Below are positions 1 through 64,000 of a DNA stretch of 64,000 bases, piece after piece. A program made the position numbers and the translations under genes. The stretch lies in assembly GCA_026706815.1 (NCBI GenBank), contig JAPOYA010000001.1, positions 43,790 to 107,789 of the forward strand. Direction: 5' to 3'. This stretch comes from Acidimicrobiaceae bacterium. GTDB lineage: Bacteria > Actinomycetota > Acidimicrobiia > Acidimicrobiales > Aldehydirespiratoraceae. The notes below the pieces were generated by a model, which saw nothing but the letters and a program-made list of their open reading frames with translations, did not search any database and was not told where the DNA came from. How positions within the stretch are numbered: the stretch's first letter is position 1; every line of letters starts with the position of its first letter.

Positions 1-1
1 C

Positions 2-283
2 TTCGCACACCGGCGCGAGGTGTTCGAACGCGATTCGATGTTGCTGGCGACCGGCCCCTGCATCGCCCTCATGGACGGAGAGGAGCCTTTCGTCGAGAGA
101 GTCAGGTACCGCACGGTCGGTGACATGAGCTGCACCGGTGCGGTGGAATCCAGTGCCGACACCATCGACAAGATCATCGAAGAGGTTGCGGCGACCCGTA
201 TCACCGAACGAGGCGCCACACGTGCCGACGACAAGGTGTCTGAAGCGGCTATGGAAGACCGCAAAAAAGAGGGCTACTTCTGA
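2..283 (+). CDS. cysD: sulfate adenylyltransferase subunit 2, C-terminal part (5' truncated by window)
   Basis: C-terminal CysD-like sequence (RYRTVGDMSCTGAVES...EVAATRITERGATRADDK) directly overlapping cysN. Confidence 0.9.
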   Translation, partial: FAHRREVFERDSMLLATGPCIALMDGEEPFVERVRYRTVGDMSCTGAVESSADTIDKIIEEVAATRITERGATRADDKVSEAAMEDRKKEGYF

Positions 284-1539
284 TGGAGATGCTCCGCTTC
301 GCCACGGCCGGCTCGGTGGATGACGGAAAGTCCACGCTCATCGGACGCCTGCTGTACGACACCAAGACGATCTTCGAGGATCAGTTCGAGGCTGTAGAGA
401 AGGCCTCGGTTCAGATGGGCGCCGAGTACACGAACTTGGCGCTGCTCACCGACGGCCTCCGCGCTGAGCGCGAGCAGGGCATCACCATCGATGTGGCCTA
501 CCGCTACTTCGCCACGCCGCGGCGCAAGTTCATCATCGCCGACACTCCGGGCCATATTCAATACACCCGCAACATGGTGACGGGCGCCTCCACTGCTGAT
601 CTGGCAATCGTGTTGATCGACGCCCGCAAAGGCGTGCTCGAGCAATCGAAGCGCCATGCCTTCCTGGCTTCGCTGCTGCGGATCCCGCATCTGGTCCTGG
701 CAGTCAACAAAATGGACCTCGTCGACTACGACCAGGAGCGTTTCGAGGAGGTCAGGAATGAATTCCGGGACTTCGCGGCCAAGCTCAACATTGCGGATCT
801 GGCGTTCATCCCCGTTTCGGCGCTGCACGGCGACAACATCGTCGACCGTTCCGCCAGCATGGCCTGGTACCAGGGGCCGTCGCTGCTGCACCACCTCGAA
901 GAGGTTCATATTGCCTCTGACCGGAACCTGATCGACGCCCGCTTCCCGGTCCAGTATGTGATCCGCCCGCAGTCAGGTGAGTACCACGACTACCGCGGCT
1001 ACGCGGGAACTGTCGCAGGCGGTGTTTTTCGCACTGGTGACGAGGTGACGGTGCTGCCGTCGGGCTTCAGCTCGACTGTCAAGAGCATTGAAACGTTCGA
1101 TGGCCGAGTCGACGAGGCGTTCTCGCCGATGGCGGTCGCGATTCGCATCAACGACGAGATCGACATCTCGCGTGGCGACATGATCGTGCGGCCGAACAAC
1201 CAGCCGACCGTCGCACAAGACATCGATGCGATGGTTTGCTGGATGAACGAGCGCATCTCTTTGCGTCCGGGCAGCAAGCTTGTGATCAAACACACCACCC
1301 GCTCCACCAAGGTCATAGTCAGAGACCTCAGCTACCTGCTTGACATAAACACCCTGCACCGCGACGAAGGCGCCGCTCAGTTGTCGCTCAACGAGATCGG
1401 GCGGGTGCAGCTTCGCAGCCAGGCGCCGCTGTTCTTCGACGAGTACCGGCGGAACCGTCAGACCGGCAGCTTCGTGTTGATCGACGAGGCCACCAACGTG
1501 ACCGCGGGGGCGGGGATGATCCTGGGTCCGGCGTCGTGA
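283..1539 (+). CDS. cysN: sulfate adenylyltransferase subunit 1 (GTPase)
   Basis: GTPase motifs GSVDDGKSTLIGRLLYD, DTPGHIQYTRNM, NKMD; adjacent to cysD and cysC. Confidence 0.95.
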   Translation: MEMLRFATAGSVDDGKSTLIGRLLYDTKTIFEDQFEAVEKASVQMGAEYTNLALLTDGLRAEREQGITIDVAYRYFATPRRKFIIADTPGHIQYTRNMVTGASTADLAIVLIDARKGVLEQSKRHAFLASLLRIPHLVLAVNKMDLVDYDQERFEEVRNEFRDFAAKLNIADLAFIPVSALHGDNIVDRSASMAWYQGPSLLHHLEEVHIASDRNLIDARFPVQYVIRPQSGEYHDYRGYAGTVAGGVFRTGDEVTVLPSGFSSTVKSIETFDGRVDEAFSPMAVAIRINDEIDISRGDMIVRPNNQPTVAQDIDAMVCWMNERISLRPGSKLVIKHTTRSTKVIVRDLSYLLDINTLHRDEGAAQLSLNEIGRVQLRSQAPLFFDEYRRNRQTGSFVLIDEATNVTAGAGMILGPAS

Positions 1540-1552
1540 GGGCGGCGCAGCC

Positions 1553-2182
1553 GTGAGCGATCCTCCACCCGGCAGCGCGGACATCGTCTGGCATCAAGGC
1601 CACCTCTCGCGGTCGCAGCGCTGGGAGGCCCTGGGCCAACGCGGGGCGACCGTGTGGTTCACCGGTCTGTCGGGTTCGGGGAAGTCCAGCGTCGCCGTTG
1701 CGGTGGAAGAAGGCCTCGTCGAGTCGGGACGGCTCGCCTATGTCCTGGACGGTGACAACATTCGCCACGGCCTGAACCGCGATCTCGGCTTCGGGGCATC
1801 AGACCGCGACGAGAACGTCCGCCGCGTGGCTGAAGTCGGTCGTCTGCTGGCAGACGCGGGAGCGGTTTCGCTGATCCCTCTGGTGTCGCCCTATCGAGCG
1901 GCCCGAGCCAATGCTCGGGCGCTGCATGAAGCAGCGCAGATCCCGTTCATCGAGGTGTTCGTGGACACGCCGTTGGCGGTCTGCGAGCAGCGCGACTCCA
2001 AGGGCTTGTACGCCAAGGCCCGTGCGGGCGAGCTGAGCGGCTTCACCGGCATAGACGATCCCTACGAAGCGCCGCGCAGTCCCGAACTGCGCCTTGTCCC
2101 GGCCGACGGAGACGCCCGAGCCATGGCCGGGTTGGTGCTGGCGCTGCTCGACCGCGAGGCAGAACAGCTGGACTCAGCGTGA
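1553..2182 (+). CDS. cysC: adenylylsulfate (APS) kinase
   Basis: GLSGSGKSSVAVAVEE P-loop, LDGDNIRHGLNRDLGF, follows cysN. Confidence 0.93.
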   Translation: MSDPPPGSADIVWHQGHLSRSQRWEALGQRGATVWFTGLSGSGKSSVAVAVEEGLVESGRLAYVLDGDNIRHGLNRDLGFGASDRDENVRRVAEVGRLLADAGAVSLIPLVSPYRAARANARALHEAAQIPFIEVFVDTPLAVCEQRDSKGLYAKARAGELSGFTGIDDPYEAPRSPELRLVPADGDARAMAGLVLALLDREAEQLDSA

Positions 2183-2218
2183 CGGGAGAGAATGCTGGGA
2201 GAGAAATGCTGAGAGACA

Positions 2219-3229
2219 ATGTGCGCCAAGAGAGATGCCAAGAGAGAATGGACCCTGTCAATGACTGTTGAAATGGTGCCCTACGACGAGTTCTCAATGT
2301 TCCACGAGAACGCCTCTGAGTACGGGTTGCCCTACGACGGCCCGCCGGCTGTGCGGCGGGAGCGAGTTGAGCTGGACGACGGCCGCCACATCAGCGCGCT
2401 CATTTGGGGCGAAGGCCCGCCTGAGCTCGTCTTGTTGCACGGCGGCGCGCAGAATGCCCACACTTGGGACACGGTCGCCTTGGCGCTGGACCGCCCGCTT
2501 GTTTGCCTTGACCTGCCCGGTCATGGACATTCGGGTCCTGCCAAAGCAGGCAGTGCTGACGTGCTCGGCAACGCCGCCGATGTCGCGGCGGCTGTGCGGG
2601 CTCTCGGGGCGCAAGCCAGTGCCGTGGTCGGCATGTCGCTGGGGGGCATGACCTTGTTGGCCTTGGCCGCCCACGCGCCCGAGTTGGTGCGCAATGCCGT
2701 GCTGGTCGATGTGACGCCGGGCGTGGATGAGAAGAAGAGCAGCAACATTGCGGCGTTCATCAACGGACCGGAGAGCTTCGACAGCTTTGACGACCTGCTG
2801 GCCCGGACCATCGAGTTCAACCCGACCCGGACAGTGGAGTCGTTGCGCCGCGGCATCCTCCACAACGCCGAGCAGCGACCCGACGGTTCGTGGGTGTGGC
2901 GTTATGCGCGTTTTCGCGTGAGCGAAACAAGGGGCGACGGTCGCGTGAGCGAAACAAGGGGCGACGGTCGGGCCGGCGAAACAAGCGGCGCCGACGGTTT
3001 CCCACGATTCGGAGGCCTTTGGGACGCCGTGTCGGATTTGACGGTTCCGTTGATGCTTGTCCGTGGAATGCGTGAACAGTCTGTTGTGGACGACGCGGAT
3101 GAGGCTGAGCTGATTCGCCGCTGCCCATCCGCCCGTGTCGAACATGTGGAGAACGCCGGGCACAGCGTTCAGGGCGACACGCCAGTAGAGCTGGCCGCGT
3201 TGATCGAGGACTTCGTATTCGAAAGCTGA
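2219..3229 (+). CDS. alpha/beta hydrolase (true start may be ATG 2262)
   Basis: LVLLHGGAQNAHTWD, GMSLGG nucleophile elbow, GHSVQGD; carries an in-frame 27-bp repeat. Confidence 0.8.
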   Translation: MCAKRDAKREWTLSMTVEMVPYDEFSMFHENASEYGLPYDGPPAVRRERVELDDGRHISALIWGEGPPELVLLHGGAQNAHTWDTVALALDRPLVCLDLPGHGHSGPAKAGSADVLGNAADVAAAVRALGAQASAVVGMSLGGMTLLALAAHAPELVRNAVLVDVTPGVDEKKSSNIAAFINGPESFDSFDDLLARTIEFNPTRTVESLRRGILHNAEQRPDGSWVWRYARFRVSETRGDGRVSETRGDGRAGETSGADGFPRFGGLWDAVSDLTVPLMLVRGMREQSVVDDADEAELIRRCPSARVEHVENAGHSVQGDTPVELAALIEDFVFES

Positions 3230-3294
3230 GCCGAGGCGGCTGAACCGACGGAGTCTGTTCAGGGCTCTCTGCCTGTTCAGAACACTCTGCTTGT

Positions 3295-4518
3295 TCAGGA
3301 CACTCCGCGGGTCACGAGCATTGTGCCGGCGATCGGGCCGCCGCCGTTGGCGACCACGGCGACTTCGGGTTCGCCTGACACCTGGCGCTCGCCGCCCTGG
3401 CCGCGCAACTGAACACAGGCTTCGTGCAGCAGCCCGAAACCGTGCAGTCTGCCGGCGGAGAGCTGGCCGCCGGCGGTGTTCAGCGGGAGTTCGCCGTCCA
3501 GAGAGATCCGGTGCCCGCCTTCGAGGTAGTTCTTCGCTTCGCCGATGGCGCAGAACCCCAGGGCTTCGATGGCCATGAGCGTGATGATGCTGAACCCGTC
3601 GTACAGCTGGGCGGTGTCGACGTCGGCGCGGGTCAACTCGGTGCGCGCCCACATGGCGTCGGCTGCTGCGCGCAGCGGGGACTCCTCCATGTCGGGACGT
3701 TGATCCCACGACGGACGCCCGTGCAGCGCGGTGCCGACTGCGTTGATCCCGACCGCTGTGTTGGGCACGTCGGGCGCGTAGTCGCGGTGCGACACGATGA
3801 ACGCGGTCGATCCGTCGACTGGAACGTCGCAGTCGAACAGGCACAACGGTGTGCTGATCATGCGGGCAGCGAGGTAGTCGTCCATGGACATCGGGTCGCG
3901 GAAGATCGCCTTGGGGTTGAGTCCGGCGTTGCGCCGGTTGTTGACCGCGATCTCGCCCAGCGTCTCTCGGGTCGTGCCGTAGGTGTGGAAATGGCGCTGC
4001 GCGTTCATCGCCAGCCAGTTGGCGGCTGAGACGGCCCCGAAGGGGAGCAGATACTGGAGGCTCCCGGCCATTCGAGCCCTGCCGCCCCCGGCGCCGCCCA
4101 TGCCTTGCCGCCCTCCAGAGCCTTGAGCGGTGGACTCCCACACGGTTCGGTAGACCAGCACGTGTCGGGCCAAGCCTGTCGTCACAGCCATAGCGGCATT
4201 GATCACGGCTTGGATCTGAGCGGGGCCCTCATGCCCGCCGCTGTGCCAGTTCAGGTCGAGGCGCAGAGTGTCCTGCACGGCATCGGTGCCCGGTCCGCCA
4301 AAACCCGGGTTGAGTCCGTCCATGACGCCTCCCGGATAGGTGGAGAGACCGTCGATGTCGTTCAGCGTCAGTCCGGCGTCGGCTGCCGCGGCGAGGCACG
4401 CTTCGACGGTGAGGCTCATGGCGGTTCGGCCCAGCCGTCGCCCCACTTCGGACTGGCCGATGCCGGAGATGACGGCATCTCGTTCGCTGCGGCGCCGATG
4501 CTCGGCGCGCCCGGTCAT
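3295..4518 (-). CDS. thiolase-family / lipid-transfer-protein type acyl-CoA acetyltransferase
   Basis: thiolase-like sequence (ISGIGQSEVGRRLGRT...DGLSTYPGG...YDGFSIITLMAIEALGF); 4-bp overlap with downstream Zn-ribbon gene. Confidence 0.75.
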   Translation of the reverse strand: MTGRAEHRRRSERDAVISGIGQSEVGRRLGRTAMSLTVEACLAAAADAGLTLNDIDGLSTYPGGVMDGLNPGFGGPGTDAVQDTLRLDLNWHSGGHEGPAQIQAVINAAMAVTTGLARHVLVYRTVWESTAQGSGGRQGMGGAGGGRARMAGSLQYLLPFGAVSAANWLAMNAQRHFHTYGTTRETLGEIAVNNRRNAGLNPKAIFRDPMSMDDYLAARMISTPLCLFDCDVPVDGSTAFIVSHRDYAPDVPNTAVGINAVGTALHGRPSWDQRPDMEESPLRAAADAMWARTELTRADVDTAQLYDGFSIITLMAIEALGFCAIGEAKNYLEGGHRISLDGELPLNTAGGQLSAGRLHGFGLLHEACVQLRGQGGERQVSGEPEVAVVANGGGPIAGTMLVTRGVS

Positions 4519-4934
4519 CGGATCTCCCGGAACTGGGGCAGCCAGACGTCGTCACAGCGGACAAAGAACACTTCGACGGGCATGCCGATTGCAACATCGT
4601 CGGGGTCGGTTCCGACGAGGTTGCTGGTGATGCGCAACGGCTGTGCGGCACTGCCCTCCTCGAGATCGACGAGGACCACGCAATACGGTCCGATGTCGCC
4701 GAACCATGGCTGGTGGTTGACGGTGAACGAGTAGATCGTGCCCCGTCCGCTGACGACGGTCGGCTCCACCGAACTGCTGTGGCAGGAAGAACAGATTCCG
4801 GTTGGAGGATGGATCCAGGCGCCGCAATCGGTGCAGCGTTCGATGCAAAGCCTGCCTTCCTCTCCCGACGTCCAGAATCGCCGGTTCTGACGGTCGACCG
4901 TGGGAAGCACCCGCACGGGAAAAATGTCCTCCAT
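4515..4934 (-). CDS. Zn-ribbon / OB-fold (DUF35-type) acyl-CoA-associated protein
   Basis: CTDCGAWIHPPTGICSSC ribbon followed by OB-fold sequence; partner of thiolase gene. Confidence 0.8.
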   Translation of the reverse strand: MEDIFPVRVLPTVDRQNRRFWTSGEEGRLCIERCTDCGAWIHPPTGICSSCHSSSVEPTVVSGRGTIYSFTVNHQPWFGDIGPYCVVLVDLEEGSAAQPLRITSNLVGTDPDDVAIGMPVEVFFVRCDDVWLPQFREIR

Positions 4935-5092
4935 CACATGGCCCTCCATATGGCCCTCCGCTCTCGGCCCTCAGGCGTCTCACGCACGGGTATGTCCCAG
5001 ATCATGGCGTCCTGCACGCAACCGGCCCTGCACGACCGGCCCTGCACGCAACCGGCAACGGGGGATCGGTGGCAGCGCAGCGGGATTGATCG

Positions 5093-6796
<1,704 letters not shown>

Positions 6797-6805
6797 GGCG
6801 GCGGC

Positions 6806-9800
6806 TCAGAAGCTGAGAGCCGTGCGCAGAAGCTCGGCGTGCTCCTGCGCGTGAACCCTGGCGCTTCCACAAGCCGGGCTGCCGGACTCGAAGCGGCTGA
6901 CCCGTCGGATTGAATGCGTGTTCTCGTGTGCCTCGTACAGGCGGCCTTTGATGGCGTTCCAGGGACCCATGTTCTCCGGTTCCTCCTGGAGCCACACAAG
7001 TTCCGACGCGGCCCCGTACTTGGCGAGTTGCGCAGCGATGGCGTCATAGGGCCAAGGGTAGAGCTGCTCGACGCGGACGATCGCCACGGGTGCTCCCATG
7101 CGATCTCGCTGGGCCATGGCGTCGAAGGCGACTTTGCCGCTCGCCAGGATCACGCGCCTCACCGAGGCGGGGTCGGGTTCTGCGGGATCGCCGAGAACTT
7201 CCTCGAAGGTTCCCGACAGGAGATGGGCCACCGGTGATCGTGAAGACCGTGCGCGCAGCAGGGACTTCGGCGTGAACACGATCAGCGGCACCCGCACGTT
7301 CAGCAGCGTCTGGCGGCGCAGCAGATGGAAGAACTGGGCTGCGGTGGTGGCGTTGCAGATCTGCATGTTGTCTTCTGCGGCGAGCAGCAGAAAGCGCTCG
7401 ACCCGAGCCGAGGAGTGCTCCGGTCCCTGCCCCTCGAGGCCGTGGGGGAGCAGCATGACCAAGCCGGTTTCCTGTTCCCATTTGTCCTTGGCGGCGACGA
7501 TGAACTGGTCGATGATGATCTGGGCGCCGTTGGCGAAGTCGCCGAACTGGGCCTCCCACATGACCAGTGCTTCGCGGTTGGCGATCGAGTATCCGTACTC
7601 GAAGCCCAGGGCCGCGTACTCCGACAGCAGTGAGTCGTAGATCCACAGCCGGGTGTCGCCGGTGGCGAGAGTGCGCAGCGGTACATACTCGGCGCTGGTC
7701 TCGTAGTCGACCAGCGTCGAGTGGCGATGGCTGAACGTGCCGCGGCGCGAGTCCTGGCCGGCCAGGCGGATGCTGCTTCCCTCCAGCAGCAGCGAGCCCA
7801 TCGCCATCGCCTCTGCCAGAGCCCAGTCGACTTCGCCCGACGCGAACATCTCATCGCGCTTCTCGAACTGCTGGGCGAGCTTGGGGTGGAGCGTGAACCC
7901 GTCGGGCATCATCGACAACGCCCGATAGATCCGCTGCACGCTCACATGGTCGATGGAGGTGCGTACGTGGGGCAGCACACCGACTGGTTGTGGCGGTGGT
8001 GGCGCCATGGCATCCGGATCCGAGGCCATGCCGCGGGTCTCGTCGAGAGCTGACTGCAAGCGTGTCTGAAAGTCCGCCAACGCCTCCTCGGCCTGTGTCG
8101 GGGTCAGGTCGCCGCGCTTGGTGAGCGCCTCGGTGAAGTGGGCCCGCACCGAGGGCCGGGCATCGACTCGGCGGTACATCTCGGGCAGGGTGTAGCTGGG
8201 GTCGTCGCCTTCGTTGTGCCCGTGCCGCCGATAGCAGATCATGTCGATCACCACGTCTTTGTTGAACCGTTGGCGGTATGCGAAAGCCAACCGCGCCACG
8301 CGCACGCATGCCTCGGGGTCGTCGCCGTTGACATGGAATATCGGCGCCTGGATCATCTTGGCGACGTCGGTGGAGTACTCAGAGGAGCGGGCGACGTCGG
8401 GAGTCGTTGTGAAACCGAGTTGGTTGTTGATGATCACATGGATCGTGCCGCCGACCCGGTATCCCCGGATCTGCGAGAGGTTGAGGGTTTCGGCCACCAC
8501 CCCCTGGCCGGCGAAGGCTGCGTCGCCGTGGATCAACAGCGGCAGCACGGGGAATCTGCCGTAGCCCCTCTCGGGGTCGATGCTGTCCATCCGGGCCCGC
8601 GCCATGCCGACGACCACGGGGTCGACGGCTTCGAGGTGGCTCGGGTTGGCCGCCAGTTCCAGGGGGAGCTCGTTGCCGTTGCGGCTGACGAACGCGCCCT
8701 TCTGGCCCAGGTGATATTTGACGTCGCCGGACCCCTGGGTCATCTGCTCGATGTCACCGCCCTCGAACTCGGTGAAGAGTTCTTTGTAGGTCTTGCCGAC
8801 TATGTTGACCAGCACGTTCAGACGACCACGGTGGGCCATCCCCATCACCGCGCCGGCCATGTTGCTGTCGGCGGCCGCACCCAGCACTGCGTCGACCAGC
8901 GGGATGGTGCTCTCGGCCCCTTCGATGCCGAAGCGCTTCTGTCCGACGTATTTGGTGCCGAGGAAGGATTCGAGGGCTTCGGCGGCGTTGAGGCGGCTCA
9001 GGATATGGCGTTGCTCGTCGGCCTCGATGCGGGAGTCCGCTCCTTCTAGCTGCTCCTGCATCCAGCGCTTCTCGACCGGGTCCTGGATGTGCATGTACTC
9101 GACGCCGACAGTTCGGCAGTATGCGTCGCGCAGGACTCCCAGAAGGTCGCCCAAGGCCATCTTGGGGGTGTCGCCGACCATCGCATAGATGCCCGTGTCG
9201 GTACCCGTCAGGAACTCGCGGTCGAGGTCCCAGATGGTGAGACCGTAAGTCGCGGGGTCGAGTTCGGCGTGCATCTTCGGCTCTTTGACCTGGAGCGGGT
9301 CCAGATCGGCGATCAGATGGCCGCGGACCCGGTACATGTTGATCAATTGGTTGACCTTGGCCTGTTTCTCGAGCAGGGATGCTTCACGATCGACGGGGTT
9401 GACGTCTCGCCGCCATTTGACGGCCTCATAGGGGACTTCCAAGGACTGGAAGACTTTGGCGTAGAAATCGTCGCTGCCGAGCAGCAGGTCGTGGACTTTG
9501 CGCAGGAACATGCCCGACTCGGCGCCCTGGATGATCCGATGGTCGTAGGTGGAGGAGATTGTGACGACTTTCGAAAGCCCGAGGTCGGCCAGAGTGGCCG
9601 GGTCTGCTGCCTCGAATCCGGTGGGATAGGAGATCGAGCCGACCCCGACGATGAGGCCCTGGCCCGGCATCAGTCTGGGCACGGACTGCATCGTGCCGAT
9701 GGTCCCCGGATTGGTGAGGGTGACGGTTGTGCCGGTGAGGTCGTCGGGGCTGATCTCGTTGTTGCGGACCCGGCGGATGACGTCTTCGTAGCGTGTGGCG

Positions 9801-10456
9801 AATTCTCGAAAGTCAAGAGTGTCGGCCTCTTTGATGTTGGCGACCATGAGGGTGCGGGAACCGTCGGATTTGGCGACGTCGACTGCGATGCCGAGTGCCA
9901 CATGCTTGTTGCGCACCAGTACGGGCTCGCCTTCGGGACCGTGCTTGAACGAGTTGTTCATCACCGGTAAATCGTCTGCTATCGCTCGTATGACCGCGTA
10001 TCCGATCAAGTGCGTGAACGAGATCTTGTCGGCCATTTTCCGCCCGAGGTAGCCGTTGATTATTTTGCGGTTGACCTCTAGGAGCTTCGCGGGGATCTCA
10101 CGGAAGCTCGTTGCTGTGGGAACCTCGAGCGACGCCTCCATGTTGGCCACGATCCGAGCCCCGCCTCCTCTGATGATGTTGCTCTCGTTGCTTTTGCCGG
10201 GCGCGGCCGGGGCGGCGTGGGCTGGGCGCGGGGGCGCGGCCGGCGCAGCCGGGGCCTCGGGAGTCACGTCGCTTGCGGTGGTGTCGACGAGGGCCTTGGC
10301 TTGTGCTGCCGGCGCTGTCCGGGTTCCGTTCTCGTTGTCGAATATGACCTGCCATTCATGATCCACCGAAGAGGGGTCTGCATTCCAGCGCGCCCGCATC
10401 TCGTCGATGAGCCAGTCGTTGGGGCCGTGCGGTGGGGAGGCGTCGGTAGTTGTCAC
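6806..10456 (-). CDS. kgd: multifunctional 2-oxoglutarate decarboxylase/dehydrogenase E1-E2-like protein
   Basis: E2-like catalytic region (TYDHRIIQGAESG) fused to SucA/E1 region (MGMAHRGRLNVLVNI, HGDAAFAGQGVVAET); GTG start inferred at 10456. Confidence 0.93.
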   Translation of the reverse strand: MTTTDASPPHGPNDWLIDEMRARWNADPSSVDHEWQVIFDNENGTRTAPAAQAKALVDTTASDVTPEAPAAPAAPPRPAHAAPAAPGKSNESNIIRGGGARIVANMEASLEVPTATSFREIPAKLLEVNRKIINGYLGRKMADKISFTHLIGYAVIRAIADDLPVMNNSFKHGPEGEPVLVRNKHVALGIAVDVAKSDGSRTLMVANIKEADTLDFREFATRYEDVIRRVRNNEISPDDLTGTTVTLTNPGTIGTMQSVPRLMPGQGLIVGVGSISYPTGFEAADPATLADLGLSKVVTISSTYDHRIIQGAESGMFLRKVHDLLLGSDDFYAKVFQSLEVPYEAVKWRRDVNPVDREASLLEKQAKVNQLINMYRVRGHLIADLDPLQVKEPKMHAELDPATYGLTIWDLDREFLTGTDTGIYAMVGDTPKMALGDLLGVLRDAYCRTVGVEYMHIQDPVEKRWMQEQLEGADSRIEADEQRHILSRLNAAEALESFLGTKYVGQKRFGIEGAESTIPLVDAVLGAAADSNMAGAVMGMAHRGRLNVLVNIVGKTYKELFTEFEGGDIEQMTQGSGDVKYHLGQKGAFVSRNGNELPLELAANPSHLEAVDPVVVGMARARMDSIDPERGYGRFPVLPLLIHGDAAFAGQGVVAETLNLSQIRGYRVGGTIHVIINNQLGFTTTPDVARSSEYSTDVAKMIQAPIFHVNGDDPEACVRVARLAFAYRQRFNKDVVIDMICYRRHGHNEGDDPSYTLPEMYRRVDARPSVRAHFTEALTKRGDLTPTQAEEALADFQTRLQSALDETRGMASDPDAMAPPPPQPVGVLPHVRTSIDHVSVQRIYRALSMMPDGFTLHPKLAQQFEKRDEMFASGEVDWALAEAMAMGSLLLEGSSIRLAGQDSRRGTFSHRHSTLVDYETSAEYVPLRTLATGDTRLWIYDSLLSEYAALGFEYGYSIANREALVMWEAQFGDFANGAQIIIDQFIVAAKDKWEQETGLVMLLPHGLEGQGPEHSSARVERFLLLAAEDNMQICNATTAAQFFHLLRRQTLLNVRVPLIVFTPKSLLRARSSRSPVAHLLSGTFEEVLGDPAEPDPASVRRVILASGKVAFDAMAQRDRMGAPVAIVRVEQLYPWPYDAIAAQLAKYGAASELVWLQEEPENMGPWNAIKGRLYEAHENTHSIRRVSRFESGSPACGSARVHAQEHAELLRTALSF

Positions 10457-10591
10457 GCCGCCATTGTAGACGAGCGTCTGTCGGCGTATCAGCAAGACGC
10501 ATCAGCAAGTGCATCAGCAAGACATTGAGGCAAGACATTGAACGGCCCTGACAATCTCGACACATCGTGTCCGCGCACTAGGATCGCAAGG

Positions 10592-11374
10592 GTGCGGATT
10601 GCCACGTGGAACGTGAACTCCCTGAAAGCCCGGCTCGGGCGAGTCGAGCGCTGGCTCGAGATGTTCGAGCCGGACGTGCTGTGCCTGCAGGAGACCAAGC
10701 TGGCCGACGATGCGTTTCCGGCAGCGGCCTTCGCAGCACTCGGCTACGAAAGCCTCCATCACGGCGAGGGGCGCTGGAACGGCGTCGCGATCCTCTCGCG
10801 ATTGGGAATCGAGGATCCGATCGCTGGATTCGGCGACGGTCGGCAACGAGACGTCGATGCCCGTATCGCCTGGGCGACCTGCGGCGGCGTTCGGATCGCC
10901 TCCTGCTATGTGCCCAACGGCCGGGCGCTCGACCACGACCACTACCAGTACAAGCTCGCCTGGCTCGACCGGTTGGCAGCCGATCTCGACGGTCAATGCG
11001 TCCCCGGCGACGACGTCGTCGTCTGCGGTGACTTCAATGTCGCCCCCGAAGATCGAGACGTCTATGACCCGGCCGAGTTCACCGCCCAGACCCACACCAG
11101 CGAGCCGGAGCGCGCAAGGATCGCCGCGCTCCAAGAGTGGGGTCTCGTGGATGTTTTCCGCGAGCACCACAGTGATGGTCGTCTCTACTCGTGGTGGGAC
11201 TACCGCGGCGGCAACTTCCACAAGAAGAAGGGCATGCGCATCGACCTGTTGATGACCTCGCGCTCTGTGGCCGACACGACGGACGTGGCTTTGATCGACC
11301 GGAATGAGCGCAAGGGTCCCAAAGATGATCCCCCGAGCGACCATGCGCCCGTGCTGATCGACGGGAACCGCTAG
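10592..11374 (+). CDS. exodeoxyribonuclease III
   Basis: RIATWNVNSLKARL, LCLQETKL, GDFNVAPEDRDV, PPSDHAPV; GTG start at 10592. Confidence 0.92.
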   Translation: MRIATWNVNSLKARLGRVERWLEMFEPDVLCLQETKLADDAFPAAAFAALGYESLHHGEGRWNGVAILSRLGIEDPIAGFGDGRQRDVDARIAWATCGGVRIASCYVPNGRALDHDHYQYKLAWLDRLAADLDGQCVPGDDVVVCGDFNVAPEDRDVYDPAEFTAQTHTSEPERARIAALQEWGLVDVFREHHSDGRLYSWWDYRGGNFHKKKGMRIDLLMTSRSVADTTDVALIDRNERKGPKDDPPSDHAPVLIDGNR

Positions 11375-11378
11375 TGCT

Positions 11379-13505
11379 ATGTTGACTCCACTCGACGAGC
11401 ATCAACTCCTCGTCTTCTGGACGCAACTGCTGGTCTTGGTATCGGTCGCTCGCCTGTTCGGCGGTTTCATGCGCCGCATCAACCTCCCGTCGGTTATCGG
11501 GCAACTGGCTGCGGGAATCATCGTCGGCCCATCGATTTTCGGGCGTGTCTGGCCGGCCGGCTTCGAGTGGTTCCTTCCCGAAGAGGAGATCTCCTCGGGG
11601 GCGCTGCTCGCGGTCAGTTGGCTGGGGGTGGCCCTTCTGCTGGTCACTGCGGGTTTCGAGACAGACCTGGGCTTGATCAGAAGCCTCGGACGCGCGGCCG
11701 CTCTGGTAACCGGTTTCAGCCTGGTGGCGCCTCTGGTCGGTGGTCTGTTGGTCGGCGTCGCGCTGCCGGACTCCTTCTTGGGCGACGAAGCCGACCGAAC
11801 CGTGTTCGCCCTGTTCGTGGCGGCGGCACTGGCGGTCTCGGCTCTGGCGGTGATTGCCAAGATTCTGTCCGAGCTCGGTCTGATGCGCCGCGACTTCGGA
11901 CAGATCACGGTCGCTGCGGGTATGGCCAACGACGTCATCGGCTGGGTGATGCTGGCGATCTTCGCCAGCTTCGCGGCTTCCGGCGCGGTCTCGGTCCGAG
12001 TGGTGCTCGAAACGGTGCTTGGACTCGCCGCCTTTTTGGCGTTGGCGATGACGGTCGGTCAACGGCTCGTCGACAAGGCGTTGCGCTGGGTACGACGCGA
12101 CGGCGCCAACATCGCTGGGGCGATGACCGTGGTGGTGGTCACCATGCTCGTCTACGGAGTCGCCACTCAGGCTCTGGGCATCGAGGCGGTGCTGGGCGCC
12201 TTCGTGGCCGGCGTTGTGCTGCACCGCTCGCGGTTCGGCCAGCCCGAGGTGCTGCATCACATCGAATCGCTCACAACGAGCCTCCTCGCGCCGATCTTCT
12301 TCGCCACCGCGGGAATGCGCGTCGATCTCGGACTCCTCGATTCCGAGGCGCTCATGTGGGTGGGCATCGTGCTTGCGGTGGCGATCGGCGCGAAGTTCGC
12401 GGGAGCGTTCGTCGGGGCTCGCTTGGCCGGCCAGAGCCCGCGGGCCGCGGTGGCACTGGGCGCCGGCCTCAACGCCCGCGGCGCGCTTGAGATTGTGATC
12501 GCTTCTGTCGGGCTTTCGCTCGGCGTGTTCAGCGAGACGGCGTACACAGTGATCGTCATAGTTCCCGTGGTCACCTCGGTGTTCGCGGCGGTGTCGTTGC
12601 GCATGGTGGTACGCGGTTGGAGGGGCTCTGCTGAAGAACGGGAACGCCTCGATCGGGAGAAGGCCCTCAGCCAGAACCTGGTTGTGAGGTCGTCTCGGAT
12701 CCTGTTGCCGTCTCAAGGCGGGCCGGCGTCGATAGCGGCGGCGCAACTCGTGCAGTTCGCCTGGCCTACTGAGGCGCCCGCGACGCTGGTTTCTGTGGTC
12801 GACGGTGCTGAGCAGCCCGACGTCTCGGTACTGGAGGCGGTGCTCAACGAACGCGTGGTCGATCACCGGACGGTGAGCGGCAGCAATGCCGCAGCGGAGA
12901 TCACCGCCGAGTCCCGCTTGGGCTACGGAGTGATTGCGGTCGGCGTGGCCACGCGCCATGAGGGCCAGTTGTACTCGCCGATGGTCGACGAAATCCTGTT
13001 GAACGCGTCAATCCCGGTCGTCATCGTCCGCAGGGCCCGCGGGCTCGACCGTCCTCTTCCCGCTGCCTTCAGCCGGGTGCTCGTCCCGGTCACGGGCACT
13101 CGCTCTTCGAGCGCGGCTCAGGAGGTGGCGTTCAGCGTCGCTGGACAATTGGGCACCGAGGTGCTCCTCACGCATGTGCTCAACCGCAAGTCCCTCGTTC
13201 CGCGTGTGCTGAAACGCCGCACTTCGGAGTTGCATCCGAGCGAAGTGGTCGCCAAGGAGCTGATGGACATTGCCACGCTCCGGGCCGTCGACGCCGGGGT
13301 CTGGCCTCGAACCTTGATTCCCAGCACGGCGAATGTGCCGTCGGCACTGGTGGGCGTTGCCGAAGACGAAGACTGCGATCTCGTGGTTCTCGGCGCCCAG
13401 TTGCGCAACGTCGACGGTCGTCCGTTCCTGGGTCCCACGGTGGAGACGGTGCTTGAGCAATCCGATGCCAACGTCGCGGTGGTCGCCCTCCCGCGCCGCG
13501 ACTAG
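11379..13505 (+). CDS. cation:proton antiporter with C-terminal universal-stress-like domains
   Basis: CPA2-like membrane domain (LPSVIGQLAAGIIVGPSIFG) and C-terminal USP-like segments. Confidence 0.85.
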   Translation: MLTPLDEHQLLVFWTQLLVLVSVARLFGGFMRRINLPSVIGQLAAGIIVGPSIFGRVWPAGFEWFLPEEEISSGALLAVSWLGVALLLVTAGFETDLGLIRSLGRAAALVTGFSLVAPLVGGLLVGVALPDSFLGDEADRTVFALFVAAALAVSALAVIAKILSELGLMRRDFGQITVAAGMANDVIGWVMLAIFASFAASGAVSVRVVLETVLGLAAFLALAMTVGQRLVDKALRWVRRDGANIAGAMTVVVVTMLVYGVATQALGIEAVLGAFVAGVVLHRSRFGQPEVLHHIESLTTSLLAPIFFATAGMRVDLGLLDSEALMWVGIVLAVAIGAKFAGAFVGARLAGQSPRAAVALGAGLNARGALEIVIASVGLSLGVFSETAYTVIVIVPVVTSVFAAVSLRMVVRGWRGSAEERERLDREKALSQNLVVRSSRILLPSQGGPASIAAAQLVQFAWPTEAPATLVSVVDGAEQPDVSVLEAVLNERVVDHRTVSGSNAAAEITAESRLGYGVIAVGVATRHEGQLYSPMVDEILLNASIPVVIVRRARGLDRPLPAAFSRVLVPVTGTRSSSAAQEVAFSVAGQLGTEVLLTHVLNRKSLVPRVLKRRTSELHPSEVVAKELMDIATLRAVDAGVWPRTLIPSTANVPSALVGVAEDEDCDLVVLGAQLRNVDGRPFLGPTVETVLEQSDANVAVVALPRRD

Positions 13506-13631
13506 CGCGTTTGTTGTTGCCGGGCGTGGCCGGAGCCGACTTGTCGGGTGTGACCGGAAAACGGGACGCGGGGGAGAGAGGAGAGAGAACCCCGCGCCCC
13601 GCTGCGGCATCCTAGCCGCGACCTAGCCGGG

Positions 13632-15578
13632 TCAGGAGGTCGATGAATGGATGATTTCCAGGATGCGGGGGCCGAAGCGGCGGGCCATGTTGGGACCGAT
13701 GATGGCGGCGAGTTCCGCATTGGTGGACGGTTCCTGCTCGGCTATGCGGCGCAACGTGCTGTCGTGCAATACCGACCGAGGCGTGATCCGGGCAGTCTTG
13801 GCGACACCCTCGCGCCAATGCCGCAGTTCGGTCAGGAGTTCTCTGGTGCGGTCGCCCGGCTCGCCGGGGGAGCTCGGCTCTTCCAAGCGCTCGAGCAATT
13901 CGACAACCTCGTCAGGTGGGCCCACCGGGTCTTGGGACTTGTCGGCTGCGAAGGCCTCCAACCAGGGAGAGGGGGCTCGCTCGACGAGTGCGCCTCCCAC
14001 CATTCGGCTTGAACACCACATGACGTGGAGCTCCTGGCGGGCTCTGGTGGCCGCGACATAGAGCAAACGCTGCTCCTCTTGGCGTGCGGCTTGCGAGCGG
14101 GCATAAGCCACCGGAACCAACCCGTCCTCAATGCCGACTAGATGAACCACGGGCCACTCAAGTCCCTTGGCAGCGTGGAACGTGCAGAGTTCGACAGCAT
14201 CCACAGCCGCTCCGACACGATCATCACTGCGCAACGACGCCGTGAAATCGGCGACCGTGGAGCTCGGCTCAAGCACAAGATGATCCTGTGCCAGGCCGAT
14301 GAGCGTCTCGACCGAGCCGACCTGCTCGGGATCGAGGCCCCGGTCCTGTTCACGCATTCGCTCGTCGGCCAGGACCGTGGAGAGCGCGGCATCGTTGGGC
14401 CAGCGGCTCAACACGTCGACGATCTCGGGGCGACGCAGCACACCGTTGTCACGAGTTCGAGTCGGCACTCCCGAAGCCTTCAGCTGCGCTTGCAGAACCG
14501 GCAGCTGAGCGTTGGTGCGGGCCAGCACCGCCTGGTCCCGCCATGGCCTGCCCGCCTGGCGTCGGGCACGCACGGCTCGGGCCAACGCCGAGCCCTCGTC
14601 GTCACCGGCAGTCGCGGTCACAGTGGGCGGGTCGCCAGAGACCCGAGCGGCGGGTTGCGGTTCGCGCAGCAGCACCCGGGCAGCGGCGCTGAGCACTTCC
14701 GGGGTCGAGCGAAAGTTGGTCCGCAGCTTCACCACGGCGATTCCGGGAAAGTGCTGGCCGACGCGGCCGATGAAATCCGGATCGGCCCCGTTCCAGCCAT
14801 ATATGGCCTGGTCTGGGTCACCCACCAGAGCGAGCGACGACTGGGGGCCGAGCCACGCCCGCAAGACCGCGAACTGAAGGGGATTGACATCTTGGAACTC
14901 GTCGACGAACAGGTGCTGGTAGTACCAGCGTTGAGCGTCGGCGAACGCCTTCTGCCGGGTCAATACGGCATGGCAGAGAGCCAGCACATCGTCGAAGTCG
15001 ATGACCCGGCGTGTTCGCTTGGCCTCCTGGTAGGCGCCATAAGCCGATGCGGTGAAATCGGCGCTCTGCGGGGGTCGGCGCCGGGCCCGGCCGGCTTCAT
15101 CGGCGTAGCGCTCCGGGGTGATCAACCGGGCTCGAGCCCAGCCGATTTCGGTGTTGAGAGCCGCGATGGCCGCCTGCTCGAGGTTCGGGTTCGACTTCGC
15201 CAACAACGAGAATCGGCTTGCCGAGAGCTTCATATGAGATTGTTCGCAGTGATCCCAGTAGCGCCGCAGCAACGCCAGAGCCGCCGAGTGGAAGGTCCCG
15301 GCCGCCACTTCCTCCCGCATCCCCAGGGTTCGCAGCCTCGACCGCAGCTCGGACGCGGCCCGCCGGGTGAAAGTCAGTACCAGAACGCGACGAGGGTCGA
15401 TGTTGCCTTGCGCCGACTGCCAGGCCACTCGACGAGTCAGCACCCGGGTCTTGCCGGATCCTGCGCCCGCCATAATGCAGAGCGGTGAGGCGGAGGTGGT
15501 CACCGCGTCGCGTTGCTCTTCGGTCAACCCCGCCAGCAGCGTTTCGGCGGGGTCAAAAGAGTGGTCCGGCGCGATCAT
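13632..15578 (-). CDS. uvrD2: UvrD/PcrA-family ATP-dependent DNA helicase (UvrD2-like, C-terminal HRDC)
   Basis: GAGSGKTRVLTRRVA, VDEFQDVNPLQ, LRTNFRST, C-terminal HRDC-like sequence. Confidence 0.85.
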   Translation of the reverse strand: MIAPDHSFDPAETLLAGLTEEQRDAVTTSASPLCIMAGAGSGKTRVLTRRVAWQSAQGNIDPRRVLVLTFTRRAASELRSRLRTLGMREEVAAGTFHSAALALLRRYWDHCEQSHMKLSASRFSLLAKSNPNLEQAAIAALNTEIGWARARLITPERYADEAGRARRRPPQSADFTASAYGAYQEAKRTRRVIDFDDVLALCHAVLTRQKAFADAQRWYYQHLFVDEFQDVNPLQFAVLRAWLGPQSSLALVGDPDQAIYGWNGADPDFIGRVGQHFPGIAVVKLRTNFRSTPEVLSAAARVLLREPQPAARVSGDPPTVTATAGDDEGSALARAVRARRQAGRPWRDQAVLARTNAQLPVLQAQLKASGVPTRTRDNGVLRRPEIVDVLSRWPNDAALSTVLADERMREQDRGLDPEQVGSVETLIGLAQDHLVLEPSSTVADFTASLRSDDRVGAAVDAVELCTFHAAKGLEWPVVHLVGIEDGLVPVAYARSQAARQEEQRLLYVAATRARQELHVMWCSSRMVGGALVERAPSPWLEAFAADKSQDPVGPPDEVVELLERLEEPSSPGEPGDRTRELLTELRHWREGVAKTARITPRSVLHDSTLRRIAEQEPSTNAELAAIIGPNMARRFGPRILEIIHSSTS

Positions 15579-15679
15579 TCCCGCACCTTAGAACGCGCGC
15601 AAATAAGTGAGAGCTTTCGAGCAGCAATGCGTTATCCCCCGCTCTTTGTTCGCTTCGCTCACAGGGCCGCTCGGGCCAC

Positions 15680-15734
15680 GGCCCCGCAAATCAAGCTGCT
15701 GCGATTCAAAATCCTGTCGCCTATTTGCGGGGCC
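15680..15734. repeat. 12-bp perfect inverted repeat (ggccccgcaaat / atttgcggggcc) beside a REP-like element
   Basis: arms at 15680-15691 and 15723-15734 read directly. Confidence 0.85.
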
Positions 15735-15765
15735 TCTTAGCGAGCAGATCGTTAGCCTCTGGCAG

Positions 15766-16110
15766 GTGGAACCGCTGAACCCGCTGCGTTTTGAACGGTT
15801 GGTGGCTGAAGTCATCGATGCGCTTCCGCCGGAGCTGGGGAGCATGATGGAGAACGTTGCGGTCGTGGTCGAAGATCGGCATCCGACAGAGGACCTTCTC
15901 GGCTTGTACGAGGGCGTTCCGCTCACTGAGCGGGAAACCTACGGCGCCTTCGAGATGCCCGACAAGATCAGCGTCTACCGGCTGCCGCTGTGCGAGATGT
16001 GCCGAGACGAAACCGAACTGGCGGACGAGATCGAAATTACTGTCATCCACGAGATCGCCCATCACTTCGGCATCGATGACGACTCGCTGCACACAATGGG
16101 TTGGGGTTAG
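15766..16110 (+). CDS. metallopeptidase family (zincin-like, MMP-type) protein
   Basis: HEIAHHFGIDDDSLHTMGW zinc motif; GTG start at 15766, upstream ORF extension is repeat sequence. Confidence 0.85.
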   Translation: MEPLNPLRFERLVAEVIDALPPELGSMMENVAVVVEDRHPTEDLLGLYEGVPLTERETYGAFEMPDKISVYRLPLCEMCRDETELADEIEITVIHEIAHHFGIDDDSLHTMGWG

Positions 16111-16159
16111 GACGCAGGTCGGGATTGAGGCGCGGTCGGGGTTAGGACGCGGGTCGGGG

Positions 16160-17110
16160 TCAAGACGCCTGACTGAGGCGCGCCACGCGGCTCGGGTCGA
16201 TTCTCAAGTGGACACGGTCGCCCGCCGCGGCGGCTTCACCGACGCGGAAGCGGAGTTCGCCCAGCGCAGTGTCGACAGTCAGGTCGTAGTAGCCGCCCCT
16301 GAAACGCGAAGCGACCACTGTCCCCTCCAGTTCGCCGTCAGCGGCGACCGTCGCGGCGTCGCGGCGGATCACCTCGAGTCGCGGACCACGGGTCACGATG
16401 TTGCGATGACCCAGGAACTCAGCGACCGCGACCGTACGCGGATCGGCCCAAACCTCTCCGGGAGGCCCGACCCGCAGGATGCGCCCCGACTCCATCACCA
16501 CGAGCCGGTCGGCAAGGCTGAACGCCTCGTCGTGATCATGGGTCACATGAATAGCCGTCGTGCCCGCCTCAGAGAGAACCTGAGGCAACTCGTCAGTCAA
16601 ACGGTCGCGCAGACCGCGGTCAAGCGAGCCGAACGGCTCGTCAAGCAACAGCAGGGAGGGGTTCGGCGCCAAGGACCTCGCCAAAGCCACCCGCTGCGCC
16701 TCTCCCCCCGACAGAGTCGCGACGTCTCGGGACTCGAAACCGCCAAGACCCACCAGCGCCAACAGATCACGGACCCGTTGCGCCCTCTGAGCCGGCGCCA
16801 AGCCCGCCATGCGCAGGCCGAACTCGACGTTGCCCGCCACATCATGATGCGGAAACAAAGTGCGTTGCTGGAACATCAGACCGATGCCCCTTTGATGCGG
16901 CAGCAGTGCGACGGCGTCCGCCCCGTTGATCAGGACTCGGCCGGAATCGGGTTTTTGGAGTCCGGCGACGACTCGCAGCATCGTCGACTTGCCGCAACCG
17001 CTGGGACCGAGGATCACCACCAGTTCACCACTGGAGATTTCAAGCGACGCGTTGTCGACGGCCGACACGTTGCCGAAACGAACCGATACCGAATCCAGTT
17101 CCCAGTTCAC
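16160..17110 (-). CDS. thiQ: thiamine-type ABC transporter ATP-binding protein (GTG start at 17110; ORF reaches 17203)
   Basis: GPSGCGKSTMLRVVAG, LSGGEAQRVALARSL; operon with two-domain permease and riboswitch-controlled binding protein. Confidence 0.8.
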   Translation of the reverse strand: MNWELDSVSVRFGNVSAVDNASLEISSGELVVILGPSGCGKSTMLRVVAGLQKPDSGRVLINGADAVALLPHQRGIGLMFQQRTLFPHHDVAGNVEFGLRMAGLAPAQRAQRVRDLLALVGLGGFESRDVATLSGGEAQRVALARSLAPNPSLLLLDEPFGSLDRGLRDRLTDELPQVLSEAGTTAIHVTHDHDEAFSLADRLVVMESGRILRVGPPGEVWADPRTVAVAEFLGHRNIVTRGPRLEVIRRDAATVAADGELEGTVVASRFRGGYYDLTVDTALGELRFRVGEAAAAGDRVHLRIDPSRVARLSQAS

Positions 17111-17177
17111 GGCGTTCCCCGGTTCACGGCGTTCCCCCGGTTCACGGCGTTCCCTCCGGTTCACGGCATCCACCGGC

Positions 17178-18815
17178 TCACAGGAAGTCCTGTTCGGTTC
17201 CACGAGCCGCTTCGATCGCCACCACTGACAGGGCTACGACGGCCATCAGCACGACGGCCAGCGCCATTGCCTGCCCCCGCAGCAAATCGCCGGGAGTCGA
17301 CAGCAGTCGGAACAGCGCCAGGGGAGCAGTGAGGGTCTCGGGACGGCGGGGCAGAAACGAAGTCGCCCCGAATTCACCAAGCGACACGGCGAAGGCGAAA
17401 CCAGCCCCGACCAACATTCCCCGGCCCGCGATCGGCAGGTCGACGAGGCGGCGCACTCGTCCGGGGGAGGCGCCCAGCACGGCTGCCGCCTCGCGGATCT
17501 GCGGATCGATCCGACGCAGCACCGGAACCATGGTCCGCACCACGAACGGCGTTCCAACCAGGGCGTGGGCAATCGGAATGATCCACCGCGAAGTACGCAG
17601 ATCGAGCGGTGGTTCGTCGAGAGCGATGAGAATCCCGAACCCGATGGTCACAGCCGATGTTCCGAGCGGAAGGGTCAGGCCCAAGTCGAAAATACGGCGG
17701 AGGCTCAAGCGTCCGTGGACCACCACGAACGCGGTCAGCGTGCCGACCGTCAACGCCATCGCCGCGGCAGTGACCGCGAAGGCCAAAGAGGTGCCCAACG
17801 CGGTCGCTGCCGAAGCCGGAAGCTGGGGAACACGTTCGGTCAGTGCCCGATAGTGGTCGAGCCCGTAGCCGTCGCCGACGGCCAGTGAGCGTTCGACGAG
17901 GATCGCTATCGGTCCGCCGAGCAGGACCGCCATCATCGCTGAGCTCGCCCACATGAAGGCCCGGCGCGGCGGCTTCGGCGGGCGATGAACGACCCCTGTC
18001 GGCGCCGGCCGCCGGCGCTCGAGTCGAGTGGCCGCTGCGATCAGAGCCAGCACCGTGAAGAGTTGCAGCAGAGCCAGAGCCGCCGCGGAGCGAAGGTCGC
18101 CGCGGGTGACGGCTTGACGATAGATCTCCGTTTCCAGAGTCGCCCGACGCGGTCCGCCGAGCAGCAGGACTACTCCGAATGAGGTGAACGAGAAGAGGAA
18201 GACGATCGCGCAAGCCGAGGCGACGGCCGGCCGCAGCCTCGGCAGCGTCACCGCCCAGAACGTCTGGATCGGTCCGGCCCCCAGCACGCGGGCCTGCTCC
18301 TCGAGATGGTGGTCCAGACCGCTCCAGAACGACCCGACAATGCGCACCACCACCGCGTAGTTGAAGAACACATGTGCGAGCAGGACCGCCCACACCGTAT
18401 GCCGCAGACGAAAGTCGCCCTGATCGAGTCCGAACCGGAAGAAGAGCCCTTCGAAGGCGCCGGCGACCACCACCGTCGGAAGCACGAAGGGCACGGTGAC
18501 CAGCCCTCGGACCAAGTGTCGCCGCCGACTCCTCAGCCGGGAAACGAGCGCCGCCGCCGGCAGCGCCACCACCAGCGTGATCGCGGTGGAGACCAGCGCC
18601 TGCCAAACGGTGAACCAAACGACGCCGCGGGTCCGCGGCGAAGCGAACAGGTCTGACATCGGCCTGAGCCCCTCCTCGCCGAGGCCGCGCCACAGGATCG
18701 CCCCGACCGGATACACGAAGAACACCGCCAAGAAGGCTGCGGGCACCCCGACCGCAACCCAACGGGCGGCAAGTCCCCCTATCCGAGGACGATTTCGACC
18801 CACCGGTCCGTCCAT
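17178..18815 (-). CDS. thiP: ABC transporter permease, fused two-module (ThiP-like)
   Basis: two permease modules with EAA-like loops; position in operon. Confidence 0.8.
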   Translation of the reverse strand: MDGPVGRNRPRIGGLAARWVAVGVPAAFLAVFFVYPVGAILWRGLGEEGLRPMSDLFASPRTRGVVWFTVWQALVSTAITLVVALPAAALVSRLRSRRRHLVRGLVTVPFVLPTVVVAGAFEGLFFRFGLDQGDFRLRHTVWAVLLAHVFFNYAVVVRIVGSFWSGLDHHLEEQARVLGAGPIQTFWAVTLPRLRPAVASACAIVFLFSFTSFGVVLLLGGPRRATLETEIYRQAVTRGDLRSAAALALLQLFTVLALIAAATRLERRRPAPTGVVHRPPKPPRRAFMWASSAMMAVLLGGPIAILVERSLAVGDGYGLDHYRALTERVPQLPASAATALGTSLAFAVTAAAMALTVGTLTAFVVVHGRLSLRRIFDLGLTLPLGTSAVTIGFGILIALDEPPLDLRTSRWIIPIAHALVGTPFVVRTMVPVLRRIDPQIREAAAVLGASPGRVRRLVDLPIAGRGMLVGAGFAFAVSLGEFGATSFLPRRPETLTAPLALFRLLSTPGDLLRGQAMALAVVLMAVVALSVVAIEAARGTEQDFL

Positions 18816-19966
18816 TCATCGCGGTGAGCCTCGATATCGGCGGGATCGACGAACAGCGGATCATCAGCGATCTGTGCGTGATCGACGAAGGCCTGCGGCA
18901 GCGTGGCGCTGTTCGCCACGGGGAACACGAACATGTTGAGCGGCACATCGTCTTGGAAGACAGGCGTGAGCATGAAGTCGATCAACGCCTGAGCCTCTTG
19001 GGGGTGGTCGGTCCCCGACAGGACCCCTGCGAACTCGATCTGGCGGAAACACGAATCGAGAAGCACCCGGGTCGGAGGGGCGTCGATGGGAGAGCTCGCA
19101 TAGATCACCTCCGCCGGCGGGCTCGAGGCGTAGGAGACGACCATCGAGCGATCCCCCCCGCCGGAGATGAACTCTCCGTAGTAGGCGTCCTCCCAACCTG
19201 CTGTGACCGCAACGCCGTTGTCCGCAAGATCAGCCCAGAACTGTTCCCAGTCGTCGGTTCCGGCGATCGTGGCCAGCAGGAAGGCCAGGCCCGGCGAGGA
19301 GGTCTCAGGGTTCTGTACCACGAGTTGACCGGCGAACTCCGGCGCGGTCAGATCTTCGATGGCTGTGGGGGGATCGGCCGGCAGCGCATCGGTCCAGTAG
19401 TTGATGCACACATCGCCGAAATCGATTGGAGTGACCCGGTTCCGGGGGTCGAGTTTGAACATGTCGGGAACGTCGGCGAGGTTGGGCGACTCGTAGGGCT
19501 CGAACAACTCGGCGTTGAGTGCACGTGCCAGGAAGGTGTTGTCGACGCCGAACATCACGTCGCCGAGCGGATTGCCGGCGGTGAGGATCGCCTCGCTCAC
19601 CATCGTCCCCGTGTCGCCCGCATGCAGAAGCGTTACTTCAATGCCGGTCTGCGCGGTGAAGGCCTCGAGGGTTTCGTCGGAAAGAGCGAACGAATCGTGG
19701 GTGAGCAGGGTGATGCCCGAAGGGTCGGCGGGGGGCTCGCTGCCGCCTGTTGCCGCATATTGTGAACTTGGGGCGGCGCCGTCTACGGCAACGCCCGCGT
19801 CCGTTGGGGAGACGGTGTCGCCGACGTCGTCGTCATTGCCGCAGGCCGCGCCTGTCAAGACGATGACGACGAAGCCGATGAGCCCGGCGACAAGGCTTGT
19901 CAGAAAGCGTGGTCTCAGAGAGTGCGGTCTCAGAGAGCGTGGTCTCAGAGAGTGCGGTCGAGTCAT
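18779..19966 (-). CDS. thiB: thiamine ABC transporter substrate-binding protein
   Basis: signal peptide and lipobox-like VLTGAACGN; LLTHDSFALSDETLEAFTAQTGIEV typical of ThiB/TbpA; directly downstream of TPP riboswitch. Confidence 0.88.
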   Translation of the reverse strand: MTRPHSLRPRSLRPHSLRPRFLTSLVAGLIGFVVIVLTGAACGNDDDVGDTVSPTDAGVAVDGAAPSSQYAATGGSEPPADPSGITLLTHDSFALSDETLEAFTAQTGIEVTLLHAGDTGTMVSEAILTAGNPLGDVMFGVDNTFLARALNAELFEPYESPNLADVPDMFKLDPRNRVTPIDFGDVCINYWTDALPADPPTAIEDLTAPEFAGQLVVQNPETSSPGLAFLLATIAGTDDWEQFWADLADNGVAVTAGWEDAYYGEFISGGGDRSMVVSYASSPPAEVIYASSPIDAPPTRVLLDSCFRQIEFAGVLSGTDHPQEAQALIDFMLTPVFQDDVPLNMFVFPVANSATLPQAFVDHAQIADDPLFVDPADIEAHRDEWTDRWVEIVLG

Positions 19967-19969
19967 GGC

Positions 19970-20063
19970 TTCCTCCGCTGGCATTACCCAGATCAGGTTC
20001 TTGCGGGTCGCCGACGCGGACGGTCGACCTCTCAGCCCGGCTGCCCCGAGCTCCCCGGAATCG
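19970..20063 (-). promoter_or_regulatory. TPP (THI-box) riboswitch
   Basis: reverse complement contains GGGGAGC...GGGCTGAGAGG...ACCCGCAAGAACCTGATCTGGGTAATGCCAGCGGAGGAAG immediately before the thiB start. Confidence 0.95.
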
Positions 20064-20158
20064 TATGCAGGGGCCGAGTGTAGCCCGAAGAGAGCAATGC
20101 GTGGGGGAAGCAATGCGTGGGGAGCAATACGCGCCGCGGGCGGGCATGCTTGTCAGCC

Positions 20159-20995
20159 ATGCCGCGAGCTGACAACGGTTCCATCGAAATCGAGTACGAA
20201 ACGTTCGGATCGCGCGACGATCCGGCGTTGATCTGCATCCCGGGCCTCGGCAGCCAACTGCTGTCGTACCCCGTTGAGTTGTGCCTAGCGTTCGCGGACC
20301 GCGGGTTCTTCGTGATCCGAATGGACAACCGCGACGCCGGGCTGTCGTCGATGAGCAGTGATGACGACAGCTACACGCTCGATGACATGGCCGACGATGT
20401 GGTGGCTGTTCTGGACCACGCCGAAGCAGCAGACGCGGTGGTGCTGGGAGTTTCGATGGGTGGAATGATCGCCCAGGCCACCGCGATCAGACATCCACAG
20501 CGCACCCGAGCGCTCGTGTCGATCATGTCGACCACCGGCGAGCCCGACGTCGGCAACCCCGCACTCGATGCCTGGGACGCGCTCACTGCACCCCCCGAAG
20601 ACTCCATCGAGGCCCAGATCGAAGCTGATGTGAAAGCCGGCCGGATCTGGTCCAACCCAGAATGGTTCGACCCCGAGACTCTGAGGTCCGACCTCGCGGC
20701 GGGATATCAGCGGGCTTGGAACCCGGGCGCGGCGCAGAGGCAGATGAACGCCATCATGGCCAGTGGCGACCGCGTCGCCGGCCTGTCTGAGCTGGCCGTG
20801 CCTGCGCTGGTCATCCACGGCGGATCGGACACGCTCATAGCTCCGTCGGGAGGCGCGCGGACCGCTGAACTGATCAGTGGCTCCCGTTACCTGCTGATCG
20901 AGGAGATGTCCCACGATTTCGTGCCCCAGGCTTGGCCGGCGGTGGTTGAAGCGGTCACCGCGCTCGCGGCCGACGCCTTCGGCTCCCGCGGTTAG
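20159..20995 (+). CDS. alpha/beta hydrolase
   Basis: ICIPGLGSQLLSYP, RDAGLSS, GVSMGGMIAQ. Confidence 0.85.
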   Translation: MPRADNGSIEIEYETFGSRDDPALICIPGLGSQLLSYPVELCLAFADRGFFVIRMDNRDAGLSSMSSDDDSYTLDDMADDVVAVLDHAEAADAVVLGVSMGGMIAQATAIRHPQRTRALVSIMSTTGEPDVGNPALDAWDALTAPPEDSIEAQIEADVKAGRIWSNPEWFDPETLRSDLAAGYQRAWNPGAAQRQMNAIMASGDRVAGLSELAVPALVIHGGSDTLIAPSGGARTAELISGSRYLLIEEMSHDFVPQAWPAVVEAVTALAADAFGSRG

Positions 20996-21054
20996 CTGCA
21001 GCCCGCTGCTCGGGTAGGGTCCGGTCAGCCACCACGACACCAGGAGAACAACCG

Positions 21055-22197
21055 ATGGGTCCGCTAGACGGCGTGAGAATTGTTGAGATCGCGGGAATCG
21101 GGCCGGGCCCGTTCTGCGCCATGATGCTGGCCGACATGGGCGCCGACGTGATCCGTGTCGACCGGGCCGACCGGGTGCGCGGCGGAAACCCGGACCATCC
21201 GCCCGCCGATGTCATGAACCGTGGACGCCGCTCAATCGGCGTCGACCTCAAGTCCGCCGAAGGGGTCGAAGTCGTGATGCGCTTGGTTGAGTCCAGCGAC
21301 GGCCTGATCGAGGGGTTCCGGCCGGGTGTGGCCGAACGCCTCGGCATCGGTCCCGACGAGTGTCTCGCCCGCAACCCTGCTTTGGCCTACGGACGCATGA
21401 CCGGCTGGGGCCAGAACGGCCCCTATGCAACAACAGCGGGTCACGACATCAACTATGTGGCGCTCTCGGGCACGTTGGACGCAATCGGCCGAGTCGATTC
21501 CGGCCCTGTGCCCCCTCTCAACCTCATCGGCGACTTCGGAGGCGGAGGCATGTATCTCGCCTTCGGCCTGGTCTGCGCGATCCTTGAAGCCGGAAACTCC
21601 GGGAGAGGGCAAGTTGTCGATGCCGCGATGGTCGACGGATCGGCGTCGTTGGCCACCTTCTTCTATGGGCTGCGGGCGATGGGCATCTGGGAGGACCGAC
21701 GCGGAACCAACATGCTCGACACGGGGGCGCACTACTACGACGTCTATGAATGCGCCGACGGAAAATACGTGTCGATCGGCTCGATCGAGGGTCAGTTCTA
21801 CGCCGAGCTCCGCGAGAAACTCGGACTCGACGACGACAAATGGGACGACCAGAACGACAAGCGCCGATGGGCTGACCGCAAAACTGAGCTCGCCGCTATT
21901 CTCAAAACCCGCACCCGCGACGAATGGAGTGCATTGATCGAAGGTTCCGATGTGTGTTTCGCCCCGGTGCTGTCAATGGCCGAGGCGCCCCATCATTCCC
22001 ACAATCGTGAGCGAGGGACGTTCACCGAAGTGGCCGGCGTGGTTCAGCCTCGCCCGGCCCCGCGGTTCAGCCGCACCGACGGAGAAATCACGCGACCGCC
22101 GCCGCACGCCGGTCAACACAGCGACGAACTGCTCGCGGAGTGCGGATTCAGCCTCGACGAGGTCGCAGCGCTGCGTTCGGCGGGTGCCGTTGCCTGA
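21055..22197 (+). CDS. CaiB/BaiF-type CoA transferase (alpha-methylacyl-CoA racemase-like)
   Basis: GPLDGVRIVEIAGIGPGPFCAMMLADMGADVIRVDR, NRGRRSIGVDLKS. Confidence 0.9.
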   Translation: MGPLDGVRIVEIAGIGPGPFCAMMLADMGADVIRVDRADRVRGGNPDHPPADVMNRGRRSIGVDLKSAEGVEVVMRLVESSDGLIEGFRPGVAERLGIGPDECLARNPALAYGRMTGWGQNGPYATTAGHDINYVALSGTLDAIGRVDSGPVPPLNLIGDFGGGGMYLAFGLVCAILEAGNSGRGQVVDAAMVDGSASLATFFYGLRAMGIWEDRRGTNMLDTGAHYYDVYECADGKYVSIGSIEGQFYAELREKLGLDDDKWDDQNDKRRWADRKTELAAILKTRTRDEWSALIEGSDVCFAPVLSMAEAPHHSHNRERGTFTEVAGVVQPRPAPRFSRTDGEITRPPPHAGQHSDELLAECGFSLDEVAALRSAGAVA

Positions 22198-22203
22198 GTC
22201 TTC

Positions 22204-22557
22204 GTGATCCACGACCTCCATGAGATCGGCGGCTGGCTGCTCATCGCAGCCAACGGCGCAGTCGGGATCTGGGCGCTGCTGGCCCATCGCTATGAGCGAC
22301 TGCGCGGCAGGCCGTGTTGGATTGCGATCGGCGTCGCGCAGCTGACCGTCGTCGCCCAGACCCTGACCGGGGCGGCGATCCAGGTCGAGAACGAAGGTCT
22401 GGGCGGCCAGCATGATCTGTACGGATTCGCGGCCTTCGTCTCAGTCGGGATAATTTTCGCGTACCGCAACGAGATGCGCGACCGCCCGTATCTGTTGTTC
22501 GGACTCGGGAGCCTGTGGCTGATGGGCCTCGGGATCCGCGCGATCTTGCTGGTATGA
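22204..22557 (+). CDS. small integral membrane protein of unknown function
   Basis: 117 aa with four hydrophobic segments; GTG start. Confidence 0.65.
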   Translation: MIHDLHEIGGWLLIAANGAVGIWALLAHRYERLRGRPCWIAIGVAQLTVVAQTLTGAAIQVENEGLGGQHDLYGFAAFVSVGIIFAYRNEMRDRPYLLFGLGSLWLMGLGIRAILLV

Positions 22558-22610
22558 GAGTGCTGGTATGAGAGCGCTCTGAGCAGAAGCGGCTGTGATC
22601 AGATCCTGGC

Positions 22611-22847
22611 TCAGATCCTGACGATGGGGCACAGCAGAGTGCGCTCGACCCCGGCAATGCCCTGCACGGCGTGTACCACGATCTGGCCCAGATCCTCCAT
22701 CGAGCTTGCTTCCGCGCGCGCGATCACATCGTATGGGCCCATTGCCACCTCCGCAGAGACGACCTCGTCGAGGTCGGCTGTGGCGTCGGCCACGTCGACG
22801 GCGGTGCCGACGCTGGCTTGGATCAAGATGTAAGCGCTTACTGACAT
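22611..22847 (-). CDS. Lrp/AsnC ligand-binding (RAM) domain protein
   Basis: SAYILIQASVGTAVDVADATADLDEV...GPYDVIARAEASSMEDLGQIVV. Confidence 0.85.
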   Translation of the reverse strand: MSVSAYILIQASVGTAVDVADATADLDEVVSAEVAMGPYDVIARAEASSMEDLGQIVVHAVQGIAGVERTLLCPIVRI

Positions 22848-23067
22848 GGGATCTCCTGTGGTTCTCTCAGTCTGTTTGAGGCCTGGTTTTGAGCCTGATC
22901 GGCCATCAATTGCAACGATGAATTCCATCACTGAACGATGTCGGCCCGACTTCGTTCTCGCCCGGCGATCAGTTTATGGTAATCGCGGGATCGTGGCTGC
23001 TCAACCGACGCGGTCGGTCGTCGGCTCGATCGTTAGACAGAGGGTTCGACAGAGGGGGAGTCCCTAC

Positions 23068-24732
23068 GTGAGCACAGCCGCAGAAGCTGCCGCCCAGCTT
23101 CGACAATCCCTGGGCTTGTCGGGTCCCGAACTCCGTTTCGGACTGTCACAAGACGAATTGTTCCAGGAGGCGATAGACAACGACCGCGGCAGGGTCTCCC
23201 CCGACGGTCCGGGCGATTCCCAGAAGGCGTTCGCAACCGCGCTGGGCGCCGAAGGCCCGCTCGTCTTCTACACTGATCCCGCCTGCACCGGCCGGCCGGT
23301 CAACGACACGTTCTGCGTGAACCGAGAGAGTGTCACGGATTTGATCTGGTGGAAGAAGGGGTTCGCCAAATTCGACCCGGAAGCCTTCGACGCGCTGCTG
23401 AGGAGTGTCATCGATCACCTGAACGCCCGGGGTCGCCACCTTTATGTGATGGACCTGTTCTGCGGTTCGGATGTCCAGTCCAGCGAACCGTGCAGATTCG
23501 TCGGGGAGTACGCCACGCACGCCTACTTCTGCAACATCATGCTGCCCCACCATGTCCGCGACGACAGCGATCGTGCCGAGCACGGCTGGACCGTGCTGAA
23601 CGTGCCGTCGTACACCTGCGACCCCGAACGCGACGGAACCCGCAGTGAACTCGCGGTGATCATCGACATCGAACGCGAGATGGCACTCGTCCTCGGTGCG
23701 GCAGATTACTGCGGAATCAACAAGAAAGCCATGTTCACGGTAATGAACTTCGTGCTTCCCGCCAAAGGCCAACTCTCAATGCACTCGTCGGCCAACGTCG
23801 GTGATGCGGGGGACACGGCGTTGCTGTTCGGACTCTCGGGGACCGGAAAGACCACGCTGTCCGCCGATCCCGACCGCCAACTGATCGGTGACGACGAGCA
23901 TGTCTGGGCCGACAGCGGCATCTCGAACCTCGAGCACGGCTGCTACGCCAAACTCATCAATCTCGACAAGGACGCTGAACCTGTCATCGCCGCGGCGCTG
24001 TCGATGAAGGGGACCCTGATAGAGAACGTGCCGCCGCTCGCCGGCAGGCCGCTGTCAGAGACCGACCCCCAAGATCTGGACCTCTCCGATGCGACGATCA
24101 CTGAGAACACGCGATTCGCCTATCCCCTGAGCGCCAACCCCAACGTCGCCGGCGGGGCGAGCGGGCCGCACCCCGAGTCGATCGTTCTGCTCACCGCGGA
24201 CGCCTTCGGGGTTCTCCCCCCGGTCGCCGTCCTCGACCCCGACGAGGCGATGTACCACTTCGTCATGGGGTTCACCTCGAAATTGGCGGGAACCGAAGTG
24301 GGAGTCACTGAACCGGTTCCCTCGTTCTCGGGTTGCTTCGGCGCCGCGTTCATGTCCCAGAAGCCCTCCGTTTACGCCGGATTGTTGGCTCAGCGGATGG
24401 CGGACCACAACTCCCGCTGCATCATGTTGAACACGGGGTGGAGCGGCGGTCCGTACGGTACCGGAGAGCGGATGTCGCTCAAGGTGACGCGGCGACTGCT
24501 CAATGCGGCGCTGAAGGGCGAGTTCGACGACGTTGAACTCGCCGTACTGCCGATCCTCGGACTGAGAACGCCGACAAAGTGCGATGGCATCGACGCCACG
24601 ATATTCAACCCGCGCGACACCTGGGCCGATCCTGAGGCATACGACGAAGCCGCCTTGAAGCTGCGGGCGATGTTCCGAGCGAACTACGCGGAACAGGGAT
24701 ACGCCGACCTGGGGATAGCCGAGGCGATGTAA
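23068..24732 (+). CDS. pckA: phosphoenolpyruvate carboxykinase (ATP)
   Basis: LFGLSGTGKTTLSADPDRQLIGDDEHVW, NTGWSGGPYGTGERM; GTG start at 23068. Confidence 0.95.
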   Translation: MSTAAEAAAQLRQSLGLSGPELRFGLSQDELFQEAIDNDRGRVSPDGPGDSQKAFATALGAEGPLVFYTDPACTGRPVNDTFCVNRESVTDLIWWKKGFAKFDPEAFDALLRSVIDHLNARGRHLYVMDLFCGSDVQSSEPCRFVGEYATHAYFCNIMLPHHVRDDSDRAEHGWTVLNVPSYTCDPERDGTRSELAVIIDIEREMALVLGAADYCGINKKAMFTVMNFVLPAKGQLSMHSSANVGDAGDTALLFGLSGTGKTTLSADPDRQLIGDDEHVWADSGISNLEHGCYAKLINLDKDAEPVIAAALSMKGTLIENVPPLAGRPLSETDPQDLDLSDATITENTRFAYPLSANPNVAGGASGPHPESIVLLTADAFGVLPPVAVLDPDEAMYHFVMGFTSKLAGTEVGVTEPVPSFSGCFGAAFMSQKPSVYAGLLAQRMADHNSRCIMLNTGWSGGPYGTGERMSLKVTRRLLNAALKGEFDDVELAVLPILGLRTPTKCDGIDATIFNPRDTWADPEAYDEAALKLRAMFRANYAEQGYADLGIAEAM

Positions 24733-25003
24733 GCCCCAATCCGCCGCCGAGCCAGGCAGTGTGCCGCCAAGTGCTCGCGGCTGATGTCGCCGGGGCAACC
24801 ACGCCCTATCGAAGCGCTGGAAACCGCGGATCGAGTGAACGACAGGCTCGATGAGGCGAGAGGAAGCTGAGCGGTAGAGACGCGGCCTCCAAAATCTCAG
24901 TCCGGAGGTGCGCCCACGTAGGTGTGCGCACACGCAAGCGCTGCGTACTGTCCGCTGGACACAGATCTTCGCACCGATACGCCTAGGGCCAGTCAGTCTG
25001 GGC

Positions 25004-25225
25004 TCAGAGGTCGGGGGTGGACATGTCGATCTCTGAGCCGAGGCGCAGAGCCGTCGCCCTGCCGGACTCGTCGAGGTCGAACTGCACACGCTGGCCCTGG
25101 CGCAGCATGCGGAAGACCGAGCCCTCAAGAGCGTCGTCGGCCAAATCGATGTCTTTGAGGTCGGCTTCGTTGATCAACACCCCATCGCCGGTGCCCGGAT
25201 CGAAATTCTTGATGACGCCCTGCAT
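25004..25225 (-). CDS. small cold-shock-like (CSD) nucleic-acid-binding protein
   Basis: MQGVIKNFDPGTGDGVLINEADLKDIDLADDALEGSVFRMLRQGQRVQFDLDESGRAT. Confidence 0.65.
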   Translation of the reverse strand: MQGVIKNFDPGTGDGVLINEADLKDIDLADDALEGSVFRMLRQGQRVQFDLDESGRATALRLGSEIDMSTPDL

Positions 25226-25239
25226 GGGGGCAAGCGTAC

Positions 25240-25385
25240 CGCCACCTGAGCCCGAGCGGCCCGCCCGTGGCCCGAGCGTACCGCCCGTGGCCCGAGCGGC
25301 CCGGTGAGCGCAGCGAACAGGAGCGGGAGCAGAGCGCAGCGAACAGGAGCGGGAGCAGAGCGCAGCGAGCCAGAGTGGAGGCAGG
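25240..25385. repeat. REP-like cluster, multiple GTGAGCGCAGCGAACAGGAGCGGGAGCAGA and CGTGGCCCGAGCG units
   Basis: tandem units read directly; related to 15640-15690 and 29258-29322. Confidence 0.8.
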
Positions 25386-25429
25386 TTGAACCCCGCGCGG
25401 GCCAGTCGCGGAAGGTACCATCCGTCGTC

Positions 25430-27106
25430 GTGGCTCTCGACTCGATTGACGCAGGCTCCCTCCGCAGCATCGTCGTCGCCTTTCGCGATGCCCTGACCGA
25501 CCATCGAGAGGCGATCAACAACCTCAACGTGTATCCGGTCCCGGACGGTGACACCGGAACCAACATGTCGCTGACTCTGCGCTCGGTCGTCGAAGAACTC
25601 GACGAGTCTGAAGGACCAGAAGACCGAGGCGACGACATGGCCTCGGTGTGCAGCGCAATCGCCCACGGCTCGCTGATGGGCGCCCGGGGGAACAGCGGTG
25701 TGATCCTGTCGCAGATCCTGCGCGGGCTCTCCGGCACAGTGGCCGAGCATGCCGGCATCGACGGCCCGCTTTGGGCAACAGCGCTGACCGCGGCGGCCCA
25801 GGGCGCCTACAGCGCTGTCGGCAATCCAGTCGAGGGAACGATCCTCACCGTGATCAGGGAATCTGCTCAGGCGGCAACTGATGCTGCGACCCAAGGCACC
25901 GATCTCTGCGGAGTCCTTGAAGCAGCCCGGGACGAGGCGGCTGCGTCACTGGAGCGAACCCCAACGCTGTTGCAGGTCCTGGCCGACGCGGGAGTCGTAG
26001 ACGCAGGCGGGGCGGGACTCCTGCTGTTGTACGACGCGGCGCTGCATGTGGTAGACGGCCGGCCGATGCCCGAACCGGAGGCGACTACGAAGCCCGCTCC
26101 CCATCACCGGTCCGCAGGAACAACACGGGGCGAAGGAGGGCCGTCCATCGCCGATCTCCGCTACGAAGTCATGTTCCTGCTCGACGCGCCCGATCCGAGG
26201 ATCGCCGGCTTCAAAGAGGCCTGGGCGCAAGTCGGGGACTCCATCGTGGTCGTGGGCGACGATGGCGTCTACAACTGCCACATCCACTGCGACGACATCG
26301 GCGCGGCCATTGAATGCGGCATCGAGGTGGGACGACCCCACAACATCCGGGTCACGGACCTGCTCGACGAGCTTGCAGAACTCGAAGAACGCGATTGGGT
26401 TGCAGCGGCCCTCGACAGCGACACACCGCAGCGCGGCGACGCCCCGGCAGTGCCCGCTGCGGTTGTGGCCGTCGGCGCCGGCACGGGCGTGGCTGCGATA
26501 TTGAAGTCGATGGGGGTCCAAGCCGTAGTCGCCGGCGGGCAGTCGATGAACCCGTCCACCGCCGAACTGGTGGCAGCGGTGGAATCGGTCGCTGCTCCCG
26601 AGGTGGTTATTCTCCCCAACAACAAGAACATCATCGCGGTGGCACGGCAAGTCGATGAACAGACGAGCCGCACCGTGGAAGTCGTCGCCACGACGAGCGT
26701 GACCGAGGCGCTGGCGAGCCTCATGGCCTATGACCCCCAGGCGACCGCATCGGTGAACGCGGCGTCGATGACCGAAGCCTTCAGCGGCGTCGTCTCGGGC
26801 GAGGTGACCAGAGCTGTGCGCGACGCTGCGAGCGACGCAGGACCCATTGCGACCGGGGACTGGCTGGGCATCGCCAAAACCGGAATCAAAGCGGTGGCCT
26901 CGTCCTTGGCCGCCGCGGCGACCGGGCTGCTCGCCGAAATCGTCGACGAAGACCACGAACTGCTCACCGTCATCGCAGGAGACGGCGCCGACCATTGCAC
27001 AACCGCGTCGATCGAATCGTGGATCAGCCAGAATCACCCGGATGTGGAGGTGGAGGTGCATCACGGCGGGCAACCGCTCTACCCCTATTTCTTCGGGTTG
27101 GAATAG
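25430..27106 (+). CDS. DAK2/DegV-type (FakA/DAK phosphatase) domain protein
   Basis: NNLNVYPVPDGDTGTNMSLTLRSV, GARGNSGVILSQILRG; upstream of recG. Confidence 0.88.
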   Translation: MALDSIDAGSLRSIVVAFRDALTDHREAINNLNVYPVPDGDTGTNMSLTLRSVVEELDESEGPEDRGDDMASVCSAIAHGSLMGARGNSGVILSQILRGLSGTVAEHAGIDGPLWATALTAAAQGAYSAVGNPVEGTILTVIRESAQAATDAATQGTDLCGVLEAARDEAAASLERTPTLLQVLADAGVVDAGGAGLLLLYDAALHVVDGRPMPEPEATTKPAPHHRSAGTTRGEGGPSIADLRYEVMFLLDAPDPRIAGFKEAWAQVGDSIVVVGDDGVYNCHIHCDDIGAAIECGIEVGRPHNIRVTDLLDELAELEERDWVAAALDSDTPQRGDAPAVPAAVVAVGAGTGVAAILKSMGVQAVVAGGQSMNPSTAELVAAVESVAAPEVVILPNNKNIIAVARQVDEQTSRTVEVVATTSVTEALASLMAYDPQATASVNAASMTEAFSGVVSGEVTRAVRDAASDAGPIATGDWLGIAKTGIKAVASSLAAAATGLLAEIVDEDHELLTVIAGDGADHCTTASIESWISQNHPDVEVEVHHGGQPLYPYFFGLE

Positions 27107-27120
27107 GGGACAGGTCAGCG

Positions 27121-29259
27121 ATGCCGGCCGGTGATCCCCCGCTGACACTGCGGGATCTCGCGGGCATCAAAGTCAGGCAGTTGCGCGGCGTCGGCGAAAA
27201 GGCCGCGGAGCAGCTTCTGGCCGTGGAGATCTCAACGGTCCTCGACCTGATCCAGCATTATCCGAGGCGGTATCTGGACCGGACCCGACAAGCCCGGATC
27301 GCCGAACTCCTCCCCGGCGACGAGGCAACTGTGCTGGGCGCCGTCCGCAGCGCCAAGAGCCGGCCGTTGAGAGGGCGGCGAACGCTCACCAACGTCGTCA
27401 TAGGCGACGGCACAGGCAAGCTCAGCCTCGTCTTCTTCAACCAGCGGTGGCGTGAGCGGCAGCTCACCGAGGGAATGGAAGTGCTCGTACACGGCAAGTT
27501 CGAACTCTTCCGAGGGGAGCGCCAGATGACGGCTCCAGTCGTCGACCTGGTCGGGGACAAGACCGGTCGGATAATCCCCGTGTACCCCCAGTCCTCCAAG
27601 GCCGGGCTGACGACCTGGAAACTGGCCCAGCTCGTCGAGGAGGCCCTCAACCGAAGCCGAGTACGGGGCTTCGACGATCCCGTCCCCCCCGAGGTGCTCG
27701 ACCGGTTCGACTTCGTCGATCGCGAAGCAGCCCTGTGTGGAATCCACCTCCCTGAGTCGATGGCGGAAATGCAAGAGGCGCGTCGCCGACTCGTGTTCGA
27801 CGAACTCCTGAGGGTGCAGTTGGAGCTCGTGCGTCGCAAGGCGAGCATCGAGCGCGAAATGTCCGGGGTCGCCCACGACATGTCCGGGGAGCTCGTCGGC
27901 CGCTTCCACGAGCGTCTGCCGTTCGCGCTCACCGAAGCGCAACGGCGGGTCAATGCCGAGATCGCCCATGACCTCGCCGTCGGATATCCGATGCACCGCC
28001 TGCTGCAGGGGGACGTGGGCTCAGGCAAGACGCTGGTCGCGGTCACTGCGCTGCTGACCGCCGTTCAGGGCGGTTACCAGGGCGCTTTCATGGCGCCCAC
28101 CGAAGTCCTCGCCGAACAGCACTACCTCAGCGTGAGCGACATGCTCGGCGGACTGCTGGTCCCGGATCCGACATCGCTGCTGGGCGATCGCCCGCTGCGC
28201 GTGGAACTGTTGACCAACAGCGTCGGAGCCACAGCGCGTCGCCGGGTCCTCGACGACCTGATCGTCGGCCAGGTAGACGTCGTGGTGGGAACCCACGCGC
28301 TCATACAGGAGAAAGTCCAGTACCAGTCGCTGGGCATGGTGGTCATAGACGAGCAGCATCGCTTCGGGGTCGAGCAGAGGGCCGCACTTCGGGACAAAGG
28401 CGAATCCGTCGGTGTGCCCGACGTGCTGGTGATGACCGCGACGCCGATCCCGCGCACCGCCGCGATGACCGTCTACGGCGACCTCGACGTCAGCGTGCTC
28501 GACGAGATGCCCCCGGGACGGAGCCCGATCATCACCAGTTGGGCCGAAGGCCCCGTAGCAGAGGGCGGGGTCTGGGAAACGGTTCGCAACGAGGTCGCCC
28601 GGGGTCGGCAGGCCTATGTCGTCTGCCCGCTGATCGAAGAGTCCGAAGTTCTCGAAGTGAGCAGTGCCGAGGATGTATTTTCGCAGTTGCAGAGCGGCGA
28701 ACTGTCGGATCTGCGCGTGGGCCTGTTGCACGGGCGGGTCTCGCCTGCCGAAAAAGAAGCGACAATGGCGCACTTCCGGGCGGGATCGATCGACGTGCTC
28801 GTCGCCACGACGGTGATCGAAGTAGGAGTCGATGTCCCCAATGCCACCGTCATGGTCATCTTCGACGCCGACCGGTTCGGGATAGCGCAGCTGCACCAGC
28901 TTCGGGGGCGGGTCGGACGCGGTGAACACCAGGGATTCTGCTGGCTGCTCGGCGATCCGGGCACCGACGACGGAAAGGCCCGCATCGAGGCTCTGGTAGC
29001 GAGCACCGACGGGTTCGAGTTGGCCGAAGTCGACCTCGAACTACGGGGTGAGGGGACGATCATGGGGGAGCGGCAGAAGGGGAGGAACGACCTCCGCCTG
29101 GCGTCTCTGCGACGAGACAAAGAGTGGGTGTCTGTTGCCCGCGAGGTTGCGACCGAGATCATTGCCCGGGATCCGGAACTGACCGAGCATCTGGGACTGG
29201 GCGCAGAGGTCGATCTGATGCTCGGCGACAACGAAGCCGAGTTCCTGATGAAAAGCTGA
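27121..29259 (+). CDS. recG: ATP-dependent DNA helicase RecG
   Basis: LQGDVGSGKTLVAVTALL, APTEVLAEQHY, DEQHRFGVEQRAAL, LRGRVGRGEHQGFCWLL. Confidence 0.96.
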   Translation: MPAGDPPLTLRDLAGIKVRQLRGVGEKAAEQLLAVEISTVLDLIQHYPRRYLDRTRQARIAELLPGDEATVLGAVRSAKSRPLRGRRTLTNVVIGDGTGKLSLVFFNQRWRERQLTEGMEVLVHGKFELFRGERQMTAPVVDLVGDKTGRIIPVYPQSSKAGLTTWKLAQLVEEALNRSRVRGFDDPVPPEVLDRFDFVDREAALCGIHLPESMAEMQEARRRLVFDELLRVQLELVRRKASIEREMSGVAHDMSGELVGRFHERLPFALTEAQRRVNAEIAHDLAVGYPMHRLLQGDVGSGKTLVAVTALLTAVQGGYQGAFMAPTEVLAEQHYLSVSDMLGGLLVPDPTSLLGDRPLRVELLTNSVGATARRRVLDDLIVGQVDVVVGTHALIQEKVQYQSLGMVVIDEQHRFGVEQRAALRDKGESVGVPDVLVMTATPIPRTAAMTVYGDLDVSVLDEMPPGRSPIITSWAEGPVAEGGVWETVRNEVARGRQAYVVCPLIEESEVLEVSSAEDVFSQLQSGELSDLRVGLLHGRVSPAEKEATMAHFRAGSIDVLVATTVIEVGVDVPNATVMVIFDADRFGIAQLHQLRGRVGRGEHQGFCWLLGDPGTDDGKARIEALVASTDGFELAEVDLELRGEGTIMGERQKGRNDLRLASLRRDKEWVSVAREVATEIIARDPELTEHLGLGAEVDLMLGDNEAEFLMKS

Positions 29260-29322
29260 CCCCGGGCCCAGCGGCCCGGTGAGCGCAGCGAACAAGAGCG
29301 GCGACCCCGGGCCCAGCGGCCC
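29258..29322. repeat. 20-bp direct repeat (gaccccgggcccagcggccc) flanking a REP-like core
   Basis: identical copies at 29258-29277 and 29303-29322. Confidence 0.9.
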
Positions 29323-29487
29323 TCAAGAGAGGTCGTCGACCGCCAACTCGATATCCCAGCGGTCACCACAGTCGACGCAGCGGTAAGCGACGACATCGCC
29401 CGGTTCGAACCCCTCGTCGGGCGCATAGGAGATGAGCCGACAGGCGCCTCCGCAATCAACGCAGACAATGGTTTCAGGCGCACCCAT
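29323..29487 (-). CDS. small zinc-ribbon protein (54 aa; not in supplied ORF track)
   Basis: translation MGAPETIVCVDCGGACRLISYAPDEGFEPGDVVAYRCVDCGDRWDIELAVDDLS with two CxxC pairs. Confidence 0.7.
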   Translation of the reverse strand: MGAPETIVCVDCGGACRLISYAPDEGFEPGDVVAYRCVDCGDRWDIELAVDDLS

Positions 29488-29523
29488 GAGGTGACCGTAT
29501 CTTCACGGGCCACACTGGTACAC

Positions 29524-30063
29524 ATGCGTGTCGTAGCCGGAACGCTCGGTGGACGACGAATCAATGCCGGGGGCTCCGAAACCCTTCGCCCCACTGCCGA
29601 TCGCGTCCGCGAGGCAATGTTCAACTCGTTGTACTCCCTCGGCGCCATCAACGACGCAGTCGTGCTCGACCTGTTCGCGGGAACCGGTGCGCTGGGGATT
29701 GAGGCGTTGTCGCGGGGAGCGGCAAGGGCAGTGTTCGTCGAGAATGATCGACAGGCTTTGACGGTTCTGCGCGGGAACCTTGCCTCGTTGGGGTTGGGCG
29801 GCAAAGCGACGGTCGTACCCGCCGACGGGTCGAGTTTCCTGGCCCGCGCCGAGCCCTACGACCTCCTGTTGCTGGACCCCCCGTATTCATTCGACTGCTG
29901 GCCGGAACTGCTCGCCCACCCGACAGATTCGGTCGTCGCGATCGAATCGGACCGTGAAATCGATCTGCCCGAAACGTGGGATACTCATCGCGTGCGCCGT
30001 TACGGAGGTACCGTGGTGACGCTCGCCTCCGCCCCCGCTGCTCGAAAGACCCAAGTCCCGTGA
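29524..30063 (+). CDS. rsmD: 16S rRNA (guanine(966)-N(2))-methyltransferase
   Basis: MRVVAGTLGGRRI, DLFAGTGALGIEALSRGA, LLLLDPPY; precedes coaD. Confidence 0.93.
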   Translation: MRVVAGTLGGRRINAGGSETLRPTADRVREAMFNSLYSLGAINDAVVLDLFAGTGALGIEALSRGAARAVFVENDRQALTVLRGNLASLGLGGKATVVPADGSSFLARAEPYDLLLLDPPYSFDCWPELLAHPTDSVVAIESDREIDLPETWDTHRVRRYGGTVVTLASAPAARKTQVP

Positions 30064-30533
30064 CCCGTGTCCTGTATCCCGGCTCGTTCGATCCCGTCCA
30101 CAACGGGCATCTTGAGATCATTGAAACTGCGGCGAAGTTGTTCGATGAAGTTGTCGTGGCCACCATGGTCAACACCACCAAGGACGGCGTCTTCGACCTC
30201 GACGACCGCGAGGCCATGCTCCGCGAGGCCACAGAGCACCTGCCCAACGTCACAGTGCAGATGTTCGCGGGACTCGTCGTCGACCTTGCTGTGGAGACGG
30301 AAGCCGACTTCATACTGAAAGGTCTGAGGGCCGTGTCCGATTTTGAGAACGAGCTGCAGATGGCTCAGATGAACAACGCCGCCTCGGGCATCCACACGCT
30401 GTTCATCCCGTCCGCGTCGAGCAGTTCGTTCCTGGCGTCGAAGTTCATACGCGACTTCACCAGGTTCGGCGGCGATATATCTAAAATGGTCCCCGCGAGC
30501 GTGGCTCGGCGATTGAGGGAGCGATACGGATGA
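30060..30533 (+). CDS. coaD: pantetheine-phosphate adenylyltransferase
   Basis: LYPGSFDPVHNGHLEIIETA, ISKMVPASVARRLRERYG. Confidence 0.95.
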   Translation: MTRVLYPGSFDPVHNGHLEIIETAAKLFDEVVVATMVNTTKDGVFDLDDREAMLREATEHLPNVTVQMFAGLVVDLAVETEADFILKGLRAVSDFENELQMAQMNNAASGIHTLFIPSASSSSFLASKFIRDFTRFGGDISKMVPASVARRLRERYG

Positions 30534-31105
30534 CCGATCAGAACACCGGAGACCCCCTCGCTGAAGCCCCGCCCTCCGCGTACCGTCCTCTGGAAGCCGA
30601 GGAAATCCTCAGGTCGGCCATTGATCTGATCGAGAGAGCCCGTCCGATGCCGATGTCGGCCTCGTCGATTATCAACAAGAACGAGGTGTTGGAACTGCTG
30701 AACGCGGCGCTGCAGAGCCTCCCGGACGAGTTTCGAGCGGCTCGCTGGCTCCTCAAGGAACGCGATGACTTTCTGGCGCGGGTCCAAGGGGAGGGGGATC
30801 TGTTGATCGCGCGTGCCCGTGACACGGCCCAGCGTATGGTGCAGCGCACTGAACTGGTGAAAGAGGCCAACGACCACGCTCGTCGGGTCGTCTCAGAAGC
30901 AGAACAGGAAGCCAGGGACCTCCGCTTGAAAACGGAGGACTGGTGCGACCAGGAACTGGGCCGCCTGGAAGTGGTGCTCGAGCGCATTTCTCGCTCGGTC
31001 GCATTCGGCAGGTCGCGGATGCAGGGCGCCGCCCAATCCCAGGAGCCGATCCCCGAACCTCCGATTCCGCGAGGAGACGAGTTTTTCGACCAGGATCGAG
31101 AGTGA
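30530..31105 (+). CDS. conserved coiled-coil protein of unknown function (coaD-DUF177 interval)
   Basis: translationally coupled ORF; long charged helix (ARARDTAQRMVQRTELVKEANDHARRVVSEAEQEARDL). Confidence 0.75.
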   Translation: MTDQNTGDPLAEAPPSAYRPLEAEEILRSAIDLIERARPMPMSASSIINKNEVLELLNAALQSLPDEFRAARWLLKERDDFLARVQGEGDLLIARARDTAQRMVQRTELVKEANDHARRVVSEAEQEARDLRLKTEDWCDQELGRLEVVLERISRSVAFGRSRMQGAAQSQEPIPEPPIPRGDEFFDQDRE

Positions 31106-31680
31106 CCCGGGGCGCTCAATTCGTGGTGGACACGGCTGGGCTCTTCAGTGGAGCCGAACAGCGGCTGGTTCTTCGGACAGAGGCGAAGCTCGCCGACATG
31201 GAGTTGTCCGACTCCGGATTGCGTTCAACGGTGGTCGACGGCCGCCTGCGGTTGGATCTTGTGTTGGAGCGCACCGGCTCCGCCCCCGACGCGGACGACG
31301 CCTCCGCGCACGATTCTCGACGAACCGAACCCGACGGCGTGTTGGTCAGCGGCACCGCCCGCGGACGCTGGTCTGTGCCCTGCCGTCGCTGTTCGGAGCC
31401 CATGCAAGGTGATCTGGCAGCCGAGATCCAAGAACTGTTCGAGGTGGCCCCGACCGAGGGTGAGACCTGGGCGCTGCGGGAAGCACTGCAAGAAGACGGC
31501 ATTGATCTGGGACCCATGCTGCGCGAGGTTGCCTTGGTCTGTCTGCCGCTGGCGCCGCTTTGTCGCACCGAATGTGAGGGGCCGGCACCGGATAGATTCC
31601 CGACCGGCCCCCCAGTCGACGAAGATCCGAGGGTCGACCCTCGCTGGTCGGTCCTTGACGAGTTGACCTTCGACGCGTGA
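31102..31680 (+). CDS. DUF177 / YceD-family protein
   Basis: GRWSVPCRRCSEPMQGDLAAEIQELFE...MLREVALVCLPLAPLCRTECEGP; precedes rpmF. Confidence 0.85.
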   Translation: MTRGAQFVVDTAGLFSGAEQRLVLRTEAKLADMELSDSGLRSTVVDGRLRLDLVLERTGSAPDADDASAHDSRRTEPDGVLVSGTARGRWSVPCRRCSEPMQGDLAAEIQELFEVAPTEGETWALREALQEDGIDLGPMLREVALVCLPLAPLCRTECEGPAPDRFPTGPPVDEDPRVDPRWSVLDELTFDA

Positions 31681-31794
31681 TATCGATGGCTTAATCAACG
31701 CCGCAGCGGTGGCGTCGTCCCGGTGCGTCGATAACCTTTGCTGCTCGGGTCGGTCAGTTTCGGCCTGAGAGAATTCGCAAGAAACAGGTTCGCG

Positions 31795-31974
31795 ATGGCC
31801 GTCCCCAAGAAGAAGACGTCGAAATCGAAGACTCGGAGCCGACGTGCTTCGGCTTGGCGCCTCGGGGCGTCGCCTCGCAGCGCCTGCCCGCGTTGCGACG
31901 CCACCAAGCGCCCGCACCGGGCTTGCGGCAATTGCGGGTGGTACGGCGGCCGCCAAGCCATAGACGTCGACTGA
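31795..31974 (+). CDS. rpmF: 50S ribosomal protein L32
   Basis: MAVPKKKTSKSKTRSRRASAWRL...CPRCDATKRPHRACGNCGWYGGR. Confidence 0.95.
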   Translation: MAVPKKKTSKSKTRSRRASAWRLGASPRSACPRCDATKRPHRACGNCGWYGGRQAIDVD

Positions 31975-31977
31975 TCG

Positions 31978-32967
31978 ATGCTGCCCATCGCGGTCGACGC
32001 CATGGGCGGGGACAACGCCCCTTCGGCAATCGTGGCCGGTGCTCGACGCGCCGCATCCGAAATGGGAATCCCGGTTGTATTGGTCGGGAGGCCAGAGGAC
32101 CTCTCCGACGCCGGGGGCTTGGAAGTCATCGAAGCCAGCGAAGTCATCGCCATGGATGCCGAACCGGGTTCGAGCGTTCGCCGCATGGGGGACTCGTCGT
32201 TGGTGCGTGCCGCCACGGCGGTTCGAGACGGCCGTGCTTCAGCGATGGTGTCGGCGGGGAACACCGGCGCGACAATGGCGTCGGCGCTGTTGCGCATGGG
32301 CCGGATACGGGGGATCAATCGTCCGGCGATCGCCATTCCCGTACCGGTGCCCCAGAGCACGCCCACGACTCTGCTCGATGCGGGGGCAAATGCGGAGTGC
32401 CGCCCCGAATGGCTCGTTGAATTCGCCCAGATGGGCTGTGTCTACGCCCGTGACCGCTTCCGGATTGAACGTCCCAGGGTCGGGTTGTTGTCGATCGGGG
32501 AGGAAGCAGGCAAGGGCAACAAGTTCGTCAAGGAGTGTTTCGAACTGCTCGGCGAGAGCACCTGGGCAGAGTCGAGCGGTGCGGAGTGGATCGGCAACGT
32601 TGAAGGCCGAGACGTCATGACCGACGAGGTCGACGTGGTCGTGACCGACGGGTTCACCGGCAACGTGACTCTGAAGACGCTGGAAGGCGCCATGTCGGCA
32701 CTTCTCAGCCGGCTGCTCGCCGCGATCGACACCGACGATGAGACCAGGCGTGCGGGGGAGATGTTGTCGGCGCCGCTTGATTCGATGCTCGCCGAGTTGC
32801 ACCCCGACTCCACCGGTGGGGCGCTGTTGCTGGGCGTGAAGGGCGTGTGCGTCATCTCCCACGGCTCCAGCTCCGCGGGCGCCATGGCCAACGCCATCCG
32901 CATCGCCGCGGAGATGGTCGATGTCGGAATGGTCGATCACCTGTCTGCGGCGGTCCGCCAAGATTGA
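31978..32967 (+). CDS. plsX: phosphate acyltransferase
   Basis: IAVDAMGGDNAPSAIVAGA, GNTGATMASALLRMG, DGFTGNVTLKTLEG. Confidence 0.95.
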   Translation: MLPIAVDAMGGDNAPSAIVAGARRAASEMGIPVVLVGRPEDLSDAGGLEVIEASEVIAMDAEPGSSVRRMGDSSLVRAATAVRDGRASAMVSAGNTGATMASALLRMGRIRGINRPAIAIPVPVPQSTPTTLLDAGANAECRPEWLVEFAQMGCVYARDRFRIERPRVGLLSIGEEAGKGNKFVKECFELLGESTWAESSGAEWIGNVEGRDVMTDEVDVVVTDGFTGNVTLKTLEGAMSALLSRLLAAIDTDDETRRAGEMLSAPLDSMLAELHPDSTGGALLLGVKGVCVISHGSSSAGAMANAIRIAAEMVDVGMVDHLSAAVRQD

Positions 32968-33038
32968 CAAATATCAGCATATTCAATGTTTTCTCATATT
33001 GTCTCAATCCTGGACAGAGGCTGGGCAGAGGAGAGAGG

Positions 33039-33068
33039 CGAGACTTCCGATAGCATCGGAGCGTCTCG
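33039..33068 (+). promoter_or_regulatory. two-part hairpin upstream of acpP-rnc
   Basis: CGAGAC-T-TCCGAT-AGC-ATCGGA-GC-GTCTCG, two 6-bp perfect arms nested. Confidence 0.6.
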
Positions 33069-33118
33069 TGACTAGGAGGGTGCAGTTGCCCGCAGAAACG
33101 CATGTGGAACAGGCTCCC

Positions 33119-33376
33119 ATGAGTCGTGAGGAGATCCTCGCCCTCGTCAGGGACCAGCTTGCCGACATTCTTGAGATTGAGCCGCTGTCGATCGACGAGG
33201 GCGACGCATTCGCCGATGACCTCGAAGCGGACTCGCTGGCTCTTATTGAACTTGTAGAAGCACTCGAAGAGGAACTGGCTGAGCGCTCAGCGGGTTTTCG
33301 GATCGAGGATGAGGATCTTGAAGATCTCCGAACCGTTCGCGACGCCGTCGACTACGTCGCCGCAAAGCTGGGCTGA
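33119..33376 (+). CDS. acpP: acyl carrier protein
   Basis: EPLSIDEGDAFADDLEADSLALIELVEALEEE with DSL phosphopantetheine site. Confidence 0.85.
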   Translation: MSREEILALVRDQLADILEIEPLSIDEGDAFADDLEADSLALIELVEALEEELAERSAGFRIEDEDLEDLRTVRDAVDYVAAKLG

Positions 33377-33387
33377 GGCGCTGAGCA

Positions 33388-34089
33388 CTGCGTTCGCTGT
33401 CTGCGCTCGAGAACCGGCTCGGGTATCGTTTCGACGAACCCGTTCAGCTCGAGCTGGCGGTAACGCACCGCTCTTGGTGCGCCGAACATGATGGCGGACC
33501 CAGCAACGAGCGGCTCGAGTTTCTCGGCGACGCGGTCCTTGGCCTGGTCGTCGCGGATTTCCTCTACCGACGGTTCCCCGACCTGCCCGAGGGTCAGATG
33601 GCCAAGACGCGAGCCGCTGTCGTGAACGCGTCCACACTCACCGATCTGGCCGTGGACATTGATCTCGGCGGGCACCTTCGCCTGGGAAAGGGCGAGGAGG
33701 GCTCCGGTGGACGCGCCAAGGCGTCGATTGTCTCCGACGCGCTCGAAGCGGTCATCGGCGCGGTCTACGTCGACGGTGGGCTCGAGTCCGCTCGCGACTT
33801 CGTCCTGGCCCAGCTTGGTGACCGAATCGACGAAGCGGCCGGCCAACCTGGCGCACGCGACTACAAGACGCTGTTGCAGGAATCTGCGGCCGGCGACGGC
33901 CTGGACTCACCGGAGTACGACGTTTCGCAGACGGGCCCGCACCACAACAGGCTGTTTCGGGCGGTCGTCAGGATCGGGGGCGAAGTCTGCGGCACTGGGG
34001 AGGGCAGCACGATAAAGCAGGCTCAACAGCGAGCTGCCCGGGTCGCATACCAGGCGCGCACCGGTGAGGATGGAGCACTCGATGTTTGA
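33388..34089 (+). CDS. rnc: ribonuclease III (apparent CTG start)
   Basis: LENRLGYRFDEPVQLELAVTHRS and NERLEFLGDAVLGLVVADFLY upstream of the ORF-caller ATG at 33598; C-terminal dsRBD. Confidence 0.9.
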   Translation: MRSLSALENRLGYRFDEPVQLELAVTHRSWCAEHDGGPSNERLEFLGDAVLGLVVADFLYRRFPDLPEGQMAKTRAAVVNASTLTDLAVDIDLGGHLRLGKGEEGSGGRAKASIVSDALEAVIGAVYVDGGLESARDFVLAQLGDRIDEAAGQPGARDYKTLLQESAAGDGLDSPEYDVSQTGPHHNRLFRAVVRIGGEVCGTGEGSTIKQAQQRAARVAYQARTGEDGALDV

Positions 34090-34915
34090 GCTGCCTGAAG
34101 TCGAAACGGTGCGCCGCGATCTCGAGCGAGACGTCGTCGGGAAGAAAATCAAGGGTGCTGAGGCAATGAGCATGAAGGTGCTGCGGCGGTATCGAACCCG
34201 CAACTCGTTCGTCTCTCGTCTGGCGGGGAACAAGATCACCGCAGTCCAGCGCCTCGGGCTGCGCATCACAATCGTGTTCGACAATGAATCCAACCTGGTC
34301 GTCGACCTGGGCTCGAGCGGGTCGCTGCGTCGCACGGCAAACAAAGAAGCGGTCGCCCCCGAGACCGAAGTGGTCATCACCTTCACACAGCATGGCCAGT
34401 TGCGCCTGCTGGACGCCCAGGGCACTTCTGAGATGTTCGTGGTCGACGGCGACTCAATTCTCGATGAGCTGCCGGAACTCGAAGAACTGGGGATCGACCC
34501 GGTGTCCGAGCCCGTCACCTGGACGGTGTTCGGCCGGAGTCTGCTGCAGCGCCGAGTAAGGTTGAAGACACTGCTGACCGATCCGACGTTCGTCGTCGGG
34601 ATCGGTGACGTCTACGCCGATGAGATCCTGTTCCACGCCGGGCTTCGCCACAATCGGATGAGCGATTCCCTGACAAGCCAGGAGATCCGAAGGCTGCATC
34701 GCGCGTTGGTCGGCACCCTTCACGACGCCATCAAACATCGCGGCACGTCGATCCCCGAACGGGAGTTCTTTGATCCTGCGGGCAACCCGGGCGAGTACGG
34801 CAGCCACCTGATGGTCTGGGGCCGGCACGGCGAACTCAGCGCCAGGTCCCGCTTGCCGATACAGCGGGTCAAGTTCCGGGGGGCCTGGACATACTTCTGT
34901 CAAACACAGGTGTGA
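34082..34915 (+). CDS. mutM: Fpg/MutM-family protein, probably catalytically inactive
   Basis: MFELPEVETVRRDLE, LGSSGSLR, GIGDVYADEILFHAGL; between rnc and smc; key residues altered (see findings). Confidence 0.8.
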   Translation: MFELPEVETVRRDLERDVVGKKIKGAEAMSMKVLRRYRTRNSFVSRLAGNKITAVQRLGLRITIVFDNESNLVVDLGSSGSLRRTANKEAVAPETEVVITFTQHGQLRLLDAQGTSEMFVVDGDSILDELPELEELGIDPVSEPVTWTVFGRSLLQRRVRLKTLLTDPTFVVGIGDVYADEILFHAGLRHNRMSDSLTSQEIRRLHRALVGTLHDAIKHRGTSIPEREFFDPAGNPGEYGSHLMVWGRHGELSARSRLPIQRVKFRGAWTYFCQTQV

Positions 34916-34955
34916 AGTCTCATCCATGTAATTCGGGCTGATACATTTGACTGGG

Positions 34956-37900
34956 ATGTATCTGAAGAACCTCACCTTGAAGGGATTCAAGTCGTTCGCA
35001 GACACGACTTCGATCGATCTCGAACCAGGGGTCACCGTAATCGTCGGCCCCAACGGCAGCGGCAAGTCGAATGTCGTGGACGCAATTGCCTGGGTGCTCG
35101 GATCACAGGCGCCGAATGCGCTGCGGTCCAGCAAGATGGACGACGTGATTTTTGCAGGGACCAGCAAGAAGCCCGCCCTCGGCAGAGCCGAAGTCTCTCT
35201 CACGATAGACAACCACTCGGGCACGCTCCCCATCGATTTCAACGAGGTGCGAATCAGCCGCATACTGTTTCGCAGCGGCGATTCCGAGTACGCGATCAAC
35301 GGAGTTCCCTGTCGCCTGATCGACATCGCCGAGTTGTTGAGCGACGGCGGCGTCGGACGGCAACAGCATGTGATCGTCTCGCAGGGACAGATCGATGCGG
35401 TCCTGACCTCACGCCCCCAGGATCGGCGAGCGATCATCGAAGAAGCCGCAGGCGTCTTGAAGTACCGCAAGCGCAAGGAACGCGCTGAACGCCGCCTTGA
35501 AACTTCGGACAGCGACCTCACCAGAGTGAAAGACATCATTCGCGAAGTCAGGCGCCAGTTGCGCCCGCTCGAGAAGCAGGCTGAAGCTGCCCGCCTCCAC
35601 GGTGATCTTGTCGAAGAACTGGCGGCTCAGCGGCTCCACTTGGCGGGCAGGCGGATCGCGGAGCTCCGCGACCAGCTGCAGGCCGTCGGCGAACAGCCGA
35701 TCCGCGCACTCGAACAGTCTGCAAGAACTCGGCTGGCTGATCTCGACGAGGACATCGCGGCTTGCGAGAGTGAGCTCTCGGACCGCTCCGAAGCCGACCT
35801 CGGCGACAAGCTCCGACGACTCGAATCCATGCGAGAACGCGCGAGGGGACTGGCGGCGCTCGTCGCTGAACGTCGGCGCGGCATCGACCGTGACCGGTCC
35901 GCGTTCACCGACCGGGGGGTAATCGCCAACCTCGAAGCGGAGGCCACGCGTCTGCGCCTCGCCCTCGCCGGAGCCGAAACCGAAGCCACGGCTCTGAGAA
36001 GCGACTCAGTAACCCTGGAAGCGAACGAGCAGCAACTGGCGAGCGACCGAGCGGCCCTCGAAGAACAGACAGCTCGAGCCGAATCGGGCCCCGGCAACCG
36101 GGCTGCTGAGGTCCGCGGAGAGCTTGCGGCCCTCCGCTCCGGTATAGAGACGGGAAGCGAAGAACGACAGCGGTCCCAGACACGACTGGGCTCCTTGGCC
36201 GAGCGGCAATCGACCCTCGACTCACGCTTGGCCCGGCAGCAGGCCGAACTCGAGACAGTCCAAACAGAGCACCAGCGGCTGGTTGCCGAACTGGACGCAG
36301 CCGAAGCGGCCCGACAGCGCGCCGAGGCAACTCTCGACGCCGAGATCGCGGATCACGCAGAAGCCGATGCAGCCCGGCAACGGTGGCTGGCTCGAGCCGA
36401 AGCGCTCACGCTTGCGCTGCACGAAGCTCGCTCGGCGGCCGGAGCCGACAGAGTCGCGCACGTCAAAGGCGTCCTGGGCACCCTGCTCGATCTGGTTGCC
36501 ATCGATGAGGGATTCGAGGCTGCGTTCGAGTCTGCAGTCGGCTCCGGGTTGAACGCGATCATCGCGCGCGACCCAGATGCGGCTCGTGACGCTTTCGAGG
36601 CCCTGCGTGCCAGCGGGTCGTCGGGAGCGGTATTGGCACTGGGAGCGCTGCCCAAGCGCGGTTCCGATAGAGCCCGCGGTTCCGATAGAGCCGCTGAAGG
36701 CTCAAGACTGCGCAACTGGTTGTCCTCGGACTCCCAAGAGTCCAAGAACCTGCTCCGAGAGCGGGTACGAGGCACCGAGAAGGGAGTCGATGCGCTGCTG
36801 GACGTGCTGATCGGCGACGTCGAGACAGTCGACGGCGATTGGCAGGCCGCGGTGGATCGAGCGTTGGGCGACCCGATGCGCTCCTTCGTGACCTCCACCG
36901 GAGAGTTCATCGGGCCAGACGGCTGGCGTGTTGGGAACAGCGGCTCGACTGCGACCGCCGCAGCGCTCGCCGAAGCAAGCGAACAGGTCGTTGTGGCGGG
37001 AGTCGATTGCCAGAAAATCTCCGATCGGGTCGCCGCGGCCCGCTTGCAACTCGCCGAGTGCGCCGATGTCGCAGCGAATGTCTCAGAGCGCCTCGCTCAG
37101 GCCGAGTCCGAACTTGAGGCTGCGGCGAAAGAATGTCGACAGCTTGAAGCTGACAGCCGTGATTGCGCCACCGAATCCGACGCGCTGAGGACCGGTCTCG
37201 ATGAACTGGTGGCACGCCTCGCCGGCGAACAGGACAGGTTGGAAGATCTAGAAAGCTCCCACCAGGTGTTGGAGGCTCAGGAATCCGAGCAACGAGAAGA
37301 GGCTCTGCGGATTGCCGTCGCAAGAGCGCAGATCGACCAGCGAGCACGAGAGGTCGCCGCGTCGCGCGCCGATGTAGACGTGCGAGCCGCGGCCATCAAC
37401 GAACGAGAGAACGGGTTGCGGACCCGCATAGCGGAGATCGAAGCCAGACTCGAACGCGATGTCTCGGAGCGATCCACCGCTGGTCGACAGAGAGAATTGC
37501 TGGACCGCCGCGCAACCGTGCTCGACAAGTTGACGGTGGCGATCGACTCACGGTCGACGACAATCGAATCCCGGCTCAGCGAGGCGCGCGAGGCCCATGA
37601 ACAGCAGTCCGAGACCTCCCGTCAGATCGTGCGTCAGCTCACCGATCTCCGCAGCGAGCGGGCAGCACTCAACCAACAGTTCGAGAATCTTCGGGAACGG
37701 GCCGCCAGTGCGGCAATCGAGCGGGCCGAGCTTCGGGCCAAACTCCAAACCGTGGTTGAGAGCGTCCGCGCCGAGCACAAGGTTGGTCCCGATGTCGCCG
37801 TGTCGGCGCCGTGCCCTCCGCTGCCCGAGGGGATCGACCCGCCGCGCCGGATAGAGCAGTTGCAGAACGAGCTCGAGATCATGGGTCCGATCAACCCACT

Positions 37901-38498
37901 GGCTTTGGAGGAATGCCGGGCGTTGCAGGAGCGCCACGAGTTTCTGCAAGCTCAACTCGCCGACATCGCCTCCACGCGGCGTGAATTGACGAAGGTCATC
38001 GCCTCGATCGACGACGATATTGTGACGATCTTCGCTAACGCCTTCGCCGATGTCTCGCTCAATTTCGAGAAGCTGTTCGAGACTCTCTTCCCAGGTGGGA
38101 GTGGATCGATAAGGCTGAGCACCCCCGACGATCTGCTCAATACAGGAATCGACGTCTCGGCCAAGCCTGGCGGCAAGAACGTTCGCAAGCTGTCGTTGTT
38201 GTCGGGTGGTGAGCGGACCCTGACGGCATTGGCGTTCCTCTTCGCGGTGTTCATGAGCCGTCCTTCGCCGTTCTACGTCCTGGACGAAGTCGAGGTCGCC
38301 CTCGACGACGTCAACCTGCATCGCTTCTTGAATCTGGTCGACGAGTTCCGCGCCGACGCGCAGTTGGTCCTTGTCAGCCATCAGAAACGCACGATGGAAA
38401 TCGCGGACTGCCTCTACGGTATCTCGATGAAACCCGGCGCTTCCAGCACTGTCATCAGCGAGAAAGCCACCGCCGCCACCACCATTGACGTCGCTTGA
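34956..38498 (+). CDS. smc: chromosome segregation protein SMC
   Basis: MYLKNLTLKGFKSFADTT, GPNGSGKSNVVDAIAWVLG, LLSGGERTLTALAFLFA, FYVLDEVEVALDDVN. Confidence 0.96.
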   Translation: MYLKNLTLKGFKSFADTTSIDLEPGVTVIVGPNGSGKSNVVDAIAWVLGSQAPNALRSSKMDDVIFAGTSKKPALGRAEVSLTIDNHSGTLPIDFNEVRISRILFRSGDSEYAINGVPCRLIDIAELLSDGGVGRQQHVIVSQGQIDAVLTSRPQDRRAIIEEAAGVLKYRKRKERAERRLETSDSDLTRVKDIIREVRRQLRPLEKQAEAARLHGDLVEELAAQRLHLAGRRIAELRDQLQAVGEQPIRALEQSARTRLADLDEDIAACESELSDRSEADLGDKLRRLESMRERARGLAALVAERRRGIDRDRSAFTDRGVIANLEAEATRLRLALAGAETEATALRSDSVTLEANEQQLASDRAALEEQTARAESGPGNRAAEVRGELAALRSGIETGSEERQRSQTRLGSLAERQSTLDSRLARQQAELETVQTEHQRLVAELDAAEAARQRAEATLDAEIADHAEADAARQRWLARAEALTLALHEARSAAGADRVAHVKGVLGTLLDLVAIDEGFEAAFESAVGSGLNAIIARDPDAARDAFEALRASGSSGAVLALGALPKRGSDRARGSDRAAEGSRLRNWLSSDSQESKNLLRERVRGTEKGVDALLDVLIGDVETVDGDWQAAVDRALGDPMRSFVTSTGEFIGPDGWRVGNSGSTATAAALAEASEQVVVAGVDCQKISDRVAAARLQLAECADVAANVSERLAQAESELEAAAKECRQLEADSRDCATESDALRTGLDELVARLAGEQDRLEDLESSHQVLEAQESEQREEALRIAVARAQIDQRAREVAASRADVDVRAAAINERENGLRTRIAEIEARLERDVSERSTAGRQRELLDRRATVLDKLTVAIDSRSTTIESRLSEAREAHEQQSETSRQIVRQLTDLRSERAALNQQFENLRERAASAAIERAELRAKLQTVVESVRAEHKVGPDVAVSAPCPPLPEGIDPPRRIEQLQNELEIMGPINPLALEECRALQERHEFLQAQLADIASTRRELTKVIASIDDDIVTIFANAFADVSLNFEKLFETLFPGGSGSIRLSTPDDLLNTGIDVSAKPGGKNVRKLSLLSGGERTLTALAFLFAVFMSRPSPFYVLDEVEVALDDVNLHRFLNLVDEFRADAQLVLVSHQKRTMEIADCLYGISMKPGASSTVISEKATAATTIDVA

Positions 38499-38526
38499 TC
38501 ATTCTGAGAATGCAAGGCCGTGAGGT

Positions 38527-38859
38527 TTGGCAGATGAGATAATGTTGCGTATTGGACTCATCTACGAATTAGCGTTTGTGGCCATATCGGGCGTTGTGAT
38601 CGGAGTAGTTTTCCGCCGGTTTTTCCCAGAAGTGAAACCGCTTACGCTGACCAACCTTCGGCCCCATCTGATTCCGATTGGATGTGGTTGTGTTATTGCT
38701 GCCCTGTTGTTGATGATCCAGCTGTTGTCCGGATTGTGGAAGCCGATTGAGTATGCGCTCATGCCAGTCCCGATGATCGCGATAATCATCGCGATCAAAA
38801 AAAGGGAGGCAATACGCCGCGCTTTGAACAGCGGGCGAGATGACTGGCTAGATGACTGA
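38527..38859 (+). CDS. small membrane protein of unknown function (TTG start, or ATG 38542)
   Basis: 110 aa, several hydrophobic segments, more AT-rich than surroundings. Confidence 0.5.
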   Translation: MADEIMLRIGLIYELAFVAISGVVIGVVFRRFFPEVKPLTLTNLRPHLIPIGCGCVIAALLLMIQLLSGLWKPIEYALMPVPMIAIIIAIKKREAIRRALNSGRDDWLDD

Positions 38860-40041
38860 CGGTGTCGGGTTGTCGATGTCGAGCAGGTCGGCGAGCGCCT
38901 GAGTGACCATGTTGTGAATCGCTGGGTTCATCTCCGGGGGAAGCAGACCTCCGTTGGTCATGCGGTCGCCGAGTCCGATGAAGATCGCACAGAAACGCAT
39001 CGCACCGAAGACCTCCCAGTAACGCGGCGCGCGAACCTTGCGTCCGGAGGCCTGCTCGTAGAGATCGATCATCTCGGACCGGGTGGGGAAACCCTCCATG
39101 CGTGCAGCCCCCAGGTCGTCGAAGGACATCCGGTCGAACATCAGCCACCAGCCGACGTCGGCCTCGGTGGGCAACAGCGCGCAAGCCTCCCAGTCAAGAA
39201 CCGCCGCGGGGCGGTAGTCCTGCCACAAGATGTTCCCCAGCCGACTGTCGCCCCAGGACAGACCGACGCGGTCATCTTGGGGATCGTTGGCGATGAGCCA
39301 GTCAAACGCCGCGGAGAGCACCGGATGATCCCGACCGGCCAGTTCACGGGCAGTGGACGCCCGGTAGAGATCCAGCTGCGCTCGCGTGCCGGGTTGCCCT
39401 GTGCCGCTCGTGTCGAGCCATTCCAGCCCGGCCGCCCGCCAGTCGATCGAGTGGATCTCCGCCATTGCCTGCAAACCCGTGGTGACCATTCGATGGCGCT
39501 CAGCGGGCGTTGCCTCATCGACCAGGAATCCCTCCTCGGAGTAGCGGGGCCGGTCGGAGGGCACTCGACCCTCGGTGAACCCCATCACAAAAAAGGGTTG
39601 ACCGATGATCGCCGGGTCCGACTCATAGCCGAGCAGTTCGGGCACCGGAGCGCTGCAGTTGCGTCTGACCGCCTCCATGGCTCGGTACTGAACCTCGACC
39701 GAAACGCCGCAGTGGTCGCTCTGGGCTGGGAACAACGCGCCCGCGGCAGGTTCGATCCGGGCGACGAAGCGGTCCGAGCATTCCGTTCCCTCCTCGGTCC
39801 AGGAGGCGTCGAAGAACACTGTCTCGTTGGAGAATCCCGTCGAAACCGGGATGTCGATGTTGGCAACCGAAGCACCGACCCGGTTCGGGTGCCTGCGGGC
39901 GATCCATTGCTCGAAAGCGGGTCCGTAATGGCTGCGATCCGTGTGGAATTTCGGAGCGCTGCCCAGGTCCGGCGGAACCTCGTTTCGACGGTCGCTGGAG
40001 GCGTCTGGATAGGAGGATTCGCGTTGGATACGTTCGCTCAT
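38848..40041 (-). CDS. aminoglycoside-phosphotransferase-family protein (APH/acyl-CoA dehydrogenase-associated type)
   Basis: VGLSWGDSRLGNILWQ Brenner-type loop, AVLDWEACALLPTEADVGW; start set at ATG 40041. Confidence 0.85.
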   Translation of the reverse strand: MSERIQRESSYPDASSDRRNEVPPDLGSAPKFHTDRSHYGPAFEQWIARRHPNRVGASVANIDIPVSTGFSNETVFFDASWTEEGTECSDRFVARIEPAAGALFPAQSDHCGVSVEVQYRAMEAVRRNCSAPVPELLGYESDPAIIGQPFFVMGFTEGRVPSDRPRYSEEGFLVDEATPAERHRMVTTGLQAMAEIHSIDWRAAGLEWLDTSGTGQPGTRAQLDLYRASTARELAGRDHPVLSAAFDWLIANDPQDDRVGLSWGDSRLGNILWQDYRPAAVLDWEACALLPTEADVGWWLMFDRMSFDDLGAARMEGFPTRSEMIDLYEQASGRKVRAPRYWEVFGAMRFCAIFIGLGDRMTNGGLLPPEMNPAIHNMVTQALADLLDIDNPTPSVI

Positions 40042-40092
40042 TTTTTCGACATTACGACACGCACTTGCGCGCTTCGAATTCGCTAGTCTCTG

Positions 40093-42561
40093 GTGCCGAT
40101 GGCTCGTTCGCTGCCTTTGGGTCCGGCGCTCCCGGATCGAGCTGAAGTCGTTGTAATCGGCGGGGGCATCGTCGGTTGCTCGATTGCCTACCATCTGACA
40201 CGTCGCGACGTCAGCGATGTGGTGCTGCTGGAGCAGGGCACCCTCACCTGCGGGACCACCTGGCATGCCGCGGGCTTGGTGTCGCAGCTCAAATCGACGC
40301 ATTCGTTGACCAAACTGGCGACCTACTCTGCCCGCTTGTTCGAAGAACTGGAAGATGAAACCGGTCAAGCGACCGGATACCGCACCCCGGGATCGATATC
40401 GGTCGCCGACAACGATCAACGCTGGGAGGAGATCACGCGCGGCGCGACGATGGCAGAAGGAGTCGGCGTCGAGACCCGGGTGATCGACCTCGACGAGGCG
40501 AGTGAACTGTGGCCGCTGATGCGCACCGATGATCTCGTCGGGGCGCTGTACATCCCCCGCGACGGGCAGACCTCGCCGGTGGACACCACAATGGCCCTGG
40601 CCAAAGGGGCCAAATCCCGCGGCGCCGAGATCATCGAAGGCGTTTCGGCAACGGACCTGAAAGTCGCCAACGGCAGAGTCACCGGCGTGGTCACCGAGCA
40701 GGGTGAGATCGAGACCGAGACGGTCGTGCTCGCAACCGGCATGTGGACCCGTCACCTCGCCGCCCAGATCGGGGTCAACGTCCCGCTTCAGGCATGCGAG
40801 CACTTCTACATCGTCACCGAACCCCTCGATGGAATGGAGATCGGCACCCCGACACTGCGCGACCCCGGCAACTACACCTACTTCAAAGAGGAGACGGGCA
40901 AGCTCATGGCCGGGTTCTTCGAGCCCCGCGGCAAGGTCTGGCGCACTGATCAGATCCCACGCGACTTTTCCTTCGGAACCCTCGACGAGGACTGGGAGCA
41001 TCTGGGGCCGATCTTTGAACGCGCCATTCATCGCGTTCCGGCGTTGGGCGAATGCGGACTGCAGCTCTTCTTCAACGGCCCTGAGGCATTCACCCCCGAC
41101 GGCGTGTACTACATGGGAGAAGCGCCGGAGGTGGACGGCTGTTTCGTTGCCGCAGGCTTCAACTCCGTCGGGATCCAATCAGCGGGCGGCGTCGGGTGGG
41201 CGTTGGCCGACTGGATAGCAGATCGGCGCGCTCCAATGGATCTCAATTCTGTCGACATTCGCCGGGCGCTGCCGTTCCAGGCAGATACCGACTACCTCCA
41301 GGACAGGATTTCAGAGAGCCTCGGCCTGCTCTACGCCATGCACTGGCCGTTCCGGCAGTATGAGAGCGCCCGCGGCATACGCCTGTCACCGCTGCATGAC
41401 AAGATAGCGGCTGCCGGAGCGGTGTTCGGCGAAACCGCAGGCTGGGAACGGCCCAACTGGTATGCCCGCAACGGCCAGGCCCGCGAATACGAGTACTCCT
41501 ACGGCAAGCAGAACTGGCACAACAACATGGTCACCGAATGCCTCGGAGTGCGGGAGACAGTCGGCCTTTTCGACCAGACGTCGTTCGCGAAGTTCACAGT
41601 CAGTGGACCGGATGCGCTGGCCGTGCTCAACACCCTCAGCGTCGCCGATATAGATGCACCGATCGGCAAGGCGGTCTACACGCAGTGGTGCAACCAGGCG
41701 GGAGGAATCGAAGCAGACCTGACCGTGAACCGCTTGGGCGACGACGAGTTCTTCGTTGTCACCGCCGCGGCGTCGGAGGGCCGAGACTGGGCTTGGCTGC
41801 GGCGCGCCTGTCGAGACAAGCAGGTGACGCTGGCGAATGTCACCCATGAGCAGGCGATGATCGGCCTGATGGGGCCCAGCAGCCGAGCCGTGCTGTCACA
41901 ACTGACCGACACGGACCTGTCGAACGCCGGATTCGAGTTCGGCACTGGTCGCACCATCAATCTCGCAGGGTTCGACGTGTTCGCCCTGCGGATGAGTTAC
42001 GTGGGGGACCTGGGCTGGGAGTTGTACGCGGCCAACGCCGACGCAGGAGGCGTCTACGACGCGCTGGTCGAGGAGGGCGAGTCCCACGGCCTCGTGCATG
42101 CCGGCTACCACGCAATGAACTCGCTCCGCTTGGAGGCCGGCATGCGGCACTGGGGCCATGACGTCACCGACGAGGACACCCCTCTGGAAGCTGGGCTCGG
42201 GTTCACGGTCGCATGGGACAAACCCGTCGCCTTCAACGGACGGAGCGCACTTGAGGCGCAGCGCGGACAACCCCGCACAAAACGGCTCATCCAGCTGCGC
42301 ATCGAAGACCCGGACCTGTTGACCTACCACGACGAGCCCCTGTATCGCGATGGAGTGGTCGTGGGCAGAATATCGTCGTCGATGTGGAGCGCCACCCAGA
42401 ACCGCTGCTGCGCCATGGGCTATGTCGCCCATCATGAAGCGGTGACGAAAGAATGGCTCGACAGCGGCTCATGGGAGACCAACATCGCCTCGCGGCGCGT
42501 GCCGCTCAGCACGTCGATCCGCAGTTGGTTCGACCCCGCCAACCAACGACCGAAGCAGTAA
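40093..42561 (+). CDS. FAD-dependent oxidoreductase fused to GcvT domain (dimethylglycine/sarcosine dehydrogenase-like)
   Basis: [34 protein letters not shown]-terminal GcvT-like [10 protein letters not shown]. Confidence 0.88.
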
Positions 42562-42582
42562 GTCCACTCAGCAGACCAAGGA

Positions 42583-42636
42583 GACGTCAGTGAACCAGAG
42601 AGGCGCAGTGAACCAGAGAGGCGCAGTGAACCAAGG
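42583..42636 (+). repeat. 3 x 18-bp tandem repeat (aggcgcagtgaaccagag)
   Basis: copies at 42583, 42601 and 42619, directly before the 42646 ATG. Confidence 0.92.
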
Positions 42637-42645
42637 AAATAGGCG

Positions 42646-45069
42646 ATGAATCAAGAGGTGCGCTGCGTCATTGTCGGGGGCGGGGCCATGGGCGTGGGAC
42701 TGCTCTACCATCTGGCCCACGAGGGCTGGACCGACACGGTCCTCGTCGAGAAAGGCGAGCTGACCTCGGGATCCACCTGGCACGCGGCGGGGCTGATCCC
42801 CAACTTCATCGGCGATCTGAACATGGCGAAAGTGCATCAGGACGCCATCGCCCTCTATCCCGACATCGAACAGGAGACCGGCCTCTCAGCGGGCTGGCAC
42901 GGATGCGGGGCGGTGAGGCTGGCGCGCACCGACGATGAGGTCGACTGGCACCGCTACGTACACGCCATGCTCAACCAGATCGGCGTGGAGTCCCACATCG
43001 TCGGGCCTGCCGAGGTGCAACGACTCAACCCGCTGCTCGAAGACCTCTCCGACGTGAAGACGGGGTTCTACACTCCCCACGACGGATGGACCGATCCCAC
43101 GGGCTGCACCAACGCAATGGCCAAAGGCGCCCGCCAACTCGGCTGCGAGATCCAGCGCCACAACCGGGTTGTCGACATGGCTCGACTTGCCGACGGACGC
43201 TGGCAGGTCGTCACCGAGAAAGGCGTCATCACCTGCGAGCACGTGGTCAACGCGGCGGGCCACTACGCCCCTCAGTTGGGCGCGATGATCGGCCTTGACG
43301 TGCCGATCGTCTCGGTCATCCACCAGTACGTCGTCACAGAGCCGCTCGAGTCAATGAAGAACCTCGACTTCGAGCCGCCGGTTACGCGCGATCCCCGCTC
43401 TAGCTGCTACTACCGCCGCGAGATCGACGGGCTGCTGATCGGACCCTACGAGATGTCCAACGCCCAGATCTACGGCGTCGACGGGATCGACTGGGGGCTC
43501 GACTTCTATCTCACCCCGCCCGACGTCGACAACATCGCTGAATGCCTCGAACTGGCCATGCTGCGCATCCCCTCGTGGTCCGAAGCGGGAATCAAGAAGA
43601 TCGTGTCGGGTCCGATCACCCACACCCCCGACTCGGGCTATCTCATGGGACCGGCGCCGGGATTTCGCAACTACTGGCACTGCAACGGCGCCTCGATCGG
43701 AATCACCCAGGGCCCCGGAGCGGGCAAATATCTGGCTCAGTGGATCGTGTACGGCCAGACTGAGATCAATGTCAGGGGAATGGACCCGCGCCGTTTCGGA
43801 GACCACACCGGCCCCAAATCGGTGTTCGCCATCGAGAAGGCGATCGACGAATACCACGAGATGTACCAGGTCCGCCTGCCCGGAGAGCAACGACCGGTGG
43901 CGCGAGGCCAGAAAGTCAACCCGATCTACGGCCGCCTCGACGCTCTGGGAGCGCAATGGCAGGAGGTGTACGGCTGGGAGCGTCCGCAGTACTTCGGGGA
44001 ACCCGAGCAGCACTCGTTCCGACGCTCCAATGCGTTCGACTTCGTCGCCGAGGAGGTTCGGGGCACTCGCCAACAGGTCGGTATCGCCGACCTCACGGCA
44101 TTCGCCAAGTTCGAAGTCGCGGGAGTCGATGCGGCAGCGCTGCTAGATCGACTGTCCGCCAACAAGATCCCGACTCGAGACGGCGGGATCCGCCTAGTCC
44201 ACATGCTGACCCCGCTCGGAGGCATCGAATGCGAGATGACGATCACCCGCTTCGCCGCCGACCGCTTCTATCTCAATTCAGCGGTGATGGGCACCACCCA
44301 CGACTTGGACTGGCTCAATGGCCACATCGAACCGGGCGAGGATGTGACCGTCACCGACGTCACCGACTCCCTCGGCCTGTTGGCCGTCACCGGGCCACGC
44401 GCCAGAGAAGTGCTGGCGCCTCTGACCGACGCCGACCTCGGCAACGATTCGTTCCGCTGGTTGACTGCTCAGGAGATCGAAGTGGCGGGAGTCGCCTGCA
44501 AAGCACTGCGGGTGTCTTATGTCGGCGAGCTCGGCTGGGAACTGCACTGCCCGCTCGCTGAGACGGACGTGCTCTACGATGCGCTCGTGGCCGCCGGAGA
44601 ACCCCACGGAATGGTCCACTTCGGCGCATATGCGATGAACGTCATGCGCATCGAGAAGGGTTACAAGGCATGGGGTAGCGAACTCACAACCGAGATCACT
44701 CCGATCGAGGCCCGCCTCGAGCGCTTCGTCGACTTCACCGGTGATTTCATCGGCAAGGACGCTGCCGTGGCCCGGCGAGACCAGACCGAACCGCTGTCGA
44801 TGGTGCTCGTCTATTGCGAAGTCGACGCCACCGACAACGACGTTCGGGGCAACGAAGGGGCCTACGATCAACACGGCCGGGTCATGGGGATCGCCACCAG
44901 CGGCACTTGGGGGCACACGGTCGGCAAGAGTCTGGCCTTCGTGTACGTCGACCCGGCCTACGAAGCACCCGGTTCGACCTTCGAGCTGGAACTCCTCGGC
45001 GAGATGAGAACCGCGACCGTGCTGCCTGAGCCTGCCTACGACCCGACCAACTCGGTGCTGCGCGTCTAG
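42646..45069 (+). CDS. second FAD-dependent oxidoreductase fused to GcvT domain (dimethylglycine/sarcosine dehydrogenase-like)
   Basis: CVIVGGGAMGVGLLYHLAHEGW, STWHAAGLIPNF; C-terminal GcvT-like YVGELGWELHCP. Confidence 0.88.
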   Translation: MNQEVRCVIVGGGAMGVGLLYHLAHEGWTDTVLVEKGELTSGSTWHAAGLIPNFIGDLNMAKVHQDAIALYPDIEQETGLSAGWHGCGAVRLARTDDEVDWHRYVHAMLNQIGVESHIVGPAEVQRLNPLLEDLSDVKTGFYTPHDGWTDPTGCTNAMAKGARQLGCEIQRHNRVVDMARLADGRWQVVTEKGVITCEHVVNAAGHYAPQLGAMIGLDVPIVSVIHQYVVTEPLESMKNLDFEPPVTRDPRSSCYYRREIDGLLIGPYEMSNAQIYGVDGIDWGLDFYLTPPDVDNIAECLELAMLRIPSWSEAGIKKIVSGPITHTPDSGYLMGPAPGFRNYWHCNGASIGITQGPGAGKYLAQWIVYGQTEINVRGMDPRRFGDHTGPKSVFAIEKAIDEYHEMYQVRLPGEQRPVARGQKVNPIYGRLDALGAQWQEVYGWERPQYFGEPEQHSFRRSNAFDFVAEEVRGTRQQVGIADLTAFAKFEVAGVDAAALLDRLSANKIPTRDGGIRLVHMLTPLGGIECEMTITRFAADRFYLNSAVMGTTHDLDWLNGHIEPGEDVTVTDVTDSLGLLAVTGPRAREVLAPLTDADLGNDSFRWLTAQEIEVAGVACKALRVSYVGELGWELHCPLAETDVLYDALVAAGEPHGMVHFGAYAMNVMRIEKGYKAWGSELTTEITPIEARLERFVDFTGDFIGKDAAVARRDQTEPLSMVLVYCEVDATDNDVRGNEGAYDQHGRVMGIATSGTWGHTVGKSLAFVYVDPAYEAPGSTFELELLGEMRTATVLPEPAYDPTNSVLRV

Positions 45070-45150
45070 CTGCGCCTAGCCGCCCGTGATGCGTTACTGT
45101 TTCTCAATCACACTGTTTCGCAGCCGCACGGGAGGAACTGTGACCGTACC

Positions 45151-46701
45151 GTGAGCCGAGAGCCTCGTCGCAGAAGGTCGGGAGGACGCGCCGGGCGCAT
45201 CGCCGAACGCGCGGCGCCTTTGCAAGCAGACGAGCGCCCGGTTCGGCCCGGACTCCCAGGGGGGAGATACCAGCCCCTGTCGTCTGCGGAGATGCAGCAG
45301 GTCTACGACACTGCCCTCGGTCTTCTGGAACGCGTGGGAATGGGCTCTCCGGTTCCCGAGTTCGTGCAGGTGGTCGTGGACGCGGGCGGGAGCCTCGACG
45401 ATTCGGGACGGCTCCTCTACCCCAGAGGACTGGTTGAGAACGCCATAGCAACGGCTGCCAAAGAGTGGACATGGCATGGCTTCGACGATGACAAATCGGT
45501 AGAGGTCGGAGGCGATCGGGTCCACTTCGGAACCGCCGGAGCGGCGGTGCTGATGTACGACTACGAGACCAACACATTCCGCCACAGCACCGCACAAGAC
45601 GTCTACGACTGTGCCCGCCTGGTCGACCATCTCGACAACATTCATTTCTTCGTTCGCACCGTTGTGGCACGGGACCAGGAAGACTCGCGCGAACTGGATC
45701 TGAACACTGCCTACGCTGCCACGGTCGGCACGGGCAAACCTGTCGGCACATCGTGGTTCGAGCGGGAGCATGTCTATGAGACCGTCGAGATGTACGACAT
45801 CCTGGCGGGCGGGGAAGGGTCGTTCCGCAAACGGCCGTTCGTGGCAGCCAACAACACTTTCGTGGTGCCGCCTCTGCGCTTCGCCGAGGAGTCCACCAAC
45901 TGCATGGTCGCGCAGGTGGAGACGGGAATGCCGATCAACCTGTTGTCCGCAGGCCAGGCCGGGGCGACTTCGCCTGCGGCTCTGGCGGGTTCGCTGGCCC
46001 AGGCGCTCGCCGAGTGCCTGTCGGCTCTCACCGCGGTCAACTTGATGAGCCCTGGCCACCCCTGCGTGATGGGGATGTGGCCCTTCGTCTCCGACCTCCG
46101 CACGGGGGCGATGAGCGGGGGAAGCGGCGAGGAGGGAGTGCTCAACGCGGCCGCCGCGCAGGTCGTGAACTGGATGGGACTCCCGTCGGGTGTGGCCGCG
46201 GGAATGACCGATTCGAAAGTCCCAGACAACCAGGCTGGTTACGAGAAGGGGATCAATGTCACACTCGCGGGCCAGGCGGGCGCCAACCTCGTATATGAGA
46301 GCGCGGGGATGCTCGGGAGTCTGCTGAGCTGCTCACTGGAGGCCCTGGTGATCGACAACGACATGTTGGGCTCGATCAACCGCACCGTTCGCGGAATAGA
46401 GGTCAACGAGGAAACGCTGTCGGCGGACCTGATCGAAGAAGTAGTGAGCGGTCCGGGACACTTCCTCGGCTCGCCGCAGACCCTCGAGTTGATGCAGAAG
46501 GAGTACATCTATCCACTTATTGGGGATCGGGACACGCCCGATGACTGGCTCGACGCCGGCGGCAAGGACGCTCTGCGAGTCGCACATGCATACGCCCAAG
46601 AGGTCTTGGCCTCTTATTTTCCCACCCACGTCGACCCTGTTGCCGACGCCGCGGCCCGCGAGCGGTACGGCATCGTGGTCGATCGCAGTGGCGCTGGTTG
46701 A
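45151..46701 (+). CDS. trimethylamine methyltransferase (MttB) family protein, non-pyrrolysine type
   Basis: MttB/COG5598-like length and sequence; uninterrupted by in-frame TAG. Confidence 0.82.
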   Translation: MSREPRRRRSGGRAGRIAERAAPLQADERPVRPGLPGGRYQPLSSAEMQQVYDTALGLLERVGMGSPVPEFVQVVVDAGGSLDDSGRLLYPRGLVENAIATAAKEWTWHGFDDDKSVEVGGDRVHFGTAGAAVLMYDYETNTFRHSTAQDVYDCARLVDHLDNIHFFVRTVVARDQEDSRELDLNTAYAATVGTGKPVGTSWFEREHVYETVEMYDILAGGEGSFRKRPFVAANNTFVVPPLRFAEESTNCMVAQVETGMPINLLSAGQAGATSPAALAGSLAQALAECLSALTAVNLMSPGHPCVMGMWPFVSDLRTGAMSGGSGEEGVLNAAAAQVVNWMGLPSGVAAGMTDSKVPDNQAGYEKGINVTLAGQAGANLVYESAGMLGSLLSCSLEALVIDNDMLGSINRTVRGIEVNEETLSADLIEEVVSGPGHFLGSPQTLELMQKEYIYPLIGDRDTPDDWLDAGGKDALRVAHAYAQEVLASYFPTHVDPVADAAARERYGIVVDRSGAG

Positions 46702-46745
46702 CCCGGATCCTTACCCAGAGGCAAGCGAGTTGGGACGGAGTTGGA

Positions 46746-49700
46746 TCAAAAAATCCCTCGACGGACCGTCTCGGCCTCTCGGTCGTTGATTCCGGCTTCG
46801 CGCTCGTAGCTTTCGGCTAGCCCCCTGAGGATCTCCGCTGTGCGGGGCCACTTTTGGAAGCGGCGGGCTTGCGCTCTGTAGTTCCCGGCGAGTTGGCGCT
46901 CTTGCTCACCTCCGTCGGTTGCTGAACGGGATGTGACGCCTCGCTGATTGAGGATGCCACATTCGAGACCTTGATCGACTTGGGCGGTTTGCAGTCGTTC
47001 CAGCAGGTTGCGAACGGCTTCACCGGGCCAGTCTCCGTTTGAATCCGGCGGAGAGAACGCGAGTGCTGTTCCGATCATCTGGTCACCGATATCCGCACGG
47101 TCGATAGCTGCCAGTTTCTCGCGAGTTTCGTCGACCCACTCGTCGAGTGAGCCCGCATCAAGGTCGCCGTTGTCATTGAGCGCTGGAGCGAAATGCACAG
47201 GAGGCCAGTGATTCAAGACCTCCCAAGCGTTGTGGGCGGCGTGTTGCTGGGCCTCGGTCAGCGTTGTCTGCTCGGCGGGCGCGCGGTTTGCCGGCTTGAA
47301 AGCGGTCTCGACCAACTGAACGAACAGCGCTGGGTCACGTGCCATCTCCCGGTACAGATTCGGCGCGTCGAAACGCATGCCTCTCTGCAACAGCGGAAGG
47401 TATTGCCATTCCAGTATGGCGACGCGTCCAGTGCCGAGGTGATCGCGGTGATCGTTGAGCAATTCGATCAATGTCTTGAGGCCCCTTTGGGTCGTTGCTG
47501 ATTCACCCTTGTCCTTGCCCGGATGATTGACCCACTGCTCCAAGGCTGCGGCAACCTCTTCGGCGATCTCGGACTCACTTGAATGACTGTCAGAGCGGCG
47601 TGCCAATAGATTCACGGCCAAATCGACGCGCTCTGCCTCGCGCAACTGGCGGCTGATCTTTAGCAGGTCGCTCAACTCGTCGATACCCCCGATGTCGTAG
47701 AAGCTGATACGGCTCCAATACTCGGCGGCGATGTCGGATCGGTGAGCATCCACCCGTGACCATGCGCGTGCCGCCGGGGGAGCCGCGCGGAGGATGTCTG
47801 CGGCGACTTGCGACGAAACGCCGCGGTCCTTGATGATCCGCTCGAAGCCCTCCCACCCCAGGGTGGCGAATCGCCGGCTGAAGTAGCCCAAGCTGAACGA
47901 CGTGATCTCTGCGGTGACCTCCTCCATGATTTGGAGGACGTCGTGGTCCAGTGTTGGATCGCAGCTCGCCAGGGCGAAACCTGCTGAGCGCGGGGAGTCG
48001 ACGGTTACGGCGAACTCGAGCACCGCCTGCATACCTCCGTCGGCCAGGATCGTCTCGACGGCTCCCGTCTGCCTCGATTGCAACGCCTCTTGAAACTCCT
48101 CGTGGCCGTCCACGGCGCGCACAGCGTCAACGGACCTTAGATCCGCTGAGAACAGGTAGCCGAACGCAGCGTCGTGTGCGGACGGACGCAGTCTTTGGAT
48201 CAACTGGTCGAGCACCTGTAGATCGCTTTCTGGGAGGGTCCACGAGGAATCGCTGAACTCGCGATGACGACTCGTGAAGTTCCGCAATTCAGGCCAGACC
48301 GCGGACTTGAATTGTTCCGGCACCGCTCTGTCAGACAATTCCTCCAGTTGCGAGACTGATCTGCGGCGGATCGAGTTGGGCATGTCGTTCATGCGTTTTA
48401 TCAACTGGACCCATCGGCCGGGATCATCGTCGACATCCTCCAGGATCATCTCCTCGACCGCGGACACCATGGCGGCTCGCTCTTGGGGAGTGACGACGGG
48501 TTGGACTGCCCTCCAATCTCGATATTGCGGCAATGCCCCGGGTGTCTGGACGCTGTGGTGTTGTGGGAGCATTGAGAGCATCAGCGTCCAGGCGACGTCT
48601 GGGTGGAACCGCCGCAGCATTTCAAGTGCTGCTAGCCGGTCCTCCGCATCGGCGGATGTGTACGGCATCCAGGTGCACATGATCGAAGCGAGCGCTGTAG
48701 CGGGCCTAGTTGTGTACATGCCGCCGGGGTCGAGTTCGTCGAGCCTTGCGAGCACATCGGCAACGGCTAACAGATGTTCGGGCGACCACGCGATGACTTC
48801 TAGAGCATTCAGGATTCGAAGATGAGGCGACGACGAACCGAAACCGAGACGGGCAGTGTTGTCGGTGAACATGACCTGCGTGAAGGCGTGCTGTTCCGCG
48901 ACGCAGGTCCGCAAGCTCTCGAGCACTGCCCCAGGCGCAGCCTCGGCGAGCAGCGGCAACGTGTCGGTGATGGCAATCCAGGTACTCGGGGTAGCGTCTT
49001 CCATCGCAGATCTGAGCACTCGACGGGTTGTGCCCTCAGCGAAGGTCGACGTTGGCGTCGGTTCGCCGCGCGGTGTGGGAGGGTTGCTTCCTGCAAGTGC
49101 GAGTGTGGTTGCTATCCCTTGTTTGAGCCTGGATGAGTACTTGGCCTTCGTGCCCTCAATCTGGTCTCGGAGTGTTTCCTCGCCGCTCAACTCCCGCAGT
49201 GGGTCAGGAGCCGTAAGTACATCGAGTGCGATTGCTGAGAAACTGTCCAGATCACTGGGAGAGAGTTGGTTGTGCAGCAGCATCCAGGTGTCTTCGGGCG
49301 ATACGGCGTGCCACAGTTCGCCGGTCGAAGTCATCGGTGAGTCAGCAGCGTCGAGTTGCCGCAGCGCCTCTGCCACTTCCTCGAAAGAGTGGTTGATGAA
49401 CTTTTTGACGATCTCACGGTCACCCTCATGAGCCTCATTCCAACCGCCGAGAAGCAGGCTCCGCCGTATTGTCTGGTCGGCCCGCCCGGTTGCCCAGCTT
49501 GGCATGTGCAAGGCTGGGTCGACACTGAGATTCCGCCGGAGCGCCATCAAGCTGATTCGTGCCAGTCCGGCCAGACGGTACGCCTCATGGAGTTCCTCGC
49601 CGGTTTCCTCGAACTGCGTGCGAACCAGTTCAGAGTCAACCGGCTCGAGGACGATTGTGGCCTGGGTGCTCCCCGGGACCGGCACGATCATTCGATGAGG

Positions 49701-51152
49701 ACTCCGGGCTGGTAGGTGTTGCGCATAGTCCGCTGACGGCACCACCATCGTCAACACGGGGACGTTTGTTTGCTGGCTCGGTTGAGTCGACAGGGATTCC
49801 TGGGCAAACAACCGTTCGGCGGTGTCATGACAATCCACATAGAGCACATGTGCAGCGTCGACTCGCTCAGCGTCACCGACCCCGAGCGCCGCGGCGACGA
49901 ATGCGATGATCTCGTCGCGGTGGACTTGACCGCCGATCGTGATCGCGCCGGGCTGCTGCTCGCAGCGCCCGCGTAGATCGGCGGAGTCCTGCTCGCGTCC
50001 TGCGAGCACGATGCCCTCGTCGAGGGGAGCAGTTGTTGCTGTCAGCCACTTCTCCCACCACTTGGCCAGCAGTTGGATGCCGACGGTGGGCTTATTGATC
50101 TGCTCGCGCATCCAGACAGTCGTGGCGACGGCGCAGGCGAGCCAGTCTTCGAGGCTGTCGACGTTCAAGGCACTGACCCTGCTGAAGTCGCCCTTGCTGG
50201 AGTACTCGGACTCAAATTCCCGTGCTTGGGTCCAAGGGGCGCACGCTGCCGAGACGTATGCAATCTCGTCACGTTCGGCAGGCAACTGATTCTTAACGCG
50301 CTTCTCGTAGTCGTCGACGACCTTGGCCTGGGTGCCGCTCTGTTGTGTCGTCAACTCCCACATAGACGTCCCGGCGGGAACGAAGCGGTTTCCTCGAGCG
50401 CATCTGACAACCCCGTCCCAACCGGGTGACGAAACACCGGTGCCAGCAGGCATATCGATCCATTCCGCCGATGGCTCAGTTTCGGCGATCAGGCTGCGCA
50501 CCAGTCTCGGAAATTCCGCGGCAGCGCGACTGGAGGAAGCCCAACTAAGCAGGTCGTCTCGGGTGACCCGCAGCGATTCAGGCACCGTGGGCAAGAGATG
50601 GATGGGAGGTTTCATGGTTTGCGCCAACTCGCAGGCGAGCCTGCGGTCATCCTCAGAGCAGAGAGCCACAAGGCCGGTTCCCCGCAATCCCTCAGCGATT
50701 CGCCCGAGGTCGCGGACATGATCCGCATCGAGGGGACATCGAATCGCGAACTCCTGCAGAGTTTCCCCGGCGTCTACCGCCGCTCGCAGATCTGCAATCT
50801 TTGGGTTAGCTCTCGCAAAGGCCTCGCGGAGTTCATCGGTCGCCACTGCTGCTAGTTCTCCATCCACGGTCGCGTCGCCACGCAACTGCGCCTCTTCGAC
50901 TATCTGGCGGAGCCAACCCCGCCGCGCAATATCGTCCTCCACATAGCCGAACGCACTAAGCCGCCTGCCTGCTCCAGCCAAGATCCGCGCTCTCGCTTTG
51001 CTGTCGTTTGGTCCGGGCAGTCTGCGCAGCCCCTCAATCCATGCCTGTTCAAGTTCGAGGAAATCGGTCGCTCCGGCGATGCGTTCAAGCGCGGAGTCGA
51101 CTATCTCCTGTGTCGTCTCGGCGGGCGGTTTCGACGCGGCGGTTGCGGTCAT
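46746..51152 (-). CDS. 1468-aa protein of unknown function; possible N-terminal PD-(D/E)XK-like motif, degenerate NTPase-like centre, long helical C terminus
   Basis: PGWDGVVRCARGNRFVPAGTSMWELTTQ...KVVDDYEKR motif region; uninterrupted ORF; 4-bp overlap with upstream gene. Confidence 0.75.
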   Translation of the reverse strand: MTATAASKPPAETTQEIVDSALERIAGATDFLELEQAWIEGLRRLPGPNDSKARARILAGAGRRLSAFGYVEDDIARRGWLRQIVEEAQLRGDATVDGELAAVATDELREAFARANPKIADLRAAVDAGETLQEFAIRCPLDADHVRDLGRIAEGLRGTGLVALCSEDDRRLACELAQTMKPPIHLLPTVPESLRVTRDDLLSWASSSRAAAEFPRLVRSLIAETEPSAEWIDMPAGTGVSSPGWDGVVRCARGNRFVPAGTSMWELTTQQSGTQAKVVDDYEKRVKNQLPAERDEIAYVSAACAPWTQAREFESEYSSKGDFSRVSALNVDSLEDWLACAVATTVWMREQINKPTVGIQLLAKWWEKWLTATTAPLDEGIVLAGREQDSADLRGRCEQQPGAITIGGQVHRDEIIAFVAAALGVGDAERVDAAHVLYVDCHDTAERLFAQESLSTQPSQQTNVPVLTMVVPSADYAQHLPARSPHRMIVPVPGSTQATIVLEPVDSELVRTQFEETGEELHEAYRLAGLARISLMALRRNLSVDPALHMPSWATGRADQTIRRSLLLGGWNEAHEGDREIVKKFINHSFEEVAEALRQLDAADSPMTSTGELWHAVSPEDTWMLLHNQLSPSDLDSFSAIALDVLTAPDPLRELSGEETLRDQIEGTKAKYSSRLKQGIATTLALAGSNPPTPRGEPTPTSTFAEGTTRRVLRSAMEDATPSTWIAITDTLPLLAEAAPGAVLESLRTCVAEQHAFTQVMFTDNTARLGFGSSSPHLRILNALEVIAWSPEHLLAVADVLARLDELDPGGMYTTRPATALASIMCTWMPYTSADAEDRLAALEMLRRFHPDVAWTLMLSMLPQHHSVQTPGALPQYRDWRAVQPVVTPQERAAMVSAVEEMILEDVDDDPGRWVQLIKRMNDMPNSIRRRSVSQLEELSDRAVPEQFKSAVWPELRNFTSRHREFSDSSWTLPESDLQVLDQLIQRLRPSAHDAAFGYLFSADLRSVDAVRAVDGHEEFQEALQSRQTGAVETILADGGMQAVLEFAVTVDSPRSAGFALASCDPTLDHDVLQIMEEVTAEITSFSLGYFSRRFATLGWEGFERIIKDRGVSSQVAADILRAAPPAARAWSRVDAHRSDIAAEYWSRISFYDIGGIDELSDLLKISRQLREAERVDLAVNLLARRSDSHSSESEIAEEVAAALEQWVNHPGKDKGESATTQRGLKTLIELLNDHRDHLGTGRVAILEWQYLPLLQRGMRFDAPNLYREMARDPALFVQLVETAFKPANRAPAEQTTLTEAQQHAAHNAWEVLNHWPPVHFAPALNDNGDLDAGSLDEWVDETREKLAAIDRADIGDQMIGTALAFSPPDSNGDWPGEAVRNLLERLQTAQVDQGLECGILNQRGVTSRSATDGGEQERQLAGNYRAQARRFQKWPRTAEILRGLAESYEREAGINDREAETVRRGIF

Positions 51153-51595
51153 GATGCTCCTAAATCGTACCCGCGTAGGGCTTGCAGGGGAATGTGGATT
51201 CCAGCCGATTCGAATGCTGTTCGAGCGATCTCGAGGCTTGCTTCGGCCGGACGGTAGTGGCCGCTGATGTTGTTGAGCGCCGACACGACAAATGATCCGT
51301 GCTCGGCTCTAATTTCGAGTTCTCCAGCGGCTTGCACGGGACCGCCGTCGGCGAGCACTGCATGAGTAATGTGCTCAACCCCAACTTGTCGTTTAGACAC
51401 CAGCAACCGCCCGCTTGCAACGACGTAGATGAGTCGCACGCCTTCGGCTGCGAGGGAGTCGAATTCTCTGCCGGGAATCTCAATGGGTCTGAGTCCGACT
51501 CGCCGAGCCGCCTCCATCTCTCCTTGAAGTTGCGAAGGCATCCGGTTGTAGTAGCTGGGAGGCAAGGTACAGCTTCTGTCCTCATAGCTTATCAA
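51149..51595 (-). CDS. 148-aa companion protein of unknown function (TTG 51595 or ATG 51541 start)
   Basis: ORF overlapping the 1468-aa gene start by 4 bp; C terminus NNISGHYRPAEASLEIARTAFESAGI. Confidence 0.7.
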   Translation of the reverse strand: MISYEDRSCTLPPSYYNRMPSQLQGEMEAARRVGLRPIEIPGREFDSLAAEGVRLIYVVASGRLLVSKRQVGVEHITHAVLADGGPVQAAGELEIRAEHGSFVVSALNNISGHYRPAEASLEIARTAFESAGIHIPLQALRGYDLGAS

Positions 51596-51612
51596 TTCTT
51601 TCCATTCTAGTT

Positions 51613-51632
51613 ATACATGAAAATACATGAAA
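51613..51632. repeat. 2 x 10-bp tandem atacatgaaa in AT-rich promoter-like region
   Basis: exact copies 51613-51622 and 51623-51632; minus strand reads CATGTATAACT, an extended -10-like element. Confidence 0.7.
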
Positions 51633-51866
51633 ATGCGGATATATGTTCGTAGTCCGAGTACAGTGCGGTCGCTCCCGCAGGTGCGGACTTCACCGTCGGC
51701 CAGACTCGGGATGCGGACCGCCACGGGGCTGACGGTTCAGCGTGATAGCGGGCCGCGCCGGGGCGAGTCGGCGCTTATGTTCACGCTGGCGGCTTCGGTG
51801 GGGCATGATGGACAGCGACCTGAACGGAAAGCGACCCCAATAGGACTGAATAGGAAAGGTGACGCC

Positions 51867-52058
51867 ATGAAGATCGTGGTTGACTTCGACCTCTGTGAGA
51901 GCAACGCCATCTGCATGCAGATTGCTCCGGACATCTTTGAAGTACGCGACGACGACTTCCTGTACGTGCTCAACGAAGAGCCCGGTGAGGAAGATCGCGC
52001 TCGCGTCGACGAGTGCGTTCAGCGTTGCCCCAAGCAGGCCATCTCAGTACAGGGTTGA
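51867..52058 (+). CDS. 3Fe-4S type ferredoxin (P450-partner class)
   Basis: CESNAIC...CVQRCPKQAI matches CXXXXXC(X)nCP; followed by a reductase. Confidence 0.88.
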   Translation: MKIVVDFDLCESNAICMQIAPDIFEVRDDDFLYVLNEEPGEEDRARVDECVQRCPKQAISVQG

Positions 52059-52116
52059 GTTTCTGGGTCAAGGGCAGGGTTGGCGGCACTGACGGCACGA
52101 CGACCGCGGAACCTCC

Positions 52117-53334
52117 ATGACGCGGCGCTCCATAACGATCGTCGGGGCTTCTCTGGCGGGCATCCGCGCGGCTGAGTCGCTTCGGCGCCAAGACTTCGAA
52201 GGGCCGATCACGCTGGTCGGCGACGAACTGCACGCTCCTTATGATCGCCCGCCATTGTCCAAGCAATTCCTTGCCGGCGACTGGGACACGGATCGTCTGA
52301 CGCTGACACAGCCCGACAAACTCGACGACCTCGACCTTGATCTTCGCTTGGGAGTTCGAGCCACGAGCTTCGATCTCGACTCTCGGCGTCTAGGGCTTGC
52401 GGACCTCGAAGACCAGAGCTGTGAGGAGCTCGTCGTCGACGGACTGCTCATCGCCACAGGCGCCCGCTGTCGCACACTGGACGGCGCCGAAGGACTCGAT
52501 GGGGTTTTCGTGTTGCGCAGCCTCGACGATTCGCTGGCGATCAGGGCTGCTTTCGATGCCGGTCCGGCTCGGGTGGTCGTCGTCGGCGCCGGGTTCATCG
52601 GAGCTGAGGTGGCCGCCACGGCGCGCACGCAAGGGCTCGACGTCACCATGGTCGAATCGCTGCCTCAACCTTTGAGCAGGGTGCTCAGCGACGAGATGGG
52701 AGGGGTCTGCGCTGAGCTGCACCGCGAACACGGCGTCGATCTCCGCACCGGTGTCGGTGTGGAGGCGATCGAAGGCGACGGACATGTTGAGCGGGTTCGG
52801 CTGAGCGACGGTTCGGTTGTCGAGGCCGATGTCGTTGTGGTCGGGATCGGCGTGATCCCCAATGCCGAGTGGCTCGAGGGTTCAGGGTTGACGATCGACA
52901 ACGGTGTGGTGTGCGACGCCACCTGTCTGGCCGCGCCCGGTGTGACGGCTGCCGGGGATGTCGCCCGCTGGCCCAATGAACGATTCGGCGAGATGATGCG
53001 CGTGGAGCATTGGGACAACGCTGTGTCCCAGGGCGCTCATGCGGCGAGGCGTTTGCTTGTCGACGATTCCGACGCGGAGCCTTTCGTGCCGGTGCCCTGG
53101 TTCTGGTCCGATCAGTACGACCGCAAGATCCAGATGGCGGGCCGCATCGGTCCCGGCGATGAGATGCTGGTTGCGACGGGTAGCCTCGCCGAGCGGCGCT
53201 TCGCCGCGATCTACGGCCGCGCCGGTCGCCTTGTCGGCGTGTTGGGCTTCAACCGCCCCCGCCATGTGATGCGCTACAGGATGATGATCGAGTCGGGCGT
53301 TTCTTTCGAGGACGCAATCGCCGCGGAGATCTGA
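52117..53334 (+). CDS. NAD(P)/FAD-dependent ferredoxin reductase
   Basis: IVGASLAGIRAAESLRRQDFEGPITLVGDE, ARVVVVGAGFIGAEVAATARTQGLDVTMVE. Confidence 0.9.
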   Translation: MTRRSITIVGASLAGIRAAESLRRQDFEGPITLVGDELHAPYDRPPLSKQFLAGDWDTDRLTLTQPDKLDDLDLDLRLGVRATSFDLDSRRLGLADLEDQSCEELVVDGLLIATGARCRTLDGAEGLDGVFVLRSLDDSLAIRAAFDAGPARVVVVGAGFIGAEVAATARTQGLDVTMVESLPQPLSRVLSDEMGGVCAELHREHGVDLRTGVGVEAIEGDGHVERVRLSDGSVVEADVVVVGIGVIPNAEWLEGSGLTIDNGVVCDATCLAAPGVTAAGDVARWPNERFGEMMRVEHWDNAVSQGAHAARRLLVDDSDAEPFVPVPWFWSDQYDRKIQMAGRIGPGDEMLVATGSLAERRFAAIYGRAGRLVGVLGFNRPRHVMRYRMMIESGVSFEDAIAAEI

Positions 53335-53377
53335 GCGTTGGGGGGCTGTCGGCCTCGGGTAGAAGCACTGCTATATT

Positions 53378-53457
53378 CCAAAGCGCGCTGTGTTTCGTTT
53401 ACAGAACGCGCTGCGATTGATCTTCAGAACGCGCTACAGTTGATCTCCAGAACGCGC
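53378..53457 (+). repeat. four iterons with 23-bp period (consensus CAGAACGCGCT + 12 nt)
   Basis: copies start at 53378 (caaagcgcgct), 53401, 53424 and 53447. Confidence 0.85.
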
Positions 53458-53479
53458 TATGCGCTTGGAGAGGTGAAGC

Positions 53480-54763
53480 ATGTCAGAACCCGCCCCCACG
53501 CTCACAATGCCGGGTTATCGGACGCGCATTGCCGGTCGACAGGTTGAGGATGCTTTGCGCCGGCGGGGCGCGGTGCTCGTGGAGGGCGTGCGGGGATGCG
53601 GTAAGACCTGGATGTCGCGGCATTTCGCCCGCAGCGAGGTCCGGCTTGACGACGAGACAGCACTGCTTCTGGCCACCTCAGACCCCGATGCGGTGATGCA
53701 GGGTCCGACCCCTCGGCTGCTGGACGAATGGCAGAACGCGCCGCAGTTGTGGAACCGTGTGCGCCGGGAGTGCGATGACCGTCCCGGGAACGGTCAGTTC
53801 ATTCTGACTGGCTCGTCGAGTCCGCAAGACGATGTGACGCGGCATACCGGTACTGGACGCATAAGCAGAGTGCTGCTTCGGCCGATGTCATTGTGGGAGA
53901 CGGGCGGGTCGAGTGGAACGGCGTCGCTGAAGAAGTTGTTCGAGGGTGAGTCGGCCTCCTGCCTTCCCGAATCACAGCCGGGGCTGCGAGATGTCGCCTC
54001 GGCGATCTGTACGGGTGGTTGGCCGCGGCACCTAGGTCAAAGCGAGGACGATGCCTTTTCGTCAGCGGACGACTACGTCAATGAGATCATTCGAGTGGAT
54101 ATCCCAGCGGCCAGTGGAGTGCGACACGACCCCACGATGCTGCGCCGGCTGATGCAGTCTCTCTCGCGCAACGTGGCAACCGAGGCCAAGATGACCAAAC
54201 TGGCGTCCGACATGGACGCAGGCCACCCGCCGGGGCGCAACACAGTGTCTGCGTACCTTGATGCTCTACACCGCATTTTCGTCATCGAAGACCAGCCTGC
54301 GTGGTCTGTGAACCTGCGATCGAAGGCGACCCTCAGACGAGAACCCAAGCGGCATCTCGTGGACCCCTCTTTGGCCGCCGCCATGCTACGGACCACACCT
54401 GAGCGGTTGCTGTCTGACCCTTCGACTTTCGGCTTTCTGTTCGAATCGCTGGTGGTGCGCGATCTTCGCATCTACAGCCAGCCTGAAGGCGGCATGGTGT
54501 TTCATTACCGCGACAACACGGGTTTGGAGGCCGATGCCGTCGTTGAATTGACAGACGGGTCTTGGATCGCTGTAGAGATCAAACTCAGCACCGGCCGCAG
54601 AACCGTCAACAGGGCTGCTGAGAACCTGATTCGCCTCCGGGACAAGGTGTCTAGCCGACGCGCTTCTGAACTGGCAGCCTTGGTGGTGGTCGCCCCCACC
54701 GGAGCCGCATACCGTCGTCCTGATGGCGTACAAGTCGTCCCCATCTCCACCCTCGGCCCCTGA
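53480..54763 (+). CDS. ATPase with C-terminal DUF4143-type nuclease-like domain
   Basis: VEGVRGCGKTWMSRHFA P-loop, LLDEWQ, ILTGSSSP; C-terminal HYRDNTGLEADAVVEL...AVEIKLS. Confidence 0.85.
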   Translation: MSEPAPTLTMPGYRTRIAGRQVEDALRRRGAVLVEGVRGCGKTWMSRHFARSEVRLDDETALLLATSDPDAVMQGPTPRLLDEWQNAPQLWNRVRRECDDRPGNGQFILTGSSSPQDDVTRHTGTGRISRVLLRPMSLWETGGSSGTASLKKLFEGESASCLPESQPGLRDVASAICTGGWPRHLGQSEDDAFSSADDYVNEIIRVDIPAASGVRHDPTMLRRLMQSLSRNVATEAKMTKLASDMDAGHPPGRNTVSAYLDALHRIFVIEDQPAWSVNLRSKATLRREPKRHLVDPSLAAAMLRTTPERLLSDPSTFGFLFESLVVRDLRIYSQPEGGMVFHYRDNTGLEADAVVELTDGSWIAVEIKLSTGRRTVNRAAENLIRLRDKVSSRRASELAALVVVAPTGAAYRRPDGVQVVPISTLGP

Positions 54764-54891
54764 CCACGCCCCGCTGGTGCCAGCATTCGTCGTTTTTCTG
54801 CCATCTCCAAAAGGCATGGCTGTCATACCCCTGCTGCTAACGTCTCGCCGGTTCCGACAAGTCGTCAGAGCAATACCAAAAGGAGCCATAG

Positions 54892-56112
54892 ATGGCTGAA
54901 ATAACGATTGATCTGTTACGGAATGCAGTCAGCGGTGGGGCTGTTGCGCTGCGCTCGATCATGCGGCTGCAACCCGTGGACGGGCCTGGGGGGAAAGTGT
55001 TCCCGCCAACTTACGCAGTTACGGCTGAGCACAAGTACGCAGTGGAGGAGAGGCGGGTAGGAGACAGAGTGGCGACAACCGTGCTGCTTGACTCTGTGGC
55101 ATCGCAGGCGAACCGCGCCGAACTGGCCTTGAAGGAGGGTTGGGAGGAAGGGGAACTGAGTTTCCCTGTGCCGTATGTGGACTTCACCGACGAGGTCGGT
55201 GTTGATGACTTGGGCAAGATCACCGTGTTGGATGCGCCTCACCGATTTGCGGACGCGATCTTCCGCGACAGCCTGCTTGACGGTACGTTGTTCCGGTTGA
55301 GCGATATGGGGCGCGCCATTACCGATGCACGCCCCGGGAACGCAACGGCGATGTTTCGCTACGCACCCACTGCGCTTTTGTTCGGTCAGTGGGACTCGAC
55401 TGGCCCCAAGGGTGGTCTCGGTTCGAAGTTCCAACGAGCGTACGTGTCAGAGATCGTTGGGCTCGATGCCCAGATCGGACGCAAGGTAGGCAGCCGAATC
55501 GATCCGCTCCAGATCGAACGTGATGCAGCGGTCGCTTACGAGCACAGCGATCCAGCTCAAGGCTGGACGCTGGACAGAGCTGACGCTGCTCTGGAAAAAG
55601 GGGGGAAACCCAAAACGGCCGGGTCAGATGGACGTCCTTCCGAAATCAATCACGGCAACATAGCCCCGTCGATTGACTCGCAGTCTGGAGGCGTGACGAT
55701 TTCAGAGGCGCGGCAAACCACGGTGATCTCGCTAGCCGCCTTAAGGCGCCTGCGTTTCGCTGGTGCTAGTCGAGAGGCTGAGGTAGCGGCGCGCACTGCC
55801 ATAGCCGCGCTGGGGGTCGCCGCGATTGCCTACGGATATGAGATGGATCACGATCTTCGGTCTCGTTGCCTGCTTGTCCCAGAACATACGCCCGCTCTGG
55901 AGCTCGTTCGCCGTGACGGTTCAACACCTGAACCAGTTGAAGTGGATCGCGAGTCGGCGGCTCGATTGCTATCCCAGGCATCCGAGCGAGCCGCCCGAGC
56001 GGGCATTGTTTGGGAGGACGACACAATTTCCCTCACGCCCGCTCCGAAACTGCTTGAGCTGTTGAGGCGTAGTCGCGAAGTGTCGGCCCGAGAACCGGTG
56101 GAGAGCGACTGA
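54892..56112 (+). CDS. csb1: type I-G CRISPR-associated RAMP protein Csb1 (Cas7)
   Basis: GSU0053-like sequence (LQPVDGPGGKVFPPTY...LLDSVASQANRAELAL...FGQWDSTGPKGGLGSKFQRAYVSEIVG). Confidence 0.92.
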   Translation: MAEITIDLLRNAVSGGAVALRSIMRLQPVDGPGGKVFPPTYAVTAEHKYAVEERRVGDRVATTVLLDSVASQANRAELALKEGWEEGELSFPVPYVDFTDEVGVDDLGKITVLDAPHRFADAIFRDSLLDGTLFRLSDMGRAITDARPGNATAMFRYAPTALLFGQWDSTGPKGGLGSKFQRAYVSEIVGLDAQIGRKVGSRIDPLQIERDAAVAYEHSDPAQGWTLDRADAALEKGGKPKTAGSDGRPSEINHGNIAPSIDSQSGGVTISEARQTTVISLAALRRLRFAGASREAEVAARTAIAALGVAAIAYGYEMDHDLRSRCLLVPEHTPALELVRRDGSTPEPVEVDRESAARLLSQASERAARAGIVWEDDTISLTPAPKLLELLRRSREVSAREPVESD

Positions 56113-57851
56113 TGGTCGCAATTGAGGTCACTTTCCTCACGGGTCGTTACGTCGCAACAGCTCATCATGACCGGGAAGCACACGAGTGGCCACCTCACGG
56201 AGCCCGGTTGTTTTCGGCGATGGTCGCAACCTGGGCCGACGCCGAGGTTCCCGACGAAATTGAACGGGCGGCGCTCAAGTGGTTGGAATCACAACCACCT
56301 CCTCGGATAACAGCGCCCGAGGCAGTTCCGCGGAGAACCGTCAGCCATTTTGTTCCAGTCAACGATGCTCGAGTCATCGCCCCGGCTTCGTACCACCGTC
56401 GAGCCGGTGAAATTGCGGAGTTGCTTGGACAGTTCGACGATGAAGTCAAGGCCTCCGATGGAGAGTTGAACAAGAAGGCCGAGAGGCTGCAGGACAAGAT
56501 CGACAAGAAACTAGACGTTGACTTGCTTGTGGGCCGGGCTGGCAATACGAACATCGACTCCGCCCTGGCTCTGTTGCCCGATGGGCGGGGCAAGAAGGAA
56601 CGCTACTTCCCCTCGCTCACCTTGATGACGCCTCAAACTGCCGGTAACACGAGCGAGCGCCAGGAGCCGGCAATGGTTCGATCTCCTTTTGGCACTGTGA
56701 CCTATGCTTGGGACGAGAACCCGCTGGACGAAACGGCTGAAGTGCTCGACGCGCTTTTGGGTCGCGTTGCCCGGTTGGGCCACTCGTCATCTCTGGTGTC
56801 CTGCCGATTGATTGATGACGCGCCTCCAGCTACGCACACGCCTGGTGATGGCCCGTCGATGTTGCGCTGGGTGCGTCCCGGTCAACTGGATGCGCTTGAG
56901 GAGGAGCATGCTCGGCATCAAGCGAATAGACCACGCAGTCTGCCGTTCCACGCAGTGCGATATCGCGAGGCGCACGTAGCAGAGTCTGGGCCCGGTGAGC
57001 TAGTGCGCCCCACGACCGCCGGTGATTGGATTGTCTTCGAGTTGGAGCAGAGCCATAGACGCTTACCAATGACGAGAAGTGTCGAGCTAGCGCGTGTTCT
57101 GCGTGAGTCCCTGCTCAGCCATGTGTCGGACCCGATTCCGGAAGGAGTGAGCGGACACAGATCCGATGGCAGACCGACGGAATCCCCTCACATTTTGTTC
57201 CTGGGCCTGCCAAACGTCGGTTACGAGCACTCCGACGGCCGGATCATGGGACTCGCTGTGTCTCTCCCCGATGGGCTCGACGATATGGCTCGCAATGCAA
57301 CGCTGCGTGGTATCGGTGCGTGGGAACACAAGCGCGGAGGCAAGCCGCTGCAGTTGAGGATGGGTCCCAAAGGTGAGGTCGTGATGCGCAGAAGGCAGCC
57401 ACCGTTCGTTTTGAAGGCTTTGGACCCAGCAGTCTGGGCACGCTGTTCACGGTGGTGGGTGTCGGCCACCCCCGTGGCGCTGCCGGCGCATCCCGGCGAC
57501 CTTCGGAGGGGCAGTCCAGCGGTACGGGCCAAAGCCTGGGCCCGAGCCGCGGAGTCTGTTGCAAAATCCTGCGAACATGTCGGCTTGCCGCGCCCCGCAG
57601 ATGTGCGAGTGTCGTTCGTGTCAGAACTTGTGGGGACGCGTCCTTCGCACGACTTCCCTGTGTTCAAGCAGGGGCGCGGAGGCGGGGGAGTGATCCGACG
57701 ACTGGTCCATGTCTCAGTAGAGTTCGACGAGGAAATCGCGGGCCCTCTGGTTCTTGGCAGCGGCCGTTTTCTAGGCTTGGGACTTATGCGCCCGATGGGC
57801 CCCCGAACCTCGAATGAAGCAGTCGCAGGGGAGGGGGTTGGCGATGTTTGA
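56112..57851 (+). CDS. csb2: type I-G CRISPR-associated protein Csb2 (Cas5-Cas6 fusion)
   Basis: GSU0054-like (EVTFLTGRYVATAHHDREAHEWPPHGARLFSAMVATW); overlaps csb1 and cas3. Confidence 0.9.
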   Translation: MVAIEVTFLTGRYVATAHHDREAHEWPPHGARLFSAMVATWADAEVPDEIERAALKWLESQPPPRITAPEAVPRRTVSHFVPVNDARVIAPASYHRRAGEIAELLGQFDDEVKASDGELNKKAERLQDKIDKKLDVDLLVGRAGNTNIDSALALLPDGRGKKERYFPSLTLMTPQTAGNTSERQEPAMVRSPFGTVTYAWDENPLDETAEVLDALLGRVARLGHSSSLVSCRLIDDAPPATHTPGDGPSMLRWVRPGQLDALEEEHARHQANRPRSLPFHAVRYREAHVAESGPGELVRPTTAGDWIVFELEQSHRRLPMTRSVELARVLRESLLSHVSDPIPEGVSGHRSDGRPTESPHILFLGLPNVGYEHSDGRIMGLAVSLPDGLDDMARNATLRGIGAWEHKRGGKPLQLRMGPKGEVVMRRRQPPFVLKALDPAVWARCSRWWVSATPVALPAHPGDLRRGSPAVRAKAWARAAESVAKSCEHVGLPRPADVRVSFVSELVGTRPSHDFPVFKQGRGGGGVIRRLVHVSVEFDEEIAGPLVLGSGRFLGLGLMRPMGPRTSNEAVAGEGVGDV

Positions 57852-60800
57852 TCTGTCGCCCGATGACTTTGATTCGTTCTTCCAGGCTGTTCATGGTCAT
57901 GCACCGTACCCATGGCAGAGCCGCCTAACCCGGCAGGTGCTAAACGACGGGAAGTGGCCCGATGTCATTGATCTGCCTACGGGCACCGGTAAGACGTCTG
58001 TGCTCGACACGGCTATCTTCGCGCTCGCGGCCCGCCCAAGGGTGTTTCCGCGCCGCGTTGTCTTCGTCATCGACCGGCGAATTGTTGTCGATCAGGTTTA
58101 TGAACGCGCTGAGCAGATCCGCGACGCGATAGGTGGAGCAACCGAAGGGATTCTCCTTGATATCAAAGAGCGCCTAAAGGACCTGACAAATGCTCGCGAG
58201 GCGTTGGGCATAGCGGCGCTTCGGGGCGGAATTCCACTCGATGGAGAGTGGTTCCGTCGCCCCGATCAGCCTTGGGTGATGGTCTCGACCGTGGATCAGT
58301 TCGGTTCTCGCCTGCTGTTCAGGGGTTATGGTGTCAGTGAGCGGATGCGATCCGTTCATGCGGGTCTAGCTGGCAACGACTGTCTCGTCATACTCGACGA
58401 AGTCCACCTGAGTCATGCTTTCGCCAGCACGCTCAGAGAAGTTTCTTCCAACGGGGACATTCCTGGGTTGTGTTCAGTGGGTGGAGGTCTCCCACACCGA
58501 TTCCAGGTTGTTGAGATGTCGGCCACGCCGACACGGGAATCCGGTGCCCGATTCAGCCTTCGCTCGCAGGACCTTGAGGCATCGGAGAAGCTCAAACAGA
58601 TCGCCGAGGCTCCGAAACGAGCAACTCTGGTCGAAGTGCCTGGTACACGTGATGCACACGAGACCGCACCGAAGACAGTGTTGAACTTGGTCAAAAAGGA
58701 GTTGTGGGATGATGAGATGAGCGTCGGTGTCATCGTGAACCGTGTCCGCACCGCCCGCGAGGTCCATGCAGCGCTCCAAAAAAAGGGAATTGCTGCTCAT
58801 CTAGTGACTGGCCGTATGCGGCCGATCGACAAGACGGAGGTGTTGGAGAAAATAAGTGAGTGTGTCGACCCTGATAGAGATTCACCACAGTCCGAACCGA
58901 CTGTGATTGTGGCGACTCAAGCGATTGAGGTCGGCGCCGATTTCAGCTTCGACGCGCTGATAACCGAAGCTGCCCCGATCGACAGTTTGCAGCAGCGACT
59001 CGGTCGACTTGACCGACGTGGCGCGCTCGCTGCGAGACGTCTAGGCATCGGTTCCAGCCGGTGGGTCCAACCTGCTTTAGTCGACTTTGAGGGCGAGGCT
59101 GAGGTGGAGGCCCACGAAGCTGCAGCCAGATGCTGGATTCTCGGCGTTGCTTCGGCACTGAATCCCAAGAAACCCGATCCGGTTTACGGCGACAGAGCTA
59201 GAAAAGCTTGGGAAGCTATGCAGCAAATCGCTCAGGATGACGTGATCGACGTCGGGCCTGGAACGAGTCTCTCCGGACGTTTGGGTCGAGAAGCACAGGC
59301 CGCCAAATCCGAAGCGCCTCTGCTGCTGCCGATTCACATCGACGCGTGGTCCCAGACCAACCCCAGGCCCGTCATCGATCCGTCGATCGCGGAGTTCTTG
59401 CACGGCAAGGAGTGTGAGAACGAACCAGACGTTTCACTCTTGTGGCGTTATGACCACTCTGAGCAAGCCATCACGCTGGTGCCACCTAGGCCCGCCGAGT
59501 TCCTTTCAGTCTCGATCTCGGCGGTCAGAAACTGGCTTCGCCGTTCTGAGGAGCCAGTCATGGGAGACGTTGCGCTTGATACTCCTTGGGAGAGTCCGAA
59601 ACGAACGAGGTTGGAGGATCGGGAACTAACCGGAGTAGCACGATGGGCGCGGGGCGAAACGGTCGTCGAGCGTGTGCGCCGAGTGGAGCAGATCAAGCCC
59701 GGAGACGTGATCATCGTGGACCCGGATTTCGGCGGGCTACGAAATGGTAACTGGGATCCCGACCATCGACCGGCTCAGGGTCAGATCTCAGAGGAGGGAC
59801 CGGTAGAACCCTGGGCAGTCCTCGATGTCGGTGACGAGGTTCAGATTTCCCGCGACAGACATGTAGAGCACCTTGAGCGCGCGACACTCAGATTGGACCG
59901 GCGCCTGTTCGAAGGACTCGATATCCCCGAGTCGCCGAAGATGCCGACTCCCGCTGATGAGCACGAGGCAGAACGTTCTCTGGAGGAGAGGATTCGAGAG
60001 TGGTTGTCATCGCTTGGCGAACTGCCTCCAGGGTGGATTCCAGACTGGATGGAGCGCGTCGCTAAGCAGTTCATTGAACACTCGTTTAGAACCGAACTCG
60101 TTGACGGGAAGGACGATTCGGGTTACTACGTGCTGGTTCAGCGCTCGGTCGATCCAACCGCATTGGACGGCTTCGATGATCAACAGTCTCTCACAGGAAC
60201 CGAAACTACTTTGAGAGAGCACTTGGCCGGTGTTGGAGGCAAGGTGGCGGAGTTTGGTCACAGCTTGAGTCTGGCGAACGAGGTGATTGAGGACCTGCGT
60301 TTGGCGGCAGAGTTGCACGACTTGGGTAAAGTCGACTGCAGGTTCCAGTCTCAAATGTGCGGCCATGATTCGGTGACTATGGCGGGTATGGACGAGCCGT
60401 TGGCCAAGTCGTTGCCAGGTGTGCGAACAAAACGATACGGATGGCCGCCTGTGCGTCACGAGTTCACCAGCGTTGCCCTCGCCCAAAGCGTGCCGGAGTT
60501 GCTTGATCAGGCGCATGATCCAGACTTGGTGCTGCATCTCGTGGGTTCGCATCATGGTTACAGCCGACCGCTCCCGGCGATCAAGGAGGACCTGGCACCG
60601 CAGACCCTGAAACTTTCTGGTGAGTTAGTAGAAGGAGGATTCCGGCTCTCTGTGGACGACGAACTTCAGGATCAGCGGGGAACCTCAAGTGGCATTCTGG
60701 AGTTGAGCACGCGCTCGGACTTGGCTGAGACATCGCTGGCGCTCGACATGGCGGATCGGTTCTGGCGTTTGCAGGAAAAATACGGATATCACGGACTCGC

Positions 60801-60864
60801 GTGGTTGGAGGCGATACTTCGGTTGGCAGATCAGCAGCAGAGCGCGGAGGAGGCAGCACGATGA
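57844..60864 (+). CDS. cas3: CRISPR-associated helicase/nuclease Cas3, I-G type with C-terminal HD
   Basis: DLPTGTGKTSVLDTAIF, VILDEVHLSHAF, QRLGRLDRRG; HD motif LAAELHDLGKVDCRF near C terminus. Confidence 0.94.
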   Translation: MFDLSPDDFDSFFQAVHGHAPYPWQSRLTRQVLNDGKWPDVIDLPTGTGKTSVLDTAIFALAARPRVFPRRVVFVIDRRIVVDQVYERAEQIRDAIGGATEGILLDIKERLKDLTNAREALGIAALRGGIPLDGEWFRRPDQPWVMVSTVDQFGSRLLFRGYGVSERMRSVHAGLAGNDCLVILDEVHLSHAFASTLREVSSNGDIPGLCSVGGGLPHRFQVVEMSATPTRESGARFSLRSQDLEASEKLKQIAEAPKRATLVEVPGTRDAHETAPKTVLNLVKKELWDDEMSVGVIVNRVRTAREVHAALQKKGIAAHLVTGRMRPIDKTEVLEKISECVDPDRDSPQSEPTVIVATQAIEVGADFSFDALITEAAPIDSLQQRLGRLDRRGALAARRLGIGSSRWVQPALVDFEGEAEVEAHEAAARCWILGVASALNPKKPDPVYGDRARKAWEAMQQIAQDDVIDVGPGTSLSGRLGREAQAAKSEAPLLLPIHIDAWSQTNPRPVIDPSIAEFLHGKECENEPDVSLLWRYDHSEQAITLVPPRPAEFLSVSISAVRNWLRRSEEPVMGDVALDTPWESPKRTRLEDRELTGVARWARGETVVERVRRVEQIKPGDVIIVDPDFGGLRNGNWDPDHRPAQGQISEEGPVEPWAVLDVGDEVQISRDRHVEHLERATLRLDRRLFEGLDIPESPKMPTPADEHEAERSLEERIREWLSSLGELPPGWIPDWMERVAKQFIEHSFRTELVDGKDDSGYYVLVQRSVDPTALDGFDDQQSLTGTETTLREHLAGVGGKVAEFGHSLSLANEVIEDLRLAAELHDLGKVDCRFQSQMCGHDSVTMAGMDEPLAKSLPGVRTKRYGWPPVRHEFTSVALAQSVPELLDQAHDPDLVLHLVGSHHGYSRPLPAIKEDLAPQTLKLSGELVEGGFRLSVDDELQDQRGTSSGILELSTRSDLAETSLALDMADRFWRLQEKYGYHGLAWLEAILRLADQQQSAEEAAR

Positions 60865-61781
60865 CTGATTCGGATGGAACGTTGTTGTCAGGTTTGCCGG
60901 GCAACAATCCGCTTGGATTCCTGGCGGCGCTGGGTGTACAGACAGCTTTGGATACGCAAGGCCGAAAGTGCGCGATGTATTGGACCGATCAACCGATCCC
61001 GCAGCCTGTCCTCGAACCTGCGGTCGACCTTGCCGAGATCGCCGAAGCGGTTCTCGTTGTTGCAGCGCGCTGGCTCGACGGACCCGCTCTAGACGAGACG
61101 ATCGACCCCAAATTGAAACTGAAGTCTCAGGAAATTCGCGAGTACTTGGAACAGGGGCGCGCTGCGGGATCATCGGGACTGCTCGCAGTGTGCCTTCTGG
61201 CCGAAGGCAGCTTGGACCGGAGCCAGATCGCGAAGCCGTCGGACTTCTACTTCACGGCGGGACAGCAGAAGTTCGTCTCGATTGCTCGTACCAGTCTCGG
61301 CGAAGTAACCGAGGACGAGGTCGTTGCAGATGCGGGATCGCCGTGGTGCTACCTGGGGGATCGGGATTCGCTGATGTGGGATACGGTCGATGATCGAGAT
61401 CACGCTCTCAGTGCTTCGGACCCGTCCAAGTCCAAGAAGCCCACAAATCCCGGTGCGGAAGCGCTCGCCATTATTGGTTTGGGCAGATTCCCGTGTTTCG
61501 CTTCCTCGGGCCGGACCCTCACGCAGGGCTGCTCGGGGACTTGGAAGGACGGCGCGTTCACCTGGCCGCTGTGGGGTGTGCCCGCCTCGTCCAGGACGGT
61601 GGGGTCCTTGCTGGGCCATGTCGCTCCAGAAGGAACTGAGAGTGAACGCCGTCGTCTGAAGTGGTACAGGGCATGGGGAATCAATCGCGTCCTCCAGTCA
61701 CAGATTCGGCGAAGCGACCAAGGAGGTTACGGAACGTTCGGACCCCCACGTGTGGTCTGGCAGCGTGAGTGGCGTTCCTGA
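60861..61781 (+). CDS. compact type I-G Cas8-like subunit (Csb3/Cas8g2 or Cas3-extension family; exact family uncertain)
   Basis: 306 aa, LLSGLPGNNPLGFLAALGVQTAL N terminus; ATGA overlap with cas3; position between cas3 and cas4-cas1. Confidence 0.7.
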   Translation: MTDSDGTLLSGLPGNNPLGFLAALGVQTALDTQGRKCAMYWTDQPIPQPVLEPAVDLAEIAEAVLVVAARWLDGPALDETIDPKLKLKSQEIREYLEQGRAAGSSGLLAVCLLAEGSLDRSQIAKPSDFYFTAGQQKFVSIARTSLGEVTEDEVVADAGSPWCYLGDRDSLMWDTVDDRDHALSASDPSKSKKPTNPGAEALAIIGLGRFPCFASSGRTLTQGCSGTWKDGAFTWPLWGVPASSRTVGSLLGHVAPEGTESERRRLKWYRAWGINRVLQSQIRRSDQGGYGTFGPPRVVWQREWRS

Positions 61782-61835
61782 TCTTGCGCACGACCAGAAC
61801 CGTCGAGACCGCAGCGGCGATAGGCATCTGGCTAA

Positions 61836-63473
61836 GTGAGTGACGTTCCCGATCTTGTGCCGGCTCGGATGATCAATGAGTTCGAGTACTGCCCGAGGCT
61901 CTTCTATCTGGAGTGGGTGCAGTCGCGCTTTGAGCACAATCGGGACACGGTTGAGGGTCTCTACGTCCACCGGGTGGTTGACGCTGGCGGCGGTCGCATG
62001 GGCACGGTCGAGGACCCGCCGTTCAAGAAAGCTAAGTCTGTCGAGTTGAGTTCCCGCCGGCTCGGTCTGATAGCCAAGGCCGACATCATTGAGCAGCGCA
62101 ACGGCAGTGTCGTGCCGGTGGAGGTGAAACGCGGGCGGCCACCCAAACATGGTCCGGCCTGGATGCCTGAACAGGTGCAGATATGCACGATCGGTTTGCT
62201 GCTGCAAGACAACGGTTACGAGTGCTCCGAAGGCCAGTTCTATTTCGCCGAGACTCGCAAGCGCACGACCATTCCGTTTGATCAGCCGTTGATCGACCAC
62301 ACACTGAGCCTCGTTGAGAAGCTTCGCGAAGCCGCGGCACGACCTGACGCCCCTCCGCCGCTCATCGACAGTCCCAAGTGTCCAAGATGTTCTCTGGTCG
62401 GCATTTGTCTGCCAGACGAGACAAACCTCCATACGAAACGCAGCACAACTGCTCCCCGCCGCCTCACGCCTCGCGACTCGGCAGCGAGACCACTGTATGT
62501 GACTGAGCAAGGCGCCAGGATCGGTATCCGTTCCGGGCGTGTCGTGGTCAGCAAGGGCCGTGATGAAATCCAGCAACTTCGCCTGATTGACGTCTCGCAG
62601 ATCGCCATCTACGGCAATGTCCAGATCAGCAGCCAGATGATGCGTGCGGCGTTTCGAGAGGAAATATCCGTCTGCTGGTTCTCGTATGGGGGATGGTTCC
62701 AAGGTATCGCAGAGGGTTTGCCGTCCAAGCACGTAGACCTCCGTCGCCGCCAAGTCGCGATCGCGGCGCAGGCTGGGCTGCCGATCGCCCAGGCGATGAT
62801 CGAAGGAAAAATACGCAACTCGCGGACGTTCCTGAGAAGAAACTCCCGTTCCGATGTCAAGCGTGAGGTGGAGCAACTCAAATCGCTCGCAGACGGCATC
62901 GGTCGGATCGAGTCGATTGAGAGTCTGTTGGGCATGGAAGGCACGGGTGCTCGGTTGTACTTCTCAAAATTTGCGTCAATGATCCGTGATGAGAGTCTCG
63001 GAACGTTCGATTTCAACGGACGCAACAGGCGTCCGCCAAGAGACCCCGTCAACTGTCTGCTGTCCTATGTGTACGCACTGCTCACAAAAGACTTGACGGC
63101 AGTCGCCATCGCGGTCGGGCTTGATCCGTATCTGGGCGTCTTCCACCGGCCCCGATTCGGCCGTCCGGCCCTGTCGTTGGACCTCGCGGAGGAGTTCCGC
63201 CCCTTGATCGCAGAGTCCGTCGTGATCAACGCAATCAACAACGGAGAGGTAAACCTGAAAGACTTCCAAGTTCGCGCCGGCGGTGTCTCCCTGACTCAGA
63301 AGGGGCGGCGATCCGTTCTGGCAGCGTACGAACGACGACTCGACACTCAGGTAACGCATCCCACCTACGGTTACCGGATCACATATCGACGTGTTCTCGA
63401 GGTTCAAGCACGCGTTCTCGCAGCTCATCTGCTCGGCGAAATCCCCGAGTACACCCCCTTCATGACGAGATAG
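61836..63473 (+). CDS. cas4-cas1: CRISPR-associated Cas4-Cas1 fusion
   Basis: Cas4: EYCPRLFYLEW, KADI...VEVKRGR, CPRCSLVGIC; Cas1: LLGMEGTGARLYF, GLDPYLGVFHRPRFGRPALSLDLAEEFRP. Confidence 0.95.
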   Translation: MSDVPDLVPARMINEFEYCPRLFYLEWVQSRFEHNRDTVEGLYVHRVVDAGGGRMGTVEDPPFKKAKSVELSSRRLGLIAKADIIEQRNGSVVPVEVKRGRPPKHGPAWMPEQVQICTIGLLLQDNGYECSEGQFYFAETRKRTTIPFDQPLIDHTLSLVEKLREAAARPDAPPPLIDSPKCPRCSLVGICLPDETNLHTKRSTTAPRRLTPRDSAARPLYVTEQGARIGIRSGRVVVSKGRDEIQQLRLIDVSQIAIYGNVQISSQMMRAAFREEISVCWFSYGGWFQGIAEGLPSKHVDLRRRQVAIAAQAGLPIAQAMIEGKIRNSRTFLRRNSRSDVKREVEQLKSLADGIGRIESIESLLGMEGTGARLYFSKFASMIRDESLGTFDFNGRNRRPPRDPVNCLLSYVYALLTKDLTAVAIAVGLDPYLGVFHRPRFGRPALSLDLAEEFRPLIAESVVINAINNGEVNLKDFQVRAGGVSLTQKGRRSVLAAYERRLDTQVTHPTYGYRITYRRVLEVQARVLAAHLLGEIPEYTPFMTR

Positions 63474-63477
63474 CGCT

Positions 63478-63777
63478 ATGGCAACCGGCAGAACCCGATT
63501 TCTTGTGAGCTACGACATCAGCGACTCAAAGCGCTTGAGGATGGTCCACAAGTGCGTCAAGAACTATGGCTGGTCGATGCAGTACAGTGTGTTCATCTGC
63601 GATCTAGACTCTGTCGAGATAGTAATGTTGAAACAGGATTTGAGTTCGATTATTCATCACGGAGAGGACTCTGTGGCTTTCATAAATCTCGGACCCCCAG
63701 CGAATCGTGGCCAAGACTGCTTCGATTTCATGGGCCTGAGGACTGCGTTGCCGACATCGGGCCCCACCGTTATCTGA
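63478..63777 (+). CDS. cas2: CRISPR-associated endoribonuclease Cas2
   Basis: FLVSYDISDSKRLRMVHKCVKNYGWSMQYSVFICDL. Confidence 0.93.
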   Translation: MATGRTRFLVSYDISDSKRLRMVHKCVKNYGWSMQYSVFICDLDSVEIVMLKQDLSSIIHHGEDSVAFINLGPPANRGQDCFDFMGLRTALPTSGPTVI

Positions 63778-63949
63778 TGCGAGCGCTAAGTTGCGGTGCG
63801 AAGCCTTAGGGACCGCTCGCAGCCTGCTAGCGCAAGGTAAATTGCACTTTGACAACAGAATCAAGGCTGCTTCGAAGCTTGCTTTCTCGAACCGCTCGCA
63901 AACACCCGCGAACAAGCAGGTAAACCCTCCTGTAACGAGTGAGCCATTT

Positions 63950-63984
63950 GGCCGGACGATCGTCCGGCCCTCCATTGAAGGGCC
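63950..63984. other. overlapping palindromes at the window edge, candidate CRISPR leader/first repeat boundary
   Basis: 20-bp perfect palindrome GGCCGGACGATCGTCCGGCC (63950-63969) overlapping hairpin GGCCCT-CCATTGA-AGGGCC (63966-63984). Confidence 0.5.
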
Positions 63985-64000
63985 GTCGCCCAGGTCATGG

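What the first reader, a model, noticed from the sequence alone, without database searches (positions are those of the whole stretch)
46746..51595. Undescribed two-gene operon (148 aa + 1468 aa) in the island next to CRISPR-Cas
Two minus-strand genes overlap by 4 bp (51149-51152), so they are probably co-translated. The large protein has an N-terminal region (PGWDGVVRCARGNRFVPAGTSMWELTTQQSGTQAKVVDDYEKR) whose D...E...K spacing could be a PD-(D/E)XK-like nuclease. It then has a P-loop-like but degenerate stretch (ITIGGQVHRDEIIAFVAAALG) and about 900 aa of helical, HEAT-like sequence. The small protein ends with NNISGHYRPAEASLEIARTAFESAGI. A nuclease-like domain plus a very large helical/NTPase-like scaffold, an AT-richer promoter and proximity to CRISPR-Cas is the architecture expected of a phage-defence system. 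The function is inference.
Basis: partly seen in the sequence, partly recalled or inferred. Interest (0 to 1): 0.75.

Follow-up and report, generated by a model that had tools for sequence, protein, structure and literature searches.

The report
Toxin-like gene plus NLR-like nuclease protein
Next to a CRISPR system sits a recently inserted gene pair that joins a small cousin of the toxins bacteria fire at rivals to a giant, immune-receptor-like protein of an unnamed family, and it looks like a new variant of anti-phage or conflict system.

Summary
The gene pair is real and conserved. All 10 relatives that cover the junction keep the small gene directly upstream of the large one; the six intact copies overlap by the same ATGA. 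The small gene probably starts at a conserved TTG (51565; 138 aa, not 148). The large protein belongs to a widespread family absent from Pfam, NCBIfam and PADLOC: [TPR-like domain found only where the small gene is] + Mrr/PD-(D/E)XK-like domain with invariant D246, E266, K277 + NTPase-like domain without a Walker A lysine + winged helix + long C-terminal scaffold. Relatives swap the N-terminal module. The pair is an exact 5,057-bp insertion at a hotspot: two congeners have the precise empty site, while the neighbouring type I-G CRISPR-Cas is resident. Best reading: an NLR/Avs-like conflict or anti-phage module pairing a toxin-like effector with a nuclease-scaffold sensor. Architecture and mobility are shown; toxicity, nuclease activity and defence are inferred. 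It is not a member of Avs or PD-lambda-4 by the tests run. New variant of a known kind.

The parts
46702..51758 (.). Whole inserted cassette (5,057 bp) between an MttB-type methyltransferase gene and a ferredoxin gene
   Evidence: Global alignment: window 46701 is joined directly to 51759 in L086 (G001) and L087 (G003). Insert GC 60.8%, flanks 62.8-63.1%; GC3 of small/big genes 0.58/0.69, flanking genes MttB, FdR and DMGDH-like 0.76-0.82, cas7g 0.63
51149..51565 (-).
   Evidence: Alignment A4 with Rhs/LXG C-terminal tips: invariant H78, G84, V87, A89-A90-G91, S111-G112-H113-Y114 in 148-aa numbering; start codon
46746..51152 (-). Large gene, 1468 aa
   Evidence: close relatives, distant relatives
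50613..51122 (-). Residues 11-180: all-helical, TPR-like N-terminal domain, found only where the small gene is present
   Evidence: AlphaFold2 pLDDT mostly 74-91 in this stretch; profile search of 33 loci
50133..50567 (-). Residues 196-340: Mrr/PD-(D/E)XK-like domain
   Evidence: Invariant D246, E266, K277, D281; order alpha-beta-beta-beta-alpha-beta in a low-confidence model; colinear hhalign with Mrr_cat, P = 0.0036, control comparisons 0.26-0.39
49518..50030 (-). Residues 375-545: degenerate NTPase-like domain, no Walker A lysine
   Evidence: hhalign against a P-loop protein aligns the stretch with GSQDMGKS
49083..49490 (-). Residues 555-690: winged-helix-like domain
   Evidence: Helices and strand pairs at pLDDT about 70-91; identification as a winged helix is by secondary-structure order
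46749..49055 (-). Residues 700-1468: C-terminal scaffold, shared with proteins that have other N-termini; probably a helical superhelix (not modelled)
   Evidence: hhalign, 899 columns, E 3e-122 to L051 (alignment starts before residue 700); modular relatives
51604..51633 (-). Sigma-70-like promoter match
   Evidence: TTTTCA-18-TAGAAT, 9 of 12; 0.1 expected by shuffles

Best explanation
A mobile two-gene conflict (most likely anti-phage or anti-plasmid) module. The large protein is an NLR/Avs-like scaffold: its C-terminal region senses a foreign trigger and its core carries an Mrr-like nuclease and an ATP-independent (Walker-A-less) NTPase-like switch. The small protein is an intracellular toxin-type effector made just before it from a weak TTG start. 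The helical N-terminal domain, present only in copies with the small gene, docks and restrains the small protein; on sensing a trigger the toxin is released or activated and, with the nuclease, stops the infected cell. Shown: gene order and coupling, toxin-domain homology, domain order, conserved residues, insertion at a hotspot, defence-gene neighbours. Inferred: sensing, restraint by the N-terminal domain, toxicity, DNA cleavage and phage defence.
For: Small = toxin-type domain: E. coli Rhs tip (two of 84 genomes sharing the Rhs core carry this tip), Listeria LXG C-terminus, a giant cyanobacterial protein's C-terminus, actinobacterial long ORFs. Coupling: in 100 relatives the close small homologue occurs only with the long-form large gene (7 loci in 6 genomes; the other hits lie in long toxin-type ORFs), and the N-terminal domain occurs only with it. 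In L024 and L032 single deletions remove the SGHY half of the toxin together with the N-terminal domain, while the rest of the large ORF stays open. Architecture. Mobility: exact empty sites, foreign GC3, other cargo at the same site. Neighbours: HmaB in three loci, PRTase_III-A, PDC-S01, type I-G cas; plasmid relative among SIR2, abortive-infection and TA genes.
Against: No experiment on any member; no family in PADLOC 2023. Neighbour enrichment is modest: control stretches also held HmaB, DrmMI and type IIG hits, and the HmaB-linked loci may be one ancestral locus. The nuclease lysine is not at the usual ExK position, and Mrr similarity is weak in absolute terms (hhalign probability 9%). AlphaFold was unconfident for the nuclease and NTPase regions and for the small protein. 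The N-terminal domain shows no similarity to genes next to the secreted toxins. Plasmid relatives carry HTH or HigA N-termini, which also fits regulation or addiction.
Confidence: 0.42

Rival explanations
1. The nuclease-scaffold protein is the only effector (an Avs-like or restriction-like DNA killer) and the small protein is a regulator, adaptor or brake that happens to use a fold also used by toxins.
For: The large family works without the small gene in most lineages. D246, E266 and K277 are invariant. In L024 and L032 the small gene is cut while the large ORF stays open.
Against: The residues conserved across secreted toxins are kept in the small protein, as expected if its activity is kept. 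L032 also lost the nuclease triad yet stays open.
Confidence: 0.25
2. A toxin-antitoxin or addiction module: the small gene is the toxin and the large protein is a giant antitoxin/regulator that stabilises mobile DNA.
For: Plasmid relatives carry HTH_3, HTH_17 or HigA N-termini; ATGA overlap as in TA pairs; location in mobile DNA.
Against: The partner is 1,468 aa with nuclease and NTPase-like domains; most relatives have no small partner; the window copy is chromosomal and has no HTH hit.
Confidence: 0.18
3. Not a conflict system: a DNA-repair or housekeeping factor with a scaffold, carrying a captured toxin-like gene.
For: No functional data; Foldseek gave no match below E 0.001.
Against: Accessory distribution: 11 of 100 relatives have a match to the large protein; exact insertions; presence on plasmids and in viral contigs; N-terminal module swapping.
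Confidence: 0.1

Closest known systems
Avs (antiviral STAND) and other bacterial NLR-like proteins
   Same: Order of parts: N-terminal nuclease-type effector, NTPase-like module followed by a winged-helix-like domain, very long C-terminal sensor-type region. Avs3, CED-4 and Dark are among the top (non-significant) Foldseek matches.
   Different: No Walker A lysine in any aligned member; no PADLOC match to any Avs model; extra helical N-terminus tied to a separate toxin-type gene.
PD-lambda-4 (Vassallo et al. 2022, PMC9519451; P-loop NTPase domain noted in PMC10952713)
   Same: A large helical protein of similar length; two distant relatives hit the PADLOC PD-Lambda-4_A model weakly (2e-5, 9.5e-5).
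   Different: The window protein does not hit it. The weak hits are in different model registers. A homologue found with the model has an intact Walker A, and neither A2 nor A3 matched it by hmmsearch.
Polymorphic toxin C-terminal domains (Rhs-CT, LXG-CT)
   Same: The small protein has the same domain and invariant residues (hhalign to a further toxin).
   Different: It is a standalone 138-aa protein without a trafficking region, and its neighbour is a 1,468-aa scaffold, not a small immunity protein.
Mrr-type restriction nucleases (PF04471)
   Same: Colinear profile alignment over the whole Mrr domain: DG motif, central strand, later strand and LID-x-L tail.
   Different: The canonical lysine two residues after the central acidic residue/glutamine is G, S or T; the invariant lysine lies about 11 residues later. 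No Pfam hit.
HTH/HigA-headed large plasmid proteins (e.g. WP_105009704.1, WP_012197948.1)
   Same: Same core, at 26-29% identity over about 1,250 aa.
   Different: HTH or HigA head instead of the TPR-like domain; no SGHY gene beside them.

Membership tests
Polymorphic-toxin SGHYxP domain family (small protein) | H...G..V.AAG(E)...SGHY motif set in colinear order | tested here: met
   A4; profile search; hhalign (probability 96.6%)
Secreted polymorphic toxin system | N-terminal trafficking domain (Rhs, LXG, ...) plus adjacent immunity gene | tested here: not met
   138-aa standalone ORF; its partner is the large gene; no similarity of residues 1-180 to genes next to the secreted toxins
Avs / STAND NTPase | P-loop NTPase with Walker A (GxxGxGK[ST]) | tested here: not met
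   Walker A lysine absent in all members of A2 and A3
Avs / STAND NTPase | N-terminal effector domain, central NTPase plus winged helix, long C-terminal sensor | tested here: inconclusive
   Order supported by alignment and a partial model; no significant structural match
Avs / STAND NTPase | Match to a curated Avs model | tested here: not met
   PADLOC 2.0.0, no hit at E 0.5
PD-Lambda-4 | Match to the PD-Lambda-4_A model over its length | tested here: not met
   Window protein no hit, none in its genome; distant relatives hit weakly and only in part
PD-(D/E)XK nuclease (Mrr-like) | Fold alpha-beta-beta-beta-alpha-beta with catalytic Asp and Glu on strands 2 and 3 | tested here: inconclusive
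   Element order right but low confidence; hhalign P 0.0036 against controls 0.26-0.39
PD-(D/E)XK nuclease (Mrr-like) | Lysine at ExK | tested here: not met
   Position +2 is G/S/T; an invariant K lies 11 residues after E266. Lysine migration is known in this fold (general knowledge)
Type II toxin-antitoxin system | Small toxin neutralised by a co-expressed partner | not testable with these tools
   Only the operon structure was tested: ATGA overlap
Anti-phage defence system | Reduces phage plating when cloned | not testable with these tools
   Indirect only: neighbours (control 108), mobility

The most novel reading that the evidence does not exclude
A guarded-toxin immune system: an NLR-like, ATP-independent nuclease-scaffold protein holds an intracellular member of a bacterial antagonism toxin family (SGHYxP) through a dedicated N-terminal domain and releases it on infection. 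It would be one branch of a large modular family whose common scaffold is combined with HTH, HigA, nuclease or partner-gene modules.
Probability: 0.3. Interest if true: 0.78.

Novelty: new variant of a known kind. Interest (0 to 1): 0.58.

Why it matters
It would show the weapons bacteria use against rivals being reused inside the cell as the effector of an NLR-like immune protein, and it exposes a widespread family on plasmids, in prophage-type viral contigs and on chromosomes that no library searched here recognises. The SGHYxP domain, carried by Rhs and LXG toxins, has no Pfam model or solved relative by sequence, so this pair also gives a compact handle on an uncharacterised toxin fold.

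Tried and rejected
No hits for the window pair: Pfam, NCBIfam, PADLOC, PDB by sequence. AlphaFold of the small protein with three sequences failed (pLDDT 42), so no fold search was made with it. AlphaFold of residues 1-700 was confident only for 11-180 and 550-690; Foldseek gave nothing below E 0.001. Membership in PD-lambda-4 rejected. A first Mrr comparison was invalid because half the sequences were translated on the wrong strand; it was redone. The idea that the N-terminal domain is a fused copy of a known immunity protein was tested against genes next to four SGHY toxins and found no support. The idea that CRISPR-Cas and the operon form one island was rejected by empty sites in congeners that keep the cas genes. 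A resemblance of some prophage N-termini (L049-L054, L059) to Cap4/DUF4297 is from memory and was not confirmed by Pfam, PADLOC or PDB. A resemblance of SGHYxP to plant IQM proteins is also from memory and untested. Viral-contig scans with the small family found no relative.

Full report
OBSERVATION. Neither has a match in Pfam, PADLOC or NCBIfam, and the large one has none in PDB sequences. The large gene has relatives at 47-58% identity in Acidimicrobiia-type genomes, one of them labelled Microthrixaceae and one Acidimicrobiia bacterium, and distant relatives at 26-29% on plasmids of Rhizobium, Cupriavidus, Thalassospira, Arthrobacter, Shewanella and others. The small gene lies directly upstream in all ten close relatives that cover the junction. 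In the six intact ones the genes overlap by the same ATGA and the small gene begins with a TTG at one aligned position, window 51565. The 138-aa form is therefore preferred to the 148-aa form.

SMALL PROTEIN. It is the same domain as the C-terminal tip of polymorphic toxins. tblastn against plasmid records found a giant cyanobacterial protein with an RHS-like C-terminal region, Streptomyces proteins, Listeria LXG proteins and an E. coli Rhs protein. In E. coli the Rhs core is shared by 84 genomes, but in the other listed records the match stops at about query base 585-600, where the SGHY domain begins; only two genomes keep the full query, so the domain sits at the variable toxin tip. The alignment is colinear over most of the small protein for the cyanobacterial, Streptomyces and E. 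coli members. Invariant over all ten sequences are I76, H78, G84, V87, A89, A90, G91, S111, G112, H113, Y114 and G132; E92 and P116 are nearly invariant. Further members sit at or near the C-termini of long actinobacterial ORFs and match by profile. No Pfam model or solved structure was found. The enzymatic activity is unknown.

LARGE PROTEIN. Four parts can be separated. (a) Residues 11-180 are confidently predicted to be helical, and Foldseek's helical-repeat matches are TPR-like or designed repeats. This part is absent from the distant relatives and occurs only where the small gene is present. It is also the least conserved part of the protein among close relatives (44% mean identity against 48-58%). 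(b) Residues about 196-340 carry D246, E266, K277 and D281, invariant in every member of A2 and A3 that keeps the region. A profile comparison with Mrr_cat sequences gave a colinear alignment over the whole domain (pairwise P 0.0036, hhalign probability 9%; control comparisons 0.26 and 0.39). The usual ExK lysine is missing; the invariant lysine is 11 residues downstream of the glutamate. (c) Residues about 375-545 align with a true P-loop protein so that the degenerate stretch falls on its GSQDMGKS motif (E 0.0003 for a single comparison, probability 40%); the Walker A lysine is absent in every member. A winged-helix-like domain follows (550-690), the order seen in NLR/STAND proteins (general knowledge). 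(d) The rest is a scaffold shared, over 899 columns at E 3e-122, with prophage-type proteins that have a different N-terminus. Its core was not modelled. Other members carry HTH_3, HTH_17 or HigA heads, or pair the scaffold with a small upstream gene that shares an NHSGTGDNIG-type tag with it (L056, L057). Swapping effector- or regulator-like modules on one scaffold is what immune receptor families do (inference).

SURROUNDINGS. In G001 and G003 the base before window 46702 is joined directly to 51759, so the pair is an exact 5,057-bp insertion; the site is also unoccupied in G005. In G002 a diverged, damaged copy sits at the same spot together with an AAA_14/DUF4143-type (PDC-S01) gene, and G004 has an ORF clearly similar to that gene there. 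The type I-G cas genes next door are present in G001, G003 and G005 without the pair, so the pair came to the CRISPR locus, not with it. GC3 of the small and large genes (0.58, 0.69) is below that of the flanking MttB, FdR and DMGDH-like genes (0.76-0.82), as expected of foreign DNA, though cas7g is at 0.63. In other genomes the pair lies beside HmaB (three loci), PRTase_III-A or PDC-S01. Scanning 58 neighbour ORFs gave HmaB in four, HmaA, PDC-S01 in two and cas genes. Sixty-nine control ORFs gave one HmaB, one or two type IIG and one DrmMI, plus six to the mad3 model, judged non-specific here. Enrichment is therefore suggestive only; one control stretch lies on the same contig as an operon.

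MECHANISM. The most economical reading is a guarded toxin plus nuclease. Points that favour the small gene as effector rather than brake: residues conserved in secreted toxins are kept; its start codon is a conserved TTG; and in two genomes one deletion removed the SGHY half of the small gene together with the N-terminal domain, leaving the rest of the large ORF open, which would be dangerous if the small protein were the antidote. In L022 the small gene has two stop codons while the large ORF is open, but that contig has only about 4.6-fold coverage by its title, so the stops may be errors. These are draft assemblies and the deletions could be assembly faults. What triggers the system, whether the toxin-like protein is toxic and whether the nuclease cuts are all unknown.

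COMPARISON. It works like an Avs/NLR-type protein in architecture but fails the Walker A test and matches no Avs model; it fails the PD-lambda-4 model test; the small protein passes the toxin-domain test but is not a secreted polymorphic toxin. I therefore call it a new variant of a known kind.

Noticed in passing
window 46701/51759: The MttB-ferredoxin junction is an insertion hotspot: toxin/scaffold pair in G000, the same pair plus an AAA_14/DUF4143 gene in G002, an AAA_14/DUF4143-like ORF in G004, empty in G001, G003 and G005.
   Followed up: yes
window 53480-54763: AAA_14/DUF4143 ATPase matching PADLOC candidate PDC-S01, between ferredoxin reductase and cas7g; also present in G001, no alignment to the window there in G003.
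   Followed up: partly
window 54892-61781: Type I-G CRISPR-Cas (Cas7g, Cas56g, Cas3g, Cas3-extension/Cas8g), 72-75% DNA identity to the congeners over the part compared; no direct repeats found at 61500-64000, so the array is not in that stretch.
   Followed up: partly
L062, L063, L064, L068-L071: SGHYxP domains at or near the C-termini of long actinobacterial ORFs, in G331 as an array of three; an uncharacterised toxin-domain family without a Pfam model.
   Followed up: partly
L056:6555-9688 and L057:745-3905: Another branch of the scaffold family in viral contigs: a 107-120-aa helical upstream gene and the scaffold protein carry the same NHSGTGDNIG-type tag, suggesting homotypic pairing of effector and scaffold.
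   Followed up: no
L029 (G093) and L030 (G008): Decayed copies of the large gene: split by inserted DNA in G093, and an internal deletion joining the nuclease start to the C-terminal tail in G008.
   Followed up: no
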